NCBI GenBank assembly: GCA_016187395.1
Contig: JACPJV010000006.1
Span: forward strand, 1-62,344
Length of the DNA: 62,344 nucleotides
Reading direction: 5' to 3'
From: Candidatus Aenigmatarchaeota archaeon
GTDB lineage: Archaea; Aenigmatarchaeota; Aenigmatarchaeia; GW2011-AR5; JACRAC01
The translations under genes and the position numbers were made by a program. Under the pieces are notes generated by a model. The model was not told where the DNA came from and made no database searches. It was given only the letters and a program-made list of their open reading frames with translations. This document shows positions 1 through 62,344 of the stretch, one piece after another. How positions within the stretch are numbered: the stretch's first letter is position 1; every line of letters starts with the position of its first letter.

Positions 1-425
1 TCGAGATTTATTTCCGAGGCAATGCGCATTTCCTCTGCCGGAAACGCATCCATAATCAAAACTTTATTGTTCGATATGAGATAGATGTATTCGCCGTCAT
101 TTTTTACAAAGTCCGCCTCGTCCACGCCTGCGACCTGGATGTTTGTAGTGGAATAGTCCGCTGCCTTTGGCGCAGGCGCCTGAGCAGCTGTTGCAAAGGA
201 TTCTGATGTCAAAACTTCAGCAGACGCAATTCCTCGCGAAATTCCAAGGGCGCCTGTATAGTAAATTCCCGAGCCCCTGTTCTCCTCAAGAAAAGCCTTC
301 AATTCCCTTTCAGATGCAAATACATTCAGCTTCTCAACAGAAGGTTCCAGAGACCGGTAATTCTCTATAATGACAGCTCCAGCTATCACGACGATTATCA
401 CGATTGCAGGCAGGATGTGTTTCAT
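1..425 (-). CDS. Secreted C-terminal beta-propeller protein (COG4880-like), N-terminal part; truncated by window edge
   Basis: My minus-strand translation from ATG at 425: MKHILPAIVIIVVIAGAVIIENYRS...TTNIQVAGVDEADFVKNDGEYIYLISNNKVLIMDAFPAEEMRISSEI. VAGVDEADFVKNDGEYIY is typical of this family. Not in the supplied ORF track because it runs off the edge. Confidence 0.8.
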   Translation of the reverse strand, partial: MKHILPAIVIIVVIAGAVIIENYRSLEPSVEKLNVFASERELKAFLEENRGSGIYYTGALGISRGIASAEVLTSESFATAAQAPAPKAADYSTTNIQVAGVDEADFVKNDGEYIYLISNNKVLIMDAFPAEEMRIASEINL

Positions 426-522
426 GCATTTAATTTCCCAAAAGGCTTCTTAAAGTGACTGCAAATCATTCGGAAAGAACCGAATAATCGAAATTTATAT
501 ATCTTTCGCCCCAATTTCACTT

Positions 523-1062
523 ATGGAAATAGACAAGAGCACCATAAAGGCGCTGGCAAGCGACACAAAGTCAGGCATTTTAAAAAAACTGGAAGAAAGG
601 CGCAAGATGCCCGCAGAGCTTTCAAAAGAACTTAATTTATCGCCGTCAACTGTAGTGGAGCATCTCAAGGCATTGGAAAATCTGGGGCTTGTAAAGAAGA
701 CAGAGACAGGGCATAAATGGGTCTACTATGAATTAACAGAGAAGAGCAGAAACATAGTAAAGCCGAAAATCCCGGTGCAAAACATATTCATGCTATCATT
801 AGGAATCGTCCTAACAATCGGCAGCTTCATTTCCTATTTATTTCAGAGTGCAGCAAGCCAATTTACAGAATCAGCCTCCATACAAAACATTGCAGGAGTA
901 GAGAAAGCTGCACAAGAAATAGCAGAAACACCGCAAACAGCAGACATATCGCAATTTTCTGCTGCAACAGATTACTTTCTTATTGTAATTTTTGCAATAG
1001 GAATTATCCTGATTGCATACAGCATGTGGAAATTGAGGCAAGCTAAGAAGGAGACTCTATGA
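523..1062 (+). CDS. ArsR-like winged-helix transcriptional regulator with C-terminal transmembrane segments
   Basis: MPAELSKELNLSPSTVVEHLKALENLGLVKKTETGHKWVYYELTEK wHTH signature followed by two hydrophobic segments. Confidence 0.8.
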   Translation: MEIDKSTIKALASDTKSGILKKLEERRKMPAELSKELNLSPSTVVEHLKALENLGLVKKTETGHKWVYYELTEKSRNIVKPKIPVQNIFMLSLGIVLTIGSFISYLFQSAASQFTESASIQNIAGVEKAAQEIAETPQTADISQFSAATDYFLIVIFAIGIILIAYSMWKLRQAKKETL

Positions 1063-1896
1063 AACACTCTCTGCCGCAAAATCCAGGCACGTATGCCATA
1101 TTCCAGGGGCATAGCTCTTTACAACATTTCTGCCTGTTATTGAAACAATCCTATAGCCGCTTTTCCTTGCTGCCTTTTCCACATCCTTCAGCGGCTTTTC
1201 CCACAGCTCCTTGTCGCTGTATAAGTTATGGTAATGCACAACGCCCCTTTCTTTTAAAAATTTGAATGCATGTGGCAGGAATTTCTCAGTGCCGGGGAAA
1301 TACCCCATAATCACCCTGTCAGCCTTTTCCCTTATCCTGATCTTTCTGCAGTCGCCGCGTTTCGGTTCTATGCTCCTTATACCATTCAGCTTGATATTCT
1401 GCTTCAGATAATCAAACGCCTTCCTGTTTTTTTCTACCGCGTATATTCTATTTGCAGGCGAATGTTTTGCCAGGCCCAATGAAAAATAGCCTATTCCGGC
1501 AAACATGTCTACTATCGTCTCTCCCTTCTGTATCATTCCTATGAGTCTCTGTCTTTCGCTGAGATTTCCCTTTGAAAACATTATTTTGCCAACATCAATT
1601 TTGAATTTAATCCCATTCTCTGTATGGGTTGTTTCCAGAGTAGGCTTGGAAATGCGGGATGCTAAGATAGTTGTTTTTGGAATTCTAAATTCACCTTCTA
1701 TTCCGTTTATCTCGCACACAGTTTCTATATTGGAAAATGTTTTCAAACAAGTATCTGCTATGGTTTTCCTTTCCTTTTTTCCAGTAGTCTGGAAGAATTT
1801 CAAGAGCATAATGTTTCCTATAGTCTGGTAGCCGTCAGGAATCTTCTCAAGAGAAACGCCTGAAGCAAGAGAAATTATGTCTTTGAAAGACATCAA
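1057..1896 (-). CDS. taw2: tRNA(Phe) wybutosine pathway methyltransferase/aminocarboxypropyltransferase, Taw2/Trm5 family
   Basis: VDMFAGIGYFSLGLAKHS SAM motif; NVVKSYAPGIWHTCLDF C-terminus; divergent neighbour of taw1. Confidence 0.8.
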   Translation of the reverse strand: MMSFKDIISLASGVSLEKIPDGYQTIGNIMLLKFFQTTGKKERKTIADTCLKTFSNIETVCEINGIEGEFRIPKTTILASRISKPTLETTHTENGIKFKIDVGKIMFSKGNLSERQRLIGMIQKGETIVDMFAGIGYFSLGLAKHSPANRIYAVEKNRKAFDYLKQNIKLNGIRSIEPKRGDCRKIRIREKADRVIMGYFPGTEKFLPHAFKFLKERGVVHYHNLYSDKELWEKPLKDVEKAARKSGYRIVSITGRNVVKSYAPGIWHTCLDFAAESVS

Positions 1897-1944
1897 TAAT
1901 AAGAAACGCAGAAAGATTAAATATCTGATGAAATAGCTTATTCT

Positions 1945-2967
1945 ATGGTTATACCATTAATGATGGAACCTGCCACAGAAGAATCGTTGCAACAGTGGAA
2001 CCCCGAGGTTGATGCAAGATTAAGAATGCAGACAGAACCCGGAAAGCCCGTCCTTCCTCAAGAGCTCATCGCAAAAATGGAGCGGAACATGGGCTACCGC
2101 TTTGTCGGCCCTAGCAAGCACAGCGCTGTCAAGGTGTGCACATGGACAAAGAATTCTCTTTGTGGCGAGGGTGCCTGCTACAAGCAGCAGTTTTACGGAA
2201 TAGAATCACATCGCTGCATGGAAATGACGCCCTCCGTGCCATTTTGTACAGAATCATGCCAGTTCTGCTGGCGTTTAAGAGAGCTAAGCGCGCCAAAGTG
2301 GTTCGGTGCAGTTGACCCGCCAGACATAATTATCGAAGAATGTATCAAAGCCAGAAGGCAGCTGCTCCAGGGCTTTGCCGGAAATCCTGATGTGGAAAGA
2401 GGTAAAATTCATCAATCAGAGAGGCCGACGCAGGTTGCTATTTCTTTAGATGGTGAACCGATGCTATATCCGAGAATAAATGAATTGGTTGAGGAAGTGC
2501 TGAGCAGAAAAATGACTGCCTTTCTTGTCACGAATGGAACGCTGCCAGACAAGGTGAAAAACCTGAACCCGGAGCCCACAAACCTGTACATAACGCTCGC
2601 GGGTCCAGATAAGGAAATTTTTGTGAAAACAGTCAAGCCACTGATGAAAAATACATGGGAGCTGCTTATGCAGTCTTTGGCAGAAATAAAGCACAAAAGC
2701 TGCGCGACTGTTATCCGCCTAACCCTTGTCAAAGGGCTGAACATGGTAAATCCTGAAGAATATGCGGAAATTATTGATAGAACCGAAAGCAAATTTGTAG
2801 AATTGAAATCGTTTATGTCAGTAGGGGCGGCGAGGGAAAGACTGCCATACAACACCATGCCCTTGCACGAAGAGCTGCGGGCTTTTGCAGAAGAAGTGGA
2901 AAGAAAAAGTTCTTATCATATATCAGATGAAAACAGCAGGAGCAGGGTTGTACTGATGACACGGTAA
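1945..2967 (+). CDS. taw1: S-adenosyl-L-methionine-dependent tRNA 4-demethylwyosine synthase (radical SAM, TYW1)
   Basis: CTESCQFCWR radical SAM motif; CTWTKNSLCGEGACYKQQFYGIESHRCMEM N-terminal region. Confidence 0.93.
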   Translation: MVIPLMMEPATEESLQQWNPEVDARLRMQTEPGKPVLPQELIAKMERNMGYRFVGPSKHSAVKVCTWTKNSLCGEGACYKQQFYGIESHRCMEMTPSVPFCTESCQFCWRLRELSAPKWFGAVDPPDIIIEECIKARRQLLQGFAGNPDVERGKIHQSERPTQVAISLDGEPMLYPRINELVEEVLSRKMTAFLVTNGTLPDKVKNLNPEPTNLYITLAGPDKEIFVKTVKPLMKNTWELLMQSLAEIKHKSCATVIRLTLVKGLNMVNPEEYAEIIDRTESKFVELKSFMSVGAARERLPYNTMPLHEELRAFAEEVERKSSYHISDENSRSRVVLMTR

Positions 2968-2974
2968 AACTGTT

Positions 2975-4819
2975 CTAGGCACTGCCGTGCATCTCACCGC
3001 CATTTCCACGTACACTCACATGTCTTCGTTGGTGCGTCATCCTATAAACATAGAAGGCAACCGTATGCTCCGGAGGAGCCCTCTCTTTCAGGACAAGCCC
3101 GGAAACCTCGAAACATACTATCTCGTCCGGCTCTTTCAGGTGGAGGTTCCCAAGAACCCTTCCTCCGGGCGTTTCAACAAGGTGCTGCCTTACAAAGCAG
3201 CCGTGAATGCTGGAAGGTGGAACCTCAAGCATATATTTTACTGCGCCGGAAGGAATTGGAACGTTCTCTTCCGCAGGCTCTGGCTGTCCCTCGTCAGGGA
3301 GAGGCGTGTCCTCATCTGTATAATGGCTATCCTGCATTGCATAGTAACGGCTGCTTCTGCGGACAGGATGCCCGTCCTTCTCCTTCCCCTTTCCGTTTCT
3401 GTACAGGCGCATGAATCTCTCCATATGTTCCATCCACGTCAGAGGCACCACAGGCCTTGACGGAGACCTCGGAGGCTCTATCGGCGTTTTCAGGAGGTCC
3501 CTTACCCTGACCCCCTCCTCTACAAGCTCTGCCACGAAATCCCGGAAAGGTATTCTATGAACCTTTCTCAGCACTTCATATGGATGCGGATAATGCCTTT
3601 CAAATTCGCCAGCCTTCATCCACCCTCTTCTTTCCCTTATGCAGTAAAGATATGCCTGCCCTATCCTTTCGCGGGTCCAGAAAAGCCTCCTGCCCTTTTC
3701 CGGATGTCTTTCAGGCAAAGCAGGATGCACTATTTCAGGTTTCACATTCGCATCGGCATCATGATGAAGACCGGCAGGCTCCACAGGCTTTTCAGTGTCC
3801 TTTGCCTTTCTCTGCATGGGAGACCGTCTGTGAGGTCTGGGGGAATTCAGGGAAGGAAGATCCATCCGCTTTATTTCCTCAAGTGAATATCTTTCCTGCA
3901 TATTGCTGCGGAAATCCGGGAAGCTTATCCCATGAATAGTCGCCAAGGCCGGGTATGCGCCTCCGTAGTATGATGACAAATCTCTGCTGTTTGCCCAGCC
4001 TCCCCCTCTTTGCACTGCATGAAGGTATGCCAGCTCTATGTTTTCCATATCCCAGAAGCCGTGATATTCATTGTTTCCTCCAAGAGGATGTGGTTTTTCC
4101 CGCCTTGCCGGGACAACAGCTGCCGGAGAAGCGGTTGTTTCTGAATCCATCGTGTCAGGCAGAAGTATCGGCTCCCTCTTGGCAGGGTCTTTCCTGACAA
4201 TTTCGAACGGTTTGCTTTCCATTTCTTGTTTTGGTCTTTTAAGCGGTTTTATCTCGCATTTTGGAGGCACTGGAGGCTCTATGTCCATTTTCAGGACATC
4301 TTCGAGCCTGTATTTTTCCTGCATTCCAGAGCAGAACTCAGGAAATGTCATGTTATCATATACAGAGGTGCAGGCCCCTCCAAAGGCACGCATGAATATG
4401 TCAGGGCCGGCCCAGTTTCCCCGTTGTTTTGTGGCATAGAGATATGCAATCTCCCTTCTTTCTTCTGTCCAGAAACCAGGCGGAGGTCTTTTTTTGGAGG
4501 TCTCTGTCCCCACGGGCTGCGCATGGAGGGCTTCTCCATTTCCTCCGGCTTCAGAAGATCGCGGCGTATCAGAAATTTTATCGTCAAGCGGCGGAATGCT
4601 CATTTTCATTATGCTTTCAACCGGATGTCGCCTCCTCATCCTTGCCTCGAACACGTCGTAAAATGTATTGTGAGCCCTGTAAAGCGCTCCACACGCCCCT
4701 CCATATGCCCTCATGAATTCCGGCGATGTCGGATACCTCCCAAGCTGTTTTGCTGTAAGAAGCCATGCCCTTTCTACATTTTCTATGTCGCTCCAGAATC
4801 CCTTAGTCCTCCCTCCCAT
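2975..4819 (-). CDS. Uncharacterised 614-aa protein with four tandem ~55-aa repeats
   Basis: Repeats begin GFWSDIENVERAWLLTAKQLGRYPTSPEFMRAYGGA, GFWTEERREIAYLYATKQRGNWAGPDIFMRAFGGA, GFWDMENIELAYLHAVQRGGGWANSRDLSSYYGGA, LFWTRERIGQAYLYCIRERRGWMKAGEFERHYPHP. Confidence 0.85.
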   Translation of the reverse strand: MGGRTKGFWSDIENVERAWLLTAKQLGRYPTSPEFMRAYGGACGALYRAHNTFYDVFEARMRRRHPVESIMKMSIPPLDDKISDTPRSSEAGGNGEALHAQPVGTETSKKRPPPGFWTEERREIAYLYATKQRGNWAGPDIFMRAFGGACTSVYDNMTFPEFCSGMQEKYRLEDVLKMDIEPPVPPKCEIKPLKRPKQEMESKPFEIVRKDPAKREPILLPDTMDSETTASPAAVVPARREKPHPLGGNNEYHGFWDMENIELAYLHAVQRGGGWANSRDLSSYYGGAYPALATIHGISFPDFRSNMQERYSLEEIKRMDLPSLNSPRPHRRSPMQRKAKDTEKPVEPAGLHHDADANVKPEIVHPALPERHPEKGRRLFWTRERIGQAYLYCIRERRGWMKAGEFERHYPHPYEVLRKVHRIPFRDFVAELVEEGVRVRDLLKTPIEPPRSPSRPVVPLTWMEHMERFMRLYRNGKGKEKDGHPVRRSSRYYAMQDSHYTDEDTPLPDEGQPEPAEENVPIPSGAVKYMLEVPPSSIHGCFVRQHLVETPGGRVLGNLHLKEPDEIVCFEVSGLVLKERAPPEHTVAFYVYRMTHQRRHVSVRGNGGEMHGSA

Positions 4820-4955
4820 GCGCTATTTTTGGTTTTTGGAGATTTATAACCTTCTTCCCCCTTTCCTGCGGGCTTTTATTTCTCTTGGCATCGGAAAAAG
4901 CAGCAATCCATCTGCTAGGTAAGCCAGAGGAAATCTCTCACCTACAATTTTAACT

Positions 4956-6482
4956 TCATGAAAATAGTTCCCTGTATCCACCGTAAGGGGAATAGTCTGC
5001 GATCTCTGCTACTCCATCACTATCTATATCAACCCATCCTGCCATTCTCCTGACTTGTGTAGCAAATATTTGACCGGAGAACATTAGTTCATACTCATTG
5101 TCATTATCTAAATCGTACAAATAAAATTTAATATCATTTAATCTAAATGAGCATGAACTTGAAGAATCAGCCTCTAGCCAAGAGGGCCTTTCATCAGCAT
5201 ATATCTTCAGATCATCTGGTAGTTCTATAGCGAAATAGTCGGGAGAATGCTTAAAGAACTCACAATTTCTATATTCTCCTTCTTTCTTTCCAGTAAAGGG
5301 ATCTATGTTCTGCCCTTCAAAGGTCAAATATAACTGATTTTCATAAGATAGAAAAGTATCATGCAATCCGAAGGATGCATGTGAAGCCTCGTGACTAAAT
5401 AAGCCAAACATTCCATAGAATTCTAAAAATAAAAGCAACTCTTTTTTATCCGAAGTGAAATTATAGTTTCCACCTATGGCTAATGGTGAATAAGCGAATG
5501 ACATATTCTTCCAAAAACTAGCATAACCACCTGCACGCCTTTCAAGAATAAAAATTGGGGATAATATTAGCATTTGGAAGTTGCTCTGGTTTATCTTATT
5601 GACTGCTGCACTATAAATTTTTTCTATATCATCATTAGAATAGTAATATTGGTAGCTGATTTGTGGAATTGGTCTTTCAATGCCTTCTGGGGGATTTATT
5701 ACAACAGGCGTTATATCATATTGCAGAGGATTATCAACTTCTTGCATTTTTATCATTTTTTCATTCTCAGCTGCTTCAAATTTTTTAGTCCAGTTGATAA
5801 GAGTATACTCAGGATAAACTTCATCAAAATTTATAAATATCAAAAGTGCCCTTACTGTTCTTCCGTATACTGGATAAACTTTATCTATATTGGTAATTAG
5901 TGAACTATTAGTTGAGATGAAATATTCTAAAATAGTTGCTTGTGTACTATTTTTCCATAAAAATGAAGTCAGCGTTGGGGCACTGTCAAGTCCATATGAG
6001 AATGCCACATCCGGAAAAGGCACTTCATAGCCATGCTTACGCCATAAATTAGAAATAAATATCGGTAATCTTCTTGAATACCCATATTGATAATTCATAA
6101 CACCCAATTGTTCTGCCCAGCAGGCTGAAGGGTAAACTATGCCATCCGAATCATGAACAGGATTGTGAACTATAGGGCATGCCATGATTTTCCAGCAAGC
6201 GTGTTGATTACATTCGTCCCTGTAAAATTTGGCACACTCTGGCTCTCCTCGTCCTAATTGAAAGCATTTTGAATTTTCTGGCAAGGGTAGTGGAAGTTGT
6301 CTTTGCTGTGGAAACTGCGTATCTGTGGAGGTTGGTGCTGTGTTCGGAGGCGAGGTTATTAGGTCTGGTAAAGAAGGAATCTCCTTAAAACTTGAATTGA
6401 AATATTTTGATGTTTGTTGTAATATCTTGGGTGCTGCAGTTGCAATTCCCATTGAATCCCCTTTTCTATTTCTATTGTTCAA
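4956..6482 (-). CDS. Putative secreted zinc-metallopeptidase-like protein with a Kazal-like segment
   Basis: HEASHASFGLHD (HExxH plus third His); CPIVHNPVHDSDGIVYPSACWAEQLGV Kazal-like; DLDNDNEYELMFSG and DIDSDGVAEI Asp-rich motifs; AT-rich. Confidence 0.7.
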   Translation of the reverse strand: MNNRNRKGDSMGIATAAPKILQQTSKYFNSSFKEIPSLPDLITSPPNTAPTSTDTQFPQQRQLPLPLPENSKCFQLGRGEPECAKFYRDECNQHACWKIMACPIVHNPVHDSDGIVYPSACWAEQLGVMNYQYGYSRRLPIFISNLWRKHGYEVPFPDVAFSYGLDSAPTLTSFLWKNSTQATILEYFISTNSSLITNIDKVYPVYGRTVRALLIFINFDEVYPEYTLINWTKKFEAAENEKMIKMQEVDNPLQYDITPVVINPPEGIERPIPQISYQYYYSNDDIEKIYSAAVNKINQSNFQMLILSPIFILERRAGGYASFWKNMSFAYSPLAIGGNYNFTSDKKELLLFLEFYGMFGLFSHEASHASFGLHDTFLSYENQLYLTFEGQNIDPFTGKKEGEYRNCEFFKHSPDYFAIELPDDLKIYADERPSWLEADSSSSCSFRLNDIKFYLYDLDNDNEYELMFSGQIFATQVRRMAGWVDIDSDGVAEIADYSPYGGYRELFS

Positions 6483-6492
6483 TATTTAACGA

Positions 6493-7038
6493 TTAGTCAA
6501 CCCCTTCAACCTTCTTCCCCCTTGACTGCGGCTTGATTTTGAGTTTAGCGCCGCGAAATTTCTTTCCAAGTTCTTTGCCCCTGAAGTATTCATGCAGAAA
6601 TATCGCTAAGGCAGCCACCTCGCTGTGCGGCTGGCCTGTGACTGCAATATTAAAATCCGCCTCCTGATACACCTGCGGCGGAACTTTCTCGCCGCCGATG
6701 ATTACAAGGATATTTTTCTTTTTCCTTATCCTTCTGATTACCTTCTGAACAGGCATGCCGTACATCGTCAGATGCACAATTGAAAAATTCCTCTTCCTGT
6801 ATTTTTTCACAACATGCTTCCAGTTTTCCTCATATTTTGCCGAAAAAGGACCGCCCCATCTGTTTGCCGTTTCATTCACGCTTTCCAGAAGGATTTGATC
6901 GCGCTCGCCTGTGTAAATTATCTCCCGCGCACCGAGGGCGCGCGCTACAAGTCCGCAGTGCGTGCTTATCCTTGCATCGCGGCCGAGGCGGTGGCCCAAA
7001 CGCAGAACTGAGATAGGCATGATAATATTTGCTTGCAT
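6493..7038 (-). CDS. tRNA (cytidine(56)-2'-O)-methyltransferase
   Basis: [28 protein letters not shown]...[37 protein letters not shown]; archaeal aTrm56 signature. Confidence 0.92.
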   Translation of the reverse strand: [181 protein letters not shown]

Positions 7039-7048
7039 CGGTTAAAAA

Positions 7049-8566
7049 TCAGACGTCGTAGACCCTTTTGCCTCCTCCATCAAAGGTCTGTGCTATCTGA
7101 AGAAGCCTGCGGCCATCAGGGGTGGGATATTCGCCCGTAAGGCAGGCTGCGTCGGGTGTTGGTATCCCCGCTCTTCTCATGATGCTAACTATAACGTCGG
7201 GTGGATTATACCTGAAGCTCGTGGAGTCTATCCTTTCTGCAAACCTCCTTTCTGTTTCTGCATGAATACGGTCCTTGTCCCATAAAGGATGTTCTTTCCT
7301 TATCTCCTGCTGAATCATATAAATTGCCAGCTTTCTTGGATCCGGAGTATCTATGCCGTAGTAGCAGGGAGATTTGATCCCTGCAGAAGCCCTTTGGTGA
7401 ACTTCCCTTGCCCCTGCGCTGTAAAGTATTCCGGAGAGTGCTTTTGCCGTATCCCCCCTTACAGTTGAGTCATCAGCGGTCGCTACCCGCTTTTCATGAA
7501 TAAAGCGTCTGATAGGAGAATGCTTTCTTATTACCTTCTCCGTTCTGTCAGGATCAGGATCTATGAAAACCCTCCCCCCTCTTTTAACAAGCGCGTGCAC
7601 GACATCGACATGCTTTTTGTGATGATCCCACATCCCTTTTACATATCCGTCTGAATGGTGCAGGCCGCTGTTCTGAATCGGTATAAGAATGTCGTATTCG
7701 CAGTCTTCCCTCCTTGCCAGATCATAACCGAGATCATACCTAAAACCTCCGACGCTCACGCCGTACATTACGGAGTCCGGGCTCGCGAAGTAAATATATT
7801 CGAATATGCACGGAGAATTTCCTTTCTGAACAAGCGTCTTTCTGTGCGCTCCGTTTTCATCGAAAACAACTGCCTCTCCGGGTTCTGGCTCGAAGGAGTA
7901 GTCAAAACCAACGAAATCAAGAGCTGTCGTTTCTGATGCTATCATGAAGCCGCTTTCATTTGTTCCTATAACCATCGGCCTTATCCCATAGGGGTCTTTG
8001 AAAGCCAGCCCTATCATCCTTCCGCTCCTGGTGGCTATCAGTGCTGTGGCTGAATAGGCTCCTTCAACTTTTTGCTGGACTCTCTCAACTGCAGCAAAAA
8101 TATCGTCATCAGTAGGCTCTTCATTGCCATTCAGTTCGCATGCAAGCGCGCCAAGAAGATATCTTGCATCGCACTGGCTTTCTTCATTGACTTTTATTTC
8201 CTTCTCTTCCATTTCCCTCCCTATAATTTTGCAGTTGTTTATATTGCCGTTATGCGCCAGTAGGATGGCACAGCTGCCATAATAGACTTCAGGCTGCGCG
8301 CTTTTTTCCAAGGCTTCTTTCTTCCTCCCACCAAATGTCGGATAGCGTACATGACCAACTGCATGCCGGGAACCATCGACGCCATCAAAAACACCGCGCT
8401 TTATGGCATCAGAAGCCATCCCATCAGTCTTCCTTACTAGAAACTCCATACCATGCGGCACGCCTATCCCAACACCATTCTGCCCCCTGTGTTCCTGCGC
8501 GAGAAGACCTGCTTTAACAATCTCAGAAGCATTTTGCACATTATAGACCAAACAGATTCCGCACAC
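7049..8566 (-). CDS. purF: Amidophosphoribosyltransferase (PurF-like); likely GTG start giving (M)CGIC
   Basis: CGICLVYN N-terminal nucleophile, EHRGQNG, GHVRYPTFGG, LAHNGNINN and PRPP loop VATADDSTVRGDTAK; start trimmed from 8656 to the GTG directly before Cys. Confidence 0.82.
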   Translation of the reverse strand: MCGICLVYNVQNASEIVKAGLLAQEHRGQNGVGIGVPHGMEFLVRKTDGMASDAIKRGVFDGVDGSRHAVGHVRYPTFGGRKKEALEKSAQPEVYYGSCAILLAHNGNINNCKIIGREMEEKEIKVNEESQCDARYLLGALACELNGNEEPTDDDIFAAVERVQQKVEGAYSATALIATRSGRMIGLAFKDPYGIRPMVIGTNESGFMIASETTALDFVGFDYSFEPEPGEAVVFDENGAHRKTLVQKGNSPCIFEYIYFASPDSVMYGVSVGGFRYDLGYDLARREDCEYDILIPIQNSGLHHSDGYVKGMWDHHKKHVDVVHALVKRGGRVFIDPDPDRTEKVIRKHSPIRRFIHEKRVATADDSTVRGDTAKALSGILYSAGAREVHQRASAGIKSPCYYGIDTPDPRKLAIYMIQQEIRKEHPLWDKDRIHAETERRFAERIDSTSFRYNPPDVIVSIMRRAGIPTPDAACLTGEYPTPDGRRLLQIAQTFDGGGKRVYDV

Positions 8567-8634
8567 AGCGAAATAAGGGAATCGAAGTATTAAAGTTCTT
8601 GTGATGCAGAAATTACTAACTGGAAAAAGGCAAC

Positions 8635-8797
8635 AGCCCCGTCGTCTAGCGGTCAAAGCCGTATGACGAACCGCAGGTTCGTCTTTGTGCGGCTATGGAT
8701 AACGGGCTTTGGATGTCACCAAAGCTTTGAGCGTAAATTGAGTTTACGCTGTGATAAAGGAAACCCGTTGACGGCAGTTCGAATCTGCCCGGGGCTA
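8635..8797 (+). tRNA. tRNA-Gln (UUG), interrupted by two introns (~8656-8695 in D-loop; ~8713-8762 in anticodon loop)
   Basis: Acceptor agccccg/cggggct, D-stem gtct/ggat, anticodon stem acggg/cccgt with ctttgg|a, T-arm ggcag-ttcgaat-ctgcc, discriminator A. Removing ~40 and 50 nt leaves 73 nt. Confidence 0.85.
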
Positions 8798-8928
8798 TCC
8801 AAGCGAGGCGTGCGAGCAACTTAGAATCTAAAATCAAAGTCTGACATAGCAAATCCAAAATTATTGTCACCAGAGCGGTGGCAACCTTTTCTCCTTCCGT
8901 TTCCGCTTATTTCTATAACTGCAATTTT

Positions 8929-9582
8929 CTATATCTTTCTTATCAAAACATTAAACCTGAATCTTGCATTTTCATATCCTTCTAGTTCGTGATCAAAAAT
9001 CTCTGCATCTGGAAATGCCCTGAAGAAATCTCTTTCATAAAACAGTCTCGTAAGATTGTGCGTTTCAGGTTCTTTTGCCTTTTCATACTCTGTTCGTTTC
9101 GCTGAATTGGGGATATCAGCTATGTAAATGATGCCATTTCTATCACAAACCCTTAGCATTTCCAGCACAGACTTTCTTGCATATTCTGGATCAGGGAAGT
9201 ACTGGAACATCGAATGACAGAGTATCTTATCAAAGGAGCCGTCTGCAAAAGGCAGGCGGCTTGCTTCCCCCAATATCCTTGGGGTATGGTTTGGGACATA
9301 TCTGATCATGGAAAGTGAAGCATCGACTCCAATAATTTTTGGTGCACATCTTGATAATGGAACTGTTATAACCCCAGCTCCGCATCCCACATCCAATACC
9401 CTATCGTTCTCTTTTATCTCCAACTTCTCAGCAATAGAACCTACAAGCTTCCTAAGCGTTCTATCTGACAATTTGGCAAGTCTATGACTGTATCCACTCA
9501 TTCTTCTAAGATCCTTCCATCTTCCTTTACCCCTTCTTTCCCAGTATGCTCTCCAGTCTTTGTAATCTCTGTATTTTTCCAT
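8929..9582 (-). CDS. Class I SAM-dependent methyltransferase
   Basis: VLDVGCGAGVITVPLSRCAPKIIGVDAS; LPFADGSFDKILCHSMFQYF; start trimmed to MEKYRDYKDW. Confidence 0.85.
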   Translation of the reverse strand: MEKYRDYKDWRAYWERRGKGRWKDLRRMSGYSHRLAKLSDRTLRKLVGSIAEKLEIKENDRVLDVGCGAGVITVPLSRCAPKIIGVDASLSMIRYVPNHTPRILGEASRLPFADGSFDKILCHSMFQYFPDPEYARKSVLEMLRVCDRNGIIYIADIPNSAKRTEYEKAKEPETHNLTRLFYERDFFRAFPDAEIFDHELEGYENARFRFNVLIRKI

Positions 9583-9625
9583 CAATATGATAAGCCTTTT
9601 ATACTTTAATCTCTTAGGCAGAGCT

Positions 9626-10500
9626 ATGGACGAGATGGAAATTATTAAAATTCTAAGACGCAGATTGCACAAGCCGCGCTATCTGAAAACATGGCTCGAT
9701 GAAGACTGCGAGATTATCGAATCTCCGAAGGGGTTTCTTCTTGCAACAGTAGATACGGCATCGGAAGGCGCTGATTTTCCATCGGACGCACCAAATGACT
9801 CTATAGGATATTTCTGCACTTCGCTGAGTCTTAGTGATATAGCTGCCTGTGGAGGAATTCCACTAGGCTAATTGGAGGTGATACAAATTCCTCGCATGAA
9901 TTCAGTCTTTCCGTAGTTAGTCTGGGAAATGTCGAGAAGAATCATGTATTACGCAGGCACAAGGCAAGAGTCGGGGACTTGGTTGGTGTGACAGGAGAAC
10001 TCAGCAGATTTAACGAAGGTTTTTTCGCTTACAAACAAGGGGGCGCTAAAGGGGTCGATTTTCAAAGAATGTTGGTGCAAAAACCACCGATAGAAAAAGG
10101 TAGAATATTGGCTTCTTCTGGATGCACTAGTTGCATAGACCTTCCCGACGGGCTTATAAAAGCATTGAACGATACCGCGGGAGATTATGGATTTGTGATT
10201 GATGATTCTGAAATCCCTGTGAACATGGGAGATTATAAGGCAAGTGGTATGAAAATAAGGTATAGGCATGAAATGGCATCGTACCCGGCTGGGGATATCG
10301 AATTGTTATTCACCATCCCAGAAAAAAGGAGGGGAAGTCTTGAAGAAAAATTCGGATATGCTGGATTGAAAATTTACTGGATTGGTAAGGTTGTTTCTAA
10401 ACCAGGTATTCATATCGATTCAGGAGGCGGCAAATTGCTTGAACCAGGGGTTGCCGGTTTTGTCCATCGATTCAAAGGAAAAATGCTTTTCGACAGGTGA
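9626..10500 (+). pseudogene. thiL: Thiamine-monophosphate kinase / AIR synthase-like gene, disrupted by internal deletion and frameshift
   Basis: Frame 1: LATVDTASEGADFPSD...TSLSLSDIAACGGIPLG*; then a different frame: IGGDTNSSHEFSLSVVSLGNVEKNHVLRRHKARVGDLVGVTGELS... Confidence 0.75.
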
Positions 10501-11030
10501 TGGTTATGAGCGATGAACTGCTAGATATTGTGGATGGGAAAAATGTAGTTATTGGGCAAGAAAAGCGTGATGTTGCACATTCCAAAGGTCTTTTCCACAG
10601 GGCTGTTAACATTTTCATTTTCAATCCAGAAGGCAAGATTTTTTTGCAGAAGAGAAGCGCAAACAAGGACGTATGCCCATCAACTTGGGATCTCAGCGCC
10701 TCAGAAACCTTGAAGTCAGGAGAGGACCATCATCAGGCAGCTATGAGAGGTGTTCAGGAGGAACTTGGAATAAAACCCAGGCTCATCAAAATCAGAGGCA
10801 TTCATTTACAGAAGAACGAGTATTTCAACGGCAGAATAAGGGATTATGAGTTTGTTGAGTTGTACAAGGCTGTTCATGAAGGGAAGATAAATCTGGATAA
10901 AGATGAAATTGCTGAGGGTCGTTTCTTCGATGCAGAAGAGATAAAGAGAACGCTGAAGGATAACAAGAATAAATTTACCCCATGGTTTCTTGATGAATGG
11001 AAGTTCATGGAAGAGAACAATTTAGTTTAG
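10500..11030 (+). CDS. NUDIX hydrolase (IPP isomerase-like subgroup)
   Basis: Nudix box region ...SGEDHHQAAMRGVQEELGI; FHRAVNIFIFNPEGKIFLQKRS. Confidence 0.88.
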   Translation: MVMSDELLDIVDGKNVVIGQEKRDVAHSKGLFHRAVNIFIFNPEGKIFLQKRSANKDVCPSTWDLSASETLKSGEDHHQAAMRGVQEELGIKPRLIKIRGIHLQKNEYFNGRIRDYEFVELYKAVHEGKINLDKDEIAEGRFFDAEEIKRTLKDNKNKFTPWFLDEWKFMEENNLV

Positions 11031-11177
11031 ACTCCACGGATCCTTTTATATCAACAACCGAGATTGTTCTTTCTGATTCCCAGGATTCCAATCTTTTTTT
11101 GGCTTGGCCATATATGGCGTAGGAGTCACAAAGCTATTAAACGCTTCTGCTGCACCTAATTTTTAGGTAGAGGAACA

Positions 11178-11621
11178 ATGCCCAGAAAAATCCTCTTCGT
11201 CTGCATGTACAACGCAGGACGAAGTCCTTTTGCGGAGTATGCGATGAGGCAGGCGCTGGATGAAAGAGGAATAGAAGGCGTAGAAGTCTATTCCGCAGGG
11301 CTGAGCGAAGGAACAAGGGAATCTTTGCCTGCACCGTCCCCGGTTTTAGAGGCATCAATGAAATTAGGCGTCAACGTAGCGGGGCACCGCAGGAAGCGGC
11401 TTACAGAGGAAATGGTGAAGAGGGCGAACGAGATATACGTCTTCGAAAGGGAGCATCAGAGGCAAATACAGGCGGCGTATCCGGAAGCTGAGTGGAAGGT
11501 TTACGTGCTTAGAGAAATTCAGGACCTGAAAGGAACGCCCGTTGAAACGCATGTGAAACATCTCAGGGAAATCAGGGATGCGGTGGAAGAGCTGGTTGAA
11601 AAAGAAATTGCCGCAGGATAG
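11178..11621 (+). CDS. Low-molecular-weight protein-tyrosine phosphatase / arsenate reductase family
   Basis: CMYNAGRSP CX5R P-loop near the N-terminus. Confidence 0.88.
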   Translation: MPRKILFVCMYNAGRSPFAEYAMRQALDERGIEGVEVYSAGLSEGTRESLPAPSPVLEASMKLGVNVAGHRRKRLTEEMVKRANEIYVFEREHQRQIQAAYPEAEWKVYVLREIQDLKGTPVETHVKHLREIRDAVEELVEKEIAAG

Positions 11622-13310
11622 CTATCTGAATTTCTCAACATCCTCCTTAATCCTCTTCACGAAATCCTCCACCTTCACGCCGTATTCAACCTTCCCTTCC
11701 CTTGTTCTTACTGCGATTGTGCCTTTCTCCTCCTCCTTGCCGCCTGTGATAATCATAAATGGAATTTTCTGGAGCTGCGCCTCTCTTATTTTATATTGGA
11801 TTGTATGAGATTGCTCATCAAGTTCTGTTCTTATTCCAGCTTCCTTAAGCTTTTCCAAAATGCCTTCCGCATAATCCCTGTTTTCATCAGATATCGGCAG
11901 AATCTTGACCTGCACAGGCGCGAGCCAGAGAGGGAATTTTCCCTGATAATGCTCGACTAATATTCCTATAAATCTCTCAAGGCTTCCATAGATTGCGCGG
12001 TGGATTATCACAGGCCTGTGGTTCTTGCCATCCTCGCCGACGTAGCTGACGTCGAACCGCTCAGGCATCTGGAAATCCGCCTGTATGGTTGCCAGTTGCC
12101 AGAACCTGCCCAACGAGTCCTTGATATGGAAATCTATCTTCGGGCCATAGAATGATCCTTCGCCTGCGTTAACCTTGTATTTCAGCTTTTTCTCTTTCAG
12201 CGCATTCTCAAGCGCCCTTTCTGCCTTGTCCCATAATTTCCTGTCGCCCATGGATTTCTCAGGCCTCGTGGATAATTCCACGCGATATTCAAAGCCGAAT
12301 GTCTTATAGAAATAATCCACCAGCTCCACTGCTTTCGCAAGCTCATCTTCAAGCTGGTCCTCGCGGACAAAGAGATGCGCGTCATCCTGCGTAAGCGCGC
12401 GCACCCTGAATAAGCCCGAGAGCACGCCGCTCAGTTCGTTCCTATGAACAAGACCAAACTCTGCGAGCCGCAGAGGCAGATCCTTGTAGCTGCGCGAGCG
12501 TGTCTTGAAAACTAAAATAGCGCCAGGGCAGTTCATCGGCTTTACCGCATAATCATCTTCATCGACAGTCGTGAAGAACATATTGTCCTTGTAATGCTCC
12601 CAGTGCCCGCTTATCTGCCATATAGCCTTGCTCATCACAAGCGGCGTCTTCAGTTCCTGGTAGCCGCGCTCCAGCTGGATTTTTCTGGAAAACTGCTCCA
12701 GTATATTTCTTATTATCATGCCTTTGTGGTGGAAAAAAACCATGCCAGGCGCAACCTCGTGGAAGCTGTATAGATCAAGGTTCTGCCCGATAATCCTGTG
12801 GTCGCTGTCACTCAGTTTTTCTGCCTCTATCGTAGGCCTCTTGCCAAGCCTCTGGACAGTTGATTTTATCCCTGCGCTTTCTTTTCCCGCCTTGCCTTCA
12901 GCTGCGCCATAAACCCGCGACTGCTCTGCAAGCGGATGGCCCTTGACTGACAAAGCCAGTTTCTTGTTCCATCCGAAAGGAGCGCGATGAACTTCAATCT
13001 TATTCTTTTTCGCCTCCTCTTCCATTGCCTTTATGATTTTAATTGCGTCAGCAGGCTTTGCTAAATTTGCACTTAGATGAGCGAACGGATAGATGAGTAT
13101 GACGTTCGCCTTTATCTTTTTGAGGAATTCCTTTGCATCCCCGATAACTTTTTCCGCAATGCCTTCTTTATCCCCTTTCTCCACGCACGTGAAAAGAACC
13201 AGAGCATCTTCCAGCCGGTGTTTTTTCCTCTCCACAGATTCCGCTCCCTTTATTTCCTTCTCCAGCGGCTCATATTCTATCCAATCCACGTGCGTCTGAA
13301 GTATGCGCAT
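11622..13310 (-). CDS. thrS: Threonyl-tRNA synthetase (archaeal N-terminal editing domain type)
   Basis: Class II motifs: MNCPGAILVFKTRSRSYKDLPLRLAEFGLVHRNELSGVLSGLFRVRALTQDDAHLF; C-terminal anticodon-binding domain. Confidence 0.97.
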   Translation of the reverse strand: MRILQTHVDWIEYEPLEKEIKGAESVERKKHRLEDALVLFTCVEKGDKEGIAEKVIGDAKEFLKKIKANVILIYPFAHLSANLAKPADAIKIIKAMEEEAKKNKIEVHRAPFGWNKKLALSVKGHPLAEQSRVYGAAEGKAGKESAGIKSTVQRLGKRPTIEAEKLSDSDHRIIGQNLDLYSFHEVAPGMVFFHHKGMIIRNILEQFSRKIQLERGYQELKTPLVMSKAIWQISGHWEHYKDNMFFTTVDEDDYAVKPMNCPGAILVFKTRSRSYKDLPLRLAEFGLVHRNELSGVLSGLFRVRALTQDDAHLFVREDQLEDELAKAVELVDYFYKTFGFEYRVELSTRPEKSMGDRKLWDKAERALENALKEKKLKYKVNAGEGSFYGPKIDFHIKDSLGRFWQLATIQADFQMPERFDVSYVGEDGKNHRPVIIHRAIYGSLERFIGILVEHYQGKFPLWLAPVQVKILPISDENRDYAEGILEKLKEAGIRTELDEQSHTIQYKIREAQLQKIPFMIITGGKEEEKGTIAVRTREGKVEYGVKVEDFVKRIKEDVEKFR

Positions 13311-13358
13311 AAGATCAATTCACTATAAGTATAGAAAAAGTACTAATTAAAATGCGAA

Positions 13359-13622
13359 TCATCCCATCGTATAAGGAGTAGTGGTAAGTTCCTCAGGACC
13401 GCCACAGGGTCTTCTTTCATTCAAAACCCTGTATCTTCCATCCTCTGTCTTTAATGTGAGCTCTGTGCCGACAGGATATCTTCCTATGTGCGCATGCCTC
13501 AGGGGGACTTCTCTGCCGTTCTCTGTCCTTATAAAAGGACCGTGTCTTCCCATCCCTACAATTGTTGTAAATGGTGTTCCTGAATTGTTCTTTCCCATTC
13601 CCAATTTATGGGATAGAAACAT
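13359..13622 (-). CDS. Hypothetical protein
   Basis: 87-aa ORF with no competing ORF of better quality; family not recognised. Confidence 0.45.
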   Translation of the reverse strand: MFLSHKLGMGKNNSGTPFTTIVGMGRHGPFIRTENGREVPLRHAHIGRYPVGTELTLKTEDGRYRVLNERRPCGGPEELTTTPYTMG

Positions 13623-13649
13623 ATTTAATCGTTTAATTCAAGTAATCGC

Positions 13650-14444
13650 ATGAAAATCATTTCAATTCTTCCTATATTATCAATACTAATTGTAGCTGGT
13701 TGCGTGGGGCAGACAAGCCAGAACGTCGGAGAGCTTTTTCTGGGTTACGCAGAAAAGTCAGCTTCCATAGATAATTACCGGATCCACTATGAAACAGACT
13801 ACCGAATAGAGGGATCGGGCCAGTCGCTGGATTTGGATGGAGAGATGCTCATAAACGAGCAAGGCGATGATTCTTACGTGTTCTATAGCTTCCAGGATCC
13901 AACTTCCCTGAGAACTGTAGAATCGCACGTATACAAGATAGACAGCAACATCTATTCATGCGTCTGGGAAAAAGGCTCGACGCAAAAAAGATGCATAGAA
14001 ACGAAAAACGTGCCGGAAGACCTTGCGCCAGACCCTGTGCAGGAGCGAAGGCAAATACAGGCGCTTCTTGACGAAGGCGTTGTCACACTTGCATACGAAG
14101 GGAGAAAATCAGCCGCCGGATACAATTGCGACAGCATTGTTATTGAATATGATCTTGACAAGCTGAAAGAAAAAGCCCCTCTTGCAGCAATAGGGAGCGA
14201 GATAACATTCATGCGGCAATCGCAGTGTTACGAAATAGATTCAGGCCTTCCATTGATAATGACCCTGAATATGCGCCTCCTTCAAGGGGATGGCGCAATT
14301 GAAAGCACACTTGCAACAACAGCCACTGAATTTTCAAGGGTAAATTCAGAAATAAGCCTTCCGGAAGATGTTGAGATAGCAGACCTGGGGTCAGGGGTTT
14401 TCGGAAACATAACAGGATTTGGAACCAATGAATCTGAGGAATAG
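13650..14444 (+). CDS. Exported lipoprotein, LolA-like outer-membrane-carrier-type fold suspected
   Basis: Signal peptide with lipobox-like LIVAGCVGQ; DNYRIHYETDYRIEGSGQS...GYNCDSIVIEYDL. Confidence 0.65.
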   Translation: MKIISILPILSILIVAGCVGQTSQNVGELFLGYAEKSASIDNYRIHYETDYRIEGSGQSLDLDGEMLINEQGDDSYVFYSFQDPTSLRTVESHVYKIDSNIYSCVWEKGSTQKRCIETKNVPEDLAPDPVQERRQIQALLDEGVVTLAYEGRKSAAGYNCDSIVIEYDLDKLKEKAPLAAIGSEITFMRQSQCYEIDSGLPLIMTLNMRLLQGDGAIESTLATTATEFSRVNSEISLPEDVEIADLGSGVFGNITGFGTNESEE

Positions 14445-14456
14445 AGGACAACCGCA

Positions 14457-14744
14457 TCAGCAAAATCCCTGAGTAAGTTCAAGTTCAGGATCCATAGGTG
14501 TAATTGCAACGAATCTCGGTTTCCCAAGTCTTCTGAATTCCTTGGGGGTTAAGTTGTATCCAAGACCTTCTCCACAGTAAGCGGCTCTTTTTTCATCAGC
14601 ATCCACTAATCTCATAGTATAACGCCTCCCTACCAGAATTACGCCGTCACCTTCACCCGAAACATCTTCATCTTCATATGGAAGAACCTCAATCAGTGTT
14701 CCAATCTGATCAACAATCATGTTTCTCCTTCCAAAAAGTCGCAT
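14457..14744 (-). CDS. Hypothetical protein
   Basis: 95-aa ORF between well-supported genes. Confidence 0.45.
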   Translation of the reverse strand: MRLFGRRNMIVDQIGTLIEVLPYEDEDVSGEGDGVILVGRRYTMRLVDADEKRAAYCGEGLGYNLTPKEFRRLGKPRFVAITPMDPELELTQGFC

Positions 14745-14760
14745 AGAATCACAGCAGGAT

Positions 14761-15588
14761 CTACTTCACAGGCTTTGCCTGCTTCCATACCATGTCGTAA
14801 ACTGGCTCCAGGAATCTGGAAGAGGCGTGAGAGCTTTGCGTCCAAAAAGCAATGTCCTGCGTAGGATGAGTCTTCGCATCATCTGTAAGGCCCATCAGGA
14901 ACTCATTCCCGTCAACTATTACGCAATGTCCGAGTATTTTATCAACGTTCTCAATACTCGATACGTCTCTGACATCTGCATACTTGGCAAGCAGTTTTGC
15001 CTGCTCGCCGGTATTTTTCTCGATAGGGGCAAGAATTTTGATCTTCACCCCATTTTCAGAAAGTCTTTTGAACAGAAGCATCTTATTCTCGGCAGTTTCA
15101 TTCAACATGTTTGGAGTTAGAAGCATCTTTACGTGCTTCTTCGATCTTTTCATCATGCTTTCCAGATGCTGGTGCAGCGCATATCTGCCTTTAATGGAGC
15201 CTGATAATTCTTCCGGCTGCACAACCTTCATGCTGCCTTTATGCAGCTTCTGCAACTCCCTGATAATATCCGAATTTTTCATCCTGTCTATCTTGTGCAC
15301 CCGCTCTTCAGTCATTTCCCTTATGCGCTTTTTAGCCCTGTCGAATGCCTCATGCGGAGCCACAGCAACATAGCGCATAGGTTTTCCAGGCTGGACTATG
15401 ACAAAGCCCAGATCTGCAAGTGATTGCAGAACATCATAGCATCTTGATCTGGGAACATTAGAAATATCTGACAACTCTCCGGCCGTGGATGCGCCGCGAG
15501 AAAGCAGCGCTGCCCAGAGGTTTCTCTGATACTTATTAAGGCCTATAGCCCTCAACGCATCCATAGTTTTCGACGAAGCAAGTACCAT
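14761..15588 (-). CDS. TrmB-family transcriptional regulator
   Basis: IGLNKYQRNLWAALLSRGASTAGELSDISNVPRSRCYDVLQSLADLGFV wHTH plus sugar-binding-like C-terminus; start trimmed to MVLASSKTM. Confidence 0.85.
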   Translation of the reverse strand: MVLASSKTMDALRAIGLNKYQRNLWAALLSRGASTAGELSDISNVPRSRCYDVLQSLADLGFVIVQPGKPMRYVAVAPHEAFDRAKKRIREMTEERVHKIDRMKNSDIIRELQKLHKGSMKVVQPEELSGSIKGRYALHQHLESMMKRSKKHVKMLLTPNMLNETAENKMLLFKRLSENGVKIKILAPIEKNTGEQAKLLAKYADVRDVSSIENVDKILGHCVIVDGNEFLMGLTDDAKTHPTQDIAFWTQSSHASSRFLEPVYDMVWKQAKPVK

Positions 15589-15600
15589 CGTACCACACCC

Positions 15601-15624
15601 CACGGTGCGTTGCAACGCACCGTG
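15601..15624. promoter_or_regulatory. Perfect 24-bp palindrome, putative operator upstream of the TrmB-like gene
   Basis: cacggtgcgttg|caacgcaccgtg, 12 nt upstream of the chosen start codon. Confidence 0.6.
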
Positions 15625-15883
15625 CATTCGTTAGCACAACTCACACTACTATTTAGTGGATTCTGATTTTTAAGCTTTAAATCCCTTTTGCACCCAGCTT
15701 AATTATTATAAAGTGGCTAATATCAGCCCTTTTCATAACCTATAGGCGAGAACTATTAAAAGGTTTTTTGCGTGCATTGAAAACGTATGCTTAAAAACAT
15801 TTGCTATCGATATGCGTATATACGGTCATACGAAAGGCTTAAATAATTTACTTTATAGTAATGACTTTCGATAGGTGAAAAAA

Positions 15884-16624
15884 ATGAGTGGTGAAGACGT
15901 GGATAAAACTTTCATGACCAGGGAAGATTTGAGAAAACCAGGAGAAGAGAAACGCCGAAAAGTCATTGTACACAGGGTTACATTCCAGAGACCCGAAGAG
16001 GCCCTGGTGAGCCATACTATCAAGGAAGGAGACATGGCAACAAAAGTGGTGAGAAAAATATATGATTATACCCTTCAAAGAATGGCAGAGGGGGAAAGAC
16101 CGGATTATGTAGCTGACATGAAAGAAGATGAAGAGGTTGTCAAGAGAATTCTGCTTAAGAGATTCGATGCAAATGACAGCGATGATATCGAAACAATCCG
16201 CTGGCTTCATAAAACAAGAGAGGGCTTGGTGTATTCTGCAGCAAGGCTTTTTGTCAGTCCAGAATGCAGGCAGGTTTCCAGGACCCACGCAAATATTGTT
16301 CTTAAGGCAAGATTAGCAGAAGGAAGCGGTGGAGTAGTGGAAGAATACTTTGAGTTGCACGATTTGCCTCCGTACAGGGGTGTGCCAAAAACCCGCGTTT
16401 ACAGGGACCATCTTTTCGGAGAATTTTCAACTGAACAGCGCGAGAGATTAATAGCGGCAGGAATCGTAAGGCACGGAACTCAGGATAGTGATTTGGTTAG
16501 AGTCCCGTACAAAGTAGTCCCAGGAAAGCCCTGGAAGCTTCGGGATCAGGACGTAGTAGGTCTTGGTGGGGAGATAGGACAGGACGTCAAACTCACTTAT
16601 TCTGTAACCGCAGAATATGAATAA
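15884..16624 (+). CDS. Hypothetical protein
   Basis: ~246-aa ORF beginning MSGEDVDKTFMTREDLRK; GGTG-type ribosome-binding sequence upstream; family not recognised. Confidence 0.6.
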   Translation: MSGEDVDKTFMTREDLRKPGEEKRRKVIVHRVTFQRPEEALVSHTIKEGDMATKVVRKIYDYTLQRMAEGERPDYVADMKEDEEVVKRILLKRFDANDSDDIETIRWLHKTREGLVYSAARLFVSPECRQVSRTHANIVLKARLAEGSGGVVEEYFELHDLPPYRGVPKTRVYRDHLFGEFSTEQRERLIAAGIVRHGTQDSDLVRVPYKVVPGKPWKLRDQDVVGLGGEIGQDVKLTYSVTAEYE

Positions 16625-16626
16625 AT

Positions 16627-16695
16627 AGCTTTGTAGAAATTCTTAGATTTCGAGAGCGGCTTCCTAATGATTTCGGCAAGGATTTCTACAGAGCT
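16627..16695 (+). other. Long-stem hairpin immediately after the 15884-16624 stop codon (terminator or small RNA?)
   Basis: agctttgtagaaat (16627-16640) pairs with atttctacagagct (16682-16695), 14 bp with one G-U. Confidence 0.4.
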
Positions 16696-16834
16696 GTTAT
16701 TTTTAATGTGAAACAAGGATCCCATGCGAATCGAAGATTCGCATGTACAGGTGAACCAAAGGTTCACCTTGTAAAGCTGCAGGTTTTGCGAGGAGGCTTC
16801 CGCAGATAAAAGATGACCAACTCAATGAATTTAA

Positions 16835-16927
16835 TGTGAAACAAGGAAATAATACCGGCATATCCTTGTTTCACAGTATAGTGCACAAGGAATTACCATA
16901 TCCCAACTTATTCCTTGTAGCACTATA
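16835..16927 (+). repeat. Double-hairpin repeat element, copy 1
   Basis: tgtgaaacaagga-(aataataccggcata)-tccttgtttcaca, then tatagtgc acaaggaat ... attccttgt a gcactata with one bulged A. Confidence 0.85.
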
Positions 16928-16952
16928 TAAGCTTCTTCTAGCGTCTATTTTT

Positions 16953-17828
16953 ATGCCGAGGAGGAAAGAAAGAAACAGGAAGAAGAAGGGAAGGATGAAT
17001 ATTCTTCTGGTTGCAAAACAGAACCCCACCGGAATAAAGGCTGCGAAGGCTGTTTACAAAAGGCTTCATGAATTCGCAGACGTGCACCTTGACCTTACAA
17101 CCTCGCTGAGGCTGCGAAGGCCGAGGGGAACAGCGCTAAAGAAATTCAACGGAGATGTGATAATCACGCTTGGCGGTGACGGGACATTCCTATGGGCAGC
17201 CTACCAGGCCAAAGTTCCAATACTGCCTGTACGGATAGAGGGGCACGGCTTTCTCTGCACGATAGACTATAAGGATTTTTTGAAAGAAATGGAAAAGATA
17301 CGGCGAAGGGATTATTTCATCGAGAAAAGAATGCGACTGAAATGCACGGCTGTAAGGGAAAAACTTTTGCGGAAGATATTCGGAAAGCCTTATCCGCTTT
17401 CGCTGAATGAGATAGCGTTTGCGAGAAAAAGGCCTTCAAAAGTCCTAAATCTAAGCTTCAAAATAGACGACACTGTTTTTGACCTTACAGGCGACGGTGC
17501 TGTATTCTCAACGCCTTCCGGCTCCTCGGCATATGCTGCATCAGCAGGAGGCCCTATAATTGATCCTTCGCTGGAAGCGATAACTGTCGTACCCCTGTAT
17601 CCGTTTCATTCCCACATAAAGCCGATAATAATGCCTGCCGACAAGAAAATAGAGGTGGAGATCGTAGGAGGCGACTGCGCGCTGATAATAGACGGCCACG
17701 GAGGGGAGTACGTAAAACGAGGGGCAAAATTCTTCGTGGAGCGCGGTGATTCTGTCAAGATTGTGCACCTGAAGGAGCACAGATTCTACCACAAGTACAA
17801 GTCCTCTTTCCTGGAGCGAAAGGTTTAA
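16953..17828 (+). CDS. nadK: NAD kinase (ATP-NAD/AcoX family)
   Basis: ITLGGDGTFLWA; FSTPSGSSAYAASAGGPI; ORF start trimmed because the upstream part overlaps the repeat element. Confidence 0.92.
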   Translation: MPRRKERNRKKKGRMNILLVAKQNPTGIKAAKAVYKRLHEFADVHLDLTTSLRLRRPRGTALKKFNGDVIITLGGDGTFLWAAYQAKVPILPVRIEGHGFLCTIDYKDFLKEMEKIRRRDYFIEKRMRLKCTAVREKLLRKIFGKPYPLSLNEIAFARKRPSKVLNLSFKIDDTVFDLTGDGAVFSTPSGSSAYAASAGGPIIDPSLEAITVVPLYPFHSHIKPIIMPADKKIEVEIVGGDCALIIDGHGGEYVKRGAKFFVERGDSVKIVHLKEHRFYHKYKSSFLERKV

Positions 17829-18526
17829 AGTTCTCTCAACATTCTCATAAGCTCCTCGAAGTCTAAGTTTCTACCCAGAATCAATTCCCATGCTTCTGCG
17901 TGCACCCTATCAGTTTCCATGTCTTTTCTTGAACTTACCCATCGCCTTGCATCTTCCGGATACCTTTCCAGCATGTAAGAAAGTTCTACAAAAGAGGCAA
18001 GCGATTCCTCCACGATATATCTACGTTCATCCAATTTCTGGCCTAACTTGTAAGGAAATTTTATGGCTACAACTCCATGCGTACATTCGTGAACCAAAGT
18101 CGAATCCTCAGGAAAGTCTGCTGCTGGTATGTAACCTCCCAAAGAAAAGCAGAATTTTCTGCTCGGAACCTTTGCATAACCAGGTTCTACTCCTTTCAGT
18201 TCTATAAGAGACGTTGCAATATCTTCCTCGCGGTTCAAATCACGGAGTTCCACCAGATCTCCGTTTCTCCAAGTAGTCCCGAAAAATGGCATAAACCTGG
18301 CGTCAGTTCCGAGACTTCTTACATTCAATTCTCCAAGTTTTTCAGCATCAACCTCCCTCACATAAATGCCGTTGTGCTCTCTGTATCCGCCGAGGGACCT
18401 GTTCACATAAAGAACGACAGTTCCGTCATCTTCCCTGTCCGTAAGAACAGCTGCGCAGTCCCTGCCGAAACGGCTTCTTACGTATTCCGTGCTATCTTTA
18501 AGATGCCGCACCGAAAGCTCGTTCAT
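17825..18526 (-). CDS. Hypothetical HExxH (zincin-like) protein
   Basis: STLVHECTHGVVAIKF followed by VEESLASFVEL. Confidence 0.6.
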   Translation of the reverse strand: MNELSVRHLKDSTEYVRSRFGRDCAAVLTDREDDGTVVLYVNRSLGGYREHNGIYVREVDAEKLGELNVRSLGTDARFMPFFGTTWRNGDLVELRDLNREEDIATSLIELKGVEPGYAKVPSRKFCFSLGGYIPAADFPEDSTLVHECTHGVVAIKFPYKLGQKLDERRYIVEESLASFVELSYMLERYPEDARRWVSSRKDMETDRVHAEAWELILGRNLDFEELMRMLREL

Positions 18527-18574
18527 GCCTTATATAACGAACCGAAACCTTTTAATGATTTTCGCTACTCTAAA

Positions 18575-19414
18575 ATGGTAACAAAAGGTGCTTATATGGA
18601 TGTAAATGTTTCGTCGGATGTTGGGGATATTTATCGTTCGATGCGCCCGCTCTTTACGAAAGGCGACGTAGAAGGGCTTGCCAGAGTTAGGCAGGTCGGA
18701 AGAGAACTCGGCCATTACGGTATTACAGAGGATTCAGCTGTTTACATGCATGCCCTTGAACATGGGTACGATCCAGAACAGATGACCGTGGATGAATGGC
18801 GTGCAAGGGCATCGGAGCTCGTGAATGAGGAAGATCATGTTGCTGCTTTAGGTAATTGCCTGCGTTATGGAAGATTGTCTCCTTTCGGAGAAGGTTTAGA
18901 TGAACGTGCCAGATATTTTCTTCATATTTATCCCGGTCTTATGGGCAGTATTTATGAACGTGTTGAAGAACTGCGTCTTAAACAAGGCCATGAAAAGGAA
19001 TCCAGTGAGCAGATTCCCTCGGAAAGTATGCTTGCTGAAAGTCTTGTGCGCTTGATGGCAAAGGCTGCAACCGCTGGAGAAAGAGAAGGCGCCAGAAGGC
19101 GCGTTCTGGATGCATTGAGTAATGTATTCTACAGATGTCTCGGTAATTGCCTACATATCGGATGGTTTGACATAAGGCTTCTTGCACTTGAGGAAGCCAG
19201 CGGTAATCACGGCGCTGTTATAAGGGCTTACAGACCCGTTGTTGAAAGGCTTCTGGATGAGGGACAAGAAGAGCGGGCAAAGACCATTGCTGAGATGGCA
19301 GGGATAGGCCTGTCTCTACCTGAGCCAAGGCCGAAAGTGACGTCAACATCTAATTTTGGACTTGATCCTCCTATCATGTCATTTCGTAGCGATTTAGTAG
19401 GGAGGCGCGACTAA
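18575..19414 (+). CDS. Hypothetical protein
   Basis: Long + strand ORF; start trimmed to MVTKGAYMDVNVSSD. The upstream part of the ORF is antisense to 17825-18526. Confidence 0.6.
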   Translation: MVTKGAYMDVNVSSDVGDIYRSMRPLFTKGDVEGLARVRQVGRELGHYGITEDSAVYMHALEHGYDPEQMTVDEWRARASELVNEEDHVAALGNCLRYGRLSPFGEGLDERARYFLHIYPGLMGSIYERVEELRLKQGHEKESSEQIPSESMLAESLVRLMAKAATAGEREGARRRVLDALSNVFYRCLGNCLHIGWFDIRLLALEEASGNHGAVIRAYRPVVERLLDEGQEERAKTIAEMAGIGLSLPEPRPKVTSTSNFGLDPPIMSFRSDLVGRRD

Positions 19415-19436
19415 ACGAACTTATATCCTCTTTTTC

Positions 19437-19534
19437 TATATAGTGAAGCAAATTAATAATCCCGACTGGGAAATTTGCTTCACATATAGTGAGCAAGGAA
19501 ATATAATATCCTGATTATTCCTTGCATCACTATA
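19437..19534 (+). repeat. Double-hairpin repeat element, copy 2 (divergent stems)
   Basis: gtgaagcaaatt-(aataatcccgactggg)-aatttgcttcac then tatagtga gcaaggaa ... ttccttgc a tcactata. Confidence 0.8.
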
Positions 19535-19592
19535 AATGCAAATGGCTGTTCAGGTAAATCATATTTAAATCGCTGAACAGCCAAGCGGTTTT

Positions 19593-19858
19593 GGGCCCGT
19601 AGCTCAGTTCCAAATCCTTTTCTTTCCGAAAGAAAAGTCTTTGGAGATTTCCAAAAGAAAGGTCCGGAAGCAAAGCCTCCGGAAATAGAAAAGGATTTTG
19701 AGAGCAATGGCAGAGCACTACGCTGATAACGTAGGGGCCGGGAGTTCGATTCAAGCGAACTAGGCGAGCAAGAGAAAAACGAGGCGAAGCCGAAGTTTTT
19801 CCGCAGCGAGCCGTGTGAGCGCGAAAGCTCACTGCTTGCGAACATCTCCTCGGGCCCA
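19593..19858 (+). tRNA. tRNA-Ile (GAU), interrupted in D-loop (~19609-19706) and T-loop (~19750-19843)
   Basis: Acceptor gggcccg/cgggccc, D-stem gctc/gagc, anticodon arm ctacg-ctGATaa-cgtag, T-arm gggag-ttcga...at-ctcct. About 190 nt of insert; intron boundaries are approximate. Confidence 0.85.
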
Positions 19859-19907
19859 TTTTCAAAAAAAGCATTTAAACAGCAAGGACAACATTATAGC
19901 GATTATT

Positions 19908-20045
19908 ATGCCAGAGACGATAACTATAACAAAAGAAGAATACGATATACTCAAGAAAAAGGAGGAAATAGCGGACGATGTAATATTCCAGCTTTCAAAG
20001 AGCCTTGAGGACATGAAAAAAGGAAGGATAAAGAGGTCTGATTAG
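19908..20045 (+). CDS. Small antitoxin-like protein
   Basis: MPETITITKEEYDILKKKEEIADDVIFQLSKSLEDMKKGRIKRSD, typical of archaeal RelE-partner antitoxins. Confidence 0.65.
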   Translation: MPETITITKEEYDILKKKEEIADDVIFQLSKSLEDMKKGRIKRSD

Positions 20046-20359
20046 AAGCTATTCAGGAATTCTATGTACTCTTCTTTATGAAGGAGAATGTAATCTATTA
20101 TCTTCTGCTGGTCCTTCTTGGATGCGAAAGAGACCAGTAATATTCTCGGCTTTTTCATTGATATCATGTAGTACAGCCTTTTGTTTTCGAATTTCTTCTC
20201 TCTGAACCACTGGAAACGTAATGGGTCTCCTGCCTTTGGATTTGATTTTAGTTGCCTTTTCATCTTGTTGATCCATTCCCTTTCCGTAGCTGTAAGAGAT
20301 TCGTATATCTTCGAGAAAGTTTCAGTTTCGAATGTTTCGTATTCTTCCATGAACATCAT
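20042..20359 (-). CDS. RelE/ParE-superfamily toxin-like protein
   Basis: FSKIYESLTATEREWINKMKRQLKSNPKAGDPLRFQWFREKKFENKRLYYMI...ILLVSFASKKDQQKIIDYIL. Confidence 0.7.
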   Translation of the reverse strand: MMFMEEYETFETETFSKIYESLTATEREWINKMKRQLKSNPKAGDPLRFQWFREKKFENKRLYYMISMKKPRILLVSFASKKDQQKIIDYILLHKEEYIEFLNSF

Positions 20360-20500
20360 TGCGCGTGGAACCTATAAATTGATGAAAGACTTTACAACAA
20401 ATTTCAAAGGGAGGCTGTAATAAATTTAGTGAAACCCCGGTGCCAGAAACCTTTAAAAAGATTTGCTTTCTTATAACCTTTAAGTAGTGATAGAATAGGT

Positions 20501-21464
20501 GTGATTATGCTCAACCGACTAGGCTACGTTGCCGCTGCGATGCTCATACCTGCAGCTGCCGCTGCCGGCATAAAAGATGAAATTCCTGCTGCGTACGAAG
20601 AGCTCAGAACATGCGTAACAGATCCCGGAAGGCTTGGTTATGGAAGCAGGAAAGAATGCGAGTCTGGCGTTGCCAGTAAATATTCTATAAGCCCTGAACA
20701 GAAAAAAGAAGCCTACCGGGATATATGCTGGGACCTGCGCGACAAGGATAACACCTCTTCTACAGAAGAAAAAGATCGAAATCTTTTGGGATGCCTCGGA
20801 GATATAAAAAGTGCTGAAGAGGCTGAAGCTGTAAGAAGGCTTCCGGAGGGCAGGGAAAGCTGCTCCGGCTTTGGAGACGAATGGAAAAATATTTTCGATA
20901 CCCTTGACAGGCTGCAAGGCGAAGGCAGGATTATCGGGTGGTGGTGAAGGCAGGATTATCGGGTGGTGGTGCGACGAGGCTACTGTCGTGGAGCCTTATG
21001 CAACGCGCGGCGGAAAGTTTGACCCTAACCAGAAGGAGGGAGTTGTTCCTGCTGTCGTGGCAAGGAGGTATCCGACAGGCGACAAGAAGCCTGACGTGCT
21101 GGTGTGCCCGCAAGGCAGCGTTGTCTGCCAGTCTGTTGAGAACAGCTACAGAGGAAGCGTGGTATTTCTGCCTCAGATAAATTTTCCGCCTGCACAACCA
21201 CAATCAAGCGATTCTGTTAGCACGGATTATGAAGGCCCTATTGTGCAGGAAAAGGCAGGCTTTTGGAAAGGCTTTGGAAGAGGTTTGAGAGGTGCGCTTG
21301 GATTTGGAAAAGGAAAAAAGCCGGAAGATCCTCTGGAGATGGCGACAGGACTGGTTTACGCTCCTGAAGGCGGTTATGCGACAAGAATGGGCGAAAGAAA
21401 AACAGCTAAAGAGGTTATTGCCGAAGGCATAGAAAATGCAAGAAGGGGTGGTATGAGTGAATAA
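20501..21464 (+). pseudogene. Exported Cys-containing protein gene frameshifted by a 25-bp tandem duplication (312 aa if one copy is removed)
   Basis: ORF1 ends LQGEGRIIGWW*; ORF2 carries GEGRIIGWWCDEATVVEPYATRGGKF. 964-25=939 nt = 313 codons. Confidence 0.8.
20921..20970 (+). repeat. Perfect tandem duplication of a 25-mer
   Basis: gaaggcaggattatcgggtggtggt x2 (20921-20945, 20946-20970). Confidence 0.97.
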
Positions 21465-21903
21465 ATATTTTATTGTGCTTCTGGGACTGATCATAATCAT
21501 GTCATCTACTGCAAATGCAGTGACGTCATTTGTCCCGGGATCTACGGTGCCAGGCGGCGCTGCAGCTTATGCAACTGCGCCTATACCTTCCCAGCCGGCT
21601 CCAAGCCCGTACAGCGCCGGCTATCTGGTTGGAGTAATGCCATACTATTGCTCTTACTGCTTCGGCTATCCATACTACTATAACTATCCTTACTACGGAT
21701 ACTACCCGAATTATTTCTACACGCTTACGTACAGCACTCCCGGCGTGCATGTCAGTTATACAAACTACGGCGGTGTTGTGCAGTCAGCGACGGTAGTCGT
21801 GAAGAAGAACGACTGGTTCCTGCTTGGCGGCTTTTCCCGTACAACAACAGGAACTACAAGCGGGGTCATTCTTGACAAAAGAAGCCTGTTTGCGATGGGG
21901 TAA
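21457..21903 (+). CDS. Secreted Tyr-rich protein
   Basis: Signal peptide MNKYFIVLLGLIIIMSSTANA; YYCSYCFGYPYYYNYPYYGYYPNYFYTLTY. Confidence 0.65.
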   Translation: MNKYFIVLLGLIIIMSSTANAVTSFVPGSTVPGGAAAYATAPIPSQPAPSPYSAGYLVGVMPYYCSYCFGYPYYYNYPYYGYYPNYFYTLTYSTPGVHVSYTNYGGVVQSATVVVKKNDWFLLGGFSRTTTGTTSGVILDKRSLFAMG

Positions 21904-22041
21904 GACGACGATCGAGTGCCTATGGCAAATAAATTCGCTATTGACTTTGCAGAAGATTCTTAATTCCGTTTTTATTTATTCCTTCTTATCTGACAATATA
22001 ATGCTACAAGAAAAGAATCGATAGTATGATGCTTTCTTGTG

Positions 22042-22095
22042 CACTATATGTAAACCAAATAAGGTATACCGATTATTTATTTGGTTCACTATATA
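22042..22095 (-). repeat. Single-hairpin member of the repeat family
   Basis: Reverse complement tatagtgaaccaaata-(aataatcggtatacc-like loop)-ttatttggtttacatatag. Confidence 0.7.
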
Positions 22096-22117
22096 CAATC
22101 TTTTAGTGTGATTTTTT

Positions 22118-23326
22118 ATGACAGACCCTTTGGAAAAGGAGAAGACGAAGCTGAAAAAGCTTGTGCGGGAACTGGGCTCAATCAAGGGCAGGCATACCGA
22201 ACTAGTCACGGTCTACGTGCCTGCCGGGTATAACCTCAATGAGATGATAAATACGCTGCGCAACGAGCAAAGCACTGCCATCAACATAAAATCAAAGGCA
22301 GTGCGAAAGAACGTCACGGCTGCCCTGGACAAGATAATTCAATACCTGGGCAATTACAGAAAAACTCCTCCAAACGGCCTTGCTGTTTTTTGCGGCAATG
22401 TTGCAGAAAAGGAAGGGCAGACTGATATTAAATTGTGGGCATTGGAGCCTCCTGAGCCTCTCAGGGCAAGGCTATACTGGTGCTTCCAGCAGTTTGATTT
22501 GCGGCCGCTGGAAGAGATGGTTGCTGAAAGGGAAATCTATGGAATTATTTTGATAGACAGAAGCGAGGCTGATGTTGCGCTGCTGAAAGGCAAGAAGATA
22601 GAATCCCTGTTCCATGCTGATTCGCTTGTGCCGGGCAAATCGAGGGCGGGAGGACAGAGCTCTGCACGCTTTGCACGGGTGCGTGAGGGACTTAAGCATG
22701 ACTGGTTCAAGCAGGTGACTGAGGCAGCTAACAAGATTTTCTCGGATCATCCGGAGATCCTTGGCATAATGATTTCCGGTCCCGGCCCCACCAAGGAAGA
22801 ATTCCTGAAAGAGGAACTGCTTCATGCAGAAGTGAAGAAGAAGATACTCGGCACTGTTGACACATCGTATACAGGCGACCACGGCTTAAGCGAGACCGTT
22901 GAAAGAGGGCAAGATCTGATAAGGGAAAGCGCTGTTGTGAAGGAAAAGAACCTTCTGCAGCGGTTTTTCATGGAGGTCCAGAAGCCCGGCGGGCTTGCAG
23001 TATACGGGCTGGACGAAACAGTAAACGCAGTTAACAGGGGGATTGTCGAGGAAGTTCTGGCAAGCGAGAAGGTTGAATTTGTAGAAATAGAATATGAGTG
23101 CCATGAAAGGAAAAAAATCTACGCAAAAAGAGGGGAAAGACCTCAGGCGTGCAATGAATGCAACAGAGCCCCTGTCGTGATCGGTGAAAAGGAACTGGAA
23201 GATGCGCTTATGGACGCATCCATACAGTTCGGGACAAAGATCACGATCGTATCTGCGGACACGCGCGAAGGACAGCAGTTTCTGGCGTTTGGCGGAATAG
23301 GCGGTTTTCTGAGATACCGGGCGTGA
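22118..23326 (+). CDS. prf1: Peptide chain release factor aRF1
   Basis: NIKS motif (INIKSKAVRKNV) and GGQ motif (KSRAGGQSSARFAR). Confidence 0.97.
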   Translation: MTDPLEKEKTKLKKLVRELGSIKGRHTELVTVYVPAGYNLNEMINTLRNEQSTAINIKSKAVRKNVTAALDKIIQYLGNYRKTPPNGLAVFCGNVAEKEGQTDIKLWALEPPEPLRARLYWCFQQFDLRPLEEMVAEREIYGIILIDRSEADVALLKGKKIESLFHADSLVPGKSRAGGQSSARFARVREGLKHDWFKQVTEAANKIFSDHPEILGIMISGPGPTKEEFLKEELLHAEVKKKILGTVDTSYTGDHGLSETVERGQDLIRESAVVKEKNLLQRFFMEVQKPGGLAVYGLDETVNAVNRGIVEEVLASEKVEFVEIEYECHERKKIYAKRGERPQACNECNRAPVVIGEKELEDALMDASIQFGTKITIVSADTREGQQFLAFGGIGGFLRYRA

Positions 23327-23330
23327 TGAT

Positions 23331-24368
23331 ATGAAAGCAGTATTTTTTGAAAAAACAGGCGGAGCAGAAGTGCTCAGACACGGAGAATTTCCAACTCCTA
23401 AACCGCAAAGGGGCGAAGCCCTTGTGCGAGTGCGGGCGGCTGGTCTAAATCGCCTTGATATTTGGTTGCGTGAGGACAAAGAAAATGCCCGCAATATCCC
23501 CATGCCTCACATTTCCGGCTCGGATGCCGCCGGAGTTATCGAGAAGATAAATGGCGAAAGTTCACTTAAAGTCGGGCAAGAGGTAATTTTGAACCCTGCT
23601 ATTCCCTGCGGTACTTGTCCTCGCTGTAAAAAAAGCGAGCCATGCGAGCTCGTTAAAATTTTCGGCGTGAAAAATCAGGGTAGTTACGCCGAGTATGTTA
23701 CTGCGCCAATTTCGCAATTCTATCCAAAGCCCCAAAACATTTCTTTTGTTGAGGCGGCAGCGTTTCCACTTACATTTCTCACTGCTTGGCACATGCTCGT
23801 TGGGCGAGCGAGTCTACGCAAAGGCGAGACAGTTTTTATTTGGGGCGCGTCCGGTGGCTTAGGTTCGTCAGCTATTCAAGTAGCAAAATATCTCGGCGCA
23901 AGAGTGATCGCCGCCGCAAAATCCAAGGAAGACTCAAAACAAATCCGCAAGATTGGCGCAGATGAAATTGTAATTTATACAAATGGAAATGTTGAAAGTG
24001 TTGTAAAGAATCTGACAAATAATCTCGGTGTTGATGTCGTTTTTGAAAGCGTTGGAGCGAAGACATGGAATACGACGCTCGCGATTCTTCGTCCTTACGG
24101 TCGGGCTGTTATTGCAGGAACAACCAGCGGTGATATGGGAACACAGGATCTGAGCGATATTTACGTCCGCCAGCTTTCGATTTTCGGTGCAAGAATGGGA
24201 ACAAAGGTGGAATTTGAAAAAGTTTTAGAATTGGTCGGCGCAGGAAAATTGAAGCCTGTTATTGACAAGGTTTTTCCGCTCAAGGAAGCGGCTGAAGCGC
24301 AACGCAGGATGGAAAAAAGGGGGCATGTTGGCAAGATTGTTTTGGAGGTTAAATCAAATATAATGTAA
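23331..24368 (+). CDS. Zinc-type medium-chain alcohol dehydrogenase / quinone oxidoreductase
   Basis: GSDAAGVIEK; CGTCPRCKKSEPCELVKI structural zinc; GASGGLGSSAIQVAKYLGARVIA. Confidence 0.92.
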   Translation: MKAVFFEKTGGAEVLRHGEFPTPKPQRGEALVRVRAAGLNRLDIWLREDKENARNIPMPHISGSDAAGVIEKINGESSLKVGQEVILNPAIPCGTCPRCKKSEPCELVKIFGVKNQGSYAEYVTAPISQFYPKPQNISFVEAAAFPLTFLTAWHMLVGRASLRKGETVFIWGASGGLGSSAIQVAKYLGARVIAAAKSKEDSKQIRKIGADEIVIYTNGNVESVVKNLTNNLGVDVVFESVGAKTWNTTLAILRPYGRAVIAGTTSGDMGTQDLSDIYVRQLSIFGARMGTKVEFEKVLELVGAGKLKPVIDKVFPLKEAAEAQRRMEKRGHVGKIVLEVKSNIM

Positions 24369-24398
24369 AGGGGAAAACAAATTAACTATCTGCATAGT

Positions 24399-24799
24399 TT
24401 ATTCTCTGCAAACCAGTCCGTCTCTAAGAGGGAAACCATGATCGCCTGCATTGAGATGCCTGTTTGCGGCAATATTTCCGGGCGGTATGACAGCCAGAGG
24501 GACGTATCCTAATGCTACGCGTAGATTATAGTGAAACCACAAATAAAACGGAACATGATATTTGTGCTTTCCCATATAGCAAACCAACTTTGCTATGCGG
24601 TTTATTAAGTTGGTTTGCTATCCAAAGGCACAGAACCTCCATAACGATCAAAAGTGCTTTTCAGTTCTTCGTGCACTCTGCCTCCCATAGGAACTGCAAA
24701 GCTGTATACAATAACGGTTCCATTTTCGTTTGTCATATATTCAACATCTGTTTTACCTGATATGAAAAATACAGATATTAAAAGTTTGGTTTTTCTCAT
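24399..24799 (-). pseudogene. Short orphan gene apparently interrupted by the double-hairpin element
   Basis: Removing 24525-24619 (95 bp) joins ...STFDRYGGSVPLD to LRVALGYVPLAVIPPGNIAANRHLNAGDHGFPLRDGLVCRE* in frame (101 aa). Confidence 0.55.
24525..24619 (-). repeat. Double-hairpin repeat element, copy within the 24399-24799 ORF
   Basis: Reverse complement: atagcaaaccaactt-(aataaaccgcatagca)-aagttggtttgctat then atgggaaagcacaaat...atttgtggtttcactata. Confidence 0.8.
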
Positions 24800-24804
24800 G
24801 TTCT

Positions 24805-25455
24805 ATGAGTGTTCTTGCGTCAATACTATTGAGCGCACTTTTTGCTTCGCCGCTTTCTGCGAATACAGGCAATACTCTGGATACGCTTCGCATGTATCAG
24901 GAAAGATCGGAGAGAATCTCCTATTTTGCCGCTTATGCCGGCGATGCGAGGGTTAGAAGAGGGGGCGAAAGAAGCAGATATAGCAACACTAGCATATTCG
25001 CAAGAGATGATGAAGGCAATTACCATGCACAGGATCACATCCAGAACGGCAGAATCGTAGTAGACGTATACTTTATTGACGGTGTTGTAACTTTCTGCAA
25101 CCAGCGTGAAAAGGTCTGCAAGAGACAGGATCCGGACAAAACTCCTGGAACAAGAACAGGAGCTGTTATTAAGAAGATAGAAGACGGGGGAATGGATGTT
25201 GTAAATGCGCGATATAGCAAGGCTACTCTGAACGGAAATGAAGCTGTGAGATTCAACGTGGTTCTCAAAAACAACAGCCGGGAAGAAATGATCGTTCTGC
25301 TTCTTGACGAGAAAACCGGGGTTCCGCTTGTATACAGAAGCAGAATTACGGATGAGAACTACAGAAGCGATCTTAAAGAAGAGGTTTTCGCCTTTATCGA
25401 AGTACCGGAAGATCTTTTGGAGATACAGATACCTGAAGAATACGAAGTTGAATGA
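24805..25455 (+). CDS. Exported hypothetical protein (LolA-like family suspected)
   Basis: Signal-like N-terminus MSVLASILLSALFASPLSA; similar layout to 13650-14444 and 54920-55612. Confidence 0.6.
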   Translation: MSVLASILLSALFASPLSANTGNTLDTLRMYQERSERISYFAAYAGDARVRRGGERSRYSNTSIFARDDEGNYHAQDHIQNGRIVVDVYFIDGVVTFCNQREKVCKRQDPDKTPGTRTGAVIKKIEDGGMDVVNARYSKATLNGNEAVRFNVVLKNNSREEMIVLLLDEKTGVPLVYRSRITDENYRSDLKEEVFAFIEVPEDLLEIQIPEEYEVE

Positions 25456-26166
25456 TCAGGCTGCTGCAATTTCCTTCGCGACAATTCCTTGTATTTCTGC
25501 CACTTTTTTGATGCAGTAATCCGGTGCAAATTTCCTGCATCCGCGGTGCGTGCCTATATGCACGGTGCGCAATCCGGCTTTCTTTGCACCTACGACATCT
25601 TCTTCCGGATTATTACCTACGACTATAACCTCGCTTGGTGTCATGTGCATCTGAGTAAGCGCTTTTTTGAACGGTATGCCTGTGTGTTTTTCATAGCCAA
25701 TCTGCTCGGATACTATAACGAAATCCAGGTGCTTGTTTAATTTCAACGATTCCAGAATCTTGTTCGTGCGTATTACAGTGCCGTTTGCGACAAGGCACGT
25801 GGAAACTCCCTGGGCTTTTATCGATTCCAGAACTTCAATCGTATCAGGATAGTTTTCAGCTAATTCTATCAAGGAAAGCTGCACGTGGTAGTCGAGGTTT
25901 ATTGCTATTGCAGGATCTATTCGAAAGCCCAGCTGCCTGCATGCCTCTACGAACACAAGTCCGATCTGGTGCCTCATCGGGCTGCCCTTGTACCTTACTT
26001 CTACTGCATCAGAGGCATTCTCGAAAACTTCTTTCCATTTTTTCAGCTCCGTCTTATAACCCAGAGAATGAAGAATATCAACGTACTTCCTGTAAGCATC
26101 GTTGCTCTTCCACTTTGAAGTATCTATAAGCGTACCGCCTGAGTCGAATATAACGCCTTTTATCAT
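25456..26166 (-). CDS. HAD-superfamily hydrolase
   Basis: GVIFDSGGTLIDTS; VANGT; VVGNNPEEDVVGAKKAGLRTVHI. Confidence 0.85.
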   Translation of the reverse strand: MIKGVIFDSGGTLIDTSKWKSNDAYRKYVDILHSLGYKTELKKWKEVFENASDAVEVRYKGSPMRHQIGLVFVEACRQLGFRIDPAIAINLDYHVQLSLIELAENYPDTIEVLESIKAQGVSTCLVANGTVIRTNKILESLKLNKHLDFVIVSEQIGYEKHTGIPFKKALTQMHMTPSEVIVVGNNPEEDVVGAKKAGLRTVHIGTHRGCRKFAPDYCIKKVAEIQGIVAKEIAAA

Positions 26167-26297
26167 GCACCGCACCCATCACTAACCCCATCACGCAGCC
26201 TTTAGCTAAAATGCAATTCGTTATGTATAGGTTGACCGAGTCCGATAATAAAGCAAGTGTCCCACACTAGGTGGGAGCATATAGGTAGAAAGGCAAA

Positions 26298-26621
26298 ATG
26301 AAAAGGTTTTCTGTTTTTATCCTTTTCTGCTCTATTTTCTTGATGAGAAGAGAAACATCGTGGCCTGAGCAGCGTGCCGGAAAGAAAGATTTTAGATACG
26401 GAGAAGGGATAAGGGAAGAGCCTCCTATTGCTGGATATAGGTGGATGACAAACGTAGACCGAACAAAGCTTCCGCAGGACACCCAGCGCAGAGAACTTCC
26501 TTACACAGACGAAGAAATAGCGCTTCGCTTTGCTGAAAGGAGAGGCGTTCCTGTTGCTGACATAATGGTTACTGCGTCATTATTGTTTCCGGATGGCAGG
26601 GCTGTTTACATAAAGGAATAG
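26298..26621 (+). CDS. Hypothetical protein
   Basis: 107-aa ORF; family not recognised. Confidence 0.45.
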   Translation: MKRFSVFILFCSIFLMRRETSWPEQRAGKKDFRYGEGIREEPPIAGYRWMTNVDRTKLPQDTQRRELPYTDEEIALRFAERRGVPVADIMVTASLLFPDGRAVYIKE

Positions 26622-27728
26622 CTACTTCCTGTCTCTCTCGTAGTAATAGCCTTCGGCAAAGAGGATCGTTTTTCTTCTGTCCTCGTACTTGTTCACGAAG
26701 CCTTTTTTCTTTGCGATCTTCTTCATCTGGTTTATGTTTGCGACCTCTGCCATCCTTTTCAAGACAGGTTTTTTCTTCACCTGTACGATAAACTTCTTGG
26801 GAAGCAGCTCTTTTTGCGCCTTCTTTCCGACCTTGGCGTAGAAAATCACTTTCTTTACGCCTTTTCTTATTTTTGTTTTTCGCTTAGCTTTGGCGTAGAA
26901 TTTGACGAGCTTCCTGCCTTTCCTTTTTTTTACTGCTTTTGGTTTCTTCCTGACTTTGGCGTAGAATTTGACGAGCTTCTTGCCCCTTGCCTTTCTTGCA
27001 GTTCTTCTTTTTAATGTCCTTCTGGTTTTTCTTTTCGCCTTTTTTATCTTGGCGTAGAATACTATTTTTTTCCTGCCTTTCATTATCCTGATCTTCTTCC
27101 TTTTTTTCTTTATCTTCATGATCACCGGCTGCGGCTCTGGAATCCGGATATGGACATATTCTGGCTTCGGAGGCAATTCCTGCTTTACTTTCGTCTCCTC
27201 AATCCTGTCTTTTACATCGATGATCTCTGTTTTAATCTCAGATATCTCCCGAAGCTGCTGGTTCCTTATGATGTCCAGTTCTTCCTTTATTGCGCCAAGC
27301 TGCCTCTGCTCAAACACGGGCTGGCTTGACAGTATCCTTATCTGACCTCTTACTTCGTCGAGCTCTTCTTTAATCTCGTTCAGTCTCTGCGGTTCAAATG
27401 CGGGCTGGCTGGACAAGACTCTTATCCGGCTCCTCACATCATCCACTTCTTCCTTGATTTCCTTCACTTCGCTAAACTGTTTCCGTATGTCATCCAGCTC
27501 TTCCTTTATTTCATTCAGCCGTCTTATCTCTATCGCACTTGCCAAAGGTTTGGCAGAAATAGCTGTTTTTATTTCGTTTAGCCCTTCCTTCACCTCCTTT
27601 ATTTCGTTTGCATCCGGATTGCTGGAATTCTTGAATGCATCCGGAGCGTATATGTGTTCAAGCATCATGTCGTCCCATCCTATATCGGCATCTTTTCTGA
27701 AATAATACTTTGCTCTGACAGGCTCCAT
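26622..27728 (-). CDS. Coiled-coil protein with Lys-rich repeat C-terminus (K-[KL]-V-x-FYAK repeats)
   Basis: KKIVFYAK, KKLVKFYAK, RKLVKFYAK, KKVIFYAK; N-terminal NEIKEELDxxRxQ heptad-like repeats. Confidence 0.8.
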   Translation of the reverse strand: MEPVRAKYYFRKDADIGWDDMMLEHIYAPDAFKNSSNPDANEIKEVKEGLNEIKTAISAKPLASAIEIRRLNEIKEELDDIRKQFSEVKEIKEEVDDVRSRIRVLSSQPAFEPQRLNEIKEELDEVRGQIRILSSQPVFEQRQLGAIKEELDIIRNQQLREISEIKTEIIDVKDRIEETKVKQELPPKPEYVHIRIPEPQPVIMKIKKKRKKIRIMKGRKKIVFYAKIKKAKRKTRRTLKRRTARKARGKKLVKFYAKVRKKPKAVKKRKGRKLVKFYAKAKRKTKIRKGVKKVIFYAKVGKKAQKELLPKKFIVQVKKKPVLKRMAEVANINQMKKIAKKKGFVNKYEDRRKTILFAEGYYYERDRK

Positions 27729-27785
27729 GAGTTATTAACTAGTGGTAAATTATTAAAACGCAGATGAATGCAAGGCTTTAAAAAT

Positions 27786-28232
27786 TCATTTTCTTCTCAT
27801 TTCCCACCACACGAGGGACAATAAAATTGCAGCTACTATGAAAACTACAGGCAAAAATACATCGTCAGGGACGACGCTGCAGTTCTGGACAATTTCCAGC
27901 GGCGCCTGCAATACTGTATTATTCCGGCGCAGCTTGACGGATGCTACGGCATTATCTGTGTCAAGCATTCTTACCCTCACAACTGCCTCGCCGCTGCAGA
28001 GCGCGTTAGGCACGTAAAAAAATGAGTCTTTCCATCCGTCCCTGTGAAGGACCTCCGCAGGCGCTTCTATCTTGACGTCAAAGCAGCCTTCTCCTTCATG
28101 CTCCACGTGCACAAGGAAGTCGCGGCATTCGCCGCTCGCAGACGCGGTAAGGGCGTGGGACGGCGGGATGAAAAATAAAACCACTAGAAGAGAAAAAACA
28201 AAGGCGCGGCGGAATTTTTTTGGGCTGTGCAT
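27786..28232 (-). CDS. Exported protein with C-terminal transmembrane anchor
   Basis: Signal peptide FRRAFVFSLLVVLFFIPPSHA; C-terminal VFLPVVFIVAAILLSLVWWEMRRK. Confidence 0.65.
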   Translation of the reverse strand: MHSPKKFRRAFVFSLLVVLFFIPPSHALTASASGECRDFLVHVEHEGEGCFDVKIEAPAEVLHRDGWKDSFFYVPNALCSGEAVVRVRMLDTDNAVASVKLRRNNTVLQAPLEIVQNCSVVPDDVFLPVVFIVAAILLSLVWWEMRRK

Positions 28233-28310
28233 AACCAGATTAGGAAAAGCTGGAAATAAAGGTTTGTGATAGCAAGGCATGGAAGGTGATGAAATCCTTC
28301 TGGAAAAACC

Positions 28311-29075
28311 TCACATTATCCCGAAAACATGCAGCGCATTCTCCGCTGTCTGCGAAAGAGCCTCTTCTTTATCAATGTTCTTGATGTTCGCCACGACTTC
28401 TGCTGTATGAACTATCTTCCAAGGACGGTTGGTCAGCTTCTGCTCAACGCCCGGCGGCCTCTCCGGATCTAGCCACGGTGCGTCTGTCTCCAGAAGCATC
28501 CTTGATAAAGGCACTCCGTGCATCAAACGCGGATGCTTTTTCGTGTAGCAGGCATTTGTAGCAAAGGAAAGGTACCACGCAGGGTGGGTCAGGATAAATT
28601 CTGAAAGGGATTCTGTCCCTGAATAGCAATGGAAGATTACACGCTGCACCTTTTTTTCTGCAAGGATCTTTGGCACATCGTTCCATGCGTCACGGCAGTG
28701 AATTACCAGCGGCTTTTTCAGTTCCATGGCAAGATCTATAAATCTTTTGAAGACTTCCTGCTGCTGGATGGCGTCATAATCGCCGCGATATTCCAGCCCT
28801 ACTTCGCCTATGGCCGCAATGTCAGGGGCTGCGTTCCTTATCATCGTGATGTATTTGCCTATTCCTGCGTCTGAATAATCCTTCACGTGCTCAGGATGAA
28901 ATCCTGCGCATAGAAAAAGAAAGCCCCTATGTTTCCTCTGCAGGATGAGCATGTCTGCCAGGTTTTTGGGGTCAGCAACACTGGTGAATATTGCGCGCAT
29001 CCCTCTTTCCTTCGCCTCATTCACAACATCGGAAGGATTCTCCATGTGTTCAAGGTGACAATGCACATCAATCAT
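28311..29075 (-). CDS. TatD-family metal-dependent hydrolase
   Basis: MIDVHCHLEHM; IGEVGLEY; PLVIHCRDAW; HCYSG; LLETDAPWL. Confidence 0.92.
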   Translation of the reverse strand: MIDVHCHLEHMENPSDVVNEAKERGMRAIFTSVADPKNLADMLILQRKHRGFLFLCAGFHPEHVKDYSDAGIGKYITMIRNAAPDIAAIGEVGLEYRGDYDAIQQQEVFKRFIDLAMELKKPLVIHCRDAWNDVPKILAEKKVQRVIFHCYSGTESLSEFILTHPAWYLSFATNACYTKKHPRLMHGVPLSRMLLETDAPWLDPERPPGVEQKLTNRPWKIVHTAEVVANIKNIDKEEALSQTAENALHVFGIM

Positions 29076-29148
29076 ACTATCAATATTGAAAAGAGGGCTA
29101 TAAAAACAGGTTAAGAAATTTTCGGTGTCTACAGATAGTGGAGGTTTC

Positions 29149-29607
29149 ATGAAAGTGCTGGAAAGAAAGGACTGGAAGTTTTTGAAGAATTCAGGTCTTG
29201 GAACAGGCGCGGGCATTGCTGGTGGTGTAGCAGGGGCGCTGCTCACAGATCTGTTTACAGATTCAAAGGCTGCAATAGCCATATGTTCCACTGCAGTCCA
29301 GTATGCTGGGGCGATAGGAACTTTTTCATGGCTTCATGCACGTGACAATCCTGACATATACAGAGGTAACGGAATATTCAGATGGAGAGACTACATATGG
29401 GATATGGCCAAATTGAATGCGGGTTTTGCTGTTCTTGATTATCTGTACGTGGTTGGAAGGCCTTTTGTTAATTACTGGCTCCTGAGGCGTGGTTATGACC
29501 CGTCAACTGCCTCTCTCCTGTCAGATGCTGTATGCATTCCGATGTACTGGACTGTGGCTCTGCCAGTTGCAAAGGCGCTTGGCGTTATAAGAGAAAGAAG
29601 AGATTAG
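29149..29607 (+). CDS. Membrane protein, uncharacterised
   Basis: Several hydrophobic segments; start trimmed to MKVLERKDWKF. Confidence 0.6.
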   Translation: MKVLERKDWKFLKNSGLGTGAGIAGGVAGALLTDLFTDSKAAIAICSTAVQYAGAIGTFSWLHARDNPDIYRGNGIFRWRDYIWDMAKLNAGFAVLDYLYVVGRPFVNYWLLRRGYDPSTASLLSDAVCIPMYWTVALPVAKALGVIRERRD

Positions 29608-29612
29608 ACTTT

Positions 29613-29960
29613 TCATTTCATAATACCTGCACGCCGCGCCCATTCGTAGGGATTTCTCAGGTATGCGCTTGCTTCCTTCACTGCTGTTTCCATCGTTCCT
29701 TGAACCAGGATAGAAGGGGGTTCTCTCAGGCTTTTGCGCCTTGCCTCCAATTCCCAGGGCATCTCCCCTCTCCTTTGCGAAGGTCCTGAGTCTATTGTAA
29801 CCGCGTACAATCTATCTTTGTCCATCTCCCATATCTTTGCGCAGGCTGCGTCACCGAACAGGGCTCTCAATTTTGCTCCATGGTTCGAATCCCTCACAGG
29901 CATGTTTTCTGTCCTGTAAACAATCCTTCCGTTCATTTCTACCCTCCCTTCTCCACCCAT
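29613..29960 (-). CDS. Hypothetical protein
   Basis: 115-aa ORF; family not recognised. Confidence 0.5.
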   Translation of the reverse strand: MGGEGRVEMNGRIVYRTENMPVRDSNHGAKLRALFGDAACAKIWEMDKDRLYAVTIDSGPSQRRGEMPWELEARRKSLREPPSILVQGTMETAVKEASAYLRNPYEWARRAGIMK

Positions 29961-30676
29961 CTTCTTGCCTCTTTGAGGGATTCGCTGTCGCCTATGTCAA
30001 ACCACGTTCCATTTCCGTGAAATGCATGCACGGGTGTGCGCTCTACAAACCAGGACATGAAATCGCCCAGCCTGTCTTTCTTTTCGGATTTTTCCAGATA
30101 TTCTGATATGAGCTTCAGGGAATCCACGGTCAAAAAATAGATGCCTGTGCATACGAGCGTTGATGAGGTGTGCCGGGGCTTTTCTATCACTCTGGTAATC
30201 AGGCTTTCGCTGACCTGCGGCACTCCGAATAGCTTTGCTTTTTCCCTTGAACCTATGTCGTAAACAACGTGACACGGCGTTTTCAATCTTCTGAACTGGC
30301 TTGTGAAGTGACTTAGATCAAAGGAAAAAAGGTTATCGCCCATTATCAGGATTAAATCGTCGCTTATTTTTTTCTCGCGCAATGCATAATCTACTGCCGC
30401 CACGGCGCCGAGCTTTTTCTCTGCGGAATCAGCCGGCTCAACAAACAACGTGATTTTTTTACCTATATTTTGTTTTTTTATCCATTTTTGATAGTCACCT
30501 TCAAATTTACGGTTTGTTGATATTACTATTTCATCTATTTCATCTACTTCATCCAACTTATCTATCGTACGCGACAAAACAGCCCTTTTCCCAATCTCTA
30601 TCAAAGGTTTGGAAACGTTCCTGCCTAAAATTCCCAGACGCGTTCCAAATCCGCCGCATAAAACCAAAGCTTTCAT
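29939..30676 (-). CDS. NDP-sugar pyrophosphorylase / nucleotidyltransferase
   Basis: MKALVLCGGFGTRLGILGRNVSKPLIEIGKRAVL; LILIMGDNLFSFDL; GNGTWFDIGDSESLKEA. Confidence 0.9.
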   Translation of the reverse strand: MKALVLCGGFGTRLGILGRNVSKPLIEIGKRAVLSRTIDKLDEVDEIDEIVISTNRKFEGDYQKWIKKQNIGKKITLFVEPADSAEKKLGAVAAVDYALREKKISDDLILIMGDNLFSFDLSHFTSQFRRLKTPCHVVYDIGSREKAKLFGVPQVSESLITRVIEKPRHTSSTLVCTGIYFLTVDSLKLISEYLEKSEKKDRLGDFMSWFVERTPVHAFHGNGTWFDIGDSESLKEARRWVEKGG

Positions 30677-30713
30677 AGATGTAGAAAATGGAAAGAAAGC
30701 TTAAGAATTTCAC

Positions 30714-31187
30714 TTATGGAAATCCCAGGGATTGAGCTGCACTTGCAATATATGGATTTAGGTAAAGGATCAGAAAAAATGCTATCAAACCTGCGATGAA
30801 CCCGCCTATTGCATCAGCCTTATGATGACGCTTCAGCGAGATGCGCGTGTAGGCTATGAGAATTATTGCAATTATGGATATTATCCAGAATATCGGCGTG
30901 TTGAAAAAAGAGGATACGAGAAACCATAATATTGTTCCTCTTGTCACGTGCTGGCTTGGAAAGGATCCGGCGTCTATTTTATGCATAATATTTGAATAAT
31001 TTTGCCTTTCAGGGCGCTCGCGGAAGAATAAAATACGGAAAGGCGTGACGAACAGGTAGCTGAATAAAAATCCCGCAACAAGCCTGTAAAAAAAATGCAC
31101 GTCTGTATGCAACGCAATAACCGCTATTGCTATGTAAACAGGCGCTCCCCCTAATGAGGTTATGTCACGGAACCATTCGCTGCGCAT
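30714..31187 (-). CDS. PAP2-family phosphatase, membrane
   Basis: FRERPERQ; SFPSQHVTRG; TRISLKRHHKADAIGG. Confidence 0.82.
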   Translation of the reverse strand: MRSEWFRDITSLGGAPVYIAIAVIALHTDVHFFYRLVAGFLFSYLFVTPFRILFFRERPERQNYSNIMHKIDAGSFPSQHVTRGTILWFLVSSFFNTPIFWIISIIAIILIAYTRISLKRHHKADAIGGFIAGLIAFFLILYLNPYIASAAQSLGFP

Positions 31188-31211
31188 GACATAACTCCGA
31201 AAAGAAATGAT

Positions 31212-31403
31212 TTAAGTATCCCTTTTCTCGAAAAGAGATTGCTGTCTATAAGCTGAAAGTGGATTCTGGCCAGAATCGTAGGCTTCTTTTCTGCCTTCCC
31301 GTTGTCGCATCCTTGCGGCCAGCTCGACTAAAAAGTTGTGCGCTTCGACAGGCGTAAAAAACTTCCGTTCTCTTACAGAATAGCAATCTTCCATAGTCAT
31401 CAC
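31212..31403 (-). CDS. Small hypothetical protein
   Basis: 63-aa ORF with upstream AT-rich promoter-like sequence. Confidence 0.4.
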   Translation of the reverse strand: MMTMEDCYSVRERKFFTPVEAHNFLVELAARMRQREGRKEAYDSGQNPLSAYRQQSLFEKRDT

Positions 31404-31464
31404 TACTCCTCATTAATTACTACTTCCCATTAATTATTAAGGAAAGAAAATAAAAAAACATTTC

Positions 31465-31677
31465 CTAAGCGTTTGGAGTGTATCTGGGTTCGTCGGAATG
31501 ACCATTTGGGCATGTACCGTTTCCGTTCAGCCTTGCCCTGTGGGAAACATCCTCAGACTTCCTTCTTGCCTCTGCTAATGCGTATGTCCTGACAGTCAAA
31601 GGAATTACACCCCTTCGTCCTTCCCTTATTCTGGCTCCATCCATATCTGGTCTTATCCATTGTGCCATAGTTACCAC
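31465..31677 (-). CDS. Small hypothetical protein
   Basis: 70-aa ORF with tagtaattactatata promoter-like sequence upstream. Confidence 0.4.
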   Translation of the reverse strand: MVTMAQWIRPDMDGARIREGRRGVIPLTVRTYALAEARRKSEDVSHRARLNGNGTCPNGHSDEPRYTPNA

Positions 31678-31706
31678 TTAGTAGTAATTACTATATAGAA
31701 AACTAC

Positions 31707-32351
31707 TTAAGCTTTTCGGTTGTATCCTTCTTCGCCTACCAGAGGCACAAAAACGTAATAACCCAGGGATTGCCTTTCTGCCTTGCCTCTTTTCTTTTCT
31801 ATGATAAACATCTCATGGCCTACCGGGATCACCATCTTCCCGCCTTCGTTCATTTGCCTGAAGAGGCTCTGGGGTATTTCGGGCGCCTCTGCTGTTACAA
31901 TAATGCGGTCATATGGCGCCTCTTTTTCGTATCCGAGGCTGCCATCACTCAGAATGGTTTTTACATTTTTGCAGCCTTCTTTTTGCAGGTTGTTTTTTGC
32001 GAAATCATAGAGCTCTTTTAATCGCTCCACAGTCACCACAATGCCTTTTTTCCCAACAAGCTCTGCAATAACAGCTGCCTGATAGCCGCTGCCTGTGCCT
32101 ATTTCCAAAACCTTCTGGCTTTTGTGCAAATCCAATGCCTCTGTCATGGTCGCGACCGTTAGCGGTTGAGAAATAGTCTGGCCAAAGCCTATAGGCAAGG
32201 GCTCGTCCACATAGGCATGTTTTTTGTATTCCTGAGGGACAAAGCTCTCTCTTTTTATTTTTCTGAATGCTTTGATGACTTCCGGGGTTCGCAGGTATCC
32301 CAGGTCTATAAGCCGTTTTATCAGGGCTTTCTTCTCATCCTGCAAAGACAT
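31707..32351 (-). CDS. pcm: Protein-L-isoaspartate O-methyltransferase
   Basis: PLPIGFGQTISQPLTVATMTEAL; VLEIGTGSGYQAAVIAELVG. Confidence 0.95.
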   Translation of the reverse strand: MSLQDEKKALIKRLIDLGYLRTPEVIKAFRKIKRESFVPQEYKKHAYVDEPLPIGFGQTISQPLTVATMTEALDLHKSQKVLEIGTGSGYQAAVIAELVGKKGIVVTVERLKELYDFAKNNLQKEGCKNVKTILSDGSLGYEKEAPYDRIIVTAEAPEIPQSLFRQMNEGGKMVIPVGHEMFIIEKKRGKAERQSLGYYVFVPLVGEEGYNRKA

Positions 32352-32409
32352 GCTAATCTATTGTTCAGGAGAAATAAGCGGTTAAATAGTTGATTATTAC
32401 GATTCATTT

Positions 32410-33540
32410 ATGTCCACAACCACGCGGGAAGAAAGAATTGCCAGGGTGAAGAGCCTGATTGAGAGAGGGATGAATGCAGAAGAAATGCATGCACAAACCG
32501 GTATCCCTATAAAGACGCTGTATCGATTTAGAATAGACGGCGCACCTCTGCCCAGGAAACGTCATTTCAGGGCGAAAAGAAAGCCAGGGATAGATATTTT
32601 ATTGGATCATTGGGAAGAGCTTCGTCCAGAAGATCTTTCGCTGCACTCGCTTGCCGAGGCAGGAGGATACCAGACTCCGCAAGGTGCCTGGGATTATCTT
32701 TCGAGAACAGTCCGGCTTGGTTTATGGAATGACAGAAAAGAGCGCCTGGAAGCAGCACGGAAAGAGGCAAGGCTGAAGCTTCTGCGGGTGCTTACGAACC
32801 CTGGAGAAAAAATTGCAGCCTTGCTTACAGGGAAAGTCTTAAGAGACGCTGAAGGACAAGGGGCGCTGCATAGAAAGGCCATAGAATATCTTATGAACAG
32901 AAAAAGAATCTCCAGAAACGTCCCTCCGGAAAACGTGCTTAGATTCGTGGAGGCTTACGAGGAGGCGGAAAGAAACGGGGAAAAACCAGGCATTCAGCCG
33001 CTTGCTGAAAGAAGCGGGATCCGTTCTTATGGAACAGGGCGGTTCATTTTAAGAAGGATTGGCAGAGAGCCTTTGAACGGATATGGCATTCCAGGAGAAA
33101 AAGCACAGGCGCTTGAAAGGGCATATGATCTTCTTGATTTTAGCTCGCAGGATTTAGAATACTATACTGGAATTTCAAGGAATTCTATTCTGTATTTCTT
33201 CAGAAAGATCAGAGAAAAGACTGGCAAAAGAAGGAAATCAAGAAAATCTATAACACAGTTCGTCGGGGTTTCTGGAAATACCCTTTGTTACAGGCATGCG
33301 AGCGAAATATACAGGGCATGGGACGCAGGGTTCAGAAGATATGACGAGATATCAGAGCTTGCTGGAAGGGACGTGAGGGTTGTCAGGTTTGCCGTAGAAA
33401 ACAGAAGAAAGGGATTGGACATAGAAAGCCTGATCGTAAATGCCCTCGGTGTGCTTTATCCTGGCCGAGGCACAGACAAACCATACCCAGGAAGCTGGCT
33501 GTCTCAAACAGGCCTGCAGAAACCCATCTCTTCCAGATAA
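32410..33540 (+). CDS. Multi-HTH putative DNA-binding protein
   Basis: Repeated HTH-like segments: GMNAEEMHAQTGIPIKTLYRFR; DLEYYTGISRNSILYFFRKIREKTGKRRK; RYDEISELAGRDVRVVRFAVENRRKG. Confidence 0.6.
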   Translation: MSTTTREERIARVKSLIERGMNAEEMHAQTGIPIKTLYRFRIDGAPLPRKRHFRAKRKPGIDILLDHWEELRPEDLSLHSLAEAGGYQTPQGAWDYLSRTVRLGLWNDRKERLEAARKEARLKLLRVLTNPGEKIAALLTGKVLRDAEGQGALHRKAIEYLMNRKRISRNVPPENVLRFVEAYEEAERNGEKPGIQPLAERSGIRSYGTGRFILRRIGREPLNGYGIPGEKAQALERAYDLLDFSSQDLEYYTGISRNSILYFFRKIREKTGKRRKSRKSITQFVGVSGNTLCYRHASEIYRAWDAGFRRYDEISELAGRDVRVVRFAVENRRKGLDIESLIVNALGVLYPGRGTDKPYPGSWLSQTGLQKPISSR

Positions 33541-33818
33541 GAGAGAACAGACCTGTAGGAATGCATGACTGTTGAATGGTCCCTCAAAAGCATGCGTCCT
33601 ATATTAGGATAGGACACTTCAAATCTTTCTCTCAATACATAAATTGCAACAGCTCTGGCTACTACGTGTCCGCTTCTTTGCGCTCTGCCTCTGAGGTCTG
33701 GTACAGCTATGCCTGTCCTGCGGCTTACAGCCGGAAGGACGCCTTCCAGAGTCATCCCGGCAGTTCCCATCAATTCAGCGATCATCCTTTCTGATCCGGC
33801 CCACTTATCACTGTTCAT
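33504..33818 (-). CDS. DnaA C-terminal (domain IV)-like DNA-binding protein
   Basis: VSRRTGIAVPDLRGRAQRSGHVVARAVAIYVLRERFEVSYPNIGRMLLRDHSTVMHSYRSVLSYL, matching the DnaA signature RDHTTVxHAxRxI. Confidence 0.75.
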   Translation of the reverse strand: MNSDKWAGSERMIAELMGTAGMTLEGVLPAVSRRTGIAVPDLRGRAQRSGHVVARAVAIYVLRERFEVSYPNIGRMLLRDHSTVMHSYRSVLSYLEEMGFCRPV

Positions 33819-33991
33819 TCTTTCACCTTCTTTTTCATTCTGCGTTTCGCTTTTCTTTTCGCATCTTCTTCCATAATAACAGGCCCGCGATAGCCGCAGT
33901 TGTTGCATAGGTAGAATATTCCTAAGACACCTCCCATCCATATGCCTATAGGGCCTTTCCTGCATTTTGGGCAGATTTTGTCGGCAGGCAT
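33815..33991 (-). CDS. Small zinc-ribbon protein (58 aa, not in ORF track)
   Basis: MPADKICPKCRKGPIGIWMGGVLGIFYLCNNCGYRGPVIMEEDAKRKAKRRMKKKVKE; ATGA overlap with 33818 start. Confidence 0.75.
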   Translation of the reverse strand: MPADKICPKCRKGPIGIWMGGVLGIFYLCNNCGYRGPVIMEEDAKRKAKRRMKKKVKE

Positions 33992-33993
33992 TT

Positions 33994-35319
33994 CTACAAC
34001 CCCAGTCCTTTCATCCCGCCGAACTGGCGCAGGAGCTTTGCCATATTGCCTCTCTTCATATTTGCAGGGGAAAACTGCTTCATCATTTTCTTTATTTTGT
34101 TGTAATTGCCCAGAAGCTCGCGCACGTCCTGCTCGCTTGTTCCGGAGCCCTTGGCTATCCTGGATATTCTTGGTGTGTTTATTATATCCGGGCTCTGCCT
34201 CTCATGCCTCGTCATAGAATTCATTATGTGTTTCCACTTGCGCATTTTCTCTTCCTGCACAGAAAGAAGGTCCTTTGGCACCTTGCCCCCGAGTCCTATC
34301 ATGTCTACGATCTGCCCTAATGGTCCCATGCTCTGCATTGATTCCATCTGCTTTATGAAATCCTCCAGGTCAAAATCTGCTTTCGCAATTTTTTCCGTAA
34401 GCTCGGGTTTTACAGCTGCCTTTGCTTTTTCGAGTAATGTCTCCAAATCAGGCATTCCGACAAGCCTTGCAACGAAGCGCTTGCTGTCGTATATTTCCAG
34501 CTTATCAGGCTGCTCGCCGACGGTCACAAAGATGACCTTTGCCCCTGTCTCGTAGCATGCTGTGAGCGCGCCTCCTCCTTTTGCTGTTGCATCCAGCTTT
34601 GTTACTATGACGTCAGTGATTCCCAGAGCCTTTTGGAACGCGGAAGATTGCTCCTTTGCAGCCTGTCCTATATCGGCAGGAATAACAAGTATGCGCTCGT
34701 CAGGCTTTGCTTCTGATGCCACGGATTTTATTTCCTTTACCAGATTTTCATCGAGGGCATCGCGACCAGAGGAATCGAATATGATAACGTCTGTTTTTGT
34801 TTTTTGCAGGGCATTCTTTGCGATCTTTGCTGCATTTATTTCGCCCTTCTCGCCGTAGAACTGCGCACCTATCTGCTGCGACAGCTGGTGCAGCTGCTCA
34901 TACGCGGCAGGCCTGACCGTGTCGCAGCATACCAATCCCACGGAAAACCCTTTTTTCTGGTAAAATCTCGCAAGCTTTGCTGCTGTAGTAGTCTTTCCGG
35001 ATCCAAAAAGCCCGACAAGAAGCATCTTCTTGGGCTTTATTTTTATTTCCGGCTTTTCGCCGCCCATTATTGATGCTAATTCATCGTAAACAGTCTTCAC
35101 TACCAATTCCCTGCGAGTCATTCCAGCAGGAAGTTTGCCAAGAGATTTCTTTCTTATATTCTCTGCAAGCTCTTCTGCGAGATGCACGTTCACGTCGCCT
35201 CCAACCAGCGCGCGCTTTATCTCGCCTACTAATTCACTGACAGCTTTCTCATCAACGCTGCCTATATTTGATATCTTCTGCAGCGCGCTGCGCAGTTTTT
35301 TTGAAAGTGATTCCAGCAT
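33994..35319 (-). CDS. srp54: Signal recognition particle 54 kDa protein
   Basis: GLFGSGKTTTAAKLARFYQKKG; DSSGRDALDENLVKE; TKLDATAKGGGAL; Met-rich M domain. Confidence 0.97.
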   Translation of the reverse strand: MLESLSKKLRSALQKISNIGSVDEKAVSELVGEIKRALVGGDVNVHLAEELAENIRKKSLGKLPAGMTRRELVVKTVYDELASIMGGEKPEIKIKPKKMLLVGLFGSGKTTTAAKLARFYQKKGFSVGLVCCDTVRPAAYEQLHQLSQQIGAQFYGEKGEINAAKIAKNALQKTKTDVIIFDSSGRDALDENLVKEIKSVASEAKPDERILVIPADIGQAAKEQSSAFQKALGITDVIVTKLDATAKGGGALTACYETGAKVIFVTVGEQPDKLEIYDSKRFVARLVGMPDLETLLEKAKAAVKPELTEKIAKADFDLEDFIKQMESMQSMGPLGQIVDMIGLGGKVPKDLLSVQEEKMRKWKHIMNSMTRHERQSPDIINTPRISRIAKGSGTSEQDVRELLGNYNKIKKMMKQFSPANMKRGNMAKLLRQFGGMKGLGL

Positions 35320-35343
35320 GAACAGAAATTGCGCTTAAACACT

Positions 35344-36060
35344 TTAAAGCCTTTTGGGAGTTCCCTCCAGTCCCCACGGATTGGCAAGGTTTTCCGGATC
35401 GTACAACCCTCTTGATATCATAACATCTCTTGCAGTATTATCCAGCCTGTATAATGAATCTGCCAGGGAAAGCCATACCCGGCTTTGGTTCATACTGCGC
35501 ATAGCATGCAGAACTGTGTCTGCATCCTGCTCGCCTCTGTAAGCCCTTGCATTTCTCAGGGCGTCATATCTTTCGCATGCACCAACAAGAAGTTCGATGG
35601 TGTTCTTTTCACGTCTTCTGGTCTTTCTTCCACCCCTTTTTCTCGGGCTTTCCGTCTGGTCTCTATATTGATCTACTACGGTATGATGATCCCTTGCTGT
35701 TTCTGCTACAACAGAGGGAAGTCCGTTGCCTGTACCGGTCAATAACAGGTATCCAAGCTCGGTGTGCCTGCCTACTTCTCTTTTTTCTTCTGCTGTAAAA
35801 TCTCCGGGCTTTTTAAGCAGTTCCGGTCTTGGAAGCATTATCTTTCCTACGTCGTGCACCAGCGCTGATTTAACTGCATCAGGGTCTCCTCCAAGAAGTA
35901 CGACGGAAACCCCTGTCCTGACTGAATGAGGATAGGTGTCAATACCGTATTTTATGTCGTGGCGCCTTATCAATTCTAAAAATCTTAGGATACCAGGGTC
36001 TGAAACAGCTCTAAGCACGTAATCAACCGCACTCTCCACTCCTTCTCGGACATCACTCAT
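35344..36060 (-). CDS. HD / HD-GYP-like domain protein
   Basis: ALVHDVGKIMLPRPELLKKPGDFTAEEKREVGRHTELGYLLL; ARDHHT; ACERYDALRNARAYRG. Confidence 0.75.
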   Translation of the reverse strand: MSDVREGVESAVDYVLRAVSDPGILRFLELIRRHDIKYGIDTYPHSVRTGVSVVLLGGDPDAVKSALVHDVGKIMLPRPELLKKPGDFTAEEKREVGRHTELGYLLLTGTGNGLPSVVAETARDHHTVVDQYRDQTESPRKRGGRKTRRREKNTIELLVGACERYDALRNARAYRGEQDADTVLHAMRSMNQSRVWLSLADSLYRLDNTARDVMISRGLYDPENLANPWGLEGTPKRL

Positions 36061-36122
36061 GAAATCACCATAAATCTTGAACAAACTTGAATATAAAAGA
36101 AAATGATTTCAAAGGCAGGGCA

Positions 36123-36875
36123 TTAGATCCTGTCTCCCATCATCTCATTCATCAGCCTGAAGGCGTCTGATTCTGCATCGGAAAGAAATCTGCCATAAGC
36201 GGTTCCTGCCATCTTTCTTCTCATCCTTCTGATTCTTTCTGCCGCATTTCTCTGGACATCGCTTTCCTTTCTTAAAAACCCGCTTTCCTCAAGTTCGTGC
36301 GCCAGAACATGGAATTTGCCTCTGTACGACAGGTCTCTGTCTACAAGCAGGAATTCGCCTCTGTCATAATCGCGAAAATGACCCGGATATTTGTCCCTGC
36401 TGACCCTGAATCCGTGCACCCTGTGACCTGTCATCTGTTCTATTGCCTCTATTGGCAATTCAAATACTTCTCTGCCCTCTCTTTTTGCATCATCAAGAAG
36501 CATCTTGTATAATCCTTCGTACTCACGTTCGCCTTCTTCCCCAAGCAGGTACGGGAAAGCAGGTTTCCTTTCCGGCTGTTGCTGGGGTGGCTGAGCTCTG
36601 GGTTTCCGGGATTCCCTGTACTCGTTGACAGCAGCGCTGACTGCATTTAGATTCAATTTCACAGGTGCGTAAGGACCGTCCTTAGGATCTTCGCCCAGTA
36701 CAGAGGTTATGCCGAGCGCGTCTGCCAAAGCCGCTGCATATCTGCGAGTGCTTCCTGCAGGCGCAGAACGCCAGCTGAAGGGCAGTTTTGCCCTGTTCCA
36801 GCTAACCCTGTAGCCTGCGTCCTTGTCTCCCTTCACCCATTCATCGTCCTGAAGCATCAGATCTGCAAATGCCAT
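36123..36875 (-). CDS. Hypothetical protein
   Basis: 250-aa ORF; HVLAHELEESGF (not canonical HExxH). Confidence 0.55.
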   Translation of the reverse strand: MAFADLMLQDDEWVKGDKDAGYRVSWNRAKLPFSWRSAPAGSTRRYAAALADALGITSVLGEDPKDGPYAPVKLNLNAVSAAVNEYRESRKPRAQPPQQQPERKPAFPYLLGEEGEREYEGLYKMLLDDAKREGREVFELPIEAIEQMTGHRVHGFRVSRDKYPGHFRDYDRGEFLLVDRDLSYRGKFHVLAHELEESGFLRKESDVQRNAAERIRRMRRKMAGTAYGRFLSDAESDAFRLMNEMMGDRI

Positions 36876-36893
36876 AACATCACCTACATATTC

Positions 36894-37295
36894 CTAATCT
36901 CTCGAAACATACCTTCCAAATGCCCTTGAAAACAGGCTTCCCCTGAAGACAATCCCGCCTCTGAAACCGCCCTCCCCGTTCCACAGGTTCGGATTTGTGT
37001 ATGCATTATTCATGACTGCCGCAAGTTCATCCGCGGCCCGCCTGTCTGATGCATCGGGCAAAGCCGTTTCCATCGAATATCTGAAGCCTGCCCTTCTTGC
37101 ATCCTCCACAACTTCCATTAGTCTGGTATCGCCTCTTACCCAAGCATCAACTCCCATATATCCAGTACCCTCTGCCAGATAAAGCTCCATCTCCTGCGGA
37201 GTTTTTGTAAGCATTCTTATATCAGGCAGCTCTGCCTCTATCTTCGCCCTCGAAGCAGGGCAGTCAAAAAACGCGTAAGCCTTTCCGATGGTCAT
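36894..37295 (-). CDS. Hypothetical protein
   Basis: MTIGKAYAFFDCPASRAKIEAELPD; GGTGAT upstream of start. Confidence 0.5.
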   Translation of the reverse strand: MTIGKAYAFFDCPASRAKIEAELPDIRMLTKTPQEMELYLAEGTGYMGVDAWVRGDTRLMEVVEDARRAGFRYSMETALPDASDRRAADELAAVMNNAYTNPNLWNGEGGFRGGIVFRGSLFSRAFGRYVSRD

Positions 37296-37327
37296 GATAT
37301 CACCTAATTTTACTGATGTCTGGCAAC

Positions 37328-37714
37328 CTACGGCCATTTCGGCCTAACTATTTTTCCTTGCCTCTCAGCGGCTTCAAATGAATCTATTACGCGACCTCCC
37401 AGAAACTTATATTCGCTAGGCTTCTCCCTGAGAGGAGACGTATCGAGAGGTATATCTACAATCCTAACATATGCCTTACGGACTTCTGCTTCTTTAAGTT
37501 TTCTTCCCAATTCCTTAACCTCCCTTCTGCGTTCTCTCATCTCCTGATATACAGGCGTGTTTCTGAGATTTCTAAGTTCTGCAGCTTTTCTGTCGCGCCT
37601 GAAATTTCCGACAGCAGCTCCTACATTGCCTGTCGCCAAAGGAGCAACATAACGCTCAATCATCCTGTCGCTCCAAGTCGGGTTTGCTACTCTGTTTGCT
37701 ATTCTGTATCCCAC
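37328..37714 (-). CDS. Hypothetical protein (GTG start)
   Basis: MGYRIANRVANPTWSDRMIERY; aggtgat upstream. Confidence 0.5.
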   Translation of the reverse strand: MGYRIANRVANPTWSDRMIERYVAPLATGNVGAAVGNFRRDRKAAELRNLRNTPVYQEMRERRREVKELGRKLKEAEVRKAYVRIVDIPLDTSPLREKPSEYKFLGGRVIDSFEAAERQGKIVRPKWP

Positions 37715-37821
37715 AAAATCACCTGCCTAAATATGGCTCCGCAAGGTATTTAAAGTTTTCGCTTCTGGAAAGTAGTGACAGGGTATTTAAATGCTCCAAA
37801 TAGCTGCATACAGGGATTTTT

Positions 37822-37992
37822 ATGGCTGCGAAGACGGTTTCTATCATGAAAGCCAAAAGCAAAAGCAGCCTTATGGATATAGCCGGCATTCTTACAAAGA
37901 AGGAATCGGAGCTGCTCAGAAAAAGCGTGAAGGAAACGAGGCTCGCCATGAGGAAGAGAATCGGGAAAACGGCAAAGAGGTTGTCTAAATGA
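37822..37992 (+). CDS. Orphan VapB-like antitoxin fragment
   Basis: My translation MAAKTVSIMKAKSKSSLMDIAGILTKKESELLRKSVKETRLAMRKRIGKTAKRLSK; below 60 aa so not in ORF track; no toxin follows. Confidence 0.5.
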   Translation: MAAKTVSIMKAKSKSSLMDIAGILTKKESELLRKSVKETRLAMRKRIGKTAKRLSK

Positions 37993-38089
37993 ATGCACGG
38001 CGAGTGAATGGACATTGAATAAAAAGGGTTGGGAATGATTCACCCTTGAAAATTCTGAAATATTAATATCCTCAAACCATAGTTTTCCT

Positions 38090-39448
38090 ATGCCAGGTCT
38101 GGAAGGATATTCGAAGAAAGTGCAAAAGCTGCTTGGCAAAAAAGGCATACGCATAGGCGACCGCGTTTCTGCGGGCGGCTACGAAGGCATGCTGATGCCG
38201 CGCATAGGCGGCGATGCAAATGCACTGGTCATAAAGCTGGACAACGGATATAATATAGGCGTGCGGGCGGAGAATGCCAGAAAGCTGGCTGGAAAAGCAA
38301 AAATGCAGGAAAGGGAGTGGAAGCTGAAATCTCAAAGGGATCCTGCAAAGCCGACTATTGCAATACTTCACACAGGCGGCACGATTGCGTCGAAGCTTGA
38401 TTACAGGACGGGCGCTGTGGAGCCTGCTATCACTGATGATGAATTGCTGGCGATGTATCCTGAACTCATGGAGCTTGCGAACGTACGCTCGCGCATCGTG
38501 TTCCAGATATTCTCAGAGGACCTGGAACCTGCTCACTGGGAAACGATTGCAAAGAAAGCCTACGATGAGATAGCAGAGGAAGGATGCGACGGCGTTATTA
38601 TCACGCACGGCACTGACACGATGTACTATACTGCTTCTGCCCTGAGCTTTGCGCTTCAAAACCTGCCTGTCCCTGTTTTGCTTGTCGCAAGCCAGCGCTC
38701 TTCTGACAGGCCGAGCAGCGACGCAGGCGTAAATCTTCTGAGCGCCGCGCTCTTCATAGCAAAGGGCGATTATGCTGGCGTGGGCATATGCATGCACTCT
38801 TCGCCATCTGATGACAAATGCTGGATTTTAGAGGCGAACAGGTGCAGAAAAATGCACACGTCACGAAGAGATGCTTATCGGCCAATAAATTCGAAGCCTC
38901 TGGCGGAGATAGACTGGAATGCACGGTCGATAAATTTCCTGAAGGAAGATTACAGAAGGAGAGACCAAAAAAGAATACTGCAGCTAAAGGCGAAATTCTC
39001 AGACAAGGTAGGTCTGCTTAAGATCTATCCGGGCTTTCCTCCGGACCTAATCGATTTTTTCGCAAAGAAATACCAAGGATTGCTCATAGAAGGCTATGCG
39101 TTCGGCCAGATGCCTGTGAATGCAGTGGATTCGAAAACAGATCATCATAAGATTCTCCTCGGAAAAATTGCAGCTCTTGCAAAGAATATCCCCATTGTCG
39201 TGGCTTCGCAGGTGCCTTATGGAATAGCCAATATGAACGTCTACTCGACGAGCCGCGACCTCACGAAGGCAGGGGTTATAGAGGCAAGGATGCCTGCCTA
39301 TTCTGCTTACGTGAAATTGTGCTGGCTGCTTGGAAACGGCAAAAGGCTGGATGATATCAGGAAAAAGATCAATGAGGATATTGCTGGAGAAGTTGTGACG
39401 CGACAAGAGCTTGATGAATTTCCGGACGAGGGGCTGGAGAAGGGATGA
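38090..39448 (+). CDS. gatD: Glutamyl-tRNA(Gln) amidotransferase subunit D
   Basis: AILHTGGTIASKLDYRTGAVEP; DGVIITHGTDTMYYTASAL; SSPSDDKCWILEANRCRKMHTSRRDAYRPIN. Confidence 0.95.
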   Translation: MPGLEGYSKKVQKLLGKKGIRIGDRVSAGGYEGMLMPRIGGDANALVIKLDNGYNIGVRAENARKLAGKAKMQEREWKLKSQRDPAKPTIAILHTGGTIASKLDYRTGAVEPAITDDELLAMYPELMELANVRSRIVFQIFSEDLEPAHWETIAKKAYDEIAEEGCDGVIITHGTDTMYYTASALSFALQNLPVPVLLVASQRSSDRPSSDAGVNLLSAALFIAKGDYAGVGICMHSSPSDDKCWILEANRCRKMHTSRRDAYRPINSKPLAEIDWNARSINFLKEDYRRRDQKRILQLKAKFSDKVGLLKIYPGFPPDLIDFFAKKYQGLLIEGYAFGQMPVNAVDSKTDHHKILLGKIAALAKNIPIVVASQVPYGIANMNVYSTSRDLTKAGVIEARMPAYSAYVKLCWLLGNGKRLDDIRKKINEDIAGEVVTRQELDEFPDEGLEKG

Positions 39449-39470
39449 ACATTGGGAAAATTTCCTTGTT

Positions 39471-39500
39471 TTTCCCAAAATCTTTAAATATTTTGGGAAA
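39471..39500. promoter_or_regulatory. Inverted repeat operator over the vapBC promoter
   Basis: tttcccaaaat-ctttaaat-attttgggaaa; additional half-site ttgggaaa at 39452. Confidence 0.65.
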
Positions 39501-39519
39501 CAATACTTCTTGTGATTTA

Positions 39520-39765
39520 ATGGAAATTCTCACGATAGACAGGGCTGGAAAGATGTATTTTCCAAAGGCTGTAAGGCATAAAATCAAGGAAAGGAATTAT
39601 GTAGCTGTTATACTGCCAGACGGCACTATAATGCTGCACAAGTTCAGGAGAATCAGGGACCCTAAAAAAGCGCTAAAGGAATTCCAAAAGCTGCCAGAGG
39701 TTACCAAGACGATAAAACAGATAAAGAAGGAGATTTACGACGAGGCTCTGAAGGGTGTGAAATGA
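39520..39765 (+). CDS. VapB-like antitoxin (AbrB/SpoVT-type)
   Basis: MEILTIDRAGKMYFPKAVRHKIKERNYVAVILPDGTIMLHKF. Confidence 0.75.
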   Translation: MEILTIDRAGKMYFPKAVRHKIKERNYVAVILPDGTIMLHKFRRIRDPKKALKEFQKLPEVTKTIKQIKKEIYDEALKGVK

Positions 39766-40145
39766 TGTACGCTGATCTGGACTTTTTCCTTGCGTTGCTG
39801 AAGAAGGAGGACTGGCTCAAAGAAAAAGCTGAAGAAATCTACAGGAAGCATCATAGGGAGATATGGACTTCCACCATCACTCTGCAGGAAATAATGCTCT
39901 ACGCATCCAGGGAACGCCTGAACCTATCCGAATTCATTGAGAGGATGCTGTCCCTCACAGAAATACGGGAAATCAATATCACAGTGGAAATGTGCCTTGC
40001 TGTCACCGACCTGATCAGCAGATTTAACATGACTCCCTTTGATGCCTTTCATGCTATGATATGCGAAGGCGATGAAATAATCAGTTCTGACAATTCTTAC
40101 GACAGAATAGGACTGAGACGAGTAAGACTGGAAGGCGACCATTGA
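39762..40145 (+). CDS. VapC-like PIN-domain toxin
   Basis: MYADLDFFLALLKKEDWLKEKAEEIY; TPFDAFHAMICEGDEIISSDNSYDRI; 4-bp overlap with antitoxin gene. Confidence 0.8.
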   Translation: MMYADLDFFLALLKKEDWLKEKAEEIYRKHHREIWTSTITLQEIMLYASRERLNLSEFIERMLSLTEIREINITVEMCLAVTDLISRFNMTPFDAFHAMICEGDEIISSDNSYDRIGLRRVRLEGDH

Positions 40146-40334
40146 ATCCCGAAAAATGCGATAAAGGCAAATCAGGGCAAGAAGGAAAGCGTTATCAATA
40201 TGCATAGTCATGGAAAAAGGTGCGCGCAGTTTTGACGGAGCTTTCCAGAAATCAGTGATCTCTGCGAGCCTGTCTCGAATCGCGCTAACGCGCTTTTATG
40301 CCTTGCGCATACAATTCTTTTCTGGTGTGGTGTT

Positions 40335-40763
40335 ATGATCGAAAGGCTTAGCCCTGCAGAAGCTGCGGAAGTGATGAAACGGCATTTTGCAAGATTGGGA
40401 GAATACCAGATGTCGTTAAGAAACGAGCTGCTTGGCGATGTCATCTCTGCAGTTGAAAGTGTCGGTGGAAACGGGTCTAATCCAATGGCGCATGCACAAA
40501 ACAGGGCAGTGGAAAGGTACGGGGATGACCCCAATTTTTATAAAATTCTACCAGTACTTGAAGAAATTGCTCATGATTATTTCCTTCTCCTAGAAAGGTC
40601 TGATTTATTGAGGAGGTGCGAGATGAAAACTGAAATAAGGTCCGCTCTTTTCCAGCCACCGGATGCAAACCGAGTATATGACTTTGTGAGCGATCTTCTG
40701 GTAAGCCTGAGAAGAGCTCAAATCCGGCATTCTAAACATCACGGGGAGCCTCTCAGTTTTTAA
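40335..40763 (+). CDS. Hypothetical protein
   Basis: 142-aa ORF upstream of gatE. Confidence 0.5.
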   Translation: MIERLSPAEAAEVMKRHFARLGEYQMSLRNELLGDVISAVESVGGNGSNPMAHAQNRAVERYGDDPNFYKILPVLEEIAHDYFLLLERSDLLRRCEMKTEIRSALFQPPDANRVYDFVSDLLVSLRRAQIRHSKHHGEPLSF

Positions 40764-40785
40764 CCTTCTGCGGGCATACTTTCTC

Positions 40786-42585
40786 ATGGCTAAAGGCAAA
40801 TATGAACTGCGCTGCGGTCTCGAGATACACCAGCGCCTACACACGAAAAAACTTTTCTGCAATTGCGAAAGCACACAAACAGAAGAGCCGTTTCTTGAGG
40901 TGCGCCGGCAATTAAGGCCTGTGGCTGGCGAGCTGGGCGACGTGGACCCTGCTGCTCTTCATGAAGCGCTTCGCGGAAGGCATTTTTTGTATCAAATATC
41001 CCAGAAAGAAAGCTGCCTTGTTGAATTAGACTGCGAGCCGCCGCATGAGATTAACCTGGAGGCACTGGATGTAGCTCTGTCTGTTTGCAAACTTCTGCAA
41101 TGTACCATACCTGAGGAAATCCATGTTATGAGAAAGACTGTCATTGATGGCAGCAATACAGGCGGCTTTCAGCGCACGGCGGTGGTAGGGATGGATGGAA
41201 AGATCAAGGTCGGCAATGAAATCATAGAGATAGATCAGATAGCTCTGGAAGAGGAAAGCGCCCGGATTGAAAGCAAAAGCGAGCACGAGACAATCTATAG
41301 ACTGTCCGGCCTTGGAATACCGCTTGTTGAAATAACGACTGGTGTGATTGATGATGCAGATAAATTGCAGAAGGTGGCGGAGCATATAGGGCTCCTTTTA
41401 CGGTCATTTGATGTGCAGCGCGGCATCGGAAGCATAAGGCAGGACGTGAATGTTTCTATTGCTAATGGAGCAAGGGTTGAGATAAAGGGTTTCCAGGAAC
41501 TGGAAAAAATGGCAGAGCTTGTGAAGAATGAAGCAAAGCGCCAGCAGGACCTGCTTAACATCATGAATAAACTAATAAAGCGCAAGGCTTCGGTTTCCGG
41601 AGCAGTAAAAGATGTTACGAAATATTTCGGTAATACGGGAAACATTCTCCTGAAAGACATTGTAAATAACAAAGGGCGCGTTTTCGCTTTTCTTCTCAGA
41701 AATTTTGATGGAATGATGACAGAGGAATGCGGCGACCGCACGCTTGGCAAAGAGCTGGCAGGGTATGCGCAGGCATACGGCATAGGCGGCATAATTCACA
41801 CCGATGAAGACCTTGGCAGATACAAGCTGAGGAATGAGTTTGACCTTTTGAAAAAAGAATTCAAGGCGAAGGAAAGGGATTCTATAGTAATCCTTGCAGG
41901 CATGATGCCTGATGTCAGGAATGCAGTTAATGCCGTGTATGAGCGCGCTTTGCACCTGCTTTCCGGAGTTCCGGAAGAAACGCGCTTTTCTGATGGCATA
42001 GGCTCAAAATTTGCAAGGCCCCTGCCAGGAAAGGCGCGAATGTATCCTGAGACAGACGTGCCTCCTATAATTGCAGAAGCGCCGAAAAAACTGCCGAAGA
42101 CGATGTTCGAGAAGGAAAGTGACTTAAAAAAGAGGCTGCCTGCAGAAATGGCGGAGCAGATGATAAGATCACACAGGCTGCCCTTGTATGAAAAACTTGC
42201 AGAAAGGCATGATCCTGTTCTTGTGGCAAACACGCTTCTTTCTACCATGAAGGACTTAAGTAGGCGCGGGTTTGATGTTGAAAGAATAGGCGAGGAAGAA
42301 TTGTCTGCAATATTTTCTATGGTAAAGAAAGGCAAAATCACAAGGCAGGCGATCCCTGAAGCGCTTGCTATGATTGCACAAGGAAAATCGATAAATGATA
42401 TAGAAAAAAGCTTCGGGTCCATGCCAGAAATCCAGCTTCGAGATATAGTGCGTTCTGTTATAAAATCCAATCCAAATGCAAACGAGGGAGCTTTAATGGG
42501 CATTGTAATGAACAAGGCCCGTGGACGCGTTGAAGGCAAGATCGTGGCTAAAATAGTCAGGGAGGAAATGGGAAAGGGCAGGTAG
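40786..42585 (+). CDS. gatE: Glutamyl-tRNA(Gln) amidotransferase subunit E
   Basis: CGLEIHQRLHTKKLFCNC; VIDGSNTGGFQRTAVVG; GSIRQDVNVSIANGARVEIKGFQEL. Confidence 0.96.
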   Translation: MAKGKYELRCGLEIHQRLHTKKLFCNCESTQTEEPFLEVRRQLRPVAGELGDVDPAALHEALRGRHFLYQISQKESCLVELDCEPPHEINLEALDVALSVCKLLQCTIPEEIHVMRKTVIDGSNTGGFQRTAVVGMDGKIKVGNEIIEIDQIALEEESARIESKSEHETIYRLSGLGIPLVEITTGVIDDADKLQKVAEHIGLLLRSFDVQRGIGSIRQDVNVSIANGARVEIKGFQELEKMAELVKNEAKRQQDLLNIMNKLIKRKASVSGAVKDVTKYFGNTGNILLKDIVNNKGRVFAFLLRNFDGMMTEECGDRTLGKELAGYAQAYGIGGIIHTDEDLGRYKLRNEFDLLKKEFKAKERDSIVILAGMMPDVRNAVNAVYERALHLLSGVPEETRFSDGIGSKFARPLPGKARMYPETDVPPIIAEAPKKLPKTMFEKESDLKKRLPAEMAEQMIRSHRLPLYEKLAERHDPVLVANTLLSTMKDLSRRGFDVERIGEEELSAIFSMVKKGKITRQAIPEALAMIAQGKSINDIEKSFGSMPEIQLRDIVRSVIKSNPNANEGALMGIVMNKARGRVEGKIVAKIVREEMGKGR

Positions 42586-42643
42586 CTTCGAGCAAGCCGA
42601 TTTCTGTAAAGGAGTGTTGTCGCAACCAGGTTTGATACCTTTA

Positions 42644-42664
42644 AATACATGTATGACATGTATT
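42644..42664. promoter_or_regulatory. Perfect inverted repeat operator upstream of second TA pair
   Basis: aatacatgt-atg-acatgtatt directly before the 42670 start. Confidence 0.65.
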
Positions 42665-42669
42665 ACATT

Positions 42670-42894
42670 ATGCAATTAAGCGTCAGGAATGTTGCCAAAA
42701 AAACCTTCAAGGAGTTTAAGGCCAGAACCGTTGAGGAGGGCGTCCCTGTTGGGACGGCTCTGACTCTTGCCATGGAGGAGTGGCTTGAAAGGAGGAATAC
42801 TAAGAGGAAAAAATACCTCGAACTAAAGCCTTGGGACTGGGGAACAGGCACGGAAAGAACGAGCAAGGATATTGACAAAATAGTCTACGGGTGA
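42670..42894 (+). CDS. VapB-like antitoxin
   Basis: MQLSVRNVAKKTFKEFKARTVEEGVPVGTALTLAMEEWLERRN. Confidence 0.65.
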   Translation: MQLSVRNVAKKTFKEFKARTVEEGVPVGTALTLAMEEWLERRNTKRKKYLELKPWDWGTGTERTSKDIDKIVYG

Positions 42895-43307
42895 TTATAA
42901 TCTCCGTTCTTATTGATACCAATATTTTCGTATCCTACTACAATAAAAGAGATGTGGAGCACGAAAGAGCTTCAAAAATAATGCCTGAAATATTTGACGG
43001 GAGGTTCGGTAAACCTATAGTCTCTGATTATATTTTCGATGAGATAATCACTGTCTGCCTTGCACGGCTCAAAGACAAAGAGCATGTTAAGAAAATAGGA
43101 TCTGATATGCTTTCTACGGACATCATCTTCGTCAAGGTCAGTGAAAATGTTTTTTCGGAAGCATGGAAATTCTTCCTTTCGACAGATAAAACTTTCAGCT
43201 TCACTGACTGCACAAATATTGCGCTGCTGAAAATCTATAACATAGATTCCATAGCGACGTTTGATAGTGAATTCAAAAAGGTGAAAGATGTAAAGGTTGT
43301 GCCGTAA
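42891..43307 (+). CDS. VapC-like PIN-domain toxin
   Basis: VLIDTNIFVSYYNKRDVEHERASKIM; SDYIFDEIITV; SFTDCTNIALLKIYNIDSIATFDSEF. Confidence 0.82.
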   Translation: MIIISVLIDTNIFVSYYNKRDVEHERASKIMPEIFDGRFGKPIVSDYIFDEIITVCLARLKDKEHVKKIGSDMLSTDIIFVKVSENVFSEAWKFFLSTDKTFSFTDCTNIALLKIYNIDSIATFDSEFKKVKDVKVVP

Positions 43308-43314
43308 GTTTAAT

Positions 43315-43407
43315 GTGAAACAAGGAAATAATACCGACATGTCCTTGTTTCACAGTATAGTGCACAAGGAATTATTATATCCCGATTTATTCCTTGTAGC
43401 ACTATAA
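43315..43407 (+). repeat. Double-hairpin repeat element, copy 7 nt after the vapC stop
   Basis: Near-identical to 59087-59179 (reverse orientation); ~5-6 loop differences from 16835-16927. Confidence 0.92.
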
Positions 43408-43484
43408 ACTCAAAGATCAAACTTCGTTACAAGCCTAGGAAACGCAGAATCTTAGGGTTTTCGTATAAGGGGTGTTAAATGAAA

Positions 43485-43529
43485 TTGCTGATTTTTCTCA
43501 TGATTTTAATTTTCTGTGCCCAAGCTCAA
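43485..43529 (+). repeat. Left arm of inverted repeat flanking the alpha/beta hydrolase
   Basis: ttgctgatttttc...gtgcccaagctcaa; matches the reverse complement of 44323-44364. Confidence 0.75.
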
Positions 43530-43564
43530 AATATTTATAATGTATTTGATTCATCTATTATCAT

Positions 43565-44326
43565 ATGAAAGAAACAAAGGTCTCAATCCTTAACAAACAA
43601 AACGAAAAACTTGTCGGGATAGAAACCGCCCCCTCAATTGAGGAAGAAAAATATCCAACAGTTCTTTTGGTTCATGGTTTTGGCGTCACCAAAGAGGAGG
43701 GTGGAATGTTTGATGAACTTGCAAAGAATCTTGCAGACGCAGAATTTTTGGTTTACAGGTTTGACTTTTCAGGAAGAGGAGAAAGCGAGGGAGACTATAG
43801 TGAAACATCTATATCAAAACAAAAGTCAGATTTAACAAAAATATTGAAATTTGTTAAGTCACAAGAAAAAGTGGATGTTGCAAGAATAGGTATTTTAGCA
43901 CAATCTTTTGGCACATCAGTTACAGTTGCTCTAACTCCCAATGTAAAAACAATCATTCTTATGGGAAGTATTGCACATCCACAAATAGTTTCTGGAAAGC
44001 CCTCCAAATGGGAAGTTTTTGATAAAGAGGGGACCTCAAAAAAAGTCAAACCTAATGGAGAAGTTATCTTCATAAAATCACAATTTTGGAAAGATATGGA
44101 TAATTATAATTTATTGGATTTAATATCCAAAATTGATTGCCCCATATTATTCATTCATGGGTCACTTGATGACAGAGTTCCGCTTTCTGAAATGGAAGAG
44201 TATTTTAAAAATGCAAATGAACCAAAAGAAAAAATAATAATTGAGGGGGCGGATCACGAATTGAGACCTCATAGAGATAAAATGTATAAAATCGTAGTAG
44301 AGTGGTTCAAAAAACAATTAGCTTGA
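43565..44326 (+). CDS. Alpha/beta hydrolase (serine aminopeptidase S33-like)
   Basis: VLLVHGFGVTKEEGG; RFDFSGRGESEGDYS; GILAQSFGTS; ILFIHGSLDDRVP; GADHELRPH. Confidence 0.9.
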   Translation: MKETKVSILNKQNEKLVGIETAPSIEEEKYPTVLLVHGFGVTKEEGGMFDELAKNLADAEFLVYRFDFSGRGESEGDYSETSISKQKSDLTKILKFVKSQEKVDVARIGILAQSFGTSVTVALTPNVKTIILMGSIAHPQIVSGKPSKWEVFDKEGTSKKVKPNGEVIFIKSQFWKDMDNYNLLDLISKIDCPILFIHGSLDDRVPLSEMEEYFKNANEPKEKIIIEGADHELRPHRDKMYKIVVEWFKKQLA

Positions 44327-44364
44327 GCTTGGGCACTTATTCTATATGAACGAAAAATCAGCAA
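44323..44364 (-). repeat. Right arm of inverted repeat flanking the alpha/beta hydrolase
   Basis: ttgagcttgggcac...gaaaaatcagcaa. Confidence 0.75.
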
Positions 44365-44541
44365 CTTGCTCACTATCGTTCGCACCCCGCTGCGCTCTCC
44401 TCCTTTCAGTCGTCGGGTCACTTAACACGGGCTATATGAGAATTTGCTCGGCTCGCAAATTCTCCAAATTTTTCTTCCACTTCGTTCCAGAAAAACTTCG
44501 TATATCCCTAACGTTATGCCCAATATCCAGTCCCTTTCTAT

Positions 44542-45213
44542 CTATTCCACAAACCCCAGCGCCTCTGCTATTCTCCCAAGCTCCGGGCCGCTGCTTGCGG
44601 ATGATGCGACAAAGCCGGAGCTGTTTGCTATTATGCCTGAGCCTGGATACGGCGAGCCGAACGAGACTGTGCCTATATCTGCTTTGACTGCAAGAACTTT
44701 TTCTATTGCCTTCATTTCACTATTGGTTACCTGCGGATGCAAAAGGCATCCTTTGTTTGTGCACAAAGCTGCTGATCCTATGATGTTTATGTTTGCTATG
44801 GTGGATATTTCCGCATTCAAGCCGCTCACCCTTTCTATATTTTTCTTAAGATGCTTTATCATCGGAGATATGACGATGCCGTTGTCATTTGCGAGGATCA
44901 TGTTTCCTAAAGCTTTCTCTGTTTCTATTTCTACTATCTCAGCCCTGTTTCCAACTGCTTCCGCAATGCTTTTTTTATCGCTGTCAAAAAGAAAGTCCGG
45001 AATGAAAAGCATGGAGGAGTTTCCGGCCAGGAACAATTTCACCAGATCAAGCCCTATTATGGTTGCTTCTCCTGCGTCTGTGCGCAATGTTTTTTCTATA
45101 ATTTCCCTTCTTCTGACCATTTTGCCCATGATGCAGTAGGAATCAGTAGCAAGGCCGTAAAAGCCTATGTTATTATCACCGGCCACATCTGTCTGGGAAT
45201 AAAATTCTGGCAT
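44542..45213 (-). CDS. eif6: Translation initiation factor 6
   Basis: GDNNIGFYGLATDSYCIMG; INIIGSAALCTNKGCLLHPQ; GTVSFGSPYPGSGIIANSSGF. Confidence 0.93.
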   Translation of the reverse strand: MPEFYSQTDVAGDNNIGFYGLATDSYCIMGKMVRRREIIEKTLRTDAGEATIIGLDLVKLFLAGNSSMLFIPDFLFDSDKKSIAEAVGNRAEIVEIETEKALGNMILANDNGIVISPMIKHLKKNIERVSGLNAEISTIANINIIGSAALCTNKGCLLHPQVTNSEMKAIEKVLAVKADIGTVSFGSPYPGSGIIANSSGFVASSASSGPELGRIAEALGFVE

Positions 45214-45247
45214 GACTTTAATTGAACGATACGGTTAAAAACAGATT

Positions 45248-45943
45248 TCACACTCTTATTATCCTTTTTGATTTTGGTATGAACCTGCGAAGTTTTGTCT
45301 TGAATTTCTCATAATTATCCTCCTTTGTTTTCACAAAGACTTCCAATTCAACCTCATCTCCTATTTTCATCCCTGTTTTTTCCTGCAAATTGTCATCATC
45401 TATTAATTCTGCCACATCCTCTTCCTGTATACCTACCTCCTCATGAATTATCCAGCACTCCTCGATGAAATTCCTGAAATACAACCTTGCTTTTGCAAGC
45501 CGTGCGTCTATCCACACCCTGCCGTCAAAAAGCACGTGCTGTACCCTTCTTTCTTCTATATCCTCTATCCTTACTGCCTTCTCGAGCTTAACATTAAGAG
45601 TTCCTGGAAACGGCTTGCAGCCTAGAATATGCCTGAGGCGAGGCTCATATCTTTCAACAAGCTCCTTGCCTCTTCCTGTACCGCTGATAACTTTGCCGCG
45701 CAATCTTACTGCTATGCGCTCTTGTTCTTTGGACATTTCTATCGGTATCTGCTCTGACAGTGCGCGCTGCACGGGAAGCTTATCCACTCCTTTTTTCTCG
45801 TTTTGCTCCTCTTCGTGTTTTTCTTCTGTTTTCGGTTCTTCGGAGATTTCTTCCTTGCGTTCTTCCTCCTTTTTAGCAGGCTCCTTGTTTTCTTCGCCCT
45901 TCAGTACAGCTCTTTTGTAACGCTCCAGTTCGTCATCAGCCAT
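45248..45943 (-). CDS. CTP-dependent riboflavin kinase (RibK/DUF120)-like with acidic N-terminal extension
   Basis: LRGKVISGTGRGKELVERYEPRLRHILGCKPFPGTLNVKLEK. Confidence 0.72.
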   Translation of the reverse strand: MADDELERYKRAVLKGEENKEPAKKEEERKEEISEEPKTEEKHEEEQNEKKGVDKLPVQRALSEQIPIEMSKEQERIAVRLRGKVISGTGRGKELVERYEPRLRHILGCKPFPGTLNVKLEKAVRIEDIEERRVQHVLFDGRVWIDARLAKARLYFRNFIEECWIIHEEVGIQEEDVAELIDDDNLQEKTGMKIGDEVELEVFVKTKEDNYEKFKTKLRRFIPKSKRIIRV

Positions 45944-46032
45944 GAGAAAATATTCTTTACCGCAGATAAAAAACAAATATATACCCTTCCTGACATAATA
46001 ATAGGAGTTCACGGGACACTAAGTGTGGTGCC

Positions 46033-46236
46033 ATGGTAAGCAAGGCAAAACATGTTATTTATGGCAATGGATATCACTGCGATGTCTGCGGCTTTATGTA
46101 CAGAAAAATAACGCATGCACGCTGTTGCGAAAGTTTTTGCAAAAAAAACGGCAAATTCTCTTTAGAGAATGTACGGAAAGCAATAGGAAGGACAGAGACT
46201 CTTCGTAATTCTCTTGAAGCTGAAATAGCGCTTTAA
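46033..46236 (+). CDS. Small zinc-finger-like protein
   Basis: YHCDVCGFMYRKITHARCCESFCKKNGKF. Confidence 0.6.
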   Translation: MVSKAKHVIYGNGYHCDVCGFMYRKITHARCCESFCKKNGKFSLENVRKAIGRTETLRNSLEAEIAL

Positions 46237-46260
46237 AAACTATTCTGTTCAATTTCTTCC

Positions 46261-46686
46261 ATGACAAAAGAAGAGGACCAGAAGGGATTGCAGAAAAAAT
46301 ATTTGCAGCTTCAGCTGCTGAAGCAGTACGTCACTGCTATGATTGAAGAGAAGGGGAAAATAGAGACAAAAATAGCAGAAAGCGCAGTTACTATGCATGC
46401 AGCAGAAAGCATATCTAATGTGCAGAAGGGTGAGGAATTCTGGGCGCCTCTCGGGTCTGATGCTTACATGCTATCAGACATTGTTGATGTGAAAAATCTT
46501 CTCTTAAACGTTGGTGCGAATGTCTACGTACAAAAAACCATCGAAGAGGCAAATGAGTTGCTGCAAAAGCGAAGAAAGGAGTATGAAGAAGTAAATGAGA
46601 AGATGGGGGCAGAGATTGCAGAAATGGTGCGGCAGATTGAACTGCTCGAGAGACAGGTTCAGGAGATGGCGAAGGAGATAGAATAG
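46261..46686 (+). CDS. pfdA: Prefoldin subunit alpha
   Basis: Coiled-coil ends; APLGSDAYMLSDIVDVKNLLLNVGANVYVQKTIEEA. Confidence 0.88.
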   Translation: MTKEEDQKGLQKKYLQLQLLKQYVTAMIEEKGKIETKIAESAVTMHAAESISNVQKGEEFWAPLGSDAYMLSDIVDVKNLLLNVGANVYVQKTIEEANELLQKRRKEYEEVNEKMGAEIAEMVRQIELLERQVQEMAKEIE

Positions 46687-46695
46687 GCGGATGAT

Positions 46696-46941
46696 ATGAA
46701 TTACAAGACAAGAAGGGTCGTGCAGGCTGCGGGCGCTTTGGCATGGGTTGGATCTGTTTTTTTCGGGCTTCCAAGCGTAGTTGGATACCGCATGACAAGA
46801 GGAACGCTTGAAGCCGGATATTCTGAGGGTGAGATAAGAAGAAGAATTTCTGAAGGTTATGGGGAAGGAATGGACACCAAACTTGTTGTGATAAGGGCGT
46901 GGCCTGGCATTGAGGCAGCTCTGTTGTTGCACGGAGAATAG
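46696..46941 (+). CDS. Small membrane-associated hypothetical protein
   Basis: 81 aa with hydrophobic N-terminal segment. Confidence 0.45.
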   Translation: MNYKTRRVVQAAGALAWVGSVFFGLPSVVGYRMTRGTLEAGYSEGEIRRRISEGYGEGMDTKLVVIRAWPGIEAALLLHGE

Positions 46942-46982
46942 ATATCAGATGCTTTTTTATCGTTTAGCTGCCTAATTTCAAA

Positions 46983-47963
46983 ATGTTCCTTGAGAAGTAC
47001 AAGCCAAAAGGCATAAGCGGTATGATAGCGAACGGGAAGGGGGCTTATGAGATTCTTTCTTTTGTAAAGAACTGGAAGAAAGGATTTGCTGTTATAACCG
47101 GTCCTCCGGGTTGCGGAAAGAGCTTGTCGCTGGAGCTGGTCTCGCAAGAACTTAAATGCGAGCTGATTGAAGGCACGCTAGAAGATGTGGAAAAGGCTTC
47201 GAAAGAGCAGAGCCTGCTTGGAAGAAACAAAATGCTTGCTGTTGACATAGACGAACCTCCTCCATCCTCAATGACGCATAAGCAGTATCTTGATTGCCTT
47301 GAGAAGCTCGCAGAAAAGGCAAGGTGGCCCCTTTTTTTTGTTACCAATGACATTTATCAGGACTCTTTGTGGAGATTCCGGAAGAGATTTCCGGGGATGA
47401 GAATGATAAGGTTCTTCCCCTCCTTTGAGAATGCGCTTTTGCAATTTCTTGGATATGTATGCAAAAGCGAAAGGATCCCCTACGACACGGAGGCTCTTCG
47501 CCTTATTGCGAGAAAAAGCGATGGCGACCTGCGGTTTGCGCTGATTGCGCTAGAAAGCATGCCCAGAATTGCAGTTGAATACTCCGGATCGGTAAGCAGG
47601 GATGGTTTGTACAACATCTATACTGCGCTTGATTCGATCTTTACAGGCGTGAATTTTTCTGAAGATTATGATTCCAATAACATGCTTCAGATAGTTGCGG
47701 AAAACATTCCAAATGTTTACAGCGAAAACCTGCTTGTGCATGCTTACAGGTGCATAGCAATGGCAGAGTGGTTCCAGAAGAAAAGCAAAAGTCACATTTA
47801 CATCCTAACATCCCTTCCAAAGGCTCAAAAGCAGAGAAGGAGCTATATATTTCCCAGGAAAAGTTATGACAATTTCCCCAAAGAAATTTCGCAAAAACTC
47901 CACTGTTCCGCAAAAAAGGTTGTTGCATATAAAAACGTACTTGAAAAGATCGGCGTGTTTTGA
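46983..47963 (+). CDS. rfcL: Replication factor C large subunit / clamp-loader AAA+ ATPase
   Basis: EKYKPKGISGMIAN; ITGPPGCGKSLSLELVSQEL; VDIDEPPP; RKSDGDLRFALIALE. Confidence 0.8.
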   Translation: MFLEKYKPKGISGMIANGKGAYEILSFVKNWKKGFAVITGPPGCGKSLSLELVSQELKCELIEGTLEDVEKASKEQSLLGRNKMLAVDIDEPPPSSMTHKQYLDCLEKLAEKARWPLFFVTNDIYQDSLWRFRKRFPGMRMIRFFPSFENALLQFLGYVCKSERIPYDTEALRLIARKSDGDLRFALIALESMPRIAVEYSGSVSRDGLYNIYTALDSIFTGVNFSEDYDSNNMLQIVAENIPNVYSENLLVHAYRCIAMAEWFQKKSKSHIYILTSLPKAQKQRRSYIFPRKSYDNFPKEISQKLHCSAKKVVAYKNVLEKIGVF

Positions 47964-47970
47964 CCAAAAC

Positions 47971-48246
47971 CTATTTCCATAATCTTCTGTTTTCAGAGTA
48001 GTCTGCGATGACTCCGATCAAAACTACCAGAATCAGCGAGATTATGATATAGGTAGGAATCTCTACAGACGGTGCAGCTGTTGGTGAAACCAGAGGCGGT
48101 GACGGTATGGGCGGCGGAGAAGGCAGCCCTGCTTCTAGTTCCAAAGGAGGCGACGGGAGATCCGGGGGTGGTGGTGGGAGCTCCTGCGCATAAACTGCTG
48201 CTGCAAGAACCAGGACTATCACTAATAGCGGCAGGGTCTTGTTCAT
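47971..48246 (-). CDS. Small exported Pro-rich protein with C-terminal TM helix
   Basis: Signal peptide ending AVYAQ; ELPPPPPDLPSPPLELEAGLPSPPPIPSPP; IIISLILVVLIGVIADY. Confidence 0.65.
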   Translation of the reverse strand: MNKTLPLLVIVLVLAAAVYAQELPPPPPDLPSPPLELEAGLPSPPPIPSPPLVSPTAAPSVEIPTYIIISLILVVLIGVIADYSENRRLWK

Positions 48247-48338
48247 TAATATAAAAATAGCAGGTTTCGCTATATAAAGCTTCTCTGACCTGACAATGGT
48301 TTTTGCAAATCTATTATATATCCGGGAGAAATTTAACT

Positions 48339-49169
48339 ATGCGCGGGACTTTTTTAGGGACACTTCTGACGATTCTTTTCTTCATAATCATCATAGGGGC
48401 ATCTTTGTTCGCGATGATATTCTTCTCTTTCTCTTCTGGCGCGCAGGACAACGCTTTATTCCAGCTATTTACCTCGATAAAAGGAACGAGCCTTGGAGGA
48501 GGCCTGTTGCAGTATAGAATCGCAGGCGATCCGGTTACAGACATATCTATACGAACCCTCGCAAGGGGTACTTTGCAAAGTGCAGACGCGAAATCCTTAT
48601 CACTGTACATAGCAAGACTCAGAACAATTTTCAATGATAATCTGAAAGTAAAAATGGATAATTCATTATACGCAACGGGATTTGCCCCTGTATTCTGCGG
48701 AAGTGGCAATTTGATTGCCTACTGCGAGAATGCGGAGAGCGGGTGCTCTTCAGGGAGAATAGGATGCATTGGAAGCGAATGCAACAGCAACGTATGCGGA
48801 GAAGGAAGCGTGTGCTGCAAAGAATTATTCAATGTCCAGACACAAACGTATCAGGAAGAGCCTGAACTGCAGTTGTGCCAGAACAGGAAAGGCATATGTG
48901 AAATAATCGAATGCGCGCCTGGAAGGGGACTGCTGCAAAAGGACGACTCTTGTGCGGTTGCATTATCAAGAGAAAAATCCATGCAGCCTGTGCCGCTGTT
49001 CGGGTTGGAACAGCCGTTTTTGTGCTGCATTCCTTTAGGAAGGGATGAACTTAGAAGAACAGTTGAGAGAAGGGACGAGCCTGTTCTTGAGGTGCCTCTC
49101 TTATCATCGGGCGACCAGCAAAGACCTAGTGGTTACGTAGGGAAAATAGAGATTGTATCAGGTGGGTGA
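48339..49169 (+). CDS. Pilin-like/secreted Cys-rich protein
   Basis: N-terminal hydrophobic helix GTFLGTLLTILFFIIIIGASLFAMIFF; many Cys (CENAESGCSSGRIGCIGSECNSNVCGEGSVCC). Confidence 0.65.
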   Translation: MRGTFLGTLLTILFFIIIIGASLFAMIFFSFSSGAQDNALFQLFTSIKGTSLGGGLLQYRIAGDPVTDISIRTLARGTLQSADAKSLSLYIARLRTIFNDNLKVKMDNSLYATGFAPVFCGSGNLIAYCENAESGCSSGRIGCIGSECNSNVCGEGSVCCKELFNVQTQTYQEEPELQLCQNRKGICEIIECAPGRGLLQKDDSCAVALSREKSMQPVPLFGLEQPFLCCIPLGRDELRRTVERRDEPVLEVPLLSSGDQQRPSGYVGKIEIVSGG

Positions 49170-49174
49170 TCAAA

Positions 49175-52006
49175 ATGAAAGGTGTGGGTATCGATTTCAT
49201 ACTAGGAACACTCATAGCAATAGCCATGCTTGGATTATTTTACAACCTTGTGACAACCTCTGTAATTGCAAACAACAGAATAACATCAAAAATCGGCGAT
49301 ATATCTTCTGCCTACGCGGCTATAGATGCATTTCGAATATCTTACGACGGAACGCTTGAAAGGTTAGCCAAAGATTCCGCCTCATTTGCCTTGCAAAAAA
49401 GATTTGGAATGCCTTTTTCTGCAGATTTCACCGATGCAGATATGAACAATGCGTTGGCAAGCGCTTTGGCCACACCTGCCTCTGTTTCTGAATACCTGGA
49501 ATCTGATCTTTCTTCAGCCACAGTTCCGGCTCAGGCAAAACTCGCCTACAACAACAGGCCTTTTGACGTGGTTGTTGACTTTATGCTTAAAACAATATCA
49601 CTGCCTTACGAAGAAGAAGCAAGGTTTCTTTCAGAGGTCAGCCTTCTTGTTGACGGTGTTCAGATAGATACAGATACAAGATATGAGAACGAGGCAACAA
49701 GCGGGAAAAGGATACGGAATACAATATTAAATTCATGGAGCATTGCATCGTTTATAACAAGGACTCATCATCAGCTGCTGGAACCATTACAATATATTGA
49801 AGACACTCCGAGATCAAGAAGGGCAGAATTGTTTGGTATTGTAAGTTCTAATTCTGTTTTTCTTCCGTCCGACTCTGCATCTTATTTCGTTAATGCTAAA
49901 TCAGAAGGCAGTGGAATTTCTTATTCTATATCGTCTGAGATAGGGGAAACCAGAAAAATGTTTGTTACAGGGCTTTCCCCGCCGGAGTGCGGAATAAAAA
50001 AGCAGGAATATGACAGGTATGCAGGTGCTATAGAGAAAGCGCTGCCTGACAGGCTTCTTCCTTACGTAGATAATCCCAGATCTCTTATAGCTGCGGTAAT
50101 AGAAGTGCAATCTTCATGGACTCCGATACGATCAGGACTTACAGGAATGACTGCTTCAAAAACGCCTGGCGAGGAGATTCTCCTGCTTGTTAACGTGCTG
50201 GAGGATAAGGCAGATGAACTGAAGATGGACAAATTTTATGCAGACAGTGGCATGGAGGTTGTAGAAGAGCTGTTAGGCAGGATAGGATTGTCGCCTGATG
50301 AAATTAACAACATTTTAAGTCTTTATAGCAGCTGGGAAAAATGCCCGTTCAATAACCCGTTTCCTGAAGGGAGTTTTTCAAAACCGCTTGAAGGGCCCGT
50401 TATAAAATGCTACGGAGACCCTGCATGTTCAGGAACTGCTCCGTCAGAGGAATTCTATCCAGGCATAGACATATTTGGAAAGCCGGGATCTGATGTATCT
50501 GCAATACACGAAGGTCGCCTGATAAAAGTGACGATAAGGGTTGGCAGCCAGATTTACCAGGATTCTTTCTCTCTGATTTACCAGGATCCGGAGACAAGGC
50601 GCAACTTCATAACTATATACAACAACGTGGAGCCTGTGCCTGACACTTCGCAGAACTACTTCAAGGCAGGAGACAAAATAGGAACTGTTAAGGATATCGG
50701 GAATCTTTCTTACGTGACCATCATAATTGCATTTTTGCCGTTATCAGATCCTTTCCTGCACATAGAAGACTATACGATAAATCCCTGCCTTCTTATAGGA
50801 TGCATCCCGCAAACACCCGGCTTGGGCGAATTCCCTTACGTCTTCAGGGCGCTTGCAAATCCCGAAGATTATGCGGCGTTCCTCTCAGGAAAAAACGAGA
50901 AAAATATATTTCTTGGCGAGAGATTCTGCACAGAAACAAATATCAAGGAACGCGGTTTCCGGAATCTGGGATACAGCTTCTATTCAGCGGATGAAAATCT
51001 GTTTGAGGTCTACCCTGCCTTTCCCGGGAAGGTTGTGAAGGTTATGAGAGGTGACTTCTCAGGATCGGGATCGTGGTACGGATGCGGCGGAGCTGTTTTT
51101 GTAGAGACAGAGACCCCTTCGGGATCTTTCATAACAGCCTACGGTGGCACTACTCCTTTTGTTTCTGAAGGAGATTTTGCAAGCAGGAACCCCTTTCTTG
51201 GAAAGTCAATCATAGGGGGTGTTTCAAATTTTCACGGCCTCTGCCCTGAACCGCATCTGGATGTCCGGATATTCGAGAAGAGCTACATTCCTGAAGAAAG
51301 CATAACAAACGCCTGCGGAACAGCGGTCAGCGAATGCACGGTTGCGCCGCCTGCGCCTGATGAAATAAGCACAACCGTATACGCATTCAAAAACCACTGC
51401 GCAGCGCTTGAATGGGAAGCTGTCTCGCGTGCGTCATTCTCGCCTACATTGGCCAAAAAACAGCTCGCGCTGAATTATGAGAAAATTCCAGAGGCCCTTA
51501 GAACAAGAATGGAAGTCACGTCGCCTGCATCCTGCGAGGGCGACGGGAGATTCAAGTGGCAGGATACAGAAGATGCGTTGTGCATGGATGGACAAATTCA
51601 CATCTGCACGACAACTGAACAGGCTTCCGGGGAGAATATTCTTTATGAAGACATGACGGTTGGAAGTTACACCTGCAGGATATTCGAAGAAGGGCTTCGC
51701 GACAGATGCGTAGAACATTCCGGAAACATCCTGCTTGAGCAGAAATGCGGGCAGAAGATACAGAATCCGGACTTTGAAAAATATGCAAACTGGGTTTCCC
51801 AAAAGCTCGCAGGACCTCCAAGCCAGCCTGAGTCCGGGACGCTGTTCACCAGGGTGATATCAAAGCTGTGCAGTTCAGAGGAGGATCAGAAGGATTACAC
51901 GTGCTGCGTTGCAAGCGGCAAAACCTACAGATGCACAGGAAGCGTGGCCCTGGACCCGACAAGCTTTGAACTAACATGCAACGGAGAGGCTGCGTGCACT
52001 AGCTAG
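49175..52006 (+). CDS. Large exported protein with two degenerate M23 (LytM)-like segments
   Basis: MKGVGIDFILGTLIAIAMLGLFYNLV; YPGIDIFGKPGSDVSAIHEGRLIKV...GDKIGTVKDIG; VYPAFPGKVVKVMRG...PEPHLDVRIFEKS. Confidence 0.7.
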   Translation: MKGVGIDFILGTLIAIAMLGLFYNLVTTSVIANNRITSKIGDISSAYAAIDAFRISYDGTLERLAKDSASFALQKRFGMPFSADFTDADMNNALASALATPASVSEYLESDLSSATVPAQAKLAYNNRPFDVVVDFMLKTISLPYEEEARFLSEVSLLVDGVQIDTDTRYENEATSGKRIRNTILNSWSIASFITRTHHQLLEPLQYIEDTPRSRRAELFGIVSSNSVFLPSDSASYFVNAKSEGSGISYSISSEIGETRKMFVTGLSPPECGIKKQEYDRYAGAIEKALPDRLLPYVDNPRSLIAAVIEVQSSWTPIRSGLTGMTASKTPGEEILLLVNVLEDKADELKMDKFYADSGMEVVEELLGRIGLSPDEINNILSLYSSWEKCPFNNPFPEGSFSKPLEGPVIKCYGDPACSGTAPSEEFYPGIDIFGKPGSDVSAIHEGRLIKVTIRVGSQIYQDSFSLIYQDPETRRNFITIYNNVEPVPDTSQNYFKAGDKIGTVKDIGNLSYVTIIIAFLPLSDPFLHIEDYTINPCLLIGCIPQTPGLGEFPYVFRALANPEDYAAFLSGKNEKNIFLGERFCTETNIKERGFRNLGYSFYSADENLFEVYPAFPGKVVKVMRGDFSGSGSWYGCGGAVFVETETPSGSFITAYGGTTPFVSEGDFASRNPFLGKSIIGGVSNFHGLCPEPHLDVRIFEKSYIPEESITNACGTAVSECTVAPPAPDEISTTVYAFKNHCAALEWEAVSRASFSPTLAKKQLALNYEKIPEALRTRMEVTSPASCEGDGRFKWQDTEDALCMDGQIHICTTTEQASGENILYEDMTVGSYTCRIFEEGLRDRCVEHSGNILLEQKCGQKIQNPDFEKYANWVSQKLAGPPSQPESGTLFTRVISKLCSSEEDQKDYTCCVASGKTYRCTGSVALDPTSFELTCNGEAACTS

Positions 52007-52814
52007 GCCTGTTTTTTATTATCTCCACTTTTTTATCCGCAACGTCCTGTGAATTCACTTTTCTCACTGTTTCTGTCGCATCCCCTGCTACGTATTCAAC
52101 TCTTTCTCCGAACTTGAAAGGATTCTCCCTGCTATAAACAAGCTCTGCCTCTGTTTTTCTGCATGAAGTGAAGAAATCTATGCTGCCTCTGGACGTTATT
52201 ATCATTGCACGCATGCATATCCTGCCGTCTTCGCCGTATAACTCGCATTCATTGCCTGCACGTGGCTCGCTCACACCGCTTATACCCCTCCCGACACCCT
52301 GGCACAATATCCTTGTGACAACTTCTTTGGCGATCAGTGCCTTCTCTGCGTCGCACGTGAATCTTGACAGCGCATAATCGAATATTACGACGCGCATCTC
52401 TGCAGGCAGAAGGGTTTCTCCGCTCTTTAGCCACACGCCGTATCTGCCGACAAACGTGCTTTCGGAATTCTCTATATTCTCAAAAGTTTTGTCGCTCAAA
52501 AACCCAAAGCTCCAGTTTTCCTCGTAACCGCTTTCATTCAAAAGATAAAACCCGTATCGTGCAGCCATGCTGCACGGTCTGACCAGCTCCTCGTCAGAGC
52601 CATCCATTTTTTTGATCAAATCCAGATCAAAAACCCCCCTGCTTGCCGTGAGGTTTGACTGTAGCATGAGATTTGCAGATTCTGCGGCCACTTTTTCCAT
52701 TGACTGCGTGTTGATCTCGGCGTAAAAGGCGTTGTTCAGGAGGATTGCCATAACAACGAATCCTATTAGCGCCACCATCCTGATCAAAAAATTTACCTGC
52801 TCCGCCATCGACAT
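51999..52814 (-). CDS. Pilin/TadE-like membrane-anchored exported protein
   Basis: QVNFLIRMVALIGFVVMAILLNNAFYAEINTQSMEKVAAESANLML. Confidence 0.6.
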   Translation of the reverse strand: MSMAEQVNFLIRMVALIGFVVMAILLNNAFYAEINTQSMEKVAAESANLMLQSNLTASRGVFDLDLIKKMDGSDEELVRPCSMAARYGFYLLNESGYEENWSFGFLSDKTFENIENSESTFVGRYGVWLKSGETLLPAEMRVVIFDYALSRFTCDAEKALIAKEVVTRILCQGVGRGISGVSEPRAGNECELYGEDGRICMRAMIITSRGSIDFFTSCRKTEAELVYSRENPFKFGERVEYVAGDATETVRKVNSQDVADKKVEIIKNRPS

Positions 52815-52827
52815 GCTATCGCCTCCA

Positions 52828-53250
52828 CTATGCGGGCTCTGTTGCCTCTACATTTACCTTGTCATCCTGCCTGCGGAAGACAAGCATCTGATTCCTGCTG
52901 CAGTCTTCACTTTTCTGCCAACTTTCAACCAGATACTTTCCATCAACGGATATGATGCTTGCTGCTGAAACTCTTTGCCCGGACTTCAAGTCAACAAAAT
53001 TTTCATGTATCCGGAGTTCGCAGCTGCTCAGCCTTGGCAGCAATAATTCGTACACAGAACCTTCAGGCGCTTCCTGCATTACGCCTGCTATTGACGCTAT
53101 TTCAGCGGTGGTTGCCGCCAAGCTGAATTTTACTGCGTTTTCGCCCATGCTGCTTATTGTTGTGAAAAAAACCACTACAAAAACTAGCATTATCAGGAGC
53201 ATTGCCCACGTCTCCAGCGGCTTGGTGAGTACGTATACCTGCTCTGCCAT
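52828..53250 (-). CDS. Small pilin/TadE-like membrane-anchored exported protein
   Basis: KPLETWAMLLIMLVFVVVFFTTISSMGENAVKFSLAATTAEIASIAGVM. Confidence 0.6.
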   Translation of the reverse strand: MAEQVYVLTKPLETWAMLLIMLVFVVVFFTTISSMGENAVKFSLAATTAEIASIAGVMQEAPEGSVYELLLPRLSSCELRIHENFVDLKSGQRVSAASIISVDGKYLVESWQKSEDCSRNQMLVFRRQDDKVNVEATEPA

Positions 53251-53276
53251 GGAAATAGTAGTTTGGTTCTTTGCTT

Positions 53277-53372
53277 AAAGCAAACCAACTTAATAAACGA
53301 CATACGAAAAGTTGGTTTGCTTTATGGGAAAGCACAAATAACATGTTCCGTTTCATTTGTGGTTTCACTATA
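53277..53372 (+). repeat. Double-hairpin repeat element in a divergent promoter region
   Basis: aagcaaaccaactt-(aataaacgacatacgaa)-aagttggtttgctt then tatgggaaagcacaaat...atttgtggtttcactata. Confidence 0.82.
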
Positions 53373-53436
53373 AAGATTGCAGAGCTTTTCCTCTGAATGA
53401 TTTCAAAGCTCATTCCTCCTTGCATTGCTTCCCGTG

Positions 53437-53481
53437 TAGTGAACCAACTTTCCAGCGGTATTTTTAAGTTGGTTCACTATA
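53437..53481 (-). repeat. Single-hairpin member of the repeat family
   Basis: tagtgaaccaactt-(tccagcggtattttt)-aagttggttcacta. Confidence 0.75.
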
Positions 53482-53491
53482 AATAGTGATC

Positions 53492-54919
53492 ATGGCGCGA
53501 GGCATAGGCTTACCTTTAGTTCTTTTGCTTGAGGTCATGGTTGCAATAATAGCCAGCGTAGTAATTGCGAACTTTCTGAACTCTGCGTGGAATCCGCACG
53601 AGCAAGCTGCGTTTGCGAGCGCGGAGGCGCTGGCGCTGACCATTGACGAGGTATGCGGAAGGCAGCTTGGCTTTTCAAAGGAACTTGACGTCAACGTGCC
53701 GCAGCCGACGCCGCCTGTGATCGGAGGGACTACACTGTTCCCTCAAATAGGAATGCGGATAAACGGCGATCCGCACTATCTTCTCTATTATGAGAATTTC
53801 CCTCCAGGCGAGGCAATATCCTGGGAGATCTACAACAATTTTCCGGAGCGTGCAGTTGTATTTGCCGACCCGGATGAGGGAGAGACGCTGGGAGAATACG
53901 TCGGAAGGTTCAGGCAAAACCTGCAAGCAGCAGGCTTTTCAACAGAGCTCAGCAGGTATGTCTTTGGAAATATAGTGCTGAATGACGTGCCGGAAAAAGG
54001 CGAAACGCGTCTTGCAGGCGACATAGGCCACTGGGAAGGGAATGTATACAAATTTGACAAGACTCCTGTGCTTGCAAAGGCAGACCAGTCGCTTGCCAAA
54101 TACCGCACCTGCAGTCCCTTTTCCCTGTGCTTCAAGACCCGCCAGGGAATTGTGCGGATACCGCTGCATAACTGCAGGCGTGCCAACGTGACGATAATGC
54201 AGGTGGAAAGAGAACCGCCGTCTCATCCAACTGGCGCTGTGGAGGATTACGGCAAGACTGCTCTCGGAGGCATTGCAATAGGCACAGCAACAGGAGCTAC
54301 GATAGGAGCGGTTGCAGGCATCTGGACAGGACCGGGTGTATTGGCAACCACGCTGACAGGTGCAAAGATAGGTGCGTGGGTTGGAGGCTCGCTTGGTGTG
54401 ATAGGCACGTCCTTCAAAAGAGTGAATACCGTTGGCGACGTCTCTGATTTCTACCTGGCCAGTCCGTGCAAGGCAAAGGCAGAGATTACAAAAACCACGT
54501 GCGAATGCAGGAGCAGCAAGTTGCCTGACGCTGTTCTGCCAGAAACATTTAAAAAAGAATATACAAGCGATGAGTTCGGAATATATGAAATATCCTCTGG
54601 AAACCTTGTATCGTCCAAGGAAAAGAGCGCCTGCATACACCAGTATTCAAGGGACGACAAGCTGGAGGAAAGAGAGCTGGAAAAGGAGTGCGTCAAGGTT
54701 CGGCTTGACGTCTCTGAAGGAAGCTTCTGCACAGGAGGGCAGAATGAGCTGGGCCAGGTCACGCTGAGCACTGTGTGGCATGACAGCATCGAGAAAGGCC
54801 TTGCCCAGATGTTTGACACCAAGGAATTGAGGAAGGAGGTGACTGTCGGCGAAAAATCAGGGTTCATCCAGAAGGCTTTTGGCGGTTTAAGGGTTCCGTT
54901 TGGATGGCCGGTTGGATGA
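53492..54919 (+). CDS. Pilin-like exported protein, paralog A
   Basis: GLPLVLLLEVMVAIIASVVIANFLNSAWN; HYLLYYENFPPGEAISWEIYNNFPERAVVFADPD shared with 55734-57248. Confidence 0.7.
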   Translation: MARGIGLPLVLLLEVMVAIIASVVIANFLNSAWNPHEQAAFASAEALALTIDEVCGRQLGFSKELDVNVPQPTPPVIGGTTLFPQIGMRINGDPHYLLYYENFPPGEAISWEIYNNFPERAVVFADPDEGETLGEYVGRFRQNLQAAGFSTELSRYVFGNIVLNDVPEKGETRLAGDIGHWEGNVYKFDKTPVLAKADQSLAKYRTCSPFSLCFKTRQGIVRIPLHNCRRANVTIMQVEREPPSHPTGAVEDYGKTALGGIAIGTATGATIGAVAGIWTGPGVLATTLTGAKIGAWVGGSLGVIGTSFKRVNTVGDVSDFYLASPCKAKAEITKTTCECRSSKLPDAVLPETFKKEYTSDEFGIYEISSGNLVSSKEKSACIHQYSRDDKLEERELEKECVKVRLDVSEGSFCTGGQNELGQVTLSTVWHDSIEKGLAQMFDTKELRKEVTVGEKSGFIQKAFGGLRVPFGWPVG

Positions 54920-55612
54920 TCACCTGCCTATATCTGTCGGCTCGCTTCTGCCGCTTATTCTTGTTGCCATCCACCTGTCGGTACCGTCTTTGTCTATGAG
55001 AAACGGCATGCTTATGAAATCCGAATCTGTAGAAAAGCAATATCTTACAGGCGTGGTGTCGCCCGGGATATCCGAAATTACTGCAATAACCTCGCATTCA
55101 TGCCCTGCTATTGTTCTGGTTCCTTCTGGCTTGGCAGATATCAACTTGCTTATTCTGTGGCGCGTTGTCATGGTATCTTCGGGACATCTAAATGGAATGG
55201 AGTACTCGCTTTGCTCAGACCATAAAAGATTTGAAGGCGTTGCAGGCGGAAGGTGATGTCGCATATAAATCTTGCCGCCAACAGAGGCGTACCTTTGGGG
55301 AAACCTGCTTAAAGGCCCTGACCTTGCTCCCTCTGGAAGCATGTCCTCTGGCAAAAAATCAAATCTCCAGTTATTTCCGTGCCTGCTTATATCCACTGTC
55401 CCTTTTTTTTCTCCTGTTTTCTCCCGGCTTAAGGAATAGGCAATGAAGTATTCTCCGCCGTTTTCGCAGTAGCTTTGCATTTTTTTGATCCTATCCTCAA
55501 ACCTTTCTCTTGCATTATTAAACGGATTGACCCTGTCAAGGATTCCTGTAGATGCTGCCCATATGCCTGCCCCTGCAATAAGCAATCCTGACGCAATATA
55601 TGCTAATTTCAT
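54920..55612 (-). CDS. Exported LolA-like protein
   Basis: N-terminal MKLAYIASGLLIAGAGIWAAS; IAGHECEVIAVISDIPGDTTPVRYCFSTDSDFISMPFLID. Confidence 0.6.
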   Translation of the reverse strand: MKLAYIASGLLIAGAGIWAASTGILDRVNPFNNARERFEDRIKKMQSYCENGGEYFIAYSLSREKTGEKKGTVDISRHGNNWRFDFLPEDMLPEGARSGPLSRFPQRYASVGGKIYMRHHLPPATPSNLLWSEQSEYSIPFRCPEDTMTTRHRISKLISAKPEGTRTIAGHECEVIAVISDIPGDTTPVRYCFSTDSDFISMPFLIDKDGTDRWMATRISGRSEPTDIGR

Positions 55613-55623
55613 GATGAACACCC

Positions 55624-55644
55624 AACACCAGTGCATCTGGTGTT
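55624..55644. promoter_or_regulatory. Inverted repeat just upstream of the 55612 start
   Basis: aacaccag-tgcat-ctggtgtt. Confidence 0.45.
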
Positions 55645-55733
55645 CAGCATCTCGAAATAACCCAGTATTTTTAATCGAAGTTCTTTCAGAGATAATCCAA
55701 TTGCAGGCCGAAAGCTATTAAAGCTATGAAGCG

Positions 55734-57248
55734 CTATGGCCACGAATACCCGGCAGCTCCCAGTTTGGTGCTGATGCCGGAAGGCCTTGCAAACTGGTCT
55801 GTGCTCTCCAGGGTAACTATGCCCTGGTAAAGTCCTCCGCCAAGAACAGATGCAGACTGGTAGAGAGGGAATTCACTGCTGCCTTCAACTCCTTTGAACT
55901 TGGAAAAGCAGAAGCCGATGTGATCTTCCACTGTAACGCGGATGCACGAGGGTATTACAGGCGTTTTCTGGTTTAGCTCTTCAAACTTGCTTTCGTCTGT
56001 TTCTTCAACATCGATCTTCTCGCTGTTTCTTATCATCCTCTGCCTGCACCGGAATCCGTCTTCTGCGCGGTTTGCCGTGTAATCATCGCCGCTCCCTTCG
56101 AGCTGCCATTTCTGTGTTTGGAATGCAGTTTTATCAACCGGAAGGAACCCGGGGAAATCAGGGAAATCATCCCAGCACGTGCATGATGTTTTTTCTATCT
56201 TCACGCTTGCCCTGCACGGGCTTGCAAGATAGAAGTCTGTGTTTGACTCGGCTGAAAATATGCTTGAAACATCGTCCGCCTTTCCGCCTACATATGCTGC
56301 TAAGGTTGTCTTCAGAGCTGCTCCTGCCGTGGTTTTTGACAAATCTATGCCCATGCTGAGGTAGCTTGCGGTCTTTTTTGATGAAAACAGGCGCACTATA
56401 GGTTTCCACGTGTGTGCTGTGGCTATCTTCAGAAACTTCCCCACAACCCTGGTCCAGCTAAAAAGCGATATGGTAATAGGAACTGCCTTGCCAATCACGG
56501 TTGTGGATCCCTTGAACATAGGCTGGTAGGTGGTCAGCTGCATGTAATTAATGCCTGCTTCCGCGCACTTGTCAAGGGGATAAACGATTATTTGTTTGGG
56601 TGTTTTGAGGCATAGCGCGTTCACGCCGCATAACCTGTATTTGACCGCTGTTTTGTTCAGAGGGCTTAGCGATTCATAATTGTCAAAGACATACCTGTTT
56701 CCTTCCTTGTTCCATTTTCCAAAGTCGCCGATAAGATTGAAGCCGCCTTTCTGCCTGTCCTTCAAAGGCACATTTGCAAAAACAGCGCTGGAATACTGCA
56801 GGCGCTCCAGCGCGTTTCTTTCCAGAACAGACAGTTGCTCGTCCCTCACAGAGTCTGCGTCAGGATTCTGGTAATATAATACTGCGCGCTTGCCGAAGTC
56901 ATGATATAATTCCCAGCTTATGGCTTCGCCTGGCGGAAACGACTCGTAGTATAAAAGTATATTCGGGTCTCCTCTGCTGGACAGAAGACCTCTTGGGATG
57001 ACGTTCTTTGCAATCACAACCCCGCCAAGATCCACGTCTGCAACAGACTGGGGAAGTGACACTTCTATGCTTTTGGCAGAGCCGCTCTGGCAGACCTCGT
57101 TGATTTCTTTGGCGAGGAGTGCGACAGATGTCTCTGCCTCTGCCTGGAAAGGCTGGAGACCTTCTTTTACAAATCCTCCCAGGACAAACAGCGACAGCAA
57201 AAGCCCCATTACCATGAATAGAAGTTCAAATTCTCCGTCCCCTTTCAT
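55734..57248 (-). CDS. Pilin-like exported protein, paralog B
   Basis: GEFELLFMVMGLLLSLFVLGGFVKEGLQPFQAEAETSVALLAKEINEVC; NILLYYESFPPGEAISWELYHDFGKRAVLYYQNPD. Confidence 0.7.
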   Translation of the reverse strand: MKGDGEFELLFMVMGLLLSLFVLGGFVKEGLQPFQAEAETSVALLAKEINEVCQSGSAKSIEVSLPQSVADVDLGGVVIAKNVIPRGLLSSRGDPNILLYYESFPPGEAISWELYHDFGKRAVLYYQNPDADSVRDEQLSVLERNALERLQYSSAVFANVPLKDRQKGGFNLIGDFGKWNKEGNRYVFDNYESLSPLNKTAVKYRLCGVNALCLKTPKQIIVYPLDKCAEAGINYMQLTTYQPMFKGSTTVIGKAVPITISLFSWTRVVGKFLKIATAHTWKPIVRLFSSKKTASYLSMGIDLSKTTAGAALKTTLAAYVGGKADDVSSIFSAESNTDFYLASPCRASVKIEKTSCTCWDDFPDFPGFLPVDKTAFQTQKWQLEGSGDDYTANRAEDGFRCRQRMIRNSEKIDVEETDESKFEELNQKTPVIPSCIRVTVEDHIGFCFSKFKGVEGSSEFPLYQSASVLGGGLYQGIVTLESTDQFARPSGISTKLGAAGYSWP

Positions 57249-57353
57249 AGGATTACTTTGCCAGGGCGGTAAATAAATGTTCTGAAGTGAAGCAAATATC
57301 AGGCTGTTCATTTCTTTCCCAGGTTTTTAAATTTTTGTTTCGTTTTATGATGC

Positions 57354-57923
57354 ATGGCTGTTGTTAGTCCTGTTAAACTGTCATGCGTTCGTTTCAGGAG
57401 GTTTGCAAGACATGGAGTGCCCCCTTCTGGTACAGACGTGATTGAAGTTCCAGAATTCCTTTTTTCTGGCGGGGAGCAACACCCCAACGTGTACGCGGAA
57501 AAGGTGAACAGCTTTATGCTCGGCAGATACGACGATAGAATGAAATTTGTACCTGACGAGGAGGGGACTAAAGCGATGAGAGAAAAATGCGTAGAAAATT
57601 CTCCTGAACTTGTCGGGTTTCGCGTGAGCCGCCATGCCGATGATTTACAATTGTTAAGGAAGACCGTAACTGGCGGAAATTTTCACTACGATAGATGGAA
57701 TGGCAAAAGGATCGGGAAGCGCAGGGGATCTTATGCGTTAGGAAGAGCTGTAGCACGTTCCTATGCAGGATTTACACCAGATGAGTTTAGCGCACTGGTC
57801 GGCGATGAAATAATTCCTTATACAGTTGAAGAACGAAGTCCTGCCAGATCCTTTGCTTACCTAAGCGCAGATAGAACAGAGCTGTTTCTGATCAGCGACC
57901 TTAATAGAATACGGCGCTCGTAG
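57354..57923 (+). CDS. Hypothetical protein
   Basis: 189-aa ORF; family not recognised. Confidence 0.5.
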   Translation: MAVVSPVKLSCVRFRRFARHGVPPSGTDVIEVPEFLFSGGEQHPNVYAEKVNSFMLGRYDDRMKFVPDEEGTKAMREKCVENSPELVGFRVSRHADDLQLLRKTVTGGNFHYDRWNGKRIGKRRGSYALGRAVARSYAGFTPDEFSALVGDEIIPYTVEERSPARSFAYLSADRTELFLISDLNRIRRS

Positions 57924-57928
57924 CTGAT

Positions 57929-58570
57929 TCATTCTTCATCTTCTTTCTCCTTTACGCTTTCTTCCCTTTCCCATCCGAAATCCTCTGCCCTTATGCCTGC
58001 TTTTTCTCCTTTTAGCTCCAGGAATTTCTTTGCCAGCCCCCAAAAGACGAGCGAAAGGGCTTTTCTTCCTTTGTTGTTGCATGGAATGACCAGATCTATG
58101 TAGGAGGCGCTGTAAGATGTGTCTGCCAGAGCTATTACAGGAATTCGTGCATTAACAGCCTCTTTGATTGCCTGGGCGTCTGCCGTAGGATCAGCTGCCA
58201 GAAGCAGATCTGCCTCGAAAAAGCCTTTGTAGCTCGGGTTTGTTAATGACCCGGGCATGAACCTGCCCAGATGAACCTTGATCCCCGTAATCTCCCCGAA
58301 CTTCGTGCACGGTTCCCATGCTATTTCTTTCCTGCACACTACAACAGGGTTCTTTGCAGAGGCGAGCATCTGCGCGGCTTTCTGTATCCTTTTATCCAGT
58401 TCGCCTATATTGAGCACTGCAAGGCCGTTTGGCCTGACCTTGTAGACAAAGCGCATCATATCCTTTGTTTTGTGCGTCATGCCGATGTGCGCGCCTGACG
58501 TCAGGTACATTTCCCTTGGCAGATATAGCTGAACGTCTGGTTGCAAATCCTCGTCTTTCTTTTCGGCCAT
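57929..58570 (-). CDS. rps2: 30S ribosomal protein S2
   Basis: GAHIGMTHKTKDMMRFVYKVRPNGLAVLNIGELDKRIQKAA; RFMPGSLTNP; ADLLLAADPTADAQAIKEA. Confidence 0.95.
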   Translation of the reverse strand: MAEKKDEDLQPDVQLYLPREMYLTSGAHIGMTHKTKDMMRFVYKVRPNGLAVLNIGELDKRIQKAAQMLASAKNPVVVCRKEIAWEPCTKFGEITGIKVHLGRFMPGSLTNPSYKGFFEADLLLAADPTADAQAIKEAVNARIPVIALADTSYSASYIDLVIPCNNKGRKALSLVFWGLAKKFLELKGEKAGIRAEDFGWEREESVKEKEDEE

Positions 58571-58646
58571 GGCATCACAACAGTTGTTCATCTGTTCTTT
58601 CTCTTTCGGAAAGAAGATTTAAATATCGAGATTCATGCTAAAAGAC

Positions 58647-58799
58647 ATGACAAGAAAGAGGGCTGTGAAAAACAAGGCCAGGGCGAGAAAAAATCATAAA
58701 AGCAGCAAAGACATCAGGCTTCTTCAGGAAGGCTTTATCCCGGAACAAACAAAGATGGGCACTCCGTTCAAAGGCAAGAACAAGATAATTGTGGTGTGA
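58647..58799 (+). CDS. Small basic hypothetical protein (50 aa)
   Basis: My translation MTRKRAVKNKARARKNHKSSKDIRLLQEGFIPEQTKMGTPFKGKNKIIVV; not in ORF track. Confidence 0.5.
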   Translation: MTRKRAVKNKARARKNHKSSKDIRLLQEGFIPEQTKMGTPFKGKNKIIVV

Positions 58800-58802
58800 T
58801 AT

Positions 58803-59075
58803 ATGATGAGATTTACTGTCTATAGAGAACTTCCCGTGGGGCTTCGGGTTCACTATCAATTAGGTCCTGAAGGTGGTGTTTCTTTTCCAAGATCGGATGA
58901 AGATGCTATTGAGTACATTTGTAGTGCCATAAGAGACAGGAAGGCTGATAGAGCAGAAATAGATACACTCCATAGTCCTTCAGAAATTCCTTGGAATGTA
59001 CTTCCGTATCCAGCTTTGGATCTGCAGGTAATGAGGGAGCTTGTTGCTGAACAATCTGGAATTCCTGTAGAATAA
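58803..59075 (+). CDS. Hypothetical protein
   Basis: 90-aa ORF starting 3 nt after the previous stop. Confidence 0.5.
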   Translation: MMRFTVYRELPVGLRVHYQLGPEGGVSFPRSDEDAIEYICSAIRDRKADRAEIDTLHSPSEIPWNVLPYPALDLQVMRELVAEQSGIPVE

Positions 59076-59086
59076 TTTTTCTAACT

Positions 59087-59179
59087 TATAGTGCTACAAG
59101 GAATAAATCGGGATATAATAATTCCTTGTGCACTATACTGTGAAACAAGGACATGTCGGTATTATTTCCTTGTTTCACA
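59087..59179 (-). repeat. Double-hairpin repeat element, inverted copy identical to 43315-43407
   Basis: Base-by-base comparison of the reverse complement; directly abuts the stop codon of 59180-59740. Confidence 0.92.
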
Positions 59180-59740
59180 TTATGCAGCTTCTTCCAGCGG
59201 CTCTTTTTGAATTATCGCTTTTCCATATTCCCTCCACAGGTCTTTTGCAACAGACAATGCATGATCTGTTCCCAGGAACGCTTCGTACTTCCCGACACGC
59301 GCTTCAAGCATTCTGTAGAGCTCTTTTTCCAAAGGATATGGATGCGGGCGCGAGTATCCTATCACGCCTTCTGTCGCTGCGGAGGCTGCGCCTTCTATGA
59401 AGGCTGCTCCTGCTTCGCTTCCCAGTTCTTCAACGTATCTTTCCATTGAACCGCTGAGATGCTGGGCTGTATGAAACTGCTCGTGCGCGATAACTTCCCT
59501 GGCTGTTTCTTCGTTTGCAAGTGATTTTGGATCTATGTAAAGCCTTCCCGGGCGAAGGGGGTTGTATTTTCCCAGGGCGTTGCCGTGAAGCTCCCTGACC
59601 ACTACCTCTCCTTCAGGAAGCCATCTGTAAAGCCTTTCGTCATCCACTCCGAGCTCCCTAAGATAATTTTCAATCTCTCCGGAAACCTGCGGAAGAAGCT
59701 GATTAAGGTGATTTTCGTCAACATTAGCAGATCCGACCAT
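59180..59740 (-). CDS. Hypothetical HExxH (zincin-like) protein
   Basis: AREVIAHEQFHTAQHLSGSMERYVEELGSEAGAAFIEGAA. Confidence 0.6.
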   Translation of the reverse strand: MVGSANVDENHLNQLLPQVSGEIENYLRELGVDDERLYRWLPEGEVVVRELHGNALGKYNPLRPGRLYIDPKSLANEETAREVIAHEQFHTAQHLSGSMERYVEELGSEAGAAFIEGAASAATEGVIGYSRPHPYPLEKELYRMLEARVGKYEAFLGTDHALSVAKDLWREYGKAIIQKEPLEEAA

Positions 59741-59807
59741 GCATATGAATTAGATGCAAAGAAATAAAAGGGTTCTGATGAAGCCTGTCAAAACATTTCT
59801 GCCTTAT

Positions 59808-60002
59808 TTACACCCTGAACCTTCCGATGTCTTTCGATATGTCTTTATGCGTCAGAAACATGGTTCTGCAGCAGTATCTTTCAAGGCCCAGAGAATCGAG
59901 AACTTTTGCAGGCGTTTCGCCTTTCCCTACGCGCTCCTCGTATTCATTCCATTTGCCTCCTACGGGCTTGCCGCAGGTTATGCATCTGACTGGAATTATC
60001 AT
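59808..60002 (-). CDS. rpoN: DNA-directed RNA polymerase subunit N
   Basis: MIIPVRCITCGKPVGGKWNEYEERV...LERYCCRTMFLTHKD. Confidence 0.96.
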   Translation of the reverse strand: MIIPVRCITCGKPVGGKWNEYEERVGKGETPAKVLDSLGLERYCCRTMFLTHKDISKDIGRFRV

Positions 60003-60207
60003 TCTATCACCAGAACAATAGAGGCAAGGGATTTAAAGGTGATGCATGCCATCAGCGAATTATTCGGTATGCACATTTTCCCCGAATCTCGTCTTTTGCA
60101 GGCTCGAATGCCAGAACATCTCCGTCGTGAACGTTGAACTGTTCCACCTCTTGCCTGCGTCAAAACCCTTAAATACATGCGCATGCATATGTGCATGCAG
60201 TGATAAG

Positions 60208-60429
60208 ATGGTGAAAGTAATCTCTCTGTCAGAAGAGGCCTACGCAACGCTTAAGAGCCAGAAGGAGAAAAGCGATTCTTTCTCTGATGTCGTGCTCAGG
60301 CTCTCGAAAAGGGAAAGGAAAGACGATATAAGGGAAGTTTTCGGAGTCTGGAAAGGAGACAGGGAAATGGGGAAAATATTCAAGAATATTTTGAAAGAAA
60401 GGCGCGTATACAGGCCGATAAAGCTATGA
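60208..60429 (+). CDS. VapB-like antitoxin
   Basis: MVKVISLSEEAYATLKSQKEKSDSFSDVVLRLSKR; upstream gcatgc-atatgt-gcatgc repeat. Confidence 0.75.
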   Translation: MVKVISLSEEAYATLKSQKEKSDSFSDVVLRLSKRERKDDIREVFGVWKGDREMGKIFKNILKERRVYRPIKL

Positions 60430-60833
60430 CACGGGAGATGACTATGCCTGTTCTTGATACAGATATACTTGTCGGCGCCCTGAGAGGCGACATAGGAGCT
60501 GAACGCAGAATACTTGCGATCGGCGAAAATGCCCGTTTTACGACAACCATATCAGCAGTTGAGATATTCCAAGGCGCGTTTTTACACGCAAAGAAGGAAG
60601 AAAAGCTGGGGGATGCTTTCAGACTTTTCTCGCATCTGAACATATACGAATTTGACTATCCCGCTTCCCTCGTTGCGGCGGATATTTTTGCCAGAAACCG
60701 CCTTTCGGGGAATATTGTCGATGCCTTTGATGTCCTGATAGCTTCTGTCTGCCTTGCAAAAAACGAAACACTCATAACGCGGAATATTTCTGATTTCTCC
60801 AGAATCCCGCGGCTGAAAACCGAGAAATGGTGA
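60426..60833 (+). CDS. VapC PIN-domain toxin
   Basis: MPVLDTDILVGALRGD; TTISAVEIFQGAFLHAKK; NIVDAFDVLIASVCLAKNETLITRNISDFSRI. Confidence 0.9.
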   Translation: MTREMTMPVLDTDILVGALRGDIGAERRILAIGENARFTTTISAVEIFQGAFLHAKKEEKLGDAFRLFSHLNIYEFDYPASLVAADIFARNRLSGNIVDAFDVLIASVCLAKNETLITRNISDFSRIPRLKTEKW

Positions 60834-60854
60834 TGAATTGCTTCGCAACTGACA

Positions 60855-61307
60855 TTATCTTTTGCTTTGCTGCTTTTTCCTGCGGGGTCCTGCCGTGCTT
60901 CTTGATGGCTTGTGCGGTTCTGTTCTGCGCGGGTCGGAGACCAGCAAAGAGCGGTCATATTCATGATACAGCTGCTGCAGCTTCTTCCCCCCGCTCCACT
61001 GGACCAATGCATTTGCTATTGCGGTGCGTGCTGCGTCAGCCTGGCCCCATATCCCCCCTCCGCTTACGTTAACAGAAATGTCTGCATTCTCTGCCAAAGC
61101 ACCTGCGATTATCAGCGGTTCCTGGATACGCATCCTTACGTAGCGCGGCTCATAAGAGTCCAATGGCCTATTATTGACTTGTACGAAACCTTTGCCCTGC
61201 CTGATCGTAGCCCTGGCTACGGCTCTTTTTCTTTTTCCAACAGTTGCTATGATCTTTTCTTTTTTCGGTTTTTTCGCCTTCTTTTCCTCCTGCTGCTCTG
61301 TTTCCAT
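60855..61307 (-). CDS. rps9: 30S ribosomal protein S9
   Basis: TVGKRKRAVARATIRQGKGFVQVN; GGGIWGQADAARTAIANALVQW; SDPRRTEPHKPSRSTAGPRRKKQQSKR. Confidence 0.96.
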   Translation of the reverse strand: METEQQEEKKAKKPKKEKIIATVGKRKRAVARATIRQGKGFVQVNNRPLDSYEPRYVRMRIQEPLIIAGALAENADISVNVSGGGIWGQADAARTAIANALVQWSGGKKLQQLYHEYDRSLLVSDPRRTEPHKPSRSTAGPRRKKQQSKR

Positions 61308-61730
61308 CTAGGCACCTCTTAGTTCTATACTCAACTGCTTTAATGTAATATACCGTGATTTGATATGCCTTTGCAATGTTTCTGCCTCTGCATTCTCAAA
61401 GCCTGCGTTGCCGGGGTAAATGCGGAGATTAGCCAGGGCAATCTTTCCTGAAGCCTTCTTGTAAGGGACCATGCCACGTATAGTTCTTCGAAGTATGTCA
61501 GCTGGCTTTGTCGGAAAGAAAGGGCCGTGATGCGGATTGCCCCTTGCCCTTCTTTCATGGTATTTCTTTTTAGCAAAGCTCGGATTTCCGGTTATGATCG
61601 CACGATCTGCGTTTATGATAACTATTCTTTCCCCTTTCAGCAGGCGCTTTGCCACTGAGGACGCAAGACGGCCGATAGGAGTATTAGCGGCGTCAATTAT
61701 TTTGACATCCATAACTTTTTGTTCTGGCAT
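61308..61730 (-). CDS. rpl13: 50S ribosomal protein L13
   Basis: IIDAANTPIGRLASSVAKRLLKGERIVIINADRAIITGNP; start trimmed to MPEQKVMDVK. Confidence 0.95.
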   Translation of the reverse strand: MPEQKVMDVKIIDAANTPIGRLASSVAKRLLKGERIVIINADRAIITGNPSFAKKKYHERRARGNPHHGPFFPTKPADILRRTIRGMVPYKKASGKIALANLRIYPGNAGFENAEAETLQRHIKSRYITLKQLSIELRGA

Positions 61731-61762
61731 GACGATCACAAGTATACTGAGAATAAAGGATA

Positions 61763-61847
61763 TAAAGTGAAACAATGAAATGAGTTTCATTGTTTCCCGT
61801 AAAGTGATCCAAATTAATAATACCGACTTGGAATTTGGCTCACTTTA
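61763..61847 (+). repeat. Divergent double-hairpin repeat element
   Basis: gtgaaacaatgaaa-tgag-tttcattgtttc then taaagtgatccaaatt-(aataataccgacttgg)-aatttggctcacttta. Confidence 0.75.
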
Positions 61848-61849
61848 AA

Positions 61850-62263
61850 CTAATCTCCTTCGCGCGTTCTTACTGCGTTTTGCCAAGACGGACTTTCATC
61901 ATCCCCATCGTGTCCGCTGCGTCTTGCTTTTCCCGGCAAGCTGCTGTAAACGACCCTGTGATGGCCCTTTTCAAGGATGTCATCGAAATTTCCTATTCCG
62001 TGCTCTCGCAATCTGATCCTGCCGCTTGCTTCAAGCTCCCGCAAGTATGCCCAGACAGCTGATTCCGGATAGAGGCTGACGTGCGCCCTGCTTCCGCTTG
62101 CCCCAATTTTACTGGGAACTATCCTGGAAGGCTTCAGGCTGCTTCCTACTGCGCTTGGACCTATTCTCCTGCCAAGGCTGTACGTCATGTCCGTGATTTC
62201 ACGTGCATAGAAGCATCTTTCTCCGACCTTTTCTTCTACAAATTTCCGCAAAGGCTCTTTCAT
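61850..62263 (-). CDS. Hypothetical protein
   Basis: 137-aa ORF with ATGA overlap to the upstream partial ORF. Confidence 0.5.
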   Translation of the reverse strand: MKEPLRKFVEEKVGERCFYAREITDMTYSLGRRIGPSAVGSSLKPSRIVPSKIGASGSRAHVSLYPESAVWAYLRELEASGRIRLREHGIGNFDDILEKGHHRVVYSSLPGKARRSGHDGDDESPSWQNAVRTREGD

Positions 62264-62344
62264 TGTGTCACTCCTCTCTTTCTGCCATGTCGCTCAAGAC
62301 AATTACGTGACCGGGCTCTTCGTTGACTAATTCGTGCAGCGGCA
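62260..62344 (-). CDS. C-terminal fragment of a protein truncated by the window edge
   Basis: PLHELVNEEPGHVIVLSDMAERGVTQ*; stop overlaps next start. Confidence 0.45.
   Translation of the reverse strand, partial: AAARISQRRARSRNCLERHGRKRGVTQ

Follow-up and report, generated by a model that had tools for sequence, protein, structure and literature searches.

The window analysed here, a stretch of 62,344 nucleotides of contig C6 from a genome of Candidatus Aenigmatarchaeota, a DPANN lineage, raises the question of what surface apparatus is encoded by six neighboring genes at 48339-57248, and on what it acts. A preliminary description of this DNA had picked out six ORFs of one design. All six were found where it had placed them, and each product begins with a few polar residues and a single N-terminal hydrophobic helix, followed by an ectodomain. 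We assigned these single-pass proteins, whose ectodomains are mostly Cys-rich, to roles E, F, D, C, B, and B':

48339..49169, plus strand: role E, a pilin-like, Cys-rich protein of 276 aa with 14 Cys; class III-like start MRGTFLG, with [KR]G before the hydrophobic helix
49166..52006, plus strand: role F, a modular pilin-like protein of 946 aa with 24 Cys; class III-like start MKGVGIDF (Met at 49175)
51999..52814, minus strand: role D, 271 aa with 6 Cys; a 49-residue N-terminal helix and a beta head, without [KR]G; its family occurs in 22 loci
52828..53250, minus strand: role C, a pilin-like protein of 140 aa with 2 Cys; an SLT domain is fused to its relatives in other families
53492..54919 (ORF 53486), plus strand: role B, the hallmark conserved component, with 10 Cys; its alignment has 18 invariant columns
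55734..57248, minus strand: role B', a paralogue of B with 10 Cys; class III-like start MKGDGEFELL

The preferred start sites at 48339, 49175, 53492, and 57248 (minus strand) are those with Met immediately before the [KR]G motif. None of the six proteins matched a Pfam or NCBIfam family above cut-off; the searches returned sub-threshold noise and a weak M23 match in 49166. An Ivy lysozyme-inhibitor match of C (0.012) and a tail-spike Ig match of F (0.0013) were likewise below cut-off and were disregarded. Family HMMs built without the window's own copies recovered role E (48339, E=3e-19) and role F (49166, 1.8e-6). ORFs 53486 (B) and 55734 (B') are paralogues (BLAST E about 1e-39), and role B is marked by the conserved motifs YYExFPxGEAxxWE, KYxxCGxxSLCLKT, SDFYLASPC, and a terminal WxWP. 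The genes alternate strands and therefore do not form one operon. Two further proteins that had been counted with the cluster, a LolA-like one at 54920 and a Pro-rich one at 47971, are probably not part of the system, as neither is among the conserved operon families; the LolA-like ORF had no paralogue among the window and own-genome ORFs tested and was missing from sister operons.

The arrangement of these genes is clearer in related genomes. Up to 20 kb was fetched around each role B match, and all ORFs were clustered into families. A role B query matched 32 of 60 related genomes, including the window's own and most of those from the same order; the relatives with matches belong to Candidatus Aenigmatarchaeota, for example GW2011_AR5. 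In sister genomes the operon runs from an ATPase (F04, PF00437) and a TadC platform (F06, PF00482, 1.6e-6) through two anchored proteins (F05 and F11) to B, C, D, E, and F, and ends with one or two F01 pilins of ~110 aa with MKG-type starts. Of 22 loci, 14 have an uninterrupted B-C-D-E-F run, and 21 have B together with D. The ATPase lies on the same stretch as the B-F genes in 11 of the 22, several of the others being cut by contig ends or split. An ATPase from a sister genome scored far below the model cut-offs for the archaellum's FlaI (130.9 bits versus 550) and the Tad pilus's TadA (110.2 bits versus 373). All of these genomes are uncultured MAGs, whose sequences show which genes are present, their synteny and signals, and the identities and catalytic motifs of the domains.

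Across the phylum, 81 of 159 genomes had a B-like match, full-length within the order and elsewhere mostly divergent or embedded in larger proteins. Outside the phylum, one Woesearchaeota and one Nanoarchaeota contig gave only weak B-like matches. At locus L071, several KG-type pilin-like genes sit beside the B-like match. Of 60 phylum members, nearly all have the pilus ATPase subfamily, and 54 of 60 genomes, the window's own included, have a prepilin peptidase; genomes G002 and G012 lacked both B and strong ATPase matches. We considered and rejected contamination or a viral origin, since in many independent MAGs F is flanked by pilin-like genes on one side and pilins on the other, with archaeal genes nearby that were recognized from their sequences as FEN1-like and Alba-like. 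Two other neighbors were observed: tandem ~160-aa multi-pass membrane proteins (F10) upstream of the pilus ATPase in L031, L042, L029, and L159, and, at the F11 position of L036 (12720-15521), a protein enlarged to 933 aa that has a carboxypeptidase-regulatory-like domain and weakly matches a reprolysin-like metalloprotease.

It had correctly been noted that the window itself contains no ATPase or prepilin peptidase. Both were found elsewhere in the genome, where the operon roles are split over 50 kb of contig C6 and the ATPase, platform, and pilin lie 18-41 kb downstream of the window cluster:

C6:75533: F05-like gene (profile 5.5e-10)
C6:76505: second, weak F05-like gene (profile search)
C6:78022: pilin (profile 6.6e-8)
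C6:91754-93772: TadC platform (family HMM 6.7e-218; Pfam only 0.003)
C6:93846-97985 (L179:15846-19985): pilus ATPase, PF00437 (family HMM E~0)
C25:32185-32496: class III prepilin peptidase, PF01478 (1.2e-7), which would cleave E, F, B, B', and the pilins

A further ATPase/TadC pair, belonging to another subfamily, also lies on contig C25. The pilus ATPase on C6 is interrupted by a LAGLIDADG intein, and long ORFs suggest similar insertions in other genomes of the phylum, namely G004, G019, G027, G048, G051, and G053.

We next consider whether the cluster proteins resemble pilins. A [KR]G motif preceded the first hydrophobic helix in 19/20 F, 20/24 E, 28/30 pilin, 21/35 B, and 13/22 C proteins, against a background of 31 of 138 other helix-bearing ORFs at the same loci; enrichment was absent for D (4/26), F05, and F11. 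Within the window, E, F, B, and B' carry the class III [KR]G signal, as do the pilins on the same contig, and C and D have no recognizable class III motif. Type IV pilins usually have helices of ~50 residues. AlphaFold predicted helices at 8-34 and 37-57 of B, followed by a mixed head with disordered loops (pLDDT 68), and a single helix at 3-51 of D followed by a beta head (pLDDT 78). The ~50-residue N-terminal helix predicted in B and D is compatible with the proposed resemblance to pilin or TadE-like proteins, but no TadE or pilin head was matched in the PDB: the heads of both models resembled no solved fold, and GFP-barrel hits for D (TM 0.11-0.14) were spurious. As for a pilus-like surface apparatus, synteny with the PF00437 ATPase, the PF00482 platform, and class III pilins, together with the [KR]G signals and the long N-terminal helix, all support that part of the preliminary description. 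The window cluster very probably belongs to a type IV pilus machine.

Such a machine has precedents in the archaeal type IV pili and archaellum surveyed by Makarova, Koonin and Albers in 2016 (PMC4858521), which share the secretion ATPase, TadC platform, class III pilins, PibD-type peptidase, and minor pilins encoded near the ATPase. Unlike those systems, the minor proteins of Aenigmatarchaeota match no Pfam or NCBIfam family above cut-off. The same survey could not identify cognate nanoarchaeal pilins for one ATPase clade, and the proteins described here are candidates for the cognate pilins of DPANN secretion ATPases, filling a gap that it names.

What the apparatus might do is suggested by the domains that its proteins carry in relatives. 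Protein F, or C or E in some genomes, bears SLT, M23, Amidase_2, Amidase_3, or glucosaminidase domains, often several per protein. F combines Amidase_3 with M23 and a weak SLT in L027, Amidase_2 with SLT in L025 and L158, M23 with Amidase_3 and glucosaminidase in L035, and M23 with SLT in L033; M23 occurs alone in F of L041, L044, and L042, and of L051 from another family. The E protein of L025 carries SLT_2 (2.4e-8), the C protein of L035 carries SLT, and SLT matches in C range from 6e-6 to 1.6e-29. In L163, L164, and L168, from other families, SLT is fused to a C-like protein of ~300 aa beside further KG-type proteins. A 1,203-aa protein in the pilus operon of L159 (G057, 14891-18502) joins PKD repeats to a YkuD L,D-transpeptidase and Amidase_3. 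Scores among operon proteins reached 2.9e-33 and 7e-23 for Amidase_3, 1.8e-27 for Amidase_2, 8.5e-26 and 6e-25 for M23, and 3.6e-19 for SLT. Roughly half of the F proteins from the order match no hydrolase in Pfam. In the window's own genome (G000), small M23 proteins of 135-154 aa at C10:1470 and C12:3174 (L170 and L171), with similar ones in other genomes, seemingly form a family separate from F.

Most of these domains retain the residues needed for catalysis. Of 29 complete SLT domains, 28 retain the catalytic ES (one further domain is truncated), and nearly all have the GxMQ and YNxG motifs. By inspection against established family knowledge, both Amidase_3 domains keep H-E-H and the final E, and Amidase_2 has its H...H...D. 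The M23 motifs HxGxD, YxH, and HxH are complete in L041 and L044; in L033, L035, and L051 one HxH residue is altered, and several copies read HLD or NxH. Among 157 genomes, SLT was found in 44, M23 in 56, and Amidase_3 in 4, and none of the three in four archaeal control genomes. Hits no more than 15 kb away from an anchor, either B or the ATPase, numbered 10/46 for SLT (including the giant protein of the window's genome described below), 15/59 for M23, and 3/3 for Amidase_3, with ATPase anchors taken from 60 genomes only. These proportions exceed a generous upper-bound expectation of 7.5%, with P values of 2e-3, 2e-5, and 4e-4, respectively. The test is conservative because operons are split, and many SLT and M23 genes of the phylum sit away from recognized pilus anchors.

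The natural substrate of the SLT, M23, and amidase families is the bacterial wall. A penicillin-binding transpeptidase was found in none of 60 genomes, and Mur-ligase gave at most one match, in 11 of the 60, so we do not expect peptidoglycan synthesis in these archaea. We therefore rejected their own peptidoglycan as the substrate, and the target is probably a foreign wall. The presence of wall-cutting enzymes on pilin-like proteins suggests a pilus used on bacteria, and we think it reasonably likely that in the sister systems the filament displays active peptidoglycan hydrolases for that use.

The window's own F protein departs from this pattern. It aligns with sister F proteins across its C-terminal half (BLAST 8e-16 and 2e-12), the SLT active site aligning weakly, and its Pfam M23 match (5.2e-5) is below cut-off, with most metal ligands gone. 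The relevant features are:

50069..50140, plus strand: what remains in F of an SLT lytic transglycosylase active site; ITIESSWNP of a sister reads IEVQSSWTP here, the catalytic Glu replaced by Gln
50456..50704, plus strand: degenerate M23-like module 1 in F; Tyr stands in place of the first zinc-ligand His, and HxH is lost
50963..51295, plus strand: degenerate M23-like module 2 in F; HLD replaces HxH
C6:78465-89381 (L179:465-11381), outside the window: giant exported protein of 3,638 aa, between the pilin and TadC genes

Because the SLT catalytic and M23 metal residues are lost, F in this genome is probably not an enzyme, and it may act as a wall-binding adhesin. Besides an SLT match (6e-12) that keeps the catalytic ES, the 3,638-aa protein shows NPCBM-associated and F5/8 type C matches, and its hydrophobic anchor is C-terminal. 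With its intact-looking SLT domain beside the pilus motor, it indicates that the pairing of motor and wall enzyme persists in this genome.

We therefore arrive at the reading, with a probability of roughly two in three, that the cluster encodes the minor-pilin complex of a type IV pilus found throughout Aenigmatarchaeota and that in relatives the hydrolase-bearing filament acts on bacterial walls. From the gene content we infer the assembly, tip position, bacterial target, and biological purpose as follows. The cluster proteins would form a minor-pilin complex, probably at the tip or for initiation. E, F, B, B', and the pilins would be inserted by Sec via their class III signals and then trimmed by the PibD-type peptidase, with C and D joining through their long N-terminal helices. 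The dedicated ATPase and TadC platform would polymerize pilins beneath a B-C-D-E-F cap. In many relatives F, and sometimes C or E, would be a modular pilin with several hydrolases making up its outer part: lytic transglycosylase and glucosaminidase against glycan strands, amidase against the stem-peptide attachment, and M23 against cross-links. Presented on bacterial walls by the filament, these could grip, thin, or open the wall, with attachment, feeding, DNA uptake, or attack as the possible purpose. In the window organism F has lost its catalytic residues, and the catalytic motif is kept by the anchored 3,638-aa SLT protein, whose gene neighbors those of the ATPase and platform. More speculatively, and as somewhat less likely than not, we suggest that the pilus tip is an interchangeable multi-enzyme peptidoglycan-cutting head with which an ultrasmall archaeon breaches the walls of bacterial partners or prey, its modules being swapped or lost as partners change, like phage tail-tip lysins.

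Other explanations would account for part of these observations. If the six genes encoded unrelated single-pass surface proteins clustered by accident, the broken strand order in the window would be unsurprising, but synteny of these roles recurs at 22 loci in the order, half of which also include the ATPase and platform, and all operon roles share one contig in the window's genome. The paralogy of B and B' and the synteny of all six roles in sister genomes argue strongly against chance as the source of the clustering from which co-function had originally been proposed, and we regard this explanation as extremely improbable. A type II secretion-like pseudopilus could instead export hydrolases and release them into the medium with no display on a filament. 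An ATPase and platform are common to pili and pseudopili, and the same genomes encode giant exported SLT proteins. However, true pilin genes end the operon, archaea with one membrane need no such export route, and the hydrolase modules, being fused to class III pilin-like N-termini, belong in the filament or the membrane. Together these points make a pseudopilus improbable.

More serious is the proposal that the pilus is adhesive or serves DNA uptake, the hydrolase folds merely binding wall polymers or other glycans and catalysis being dispensable. The window's F, degenerate at all catalytic sites, fits this proposal, as do the M23 copies with HLD or NxH in place of HxH, and modular pilins of bacteria carry mostly binding modules (PMC8179133). 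Against it stand the near-universal retention of ES, GxMQ, and YNxG in SLT, that of the metal and catalytic residues in both Amidase_3 domains and Amidase_2, and the fully canonical M23 sites in L041 and L044. Three bond specificities in one protein are also poorly explained by binding alone, and we consider the proposal unlikely. We favor instead the minor-pilin complex whose hydrolases, in relatives, act on bacterial walls.

In Streptococcus sanguinis, PilB and PilC likewise place a functional module, thought to be at the tip, on a small class III pilin module (available excerpts of PMC8179133 and PMC9934059). Those modular pilins differ in being bacterial and in having been found via an N-terminal motif for bacterial pilins; in the same excerpts the known modules are vWA, lectins, and S74/M26 peptidases, and peptidoglycan-hydrolase modules go unmentioned. 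Castelle 2021 (PMC8204110) described murein-like lytic transglycosylase (SLT) proteins of up to 3,000 aa in Pacearchaeota and Woesearchaeota and proposed that they act on bacterial walls. They resemble the 3,638-aa protein encoded next to the pilus motor, but that study mentions neither pili nor type IV and makes no pilus link, whereas the Aenigmatarchaeota domains are fused to pilin-like proteins in a pilus operon and add further bond specificities. Secreted archaeal peptidoglycan hydrolases, of M23 type and others as in the present case, kill bacteria (PLoS Biol 2025, PMC12352652); only proteins with a known wall-binding domain qualified for that survey, and the delivery routes it took into account were Sec/Tat export and contractile injection, with no mention of presentation on a pilus. 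The 2016 archaeal pilus survey does not mention hydrolase, transglycosylase, or murein (PMC4858521), and a search of the openly licensed literature found no paper combining archaeal pili with peptidoglycan hydrolases. If correct, ours would be, to our knowledge, the first described pilus with wall-cutting pilin modules used across a domain boundary. It would connect the puzzling peptidoglycan hydrolases found in wall-less DPANN archaea with a surface machine and turn DPANN life on bacteria into a testable question.

Elsewhere in the window, two observations were made by eye. The C-terminus of an ORF at 33504-33965 resembles a bacterial DnaA DNA-binding domain (SYPNIGRMLLRDHSTVMHSYRSVL), which is odd for an archaeon. 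At 42649-43307 and 60046-60833, a small ORF followed by a PIN-like ORF marks two likely VapBC-type toxin-antitoxin pairs.
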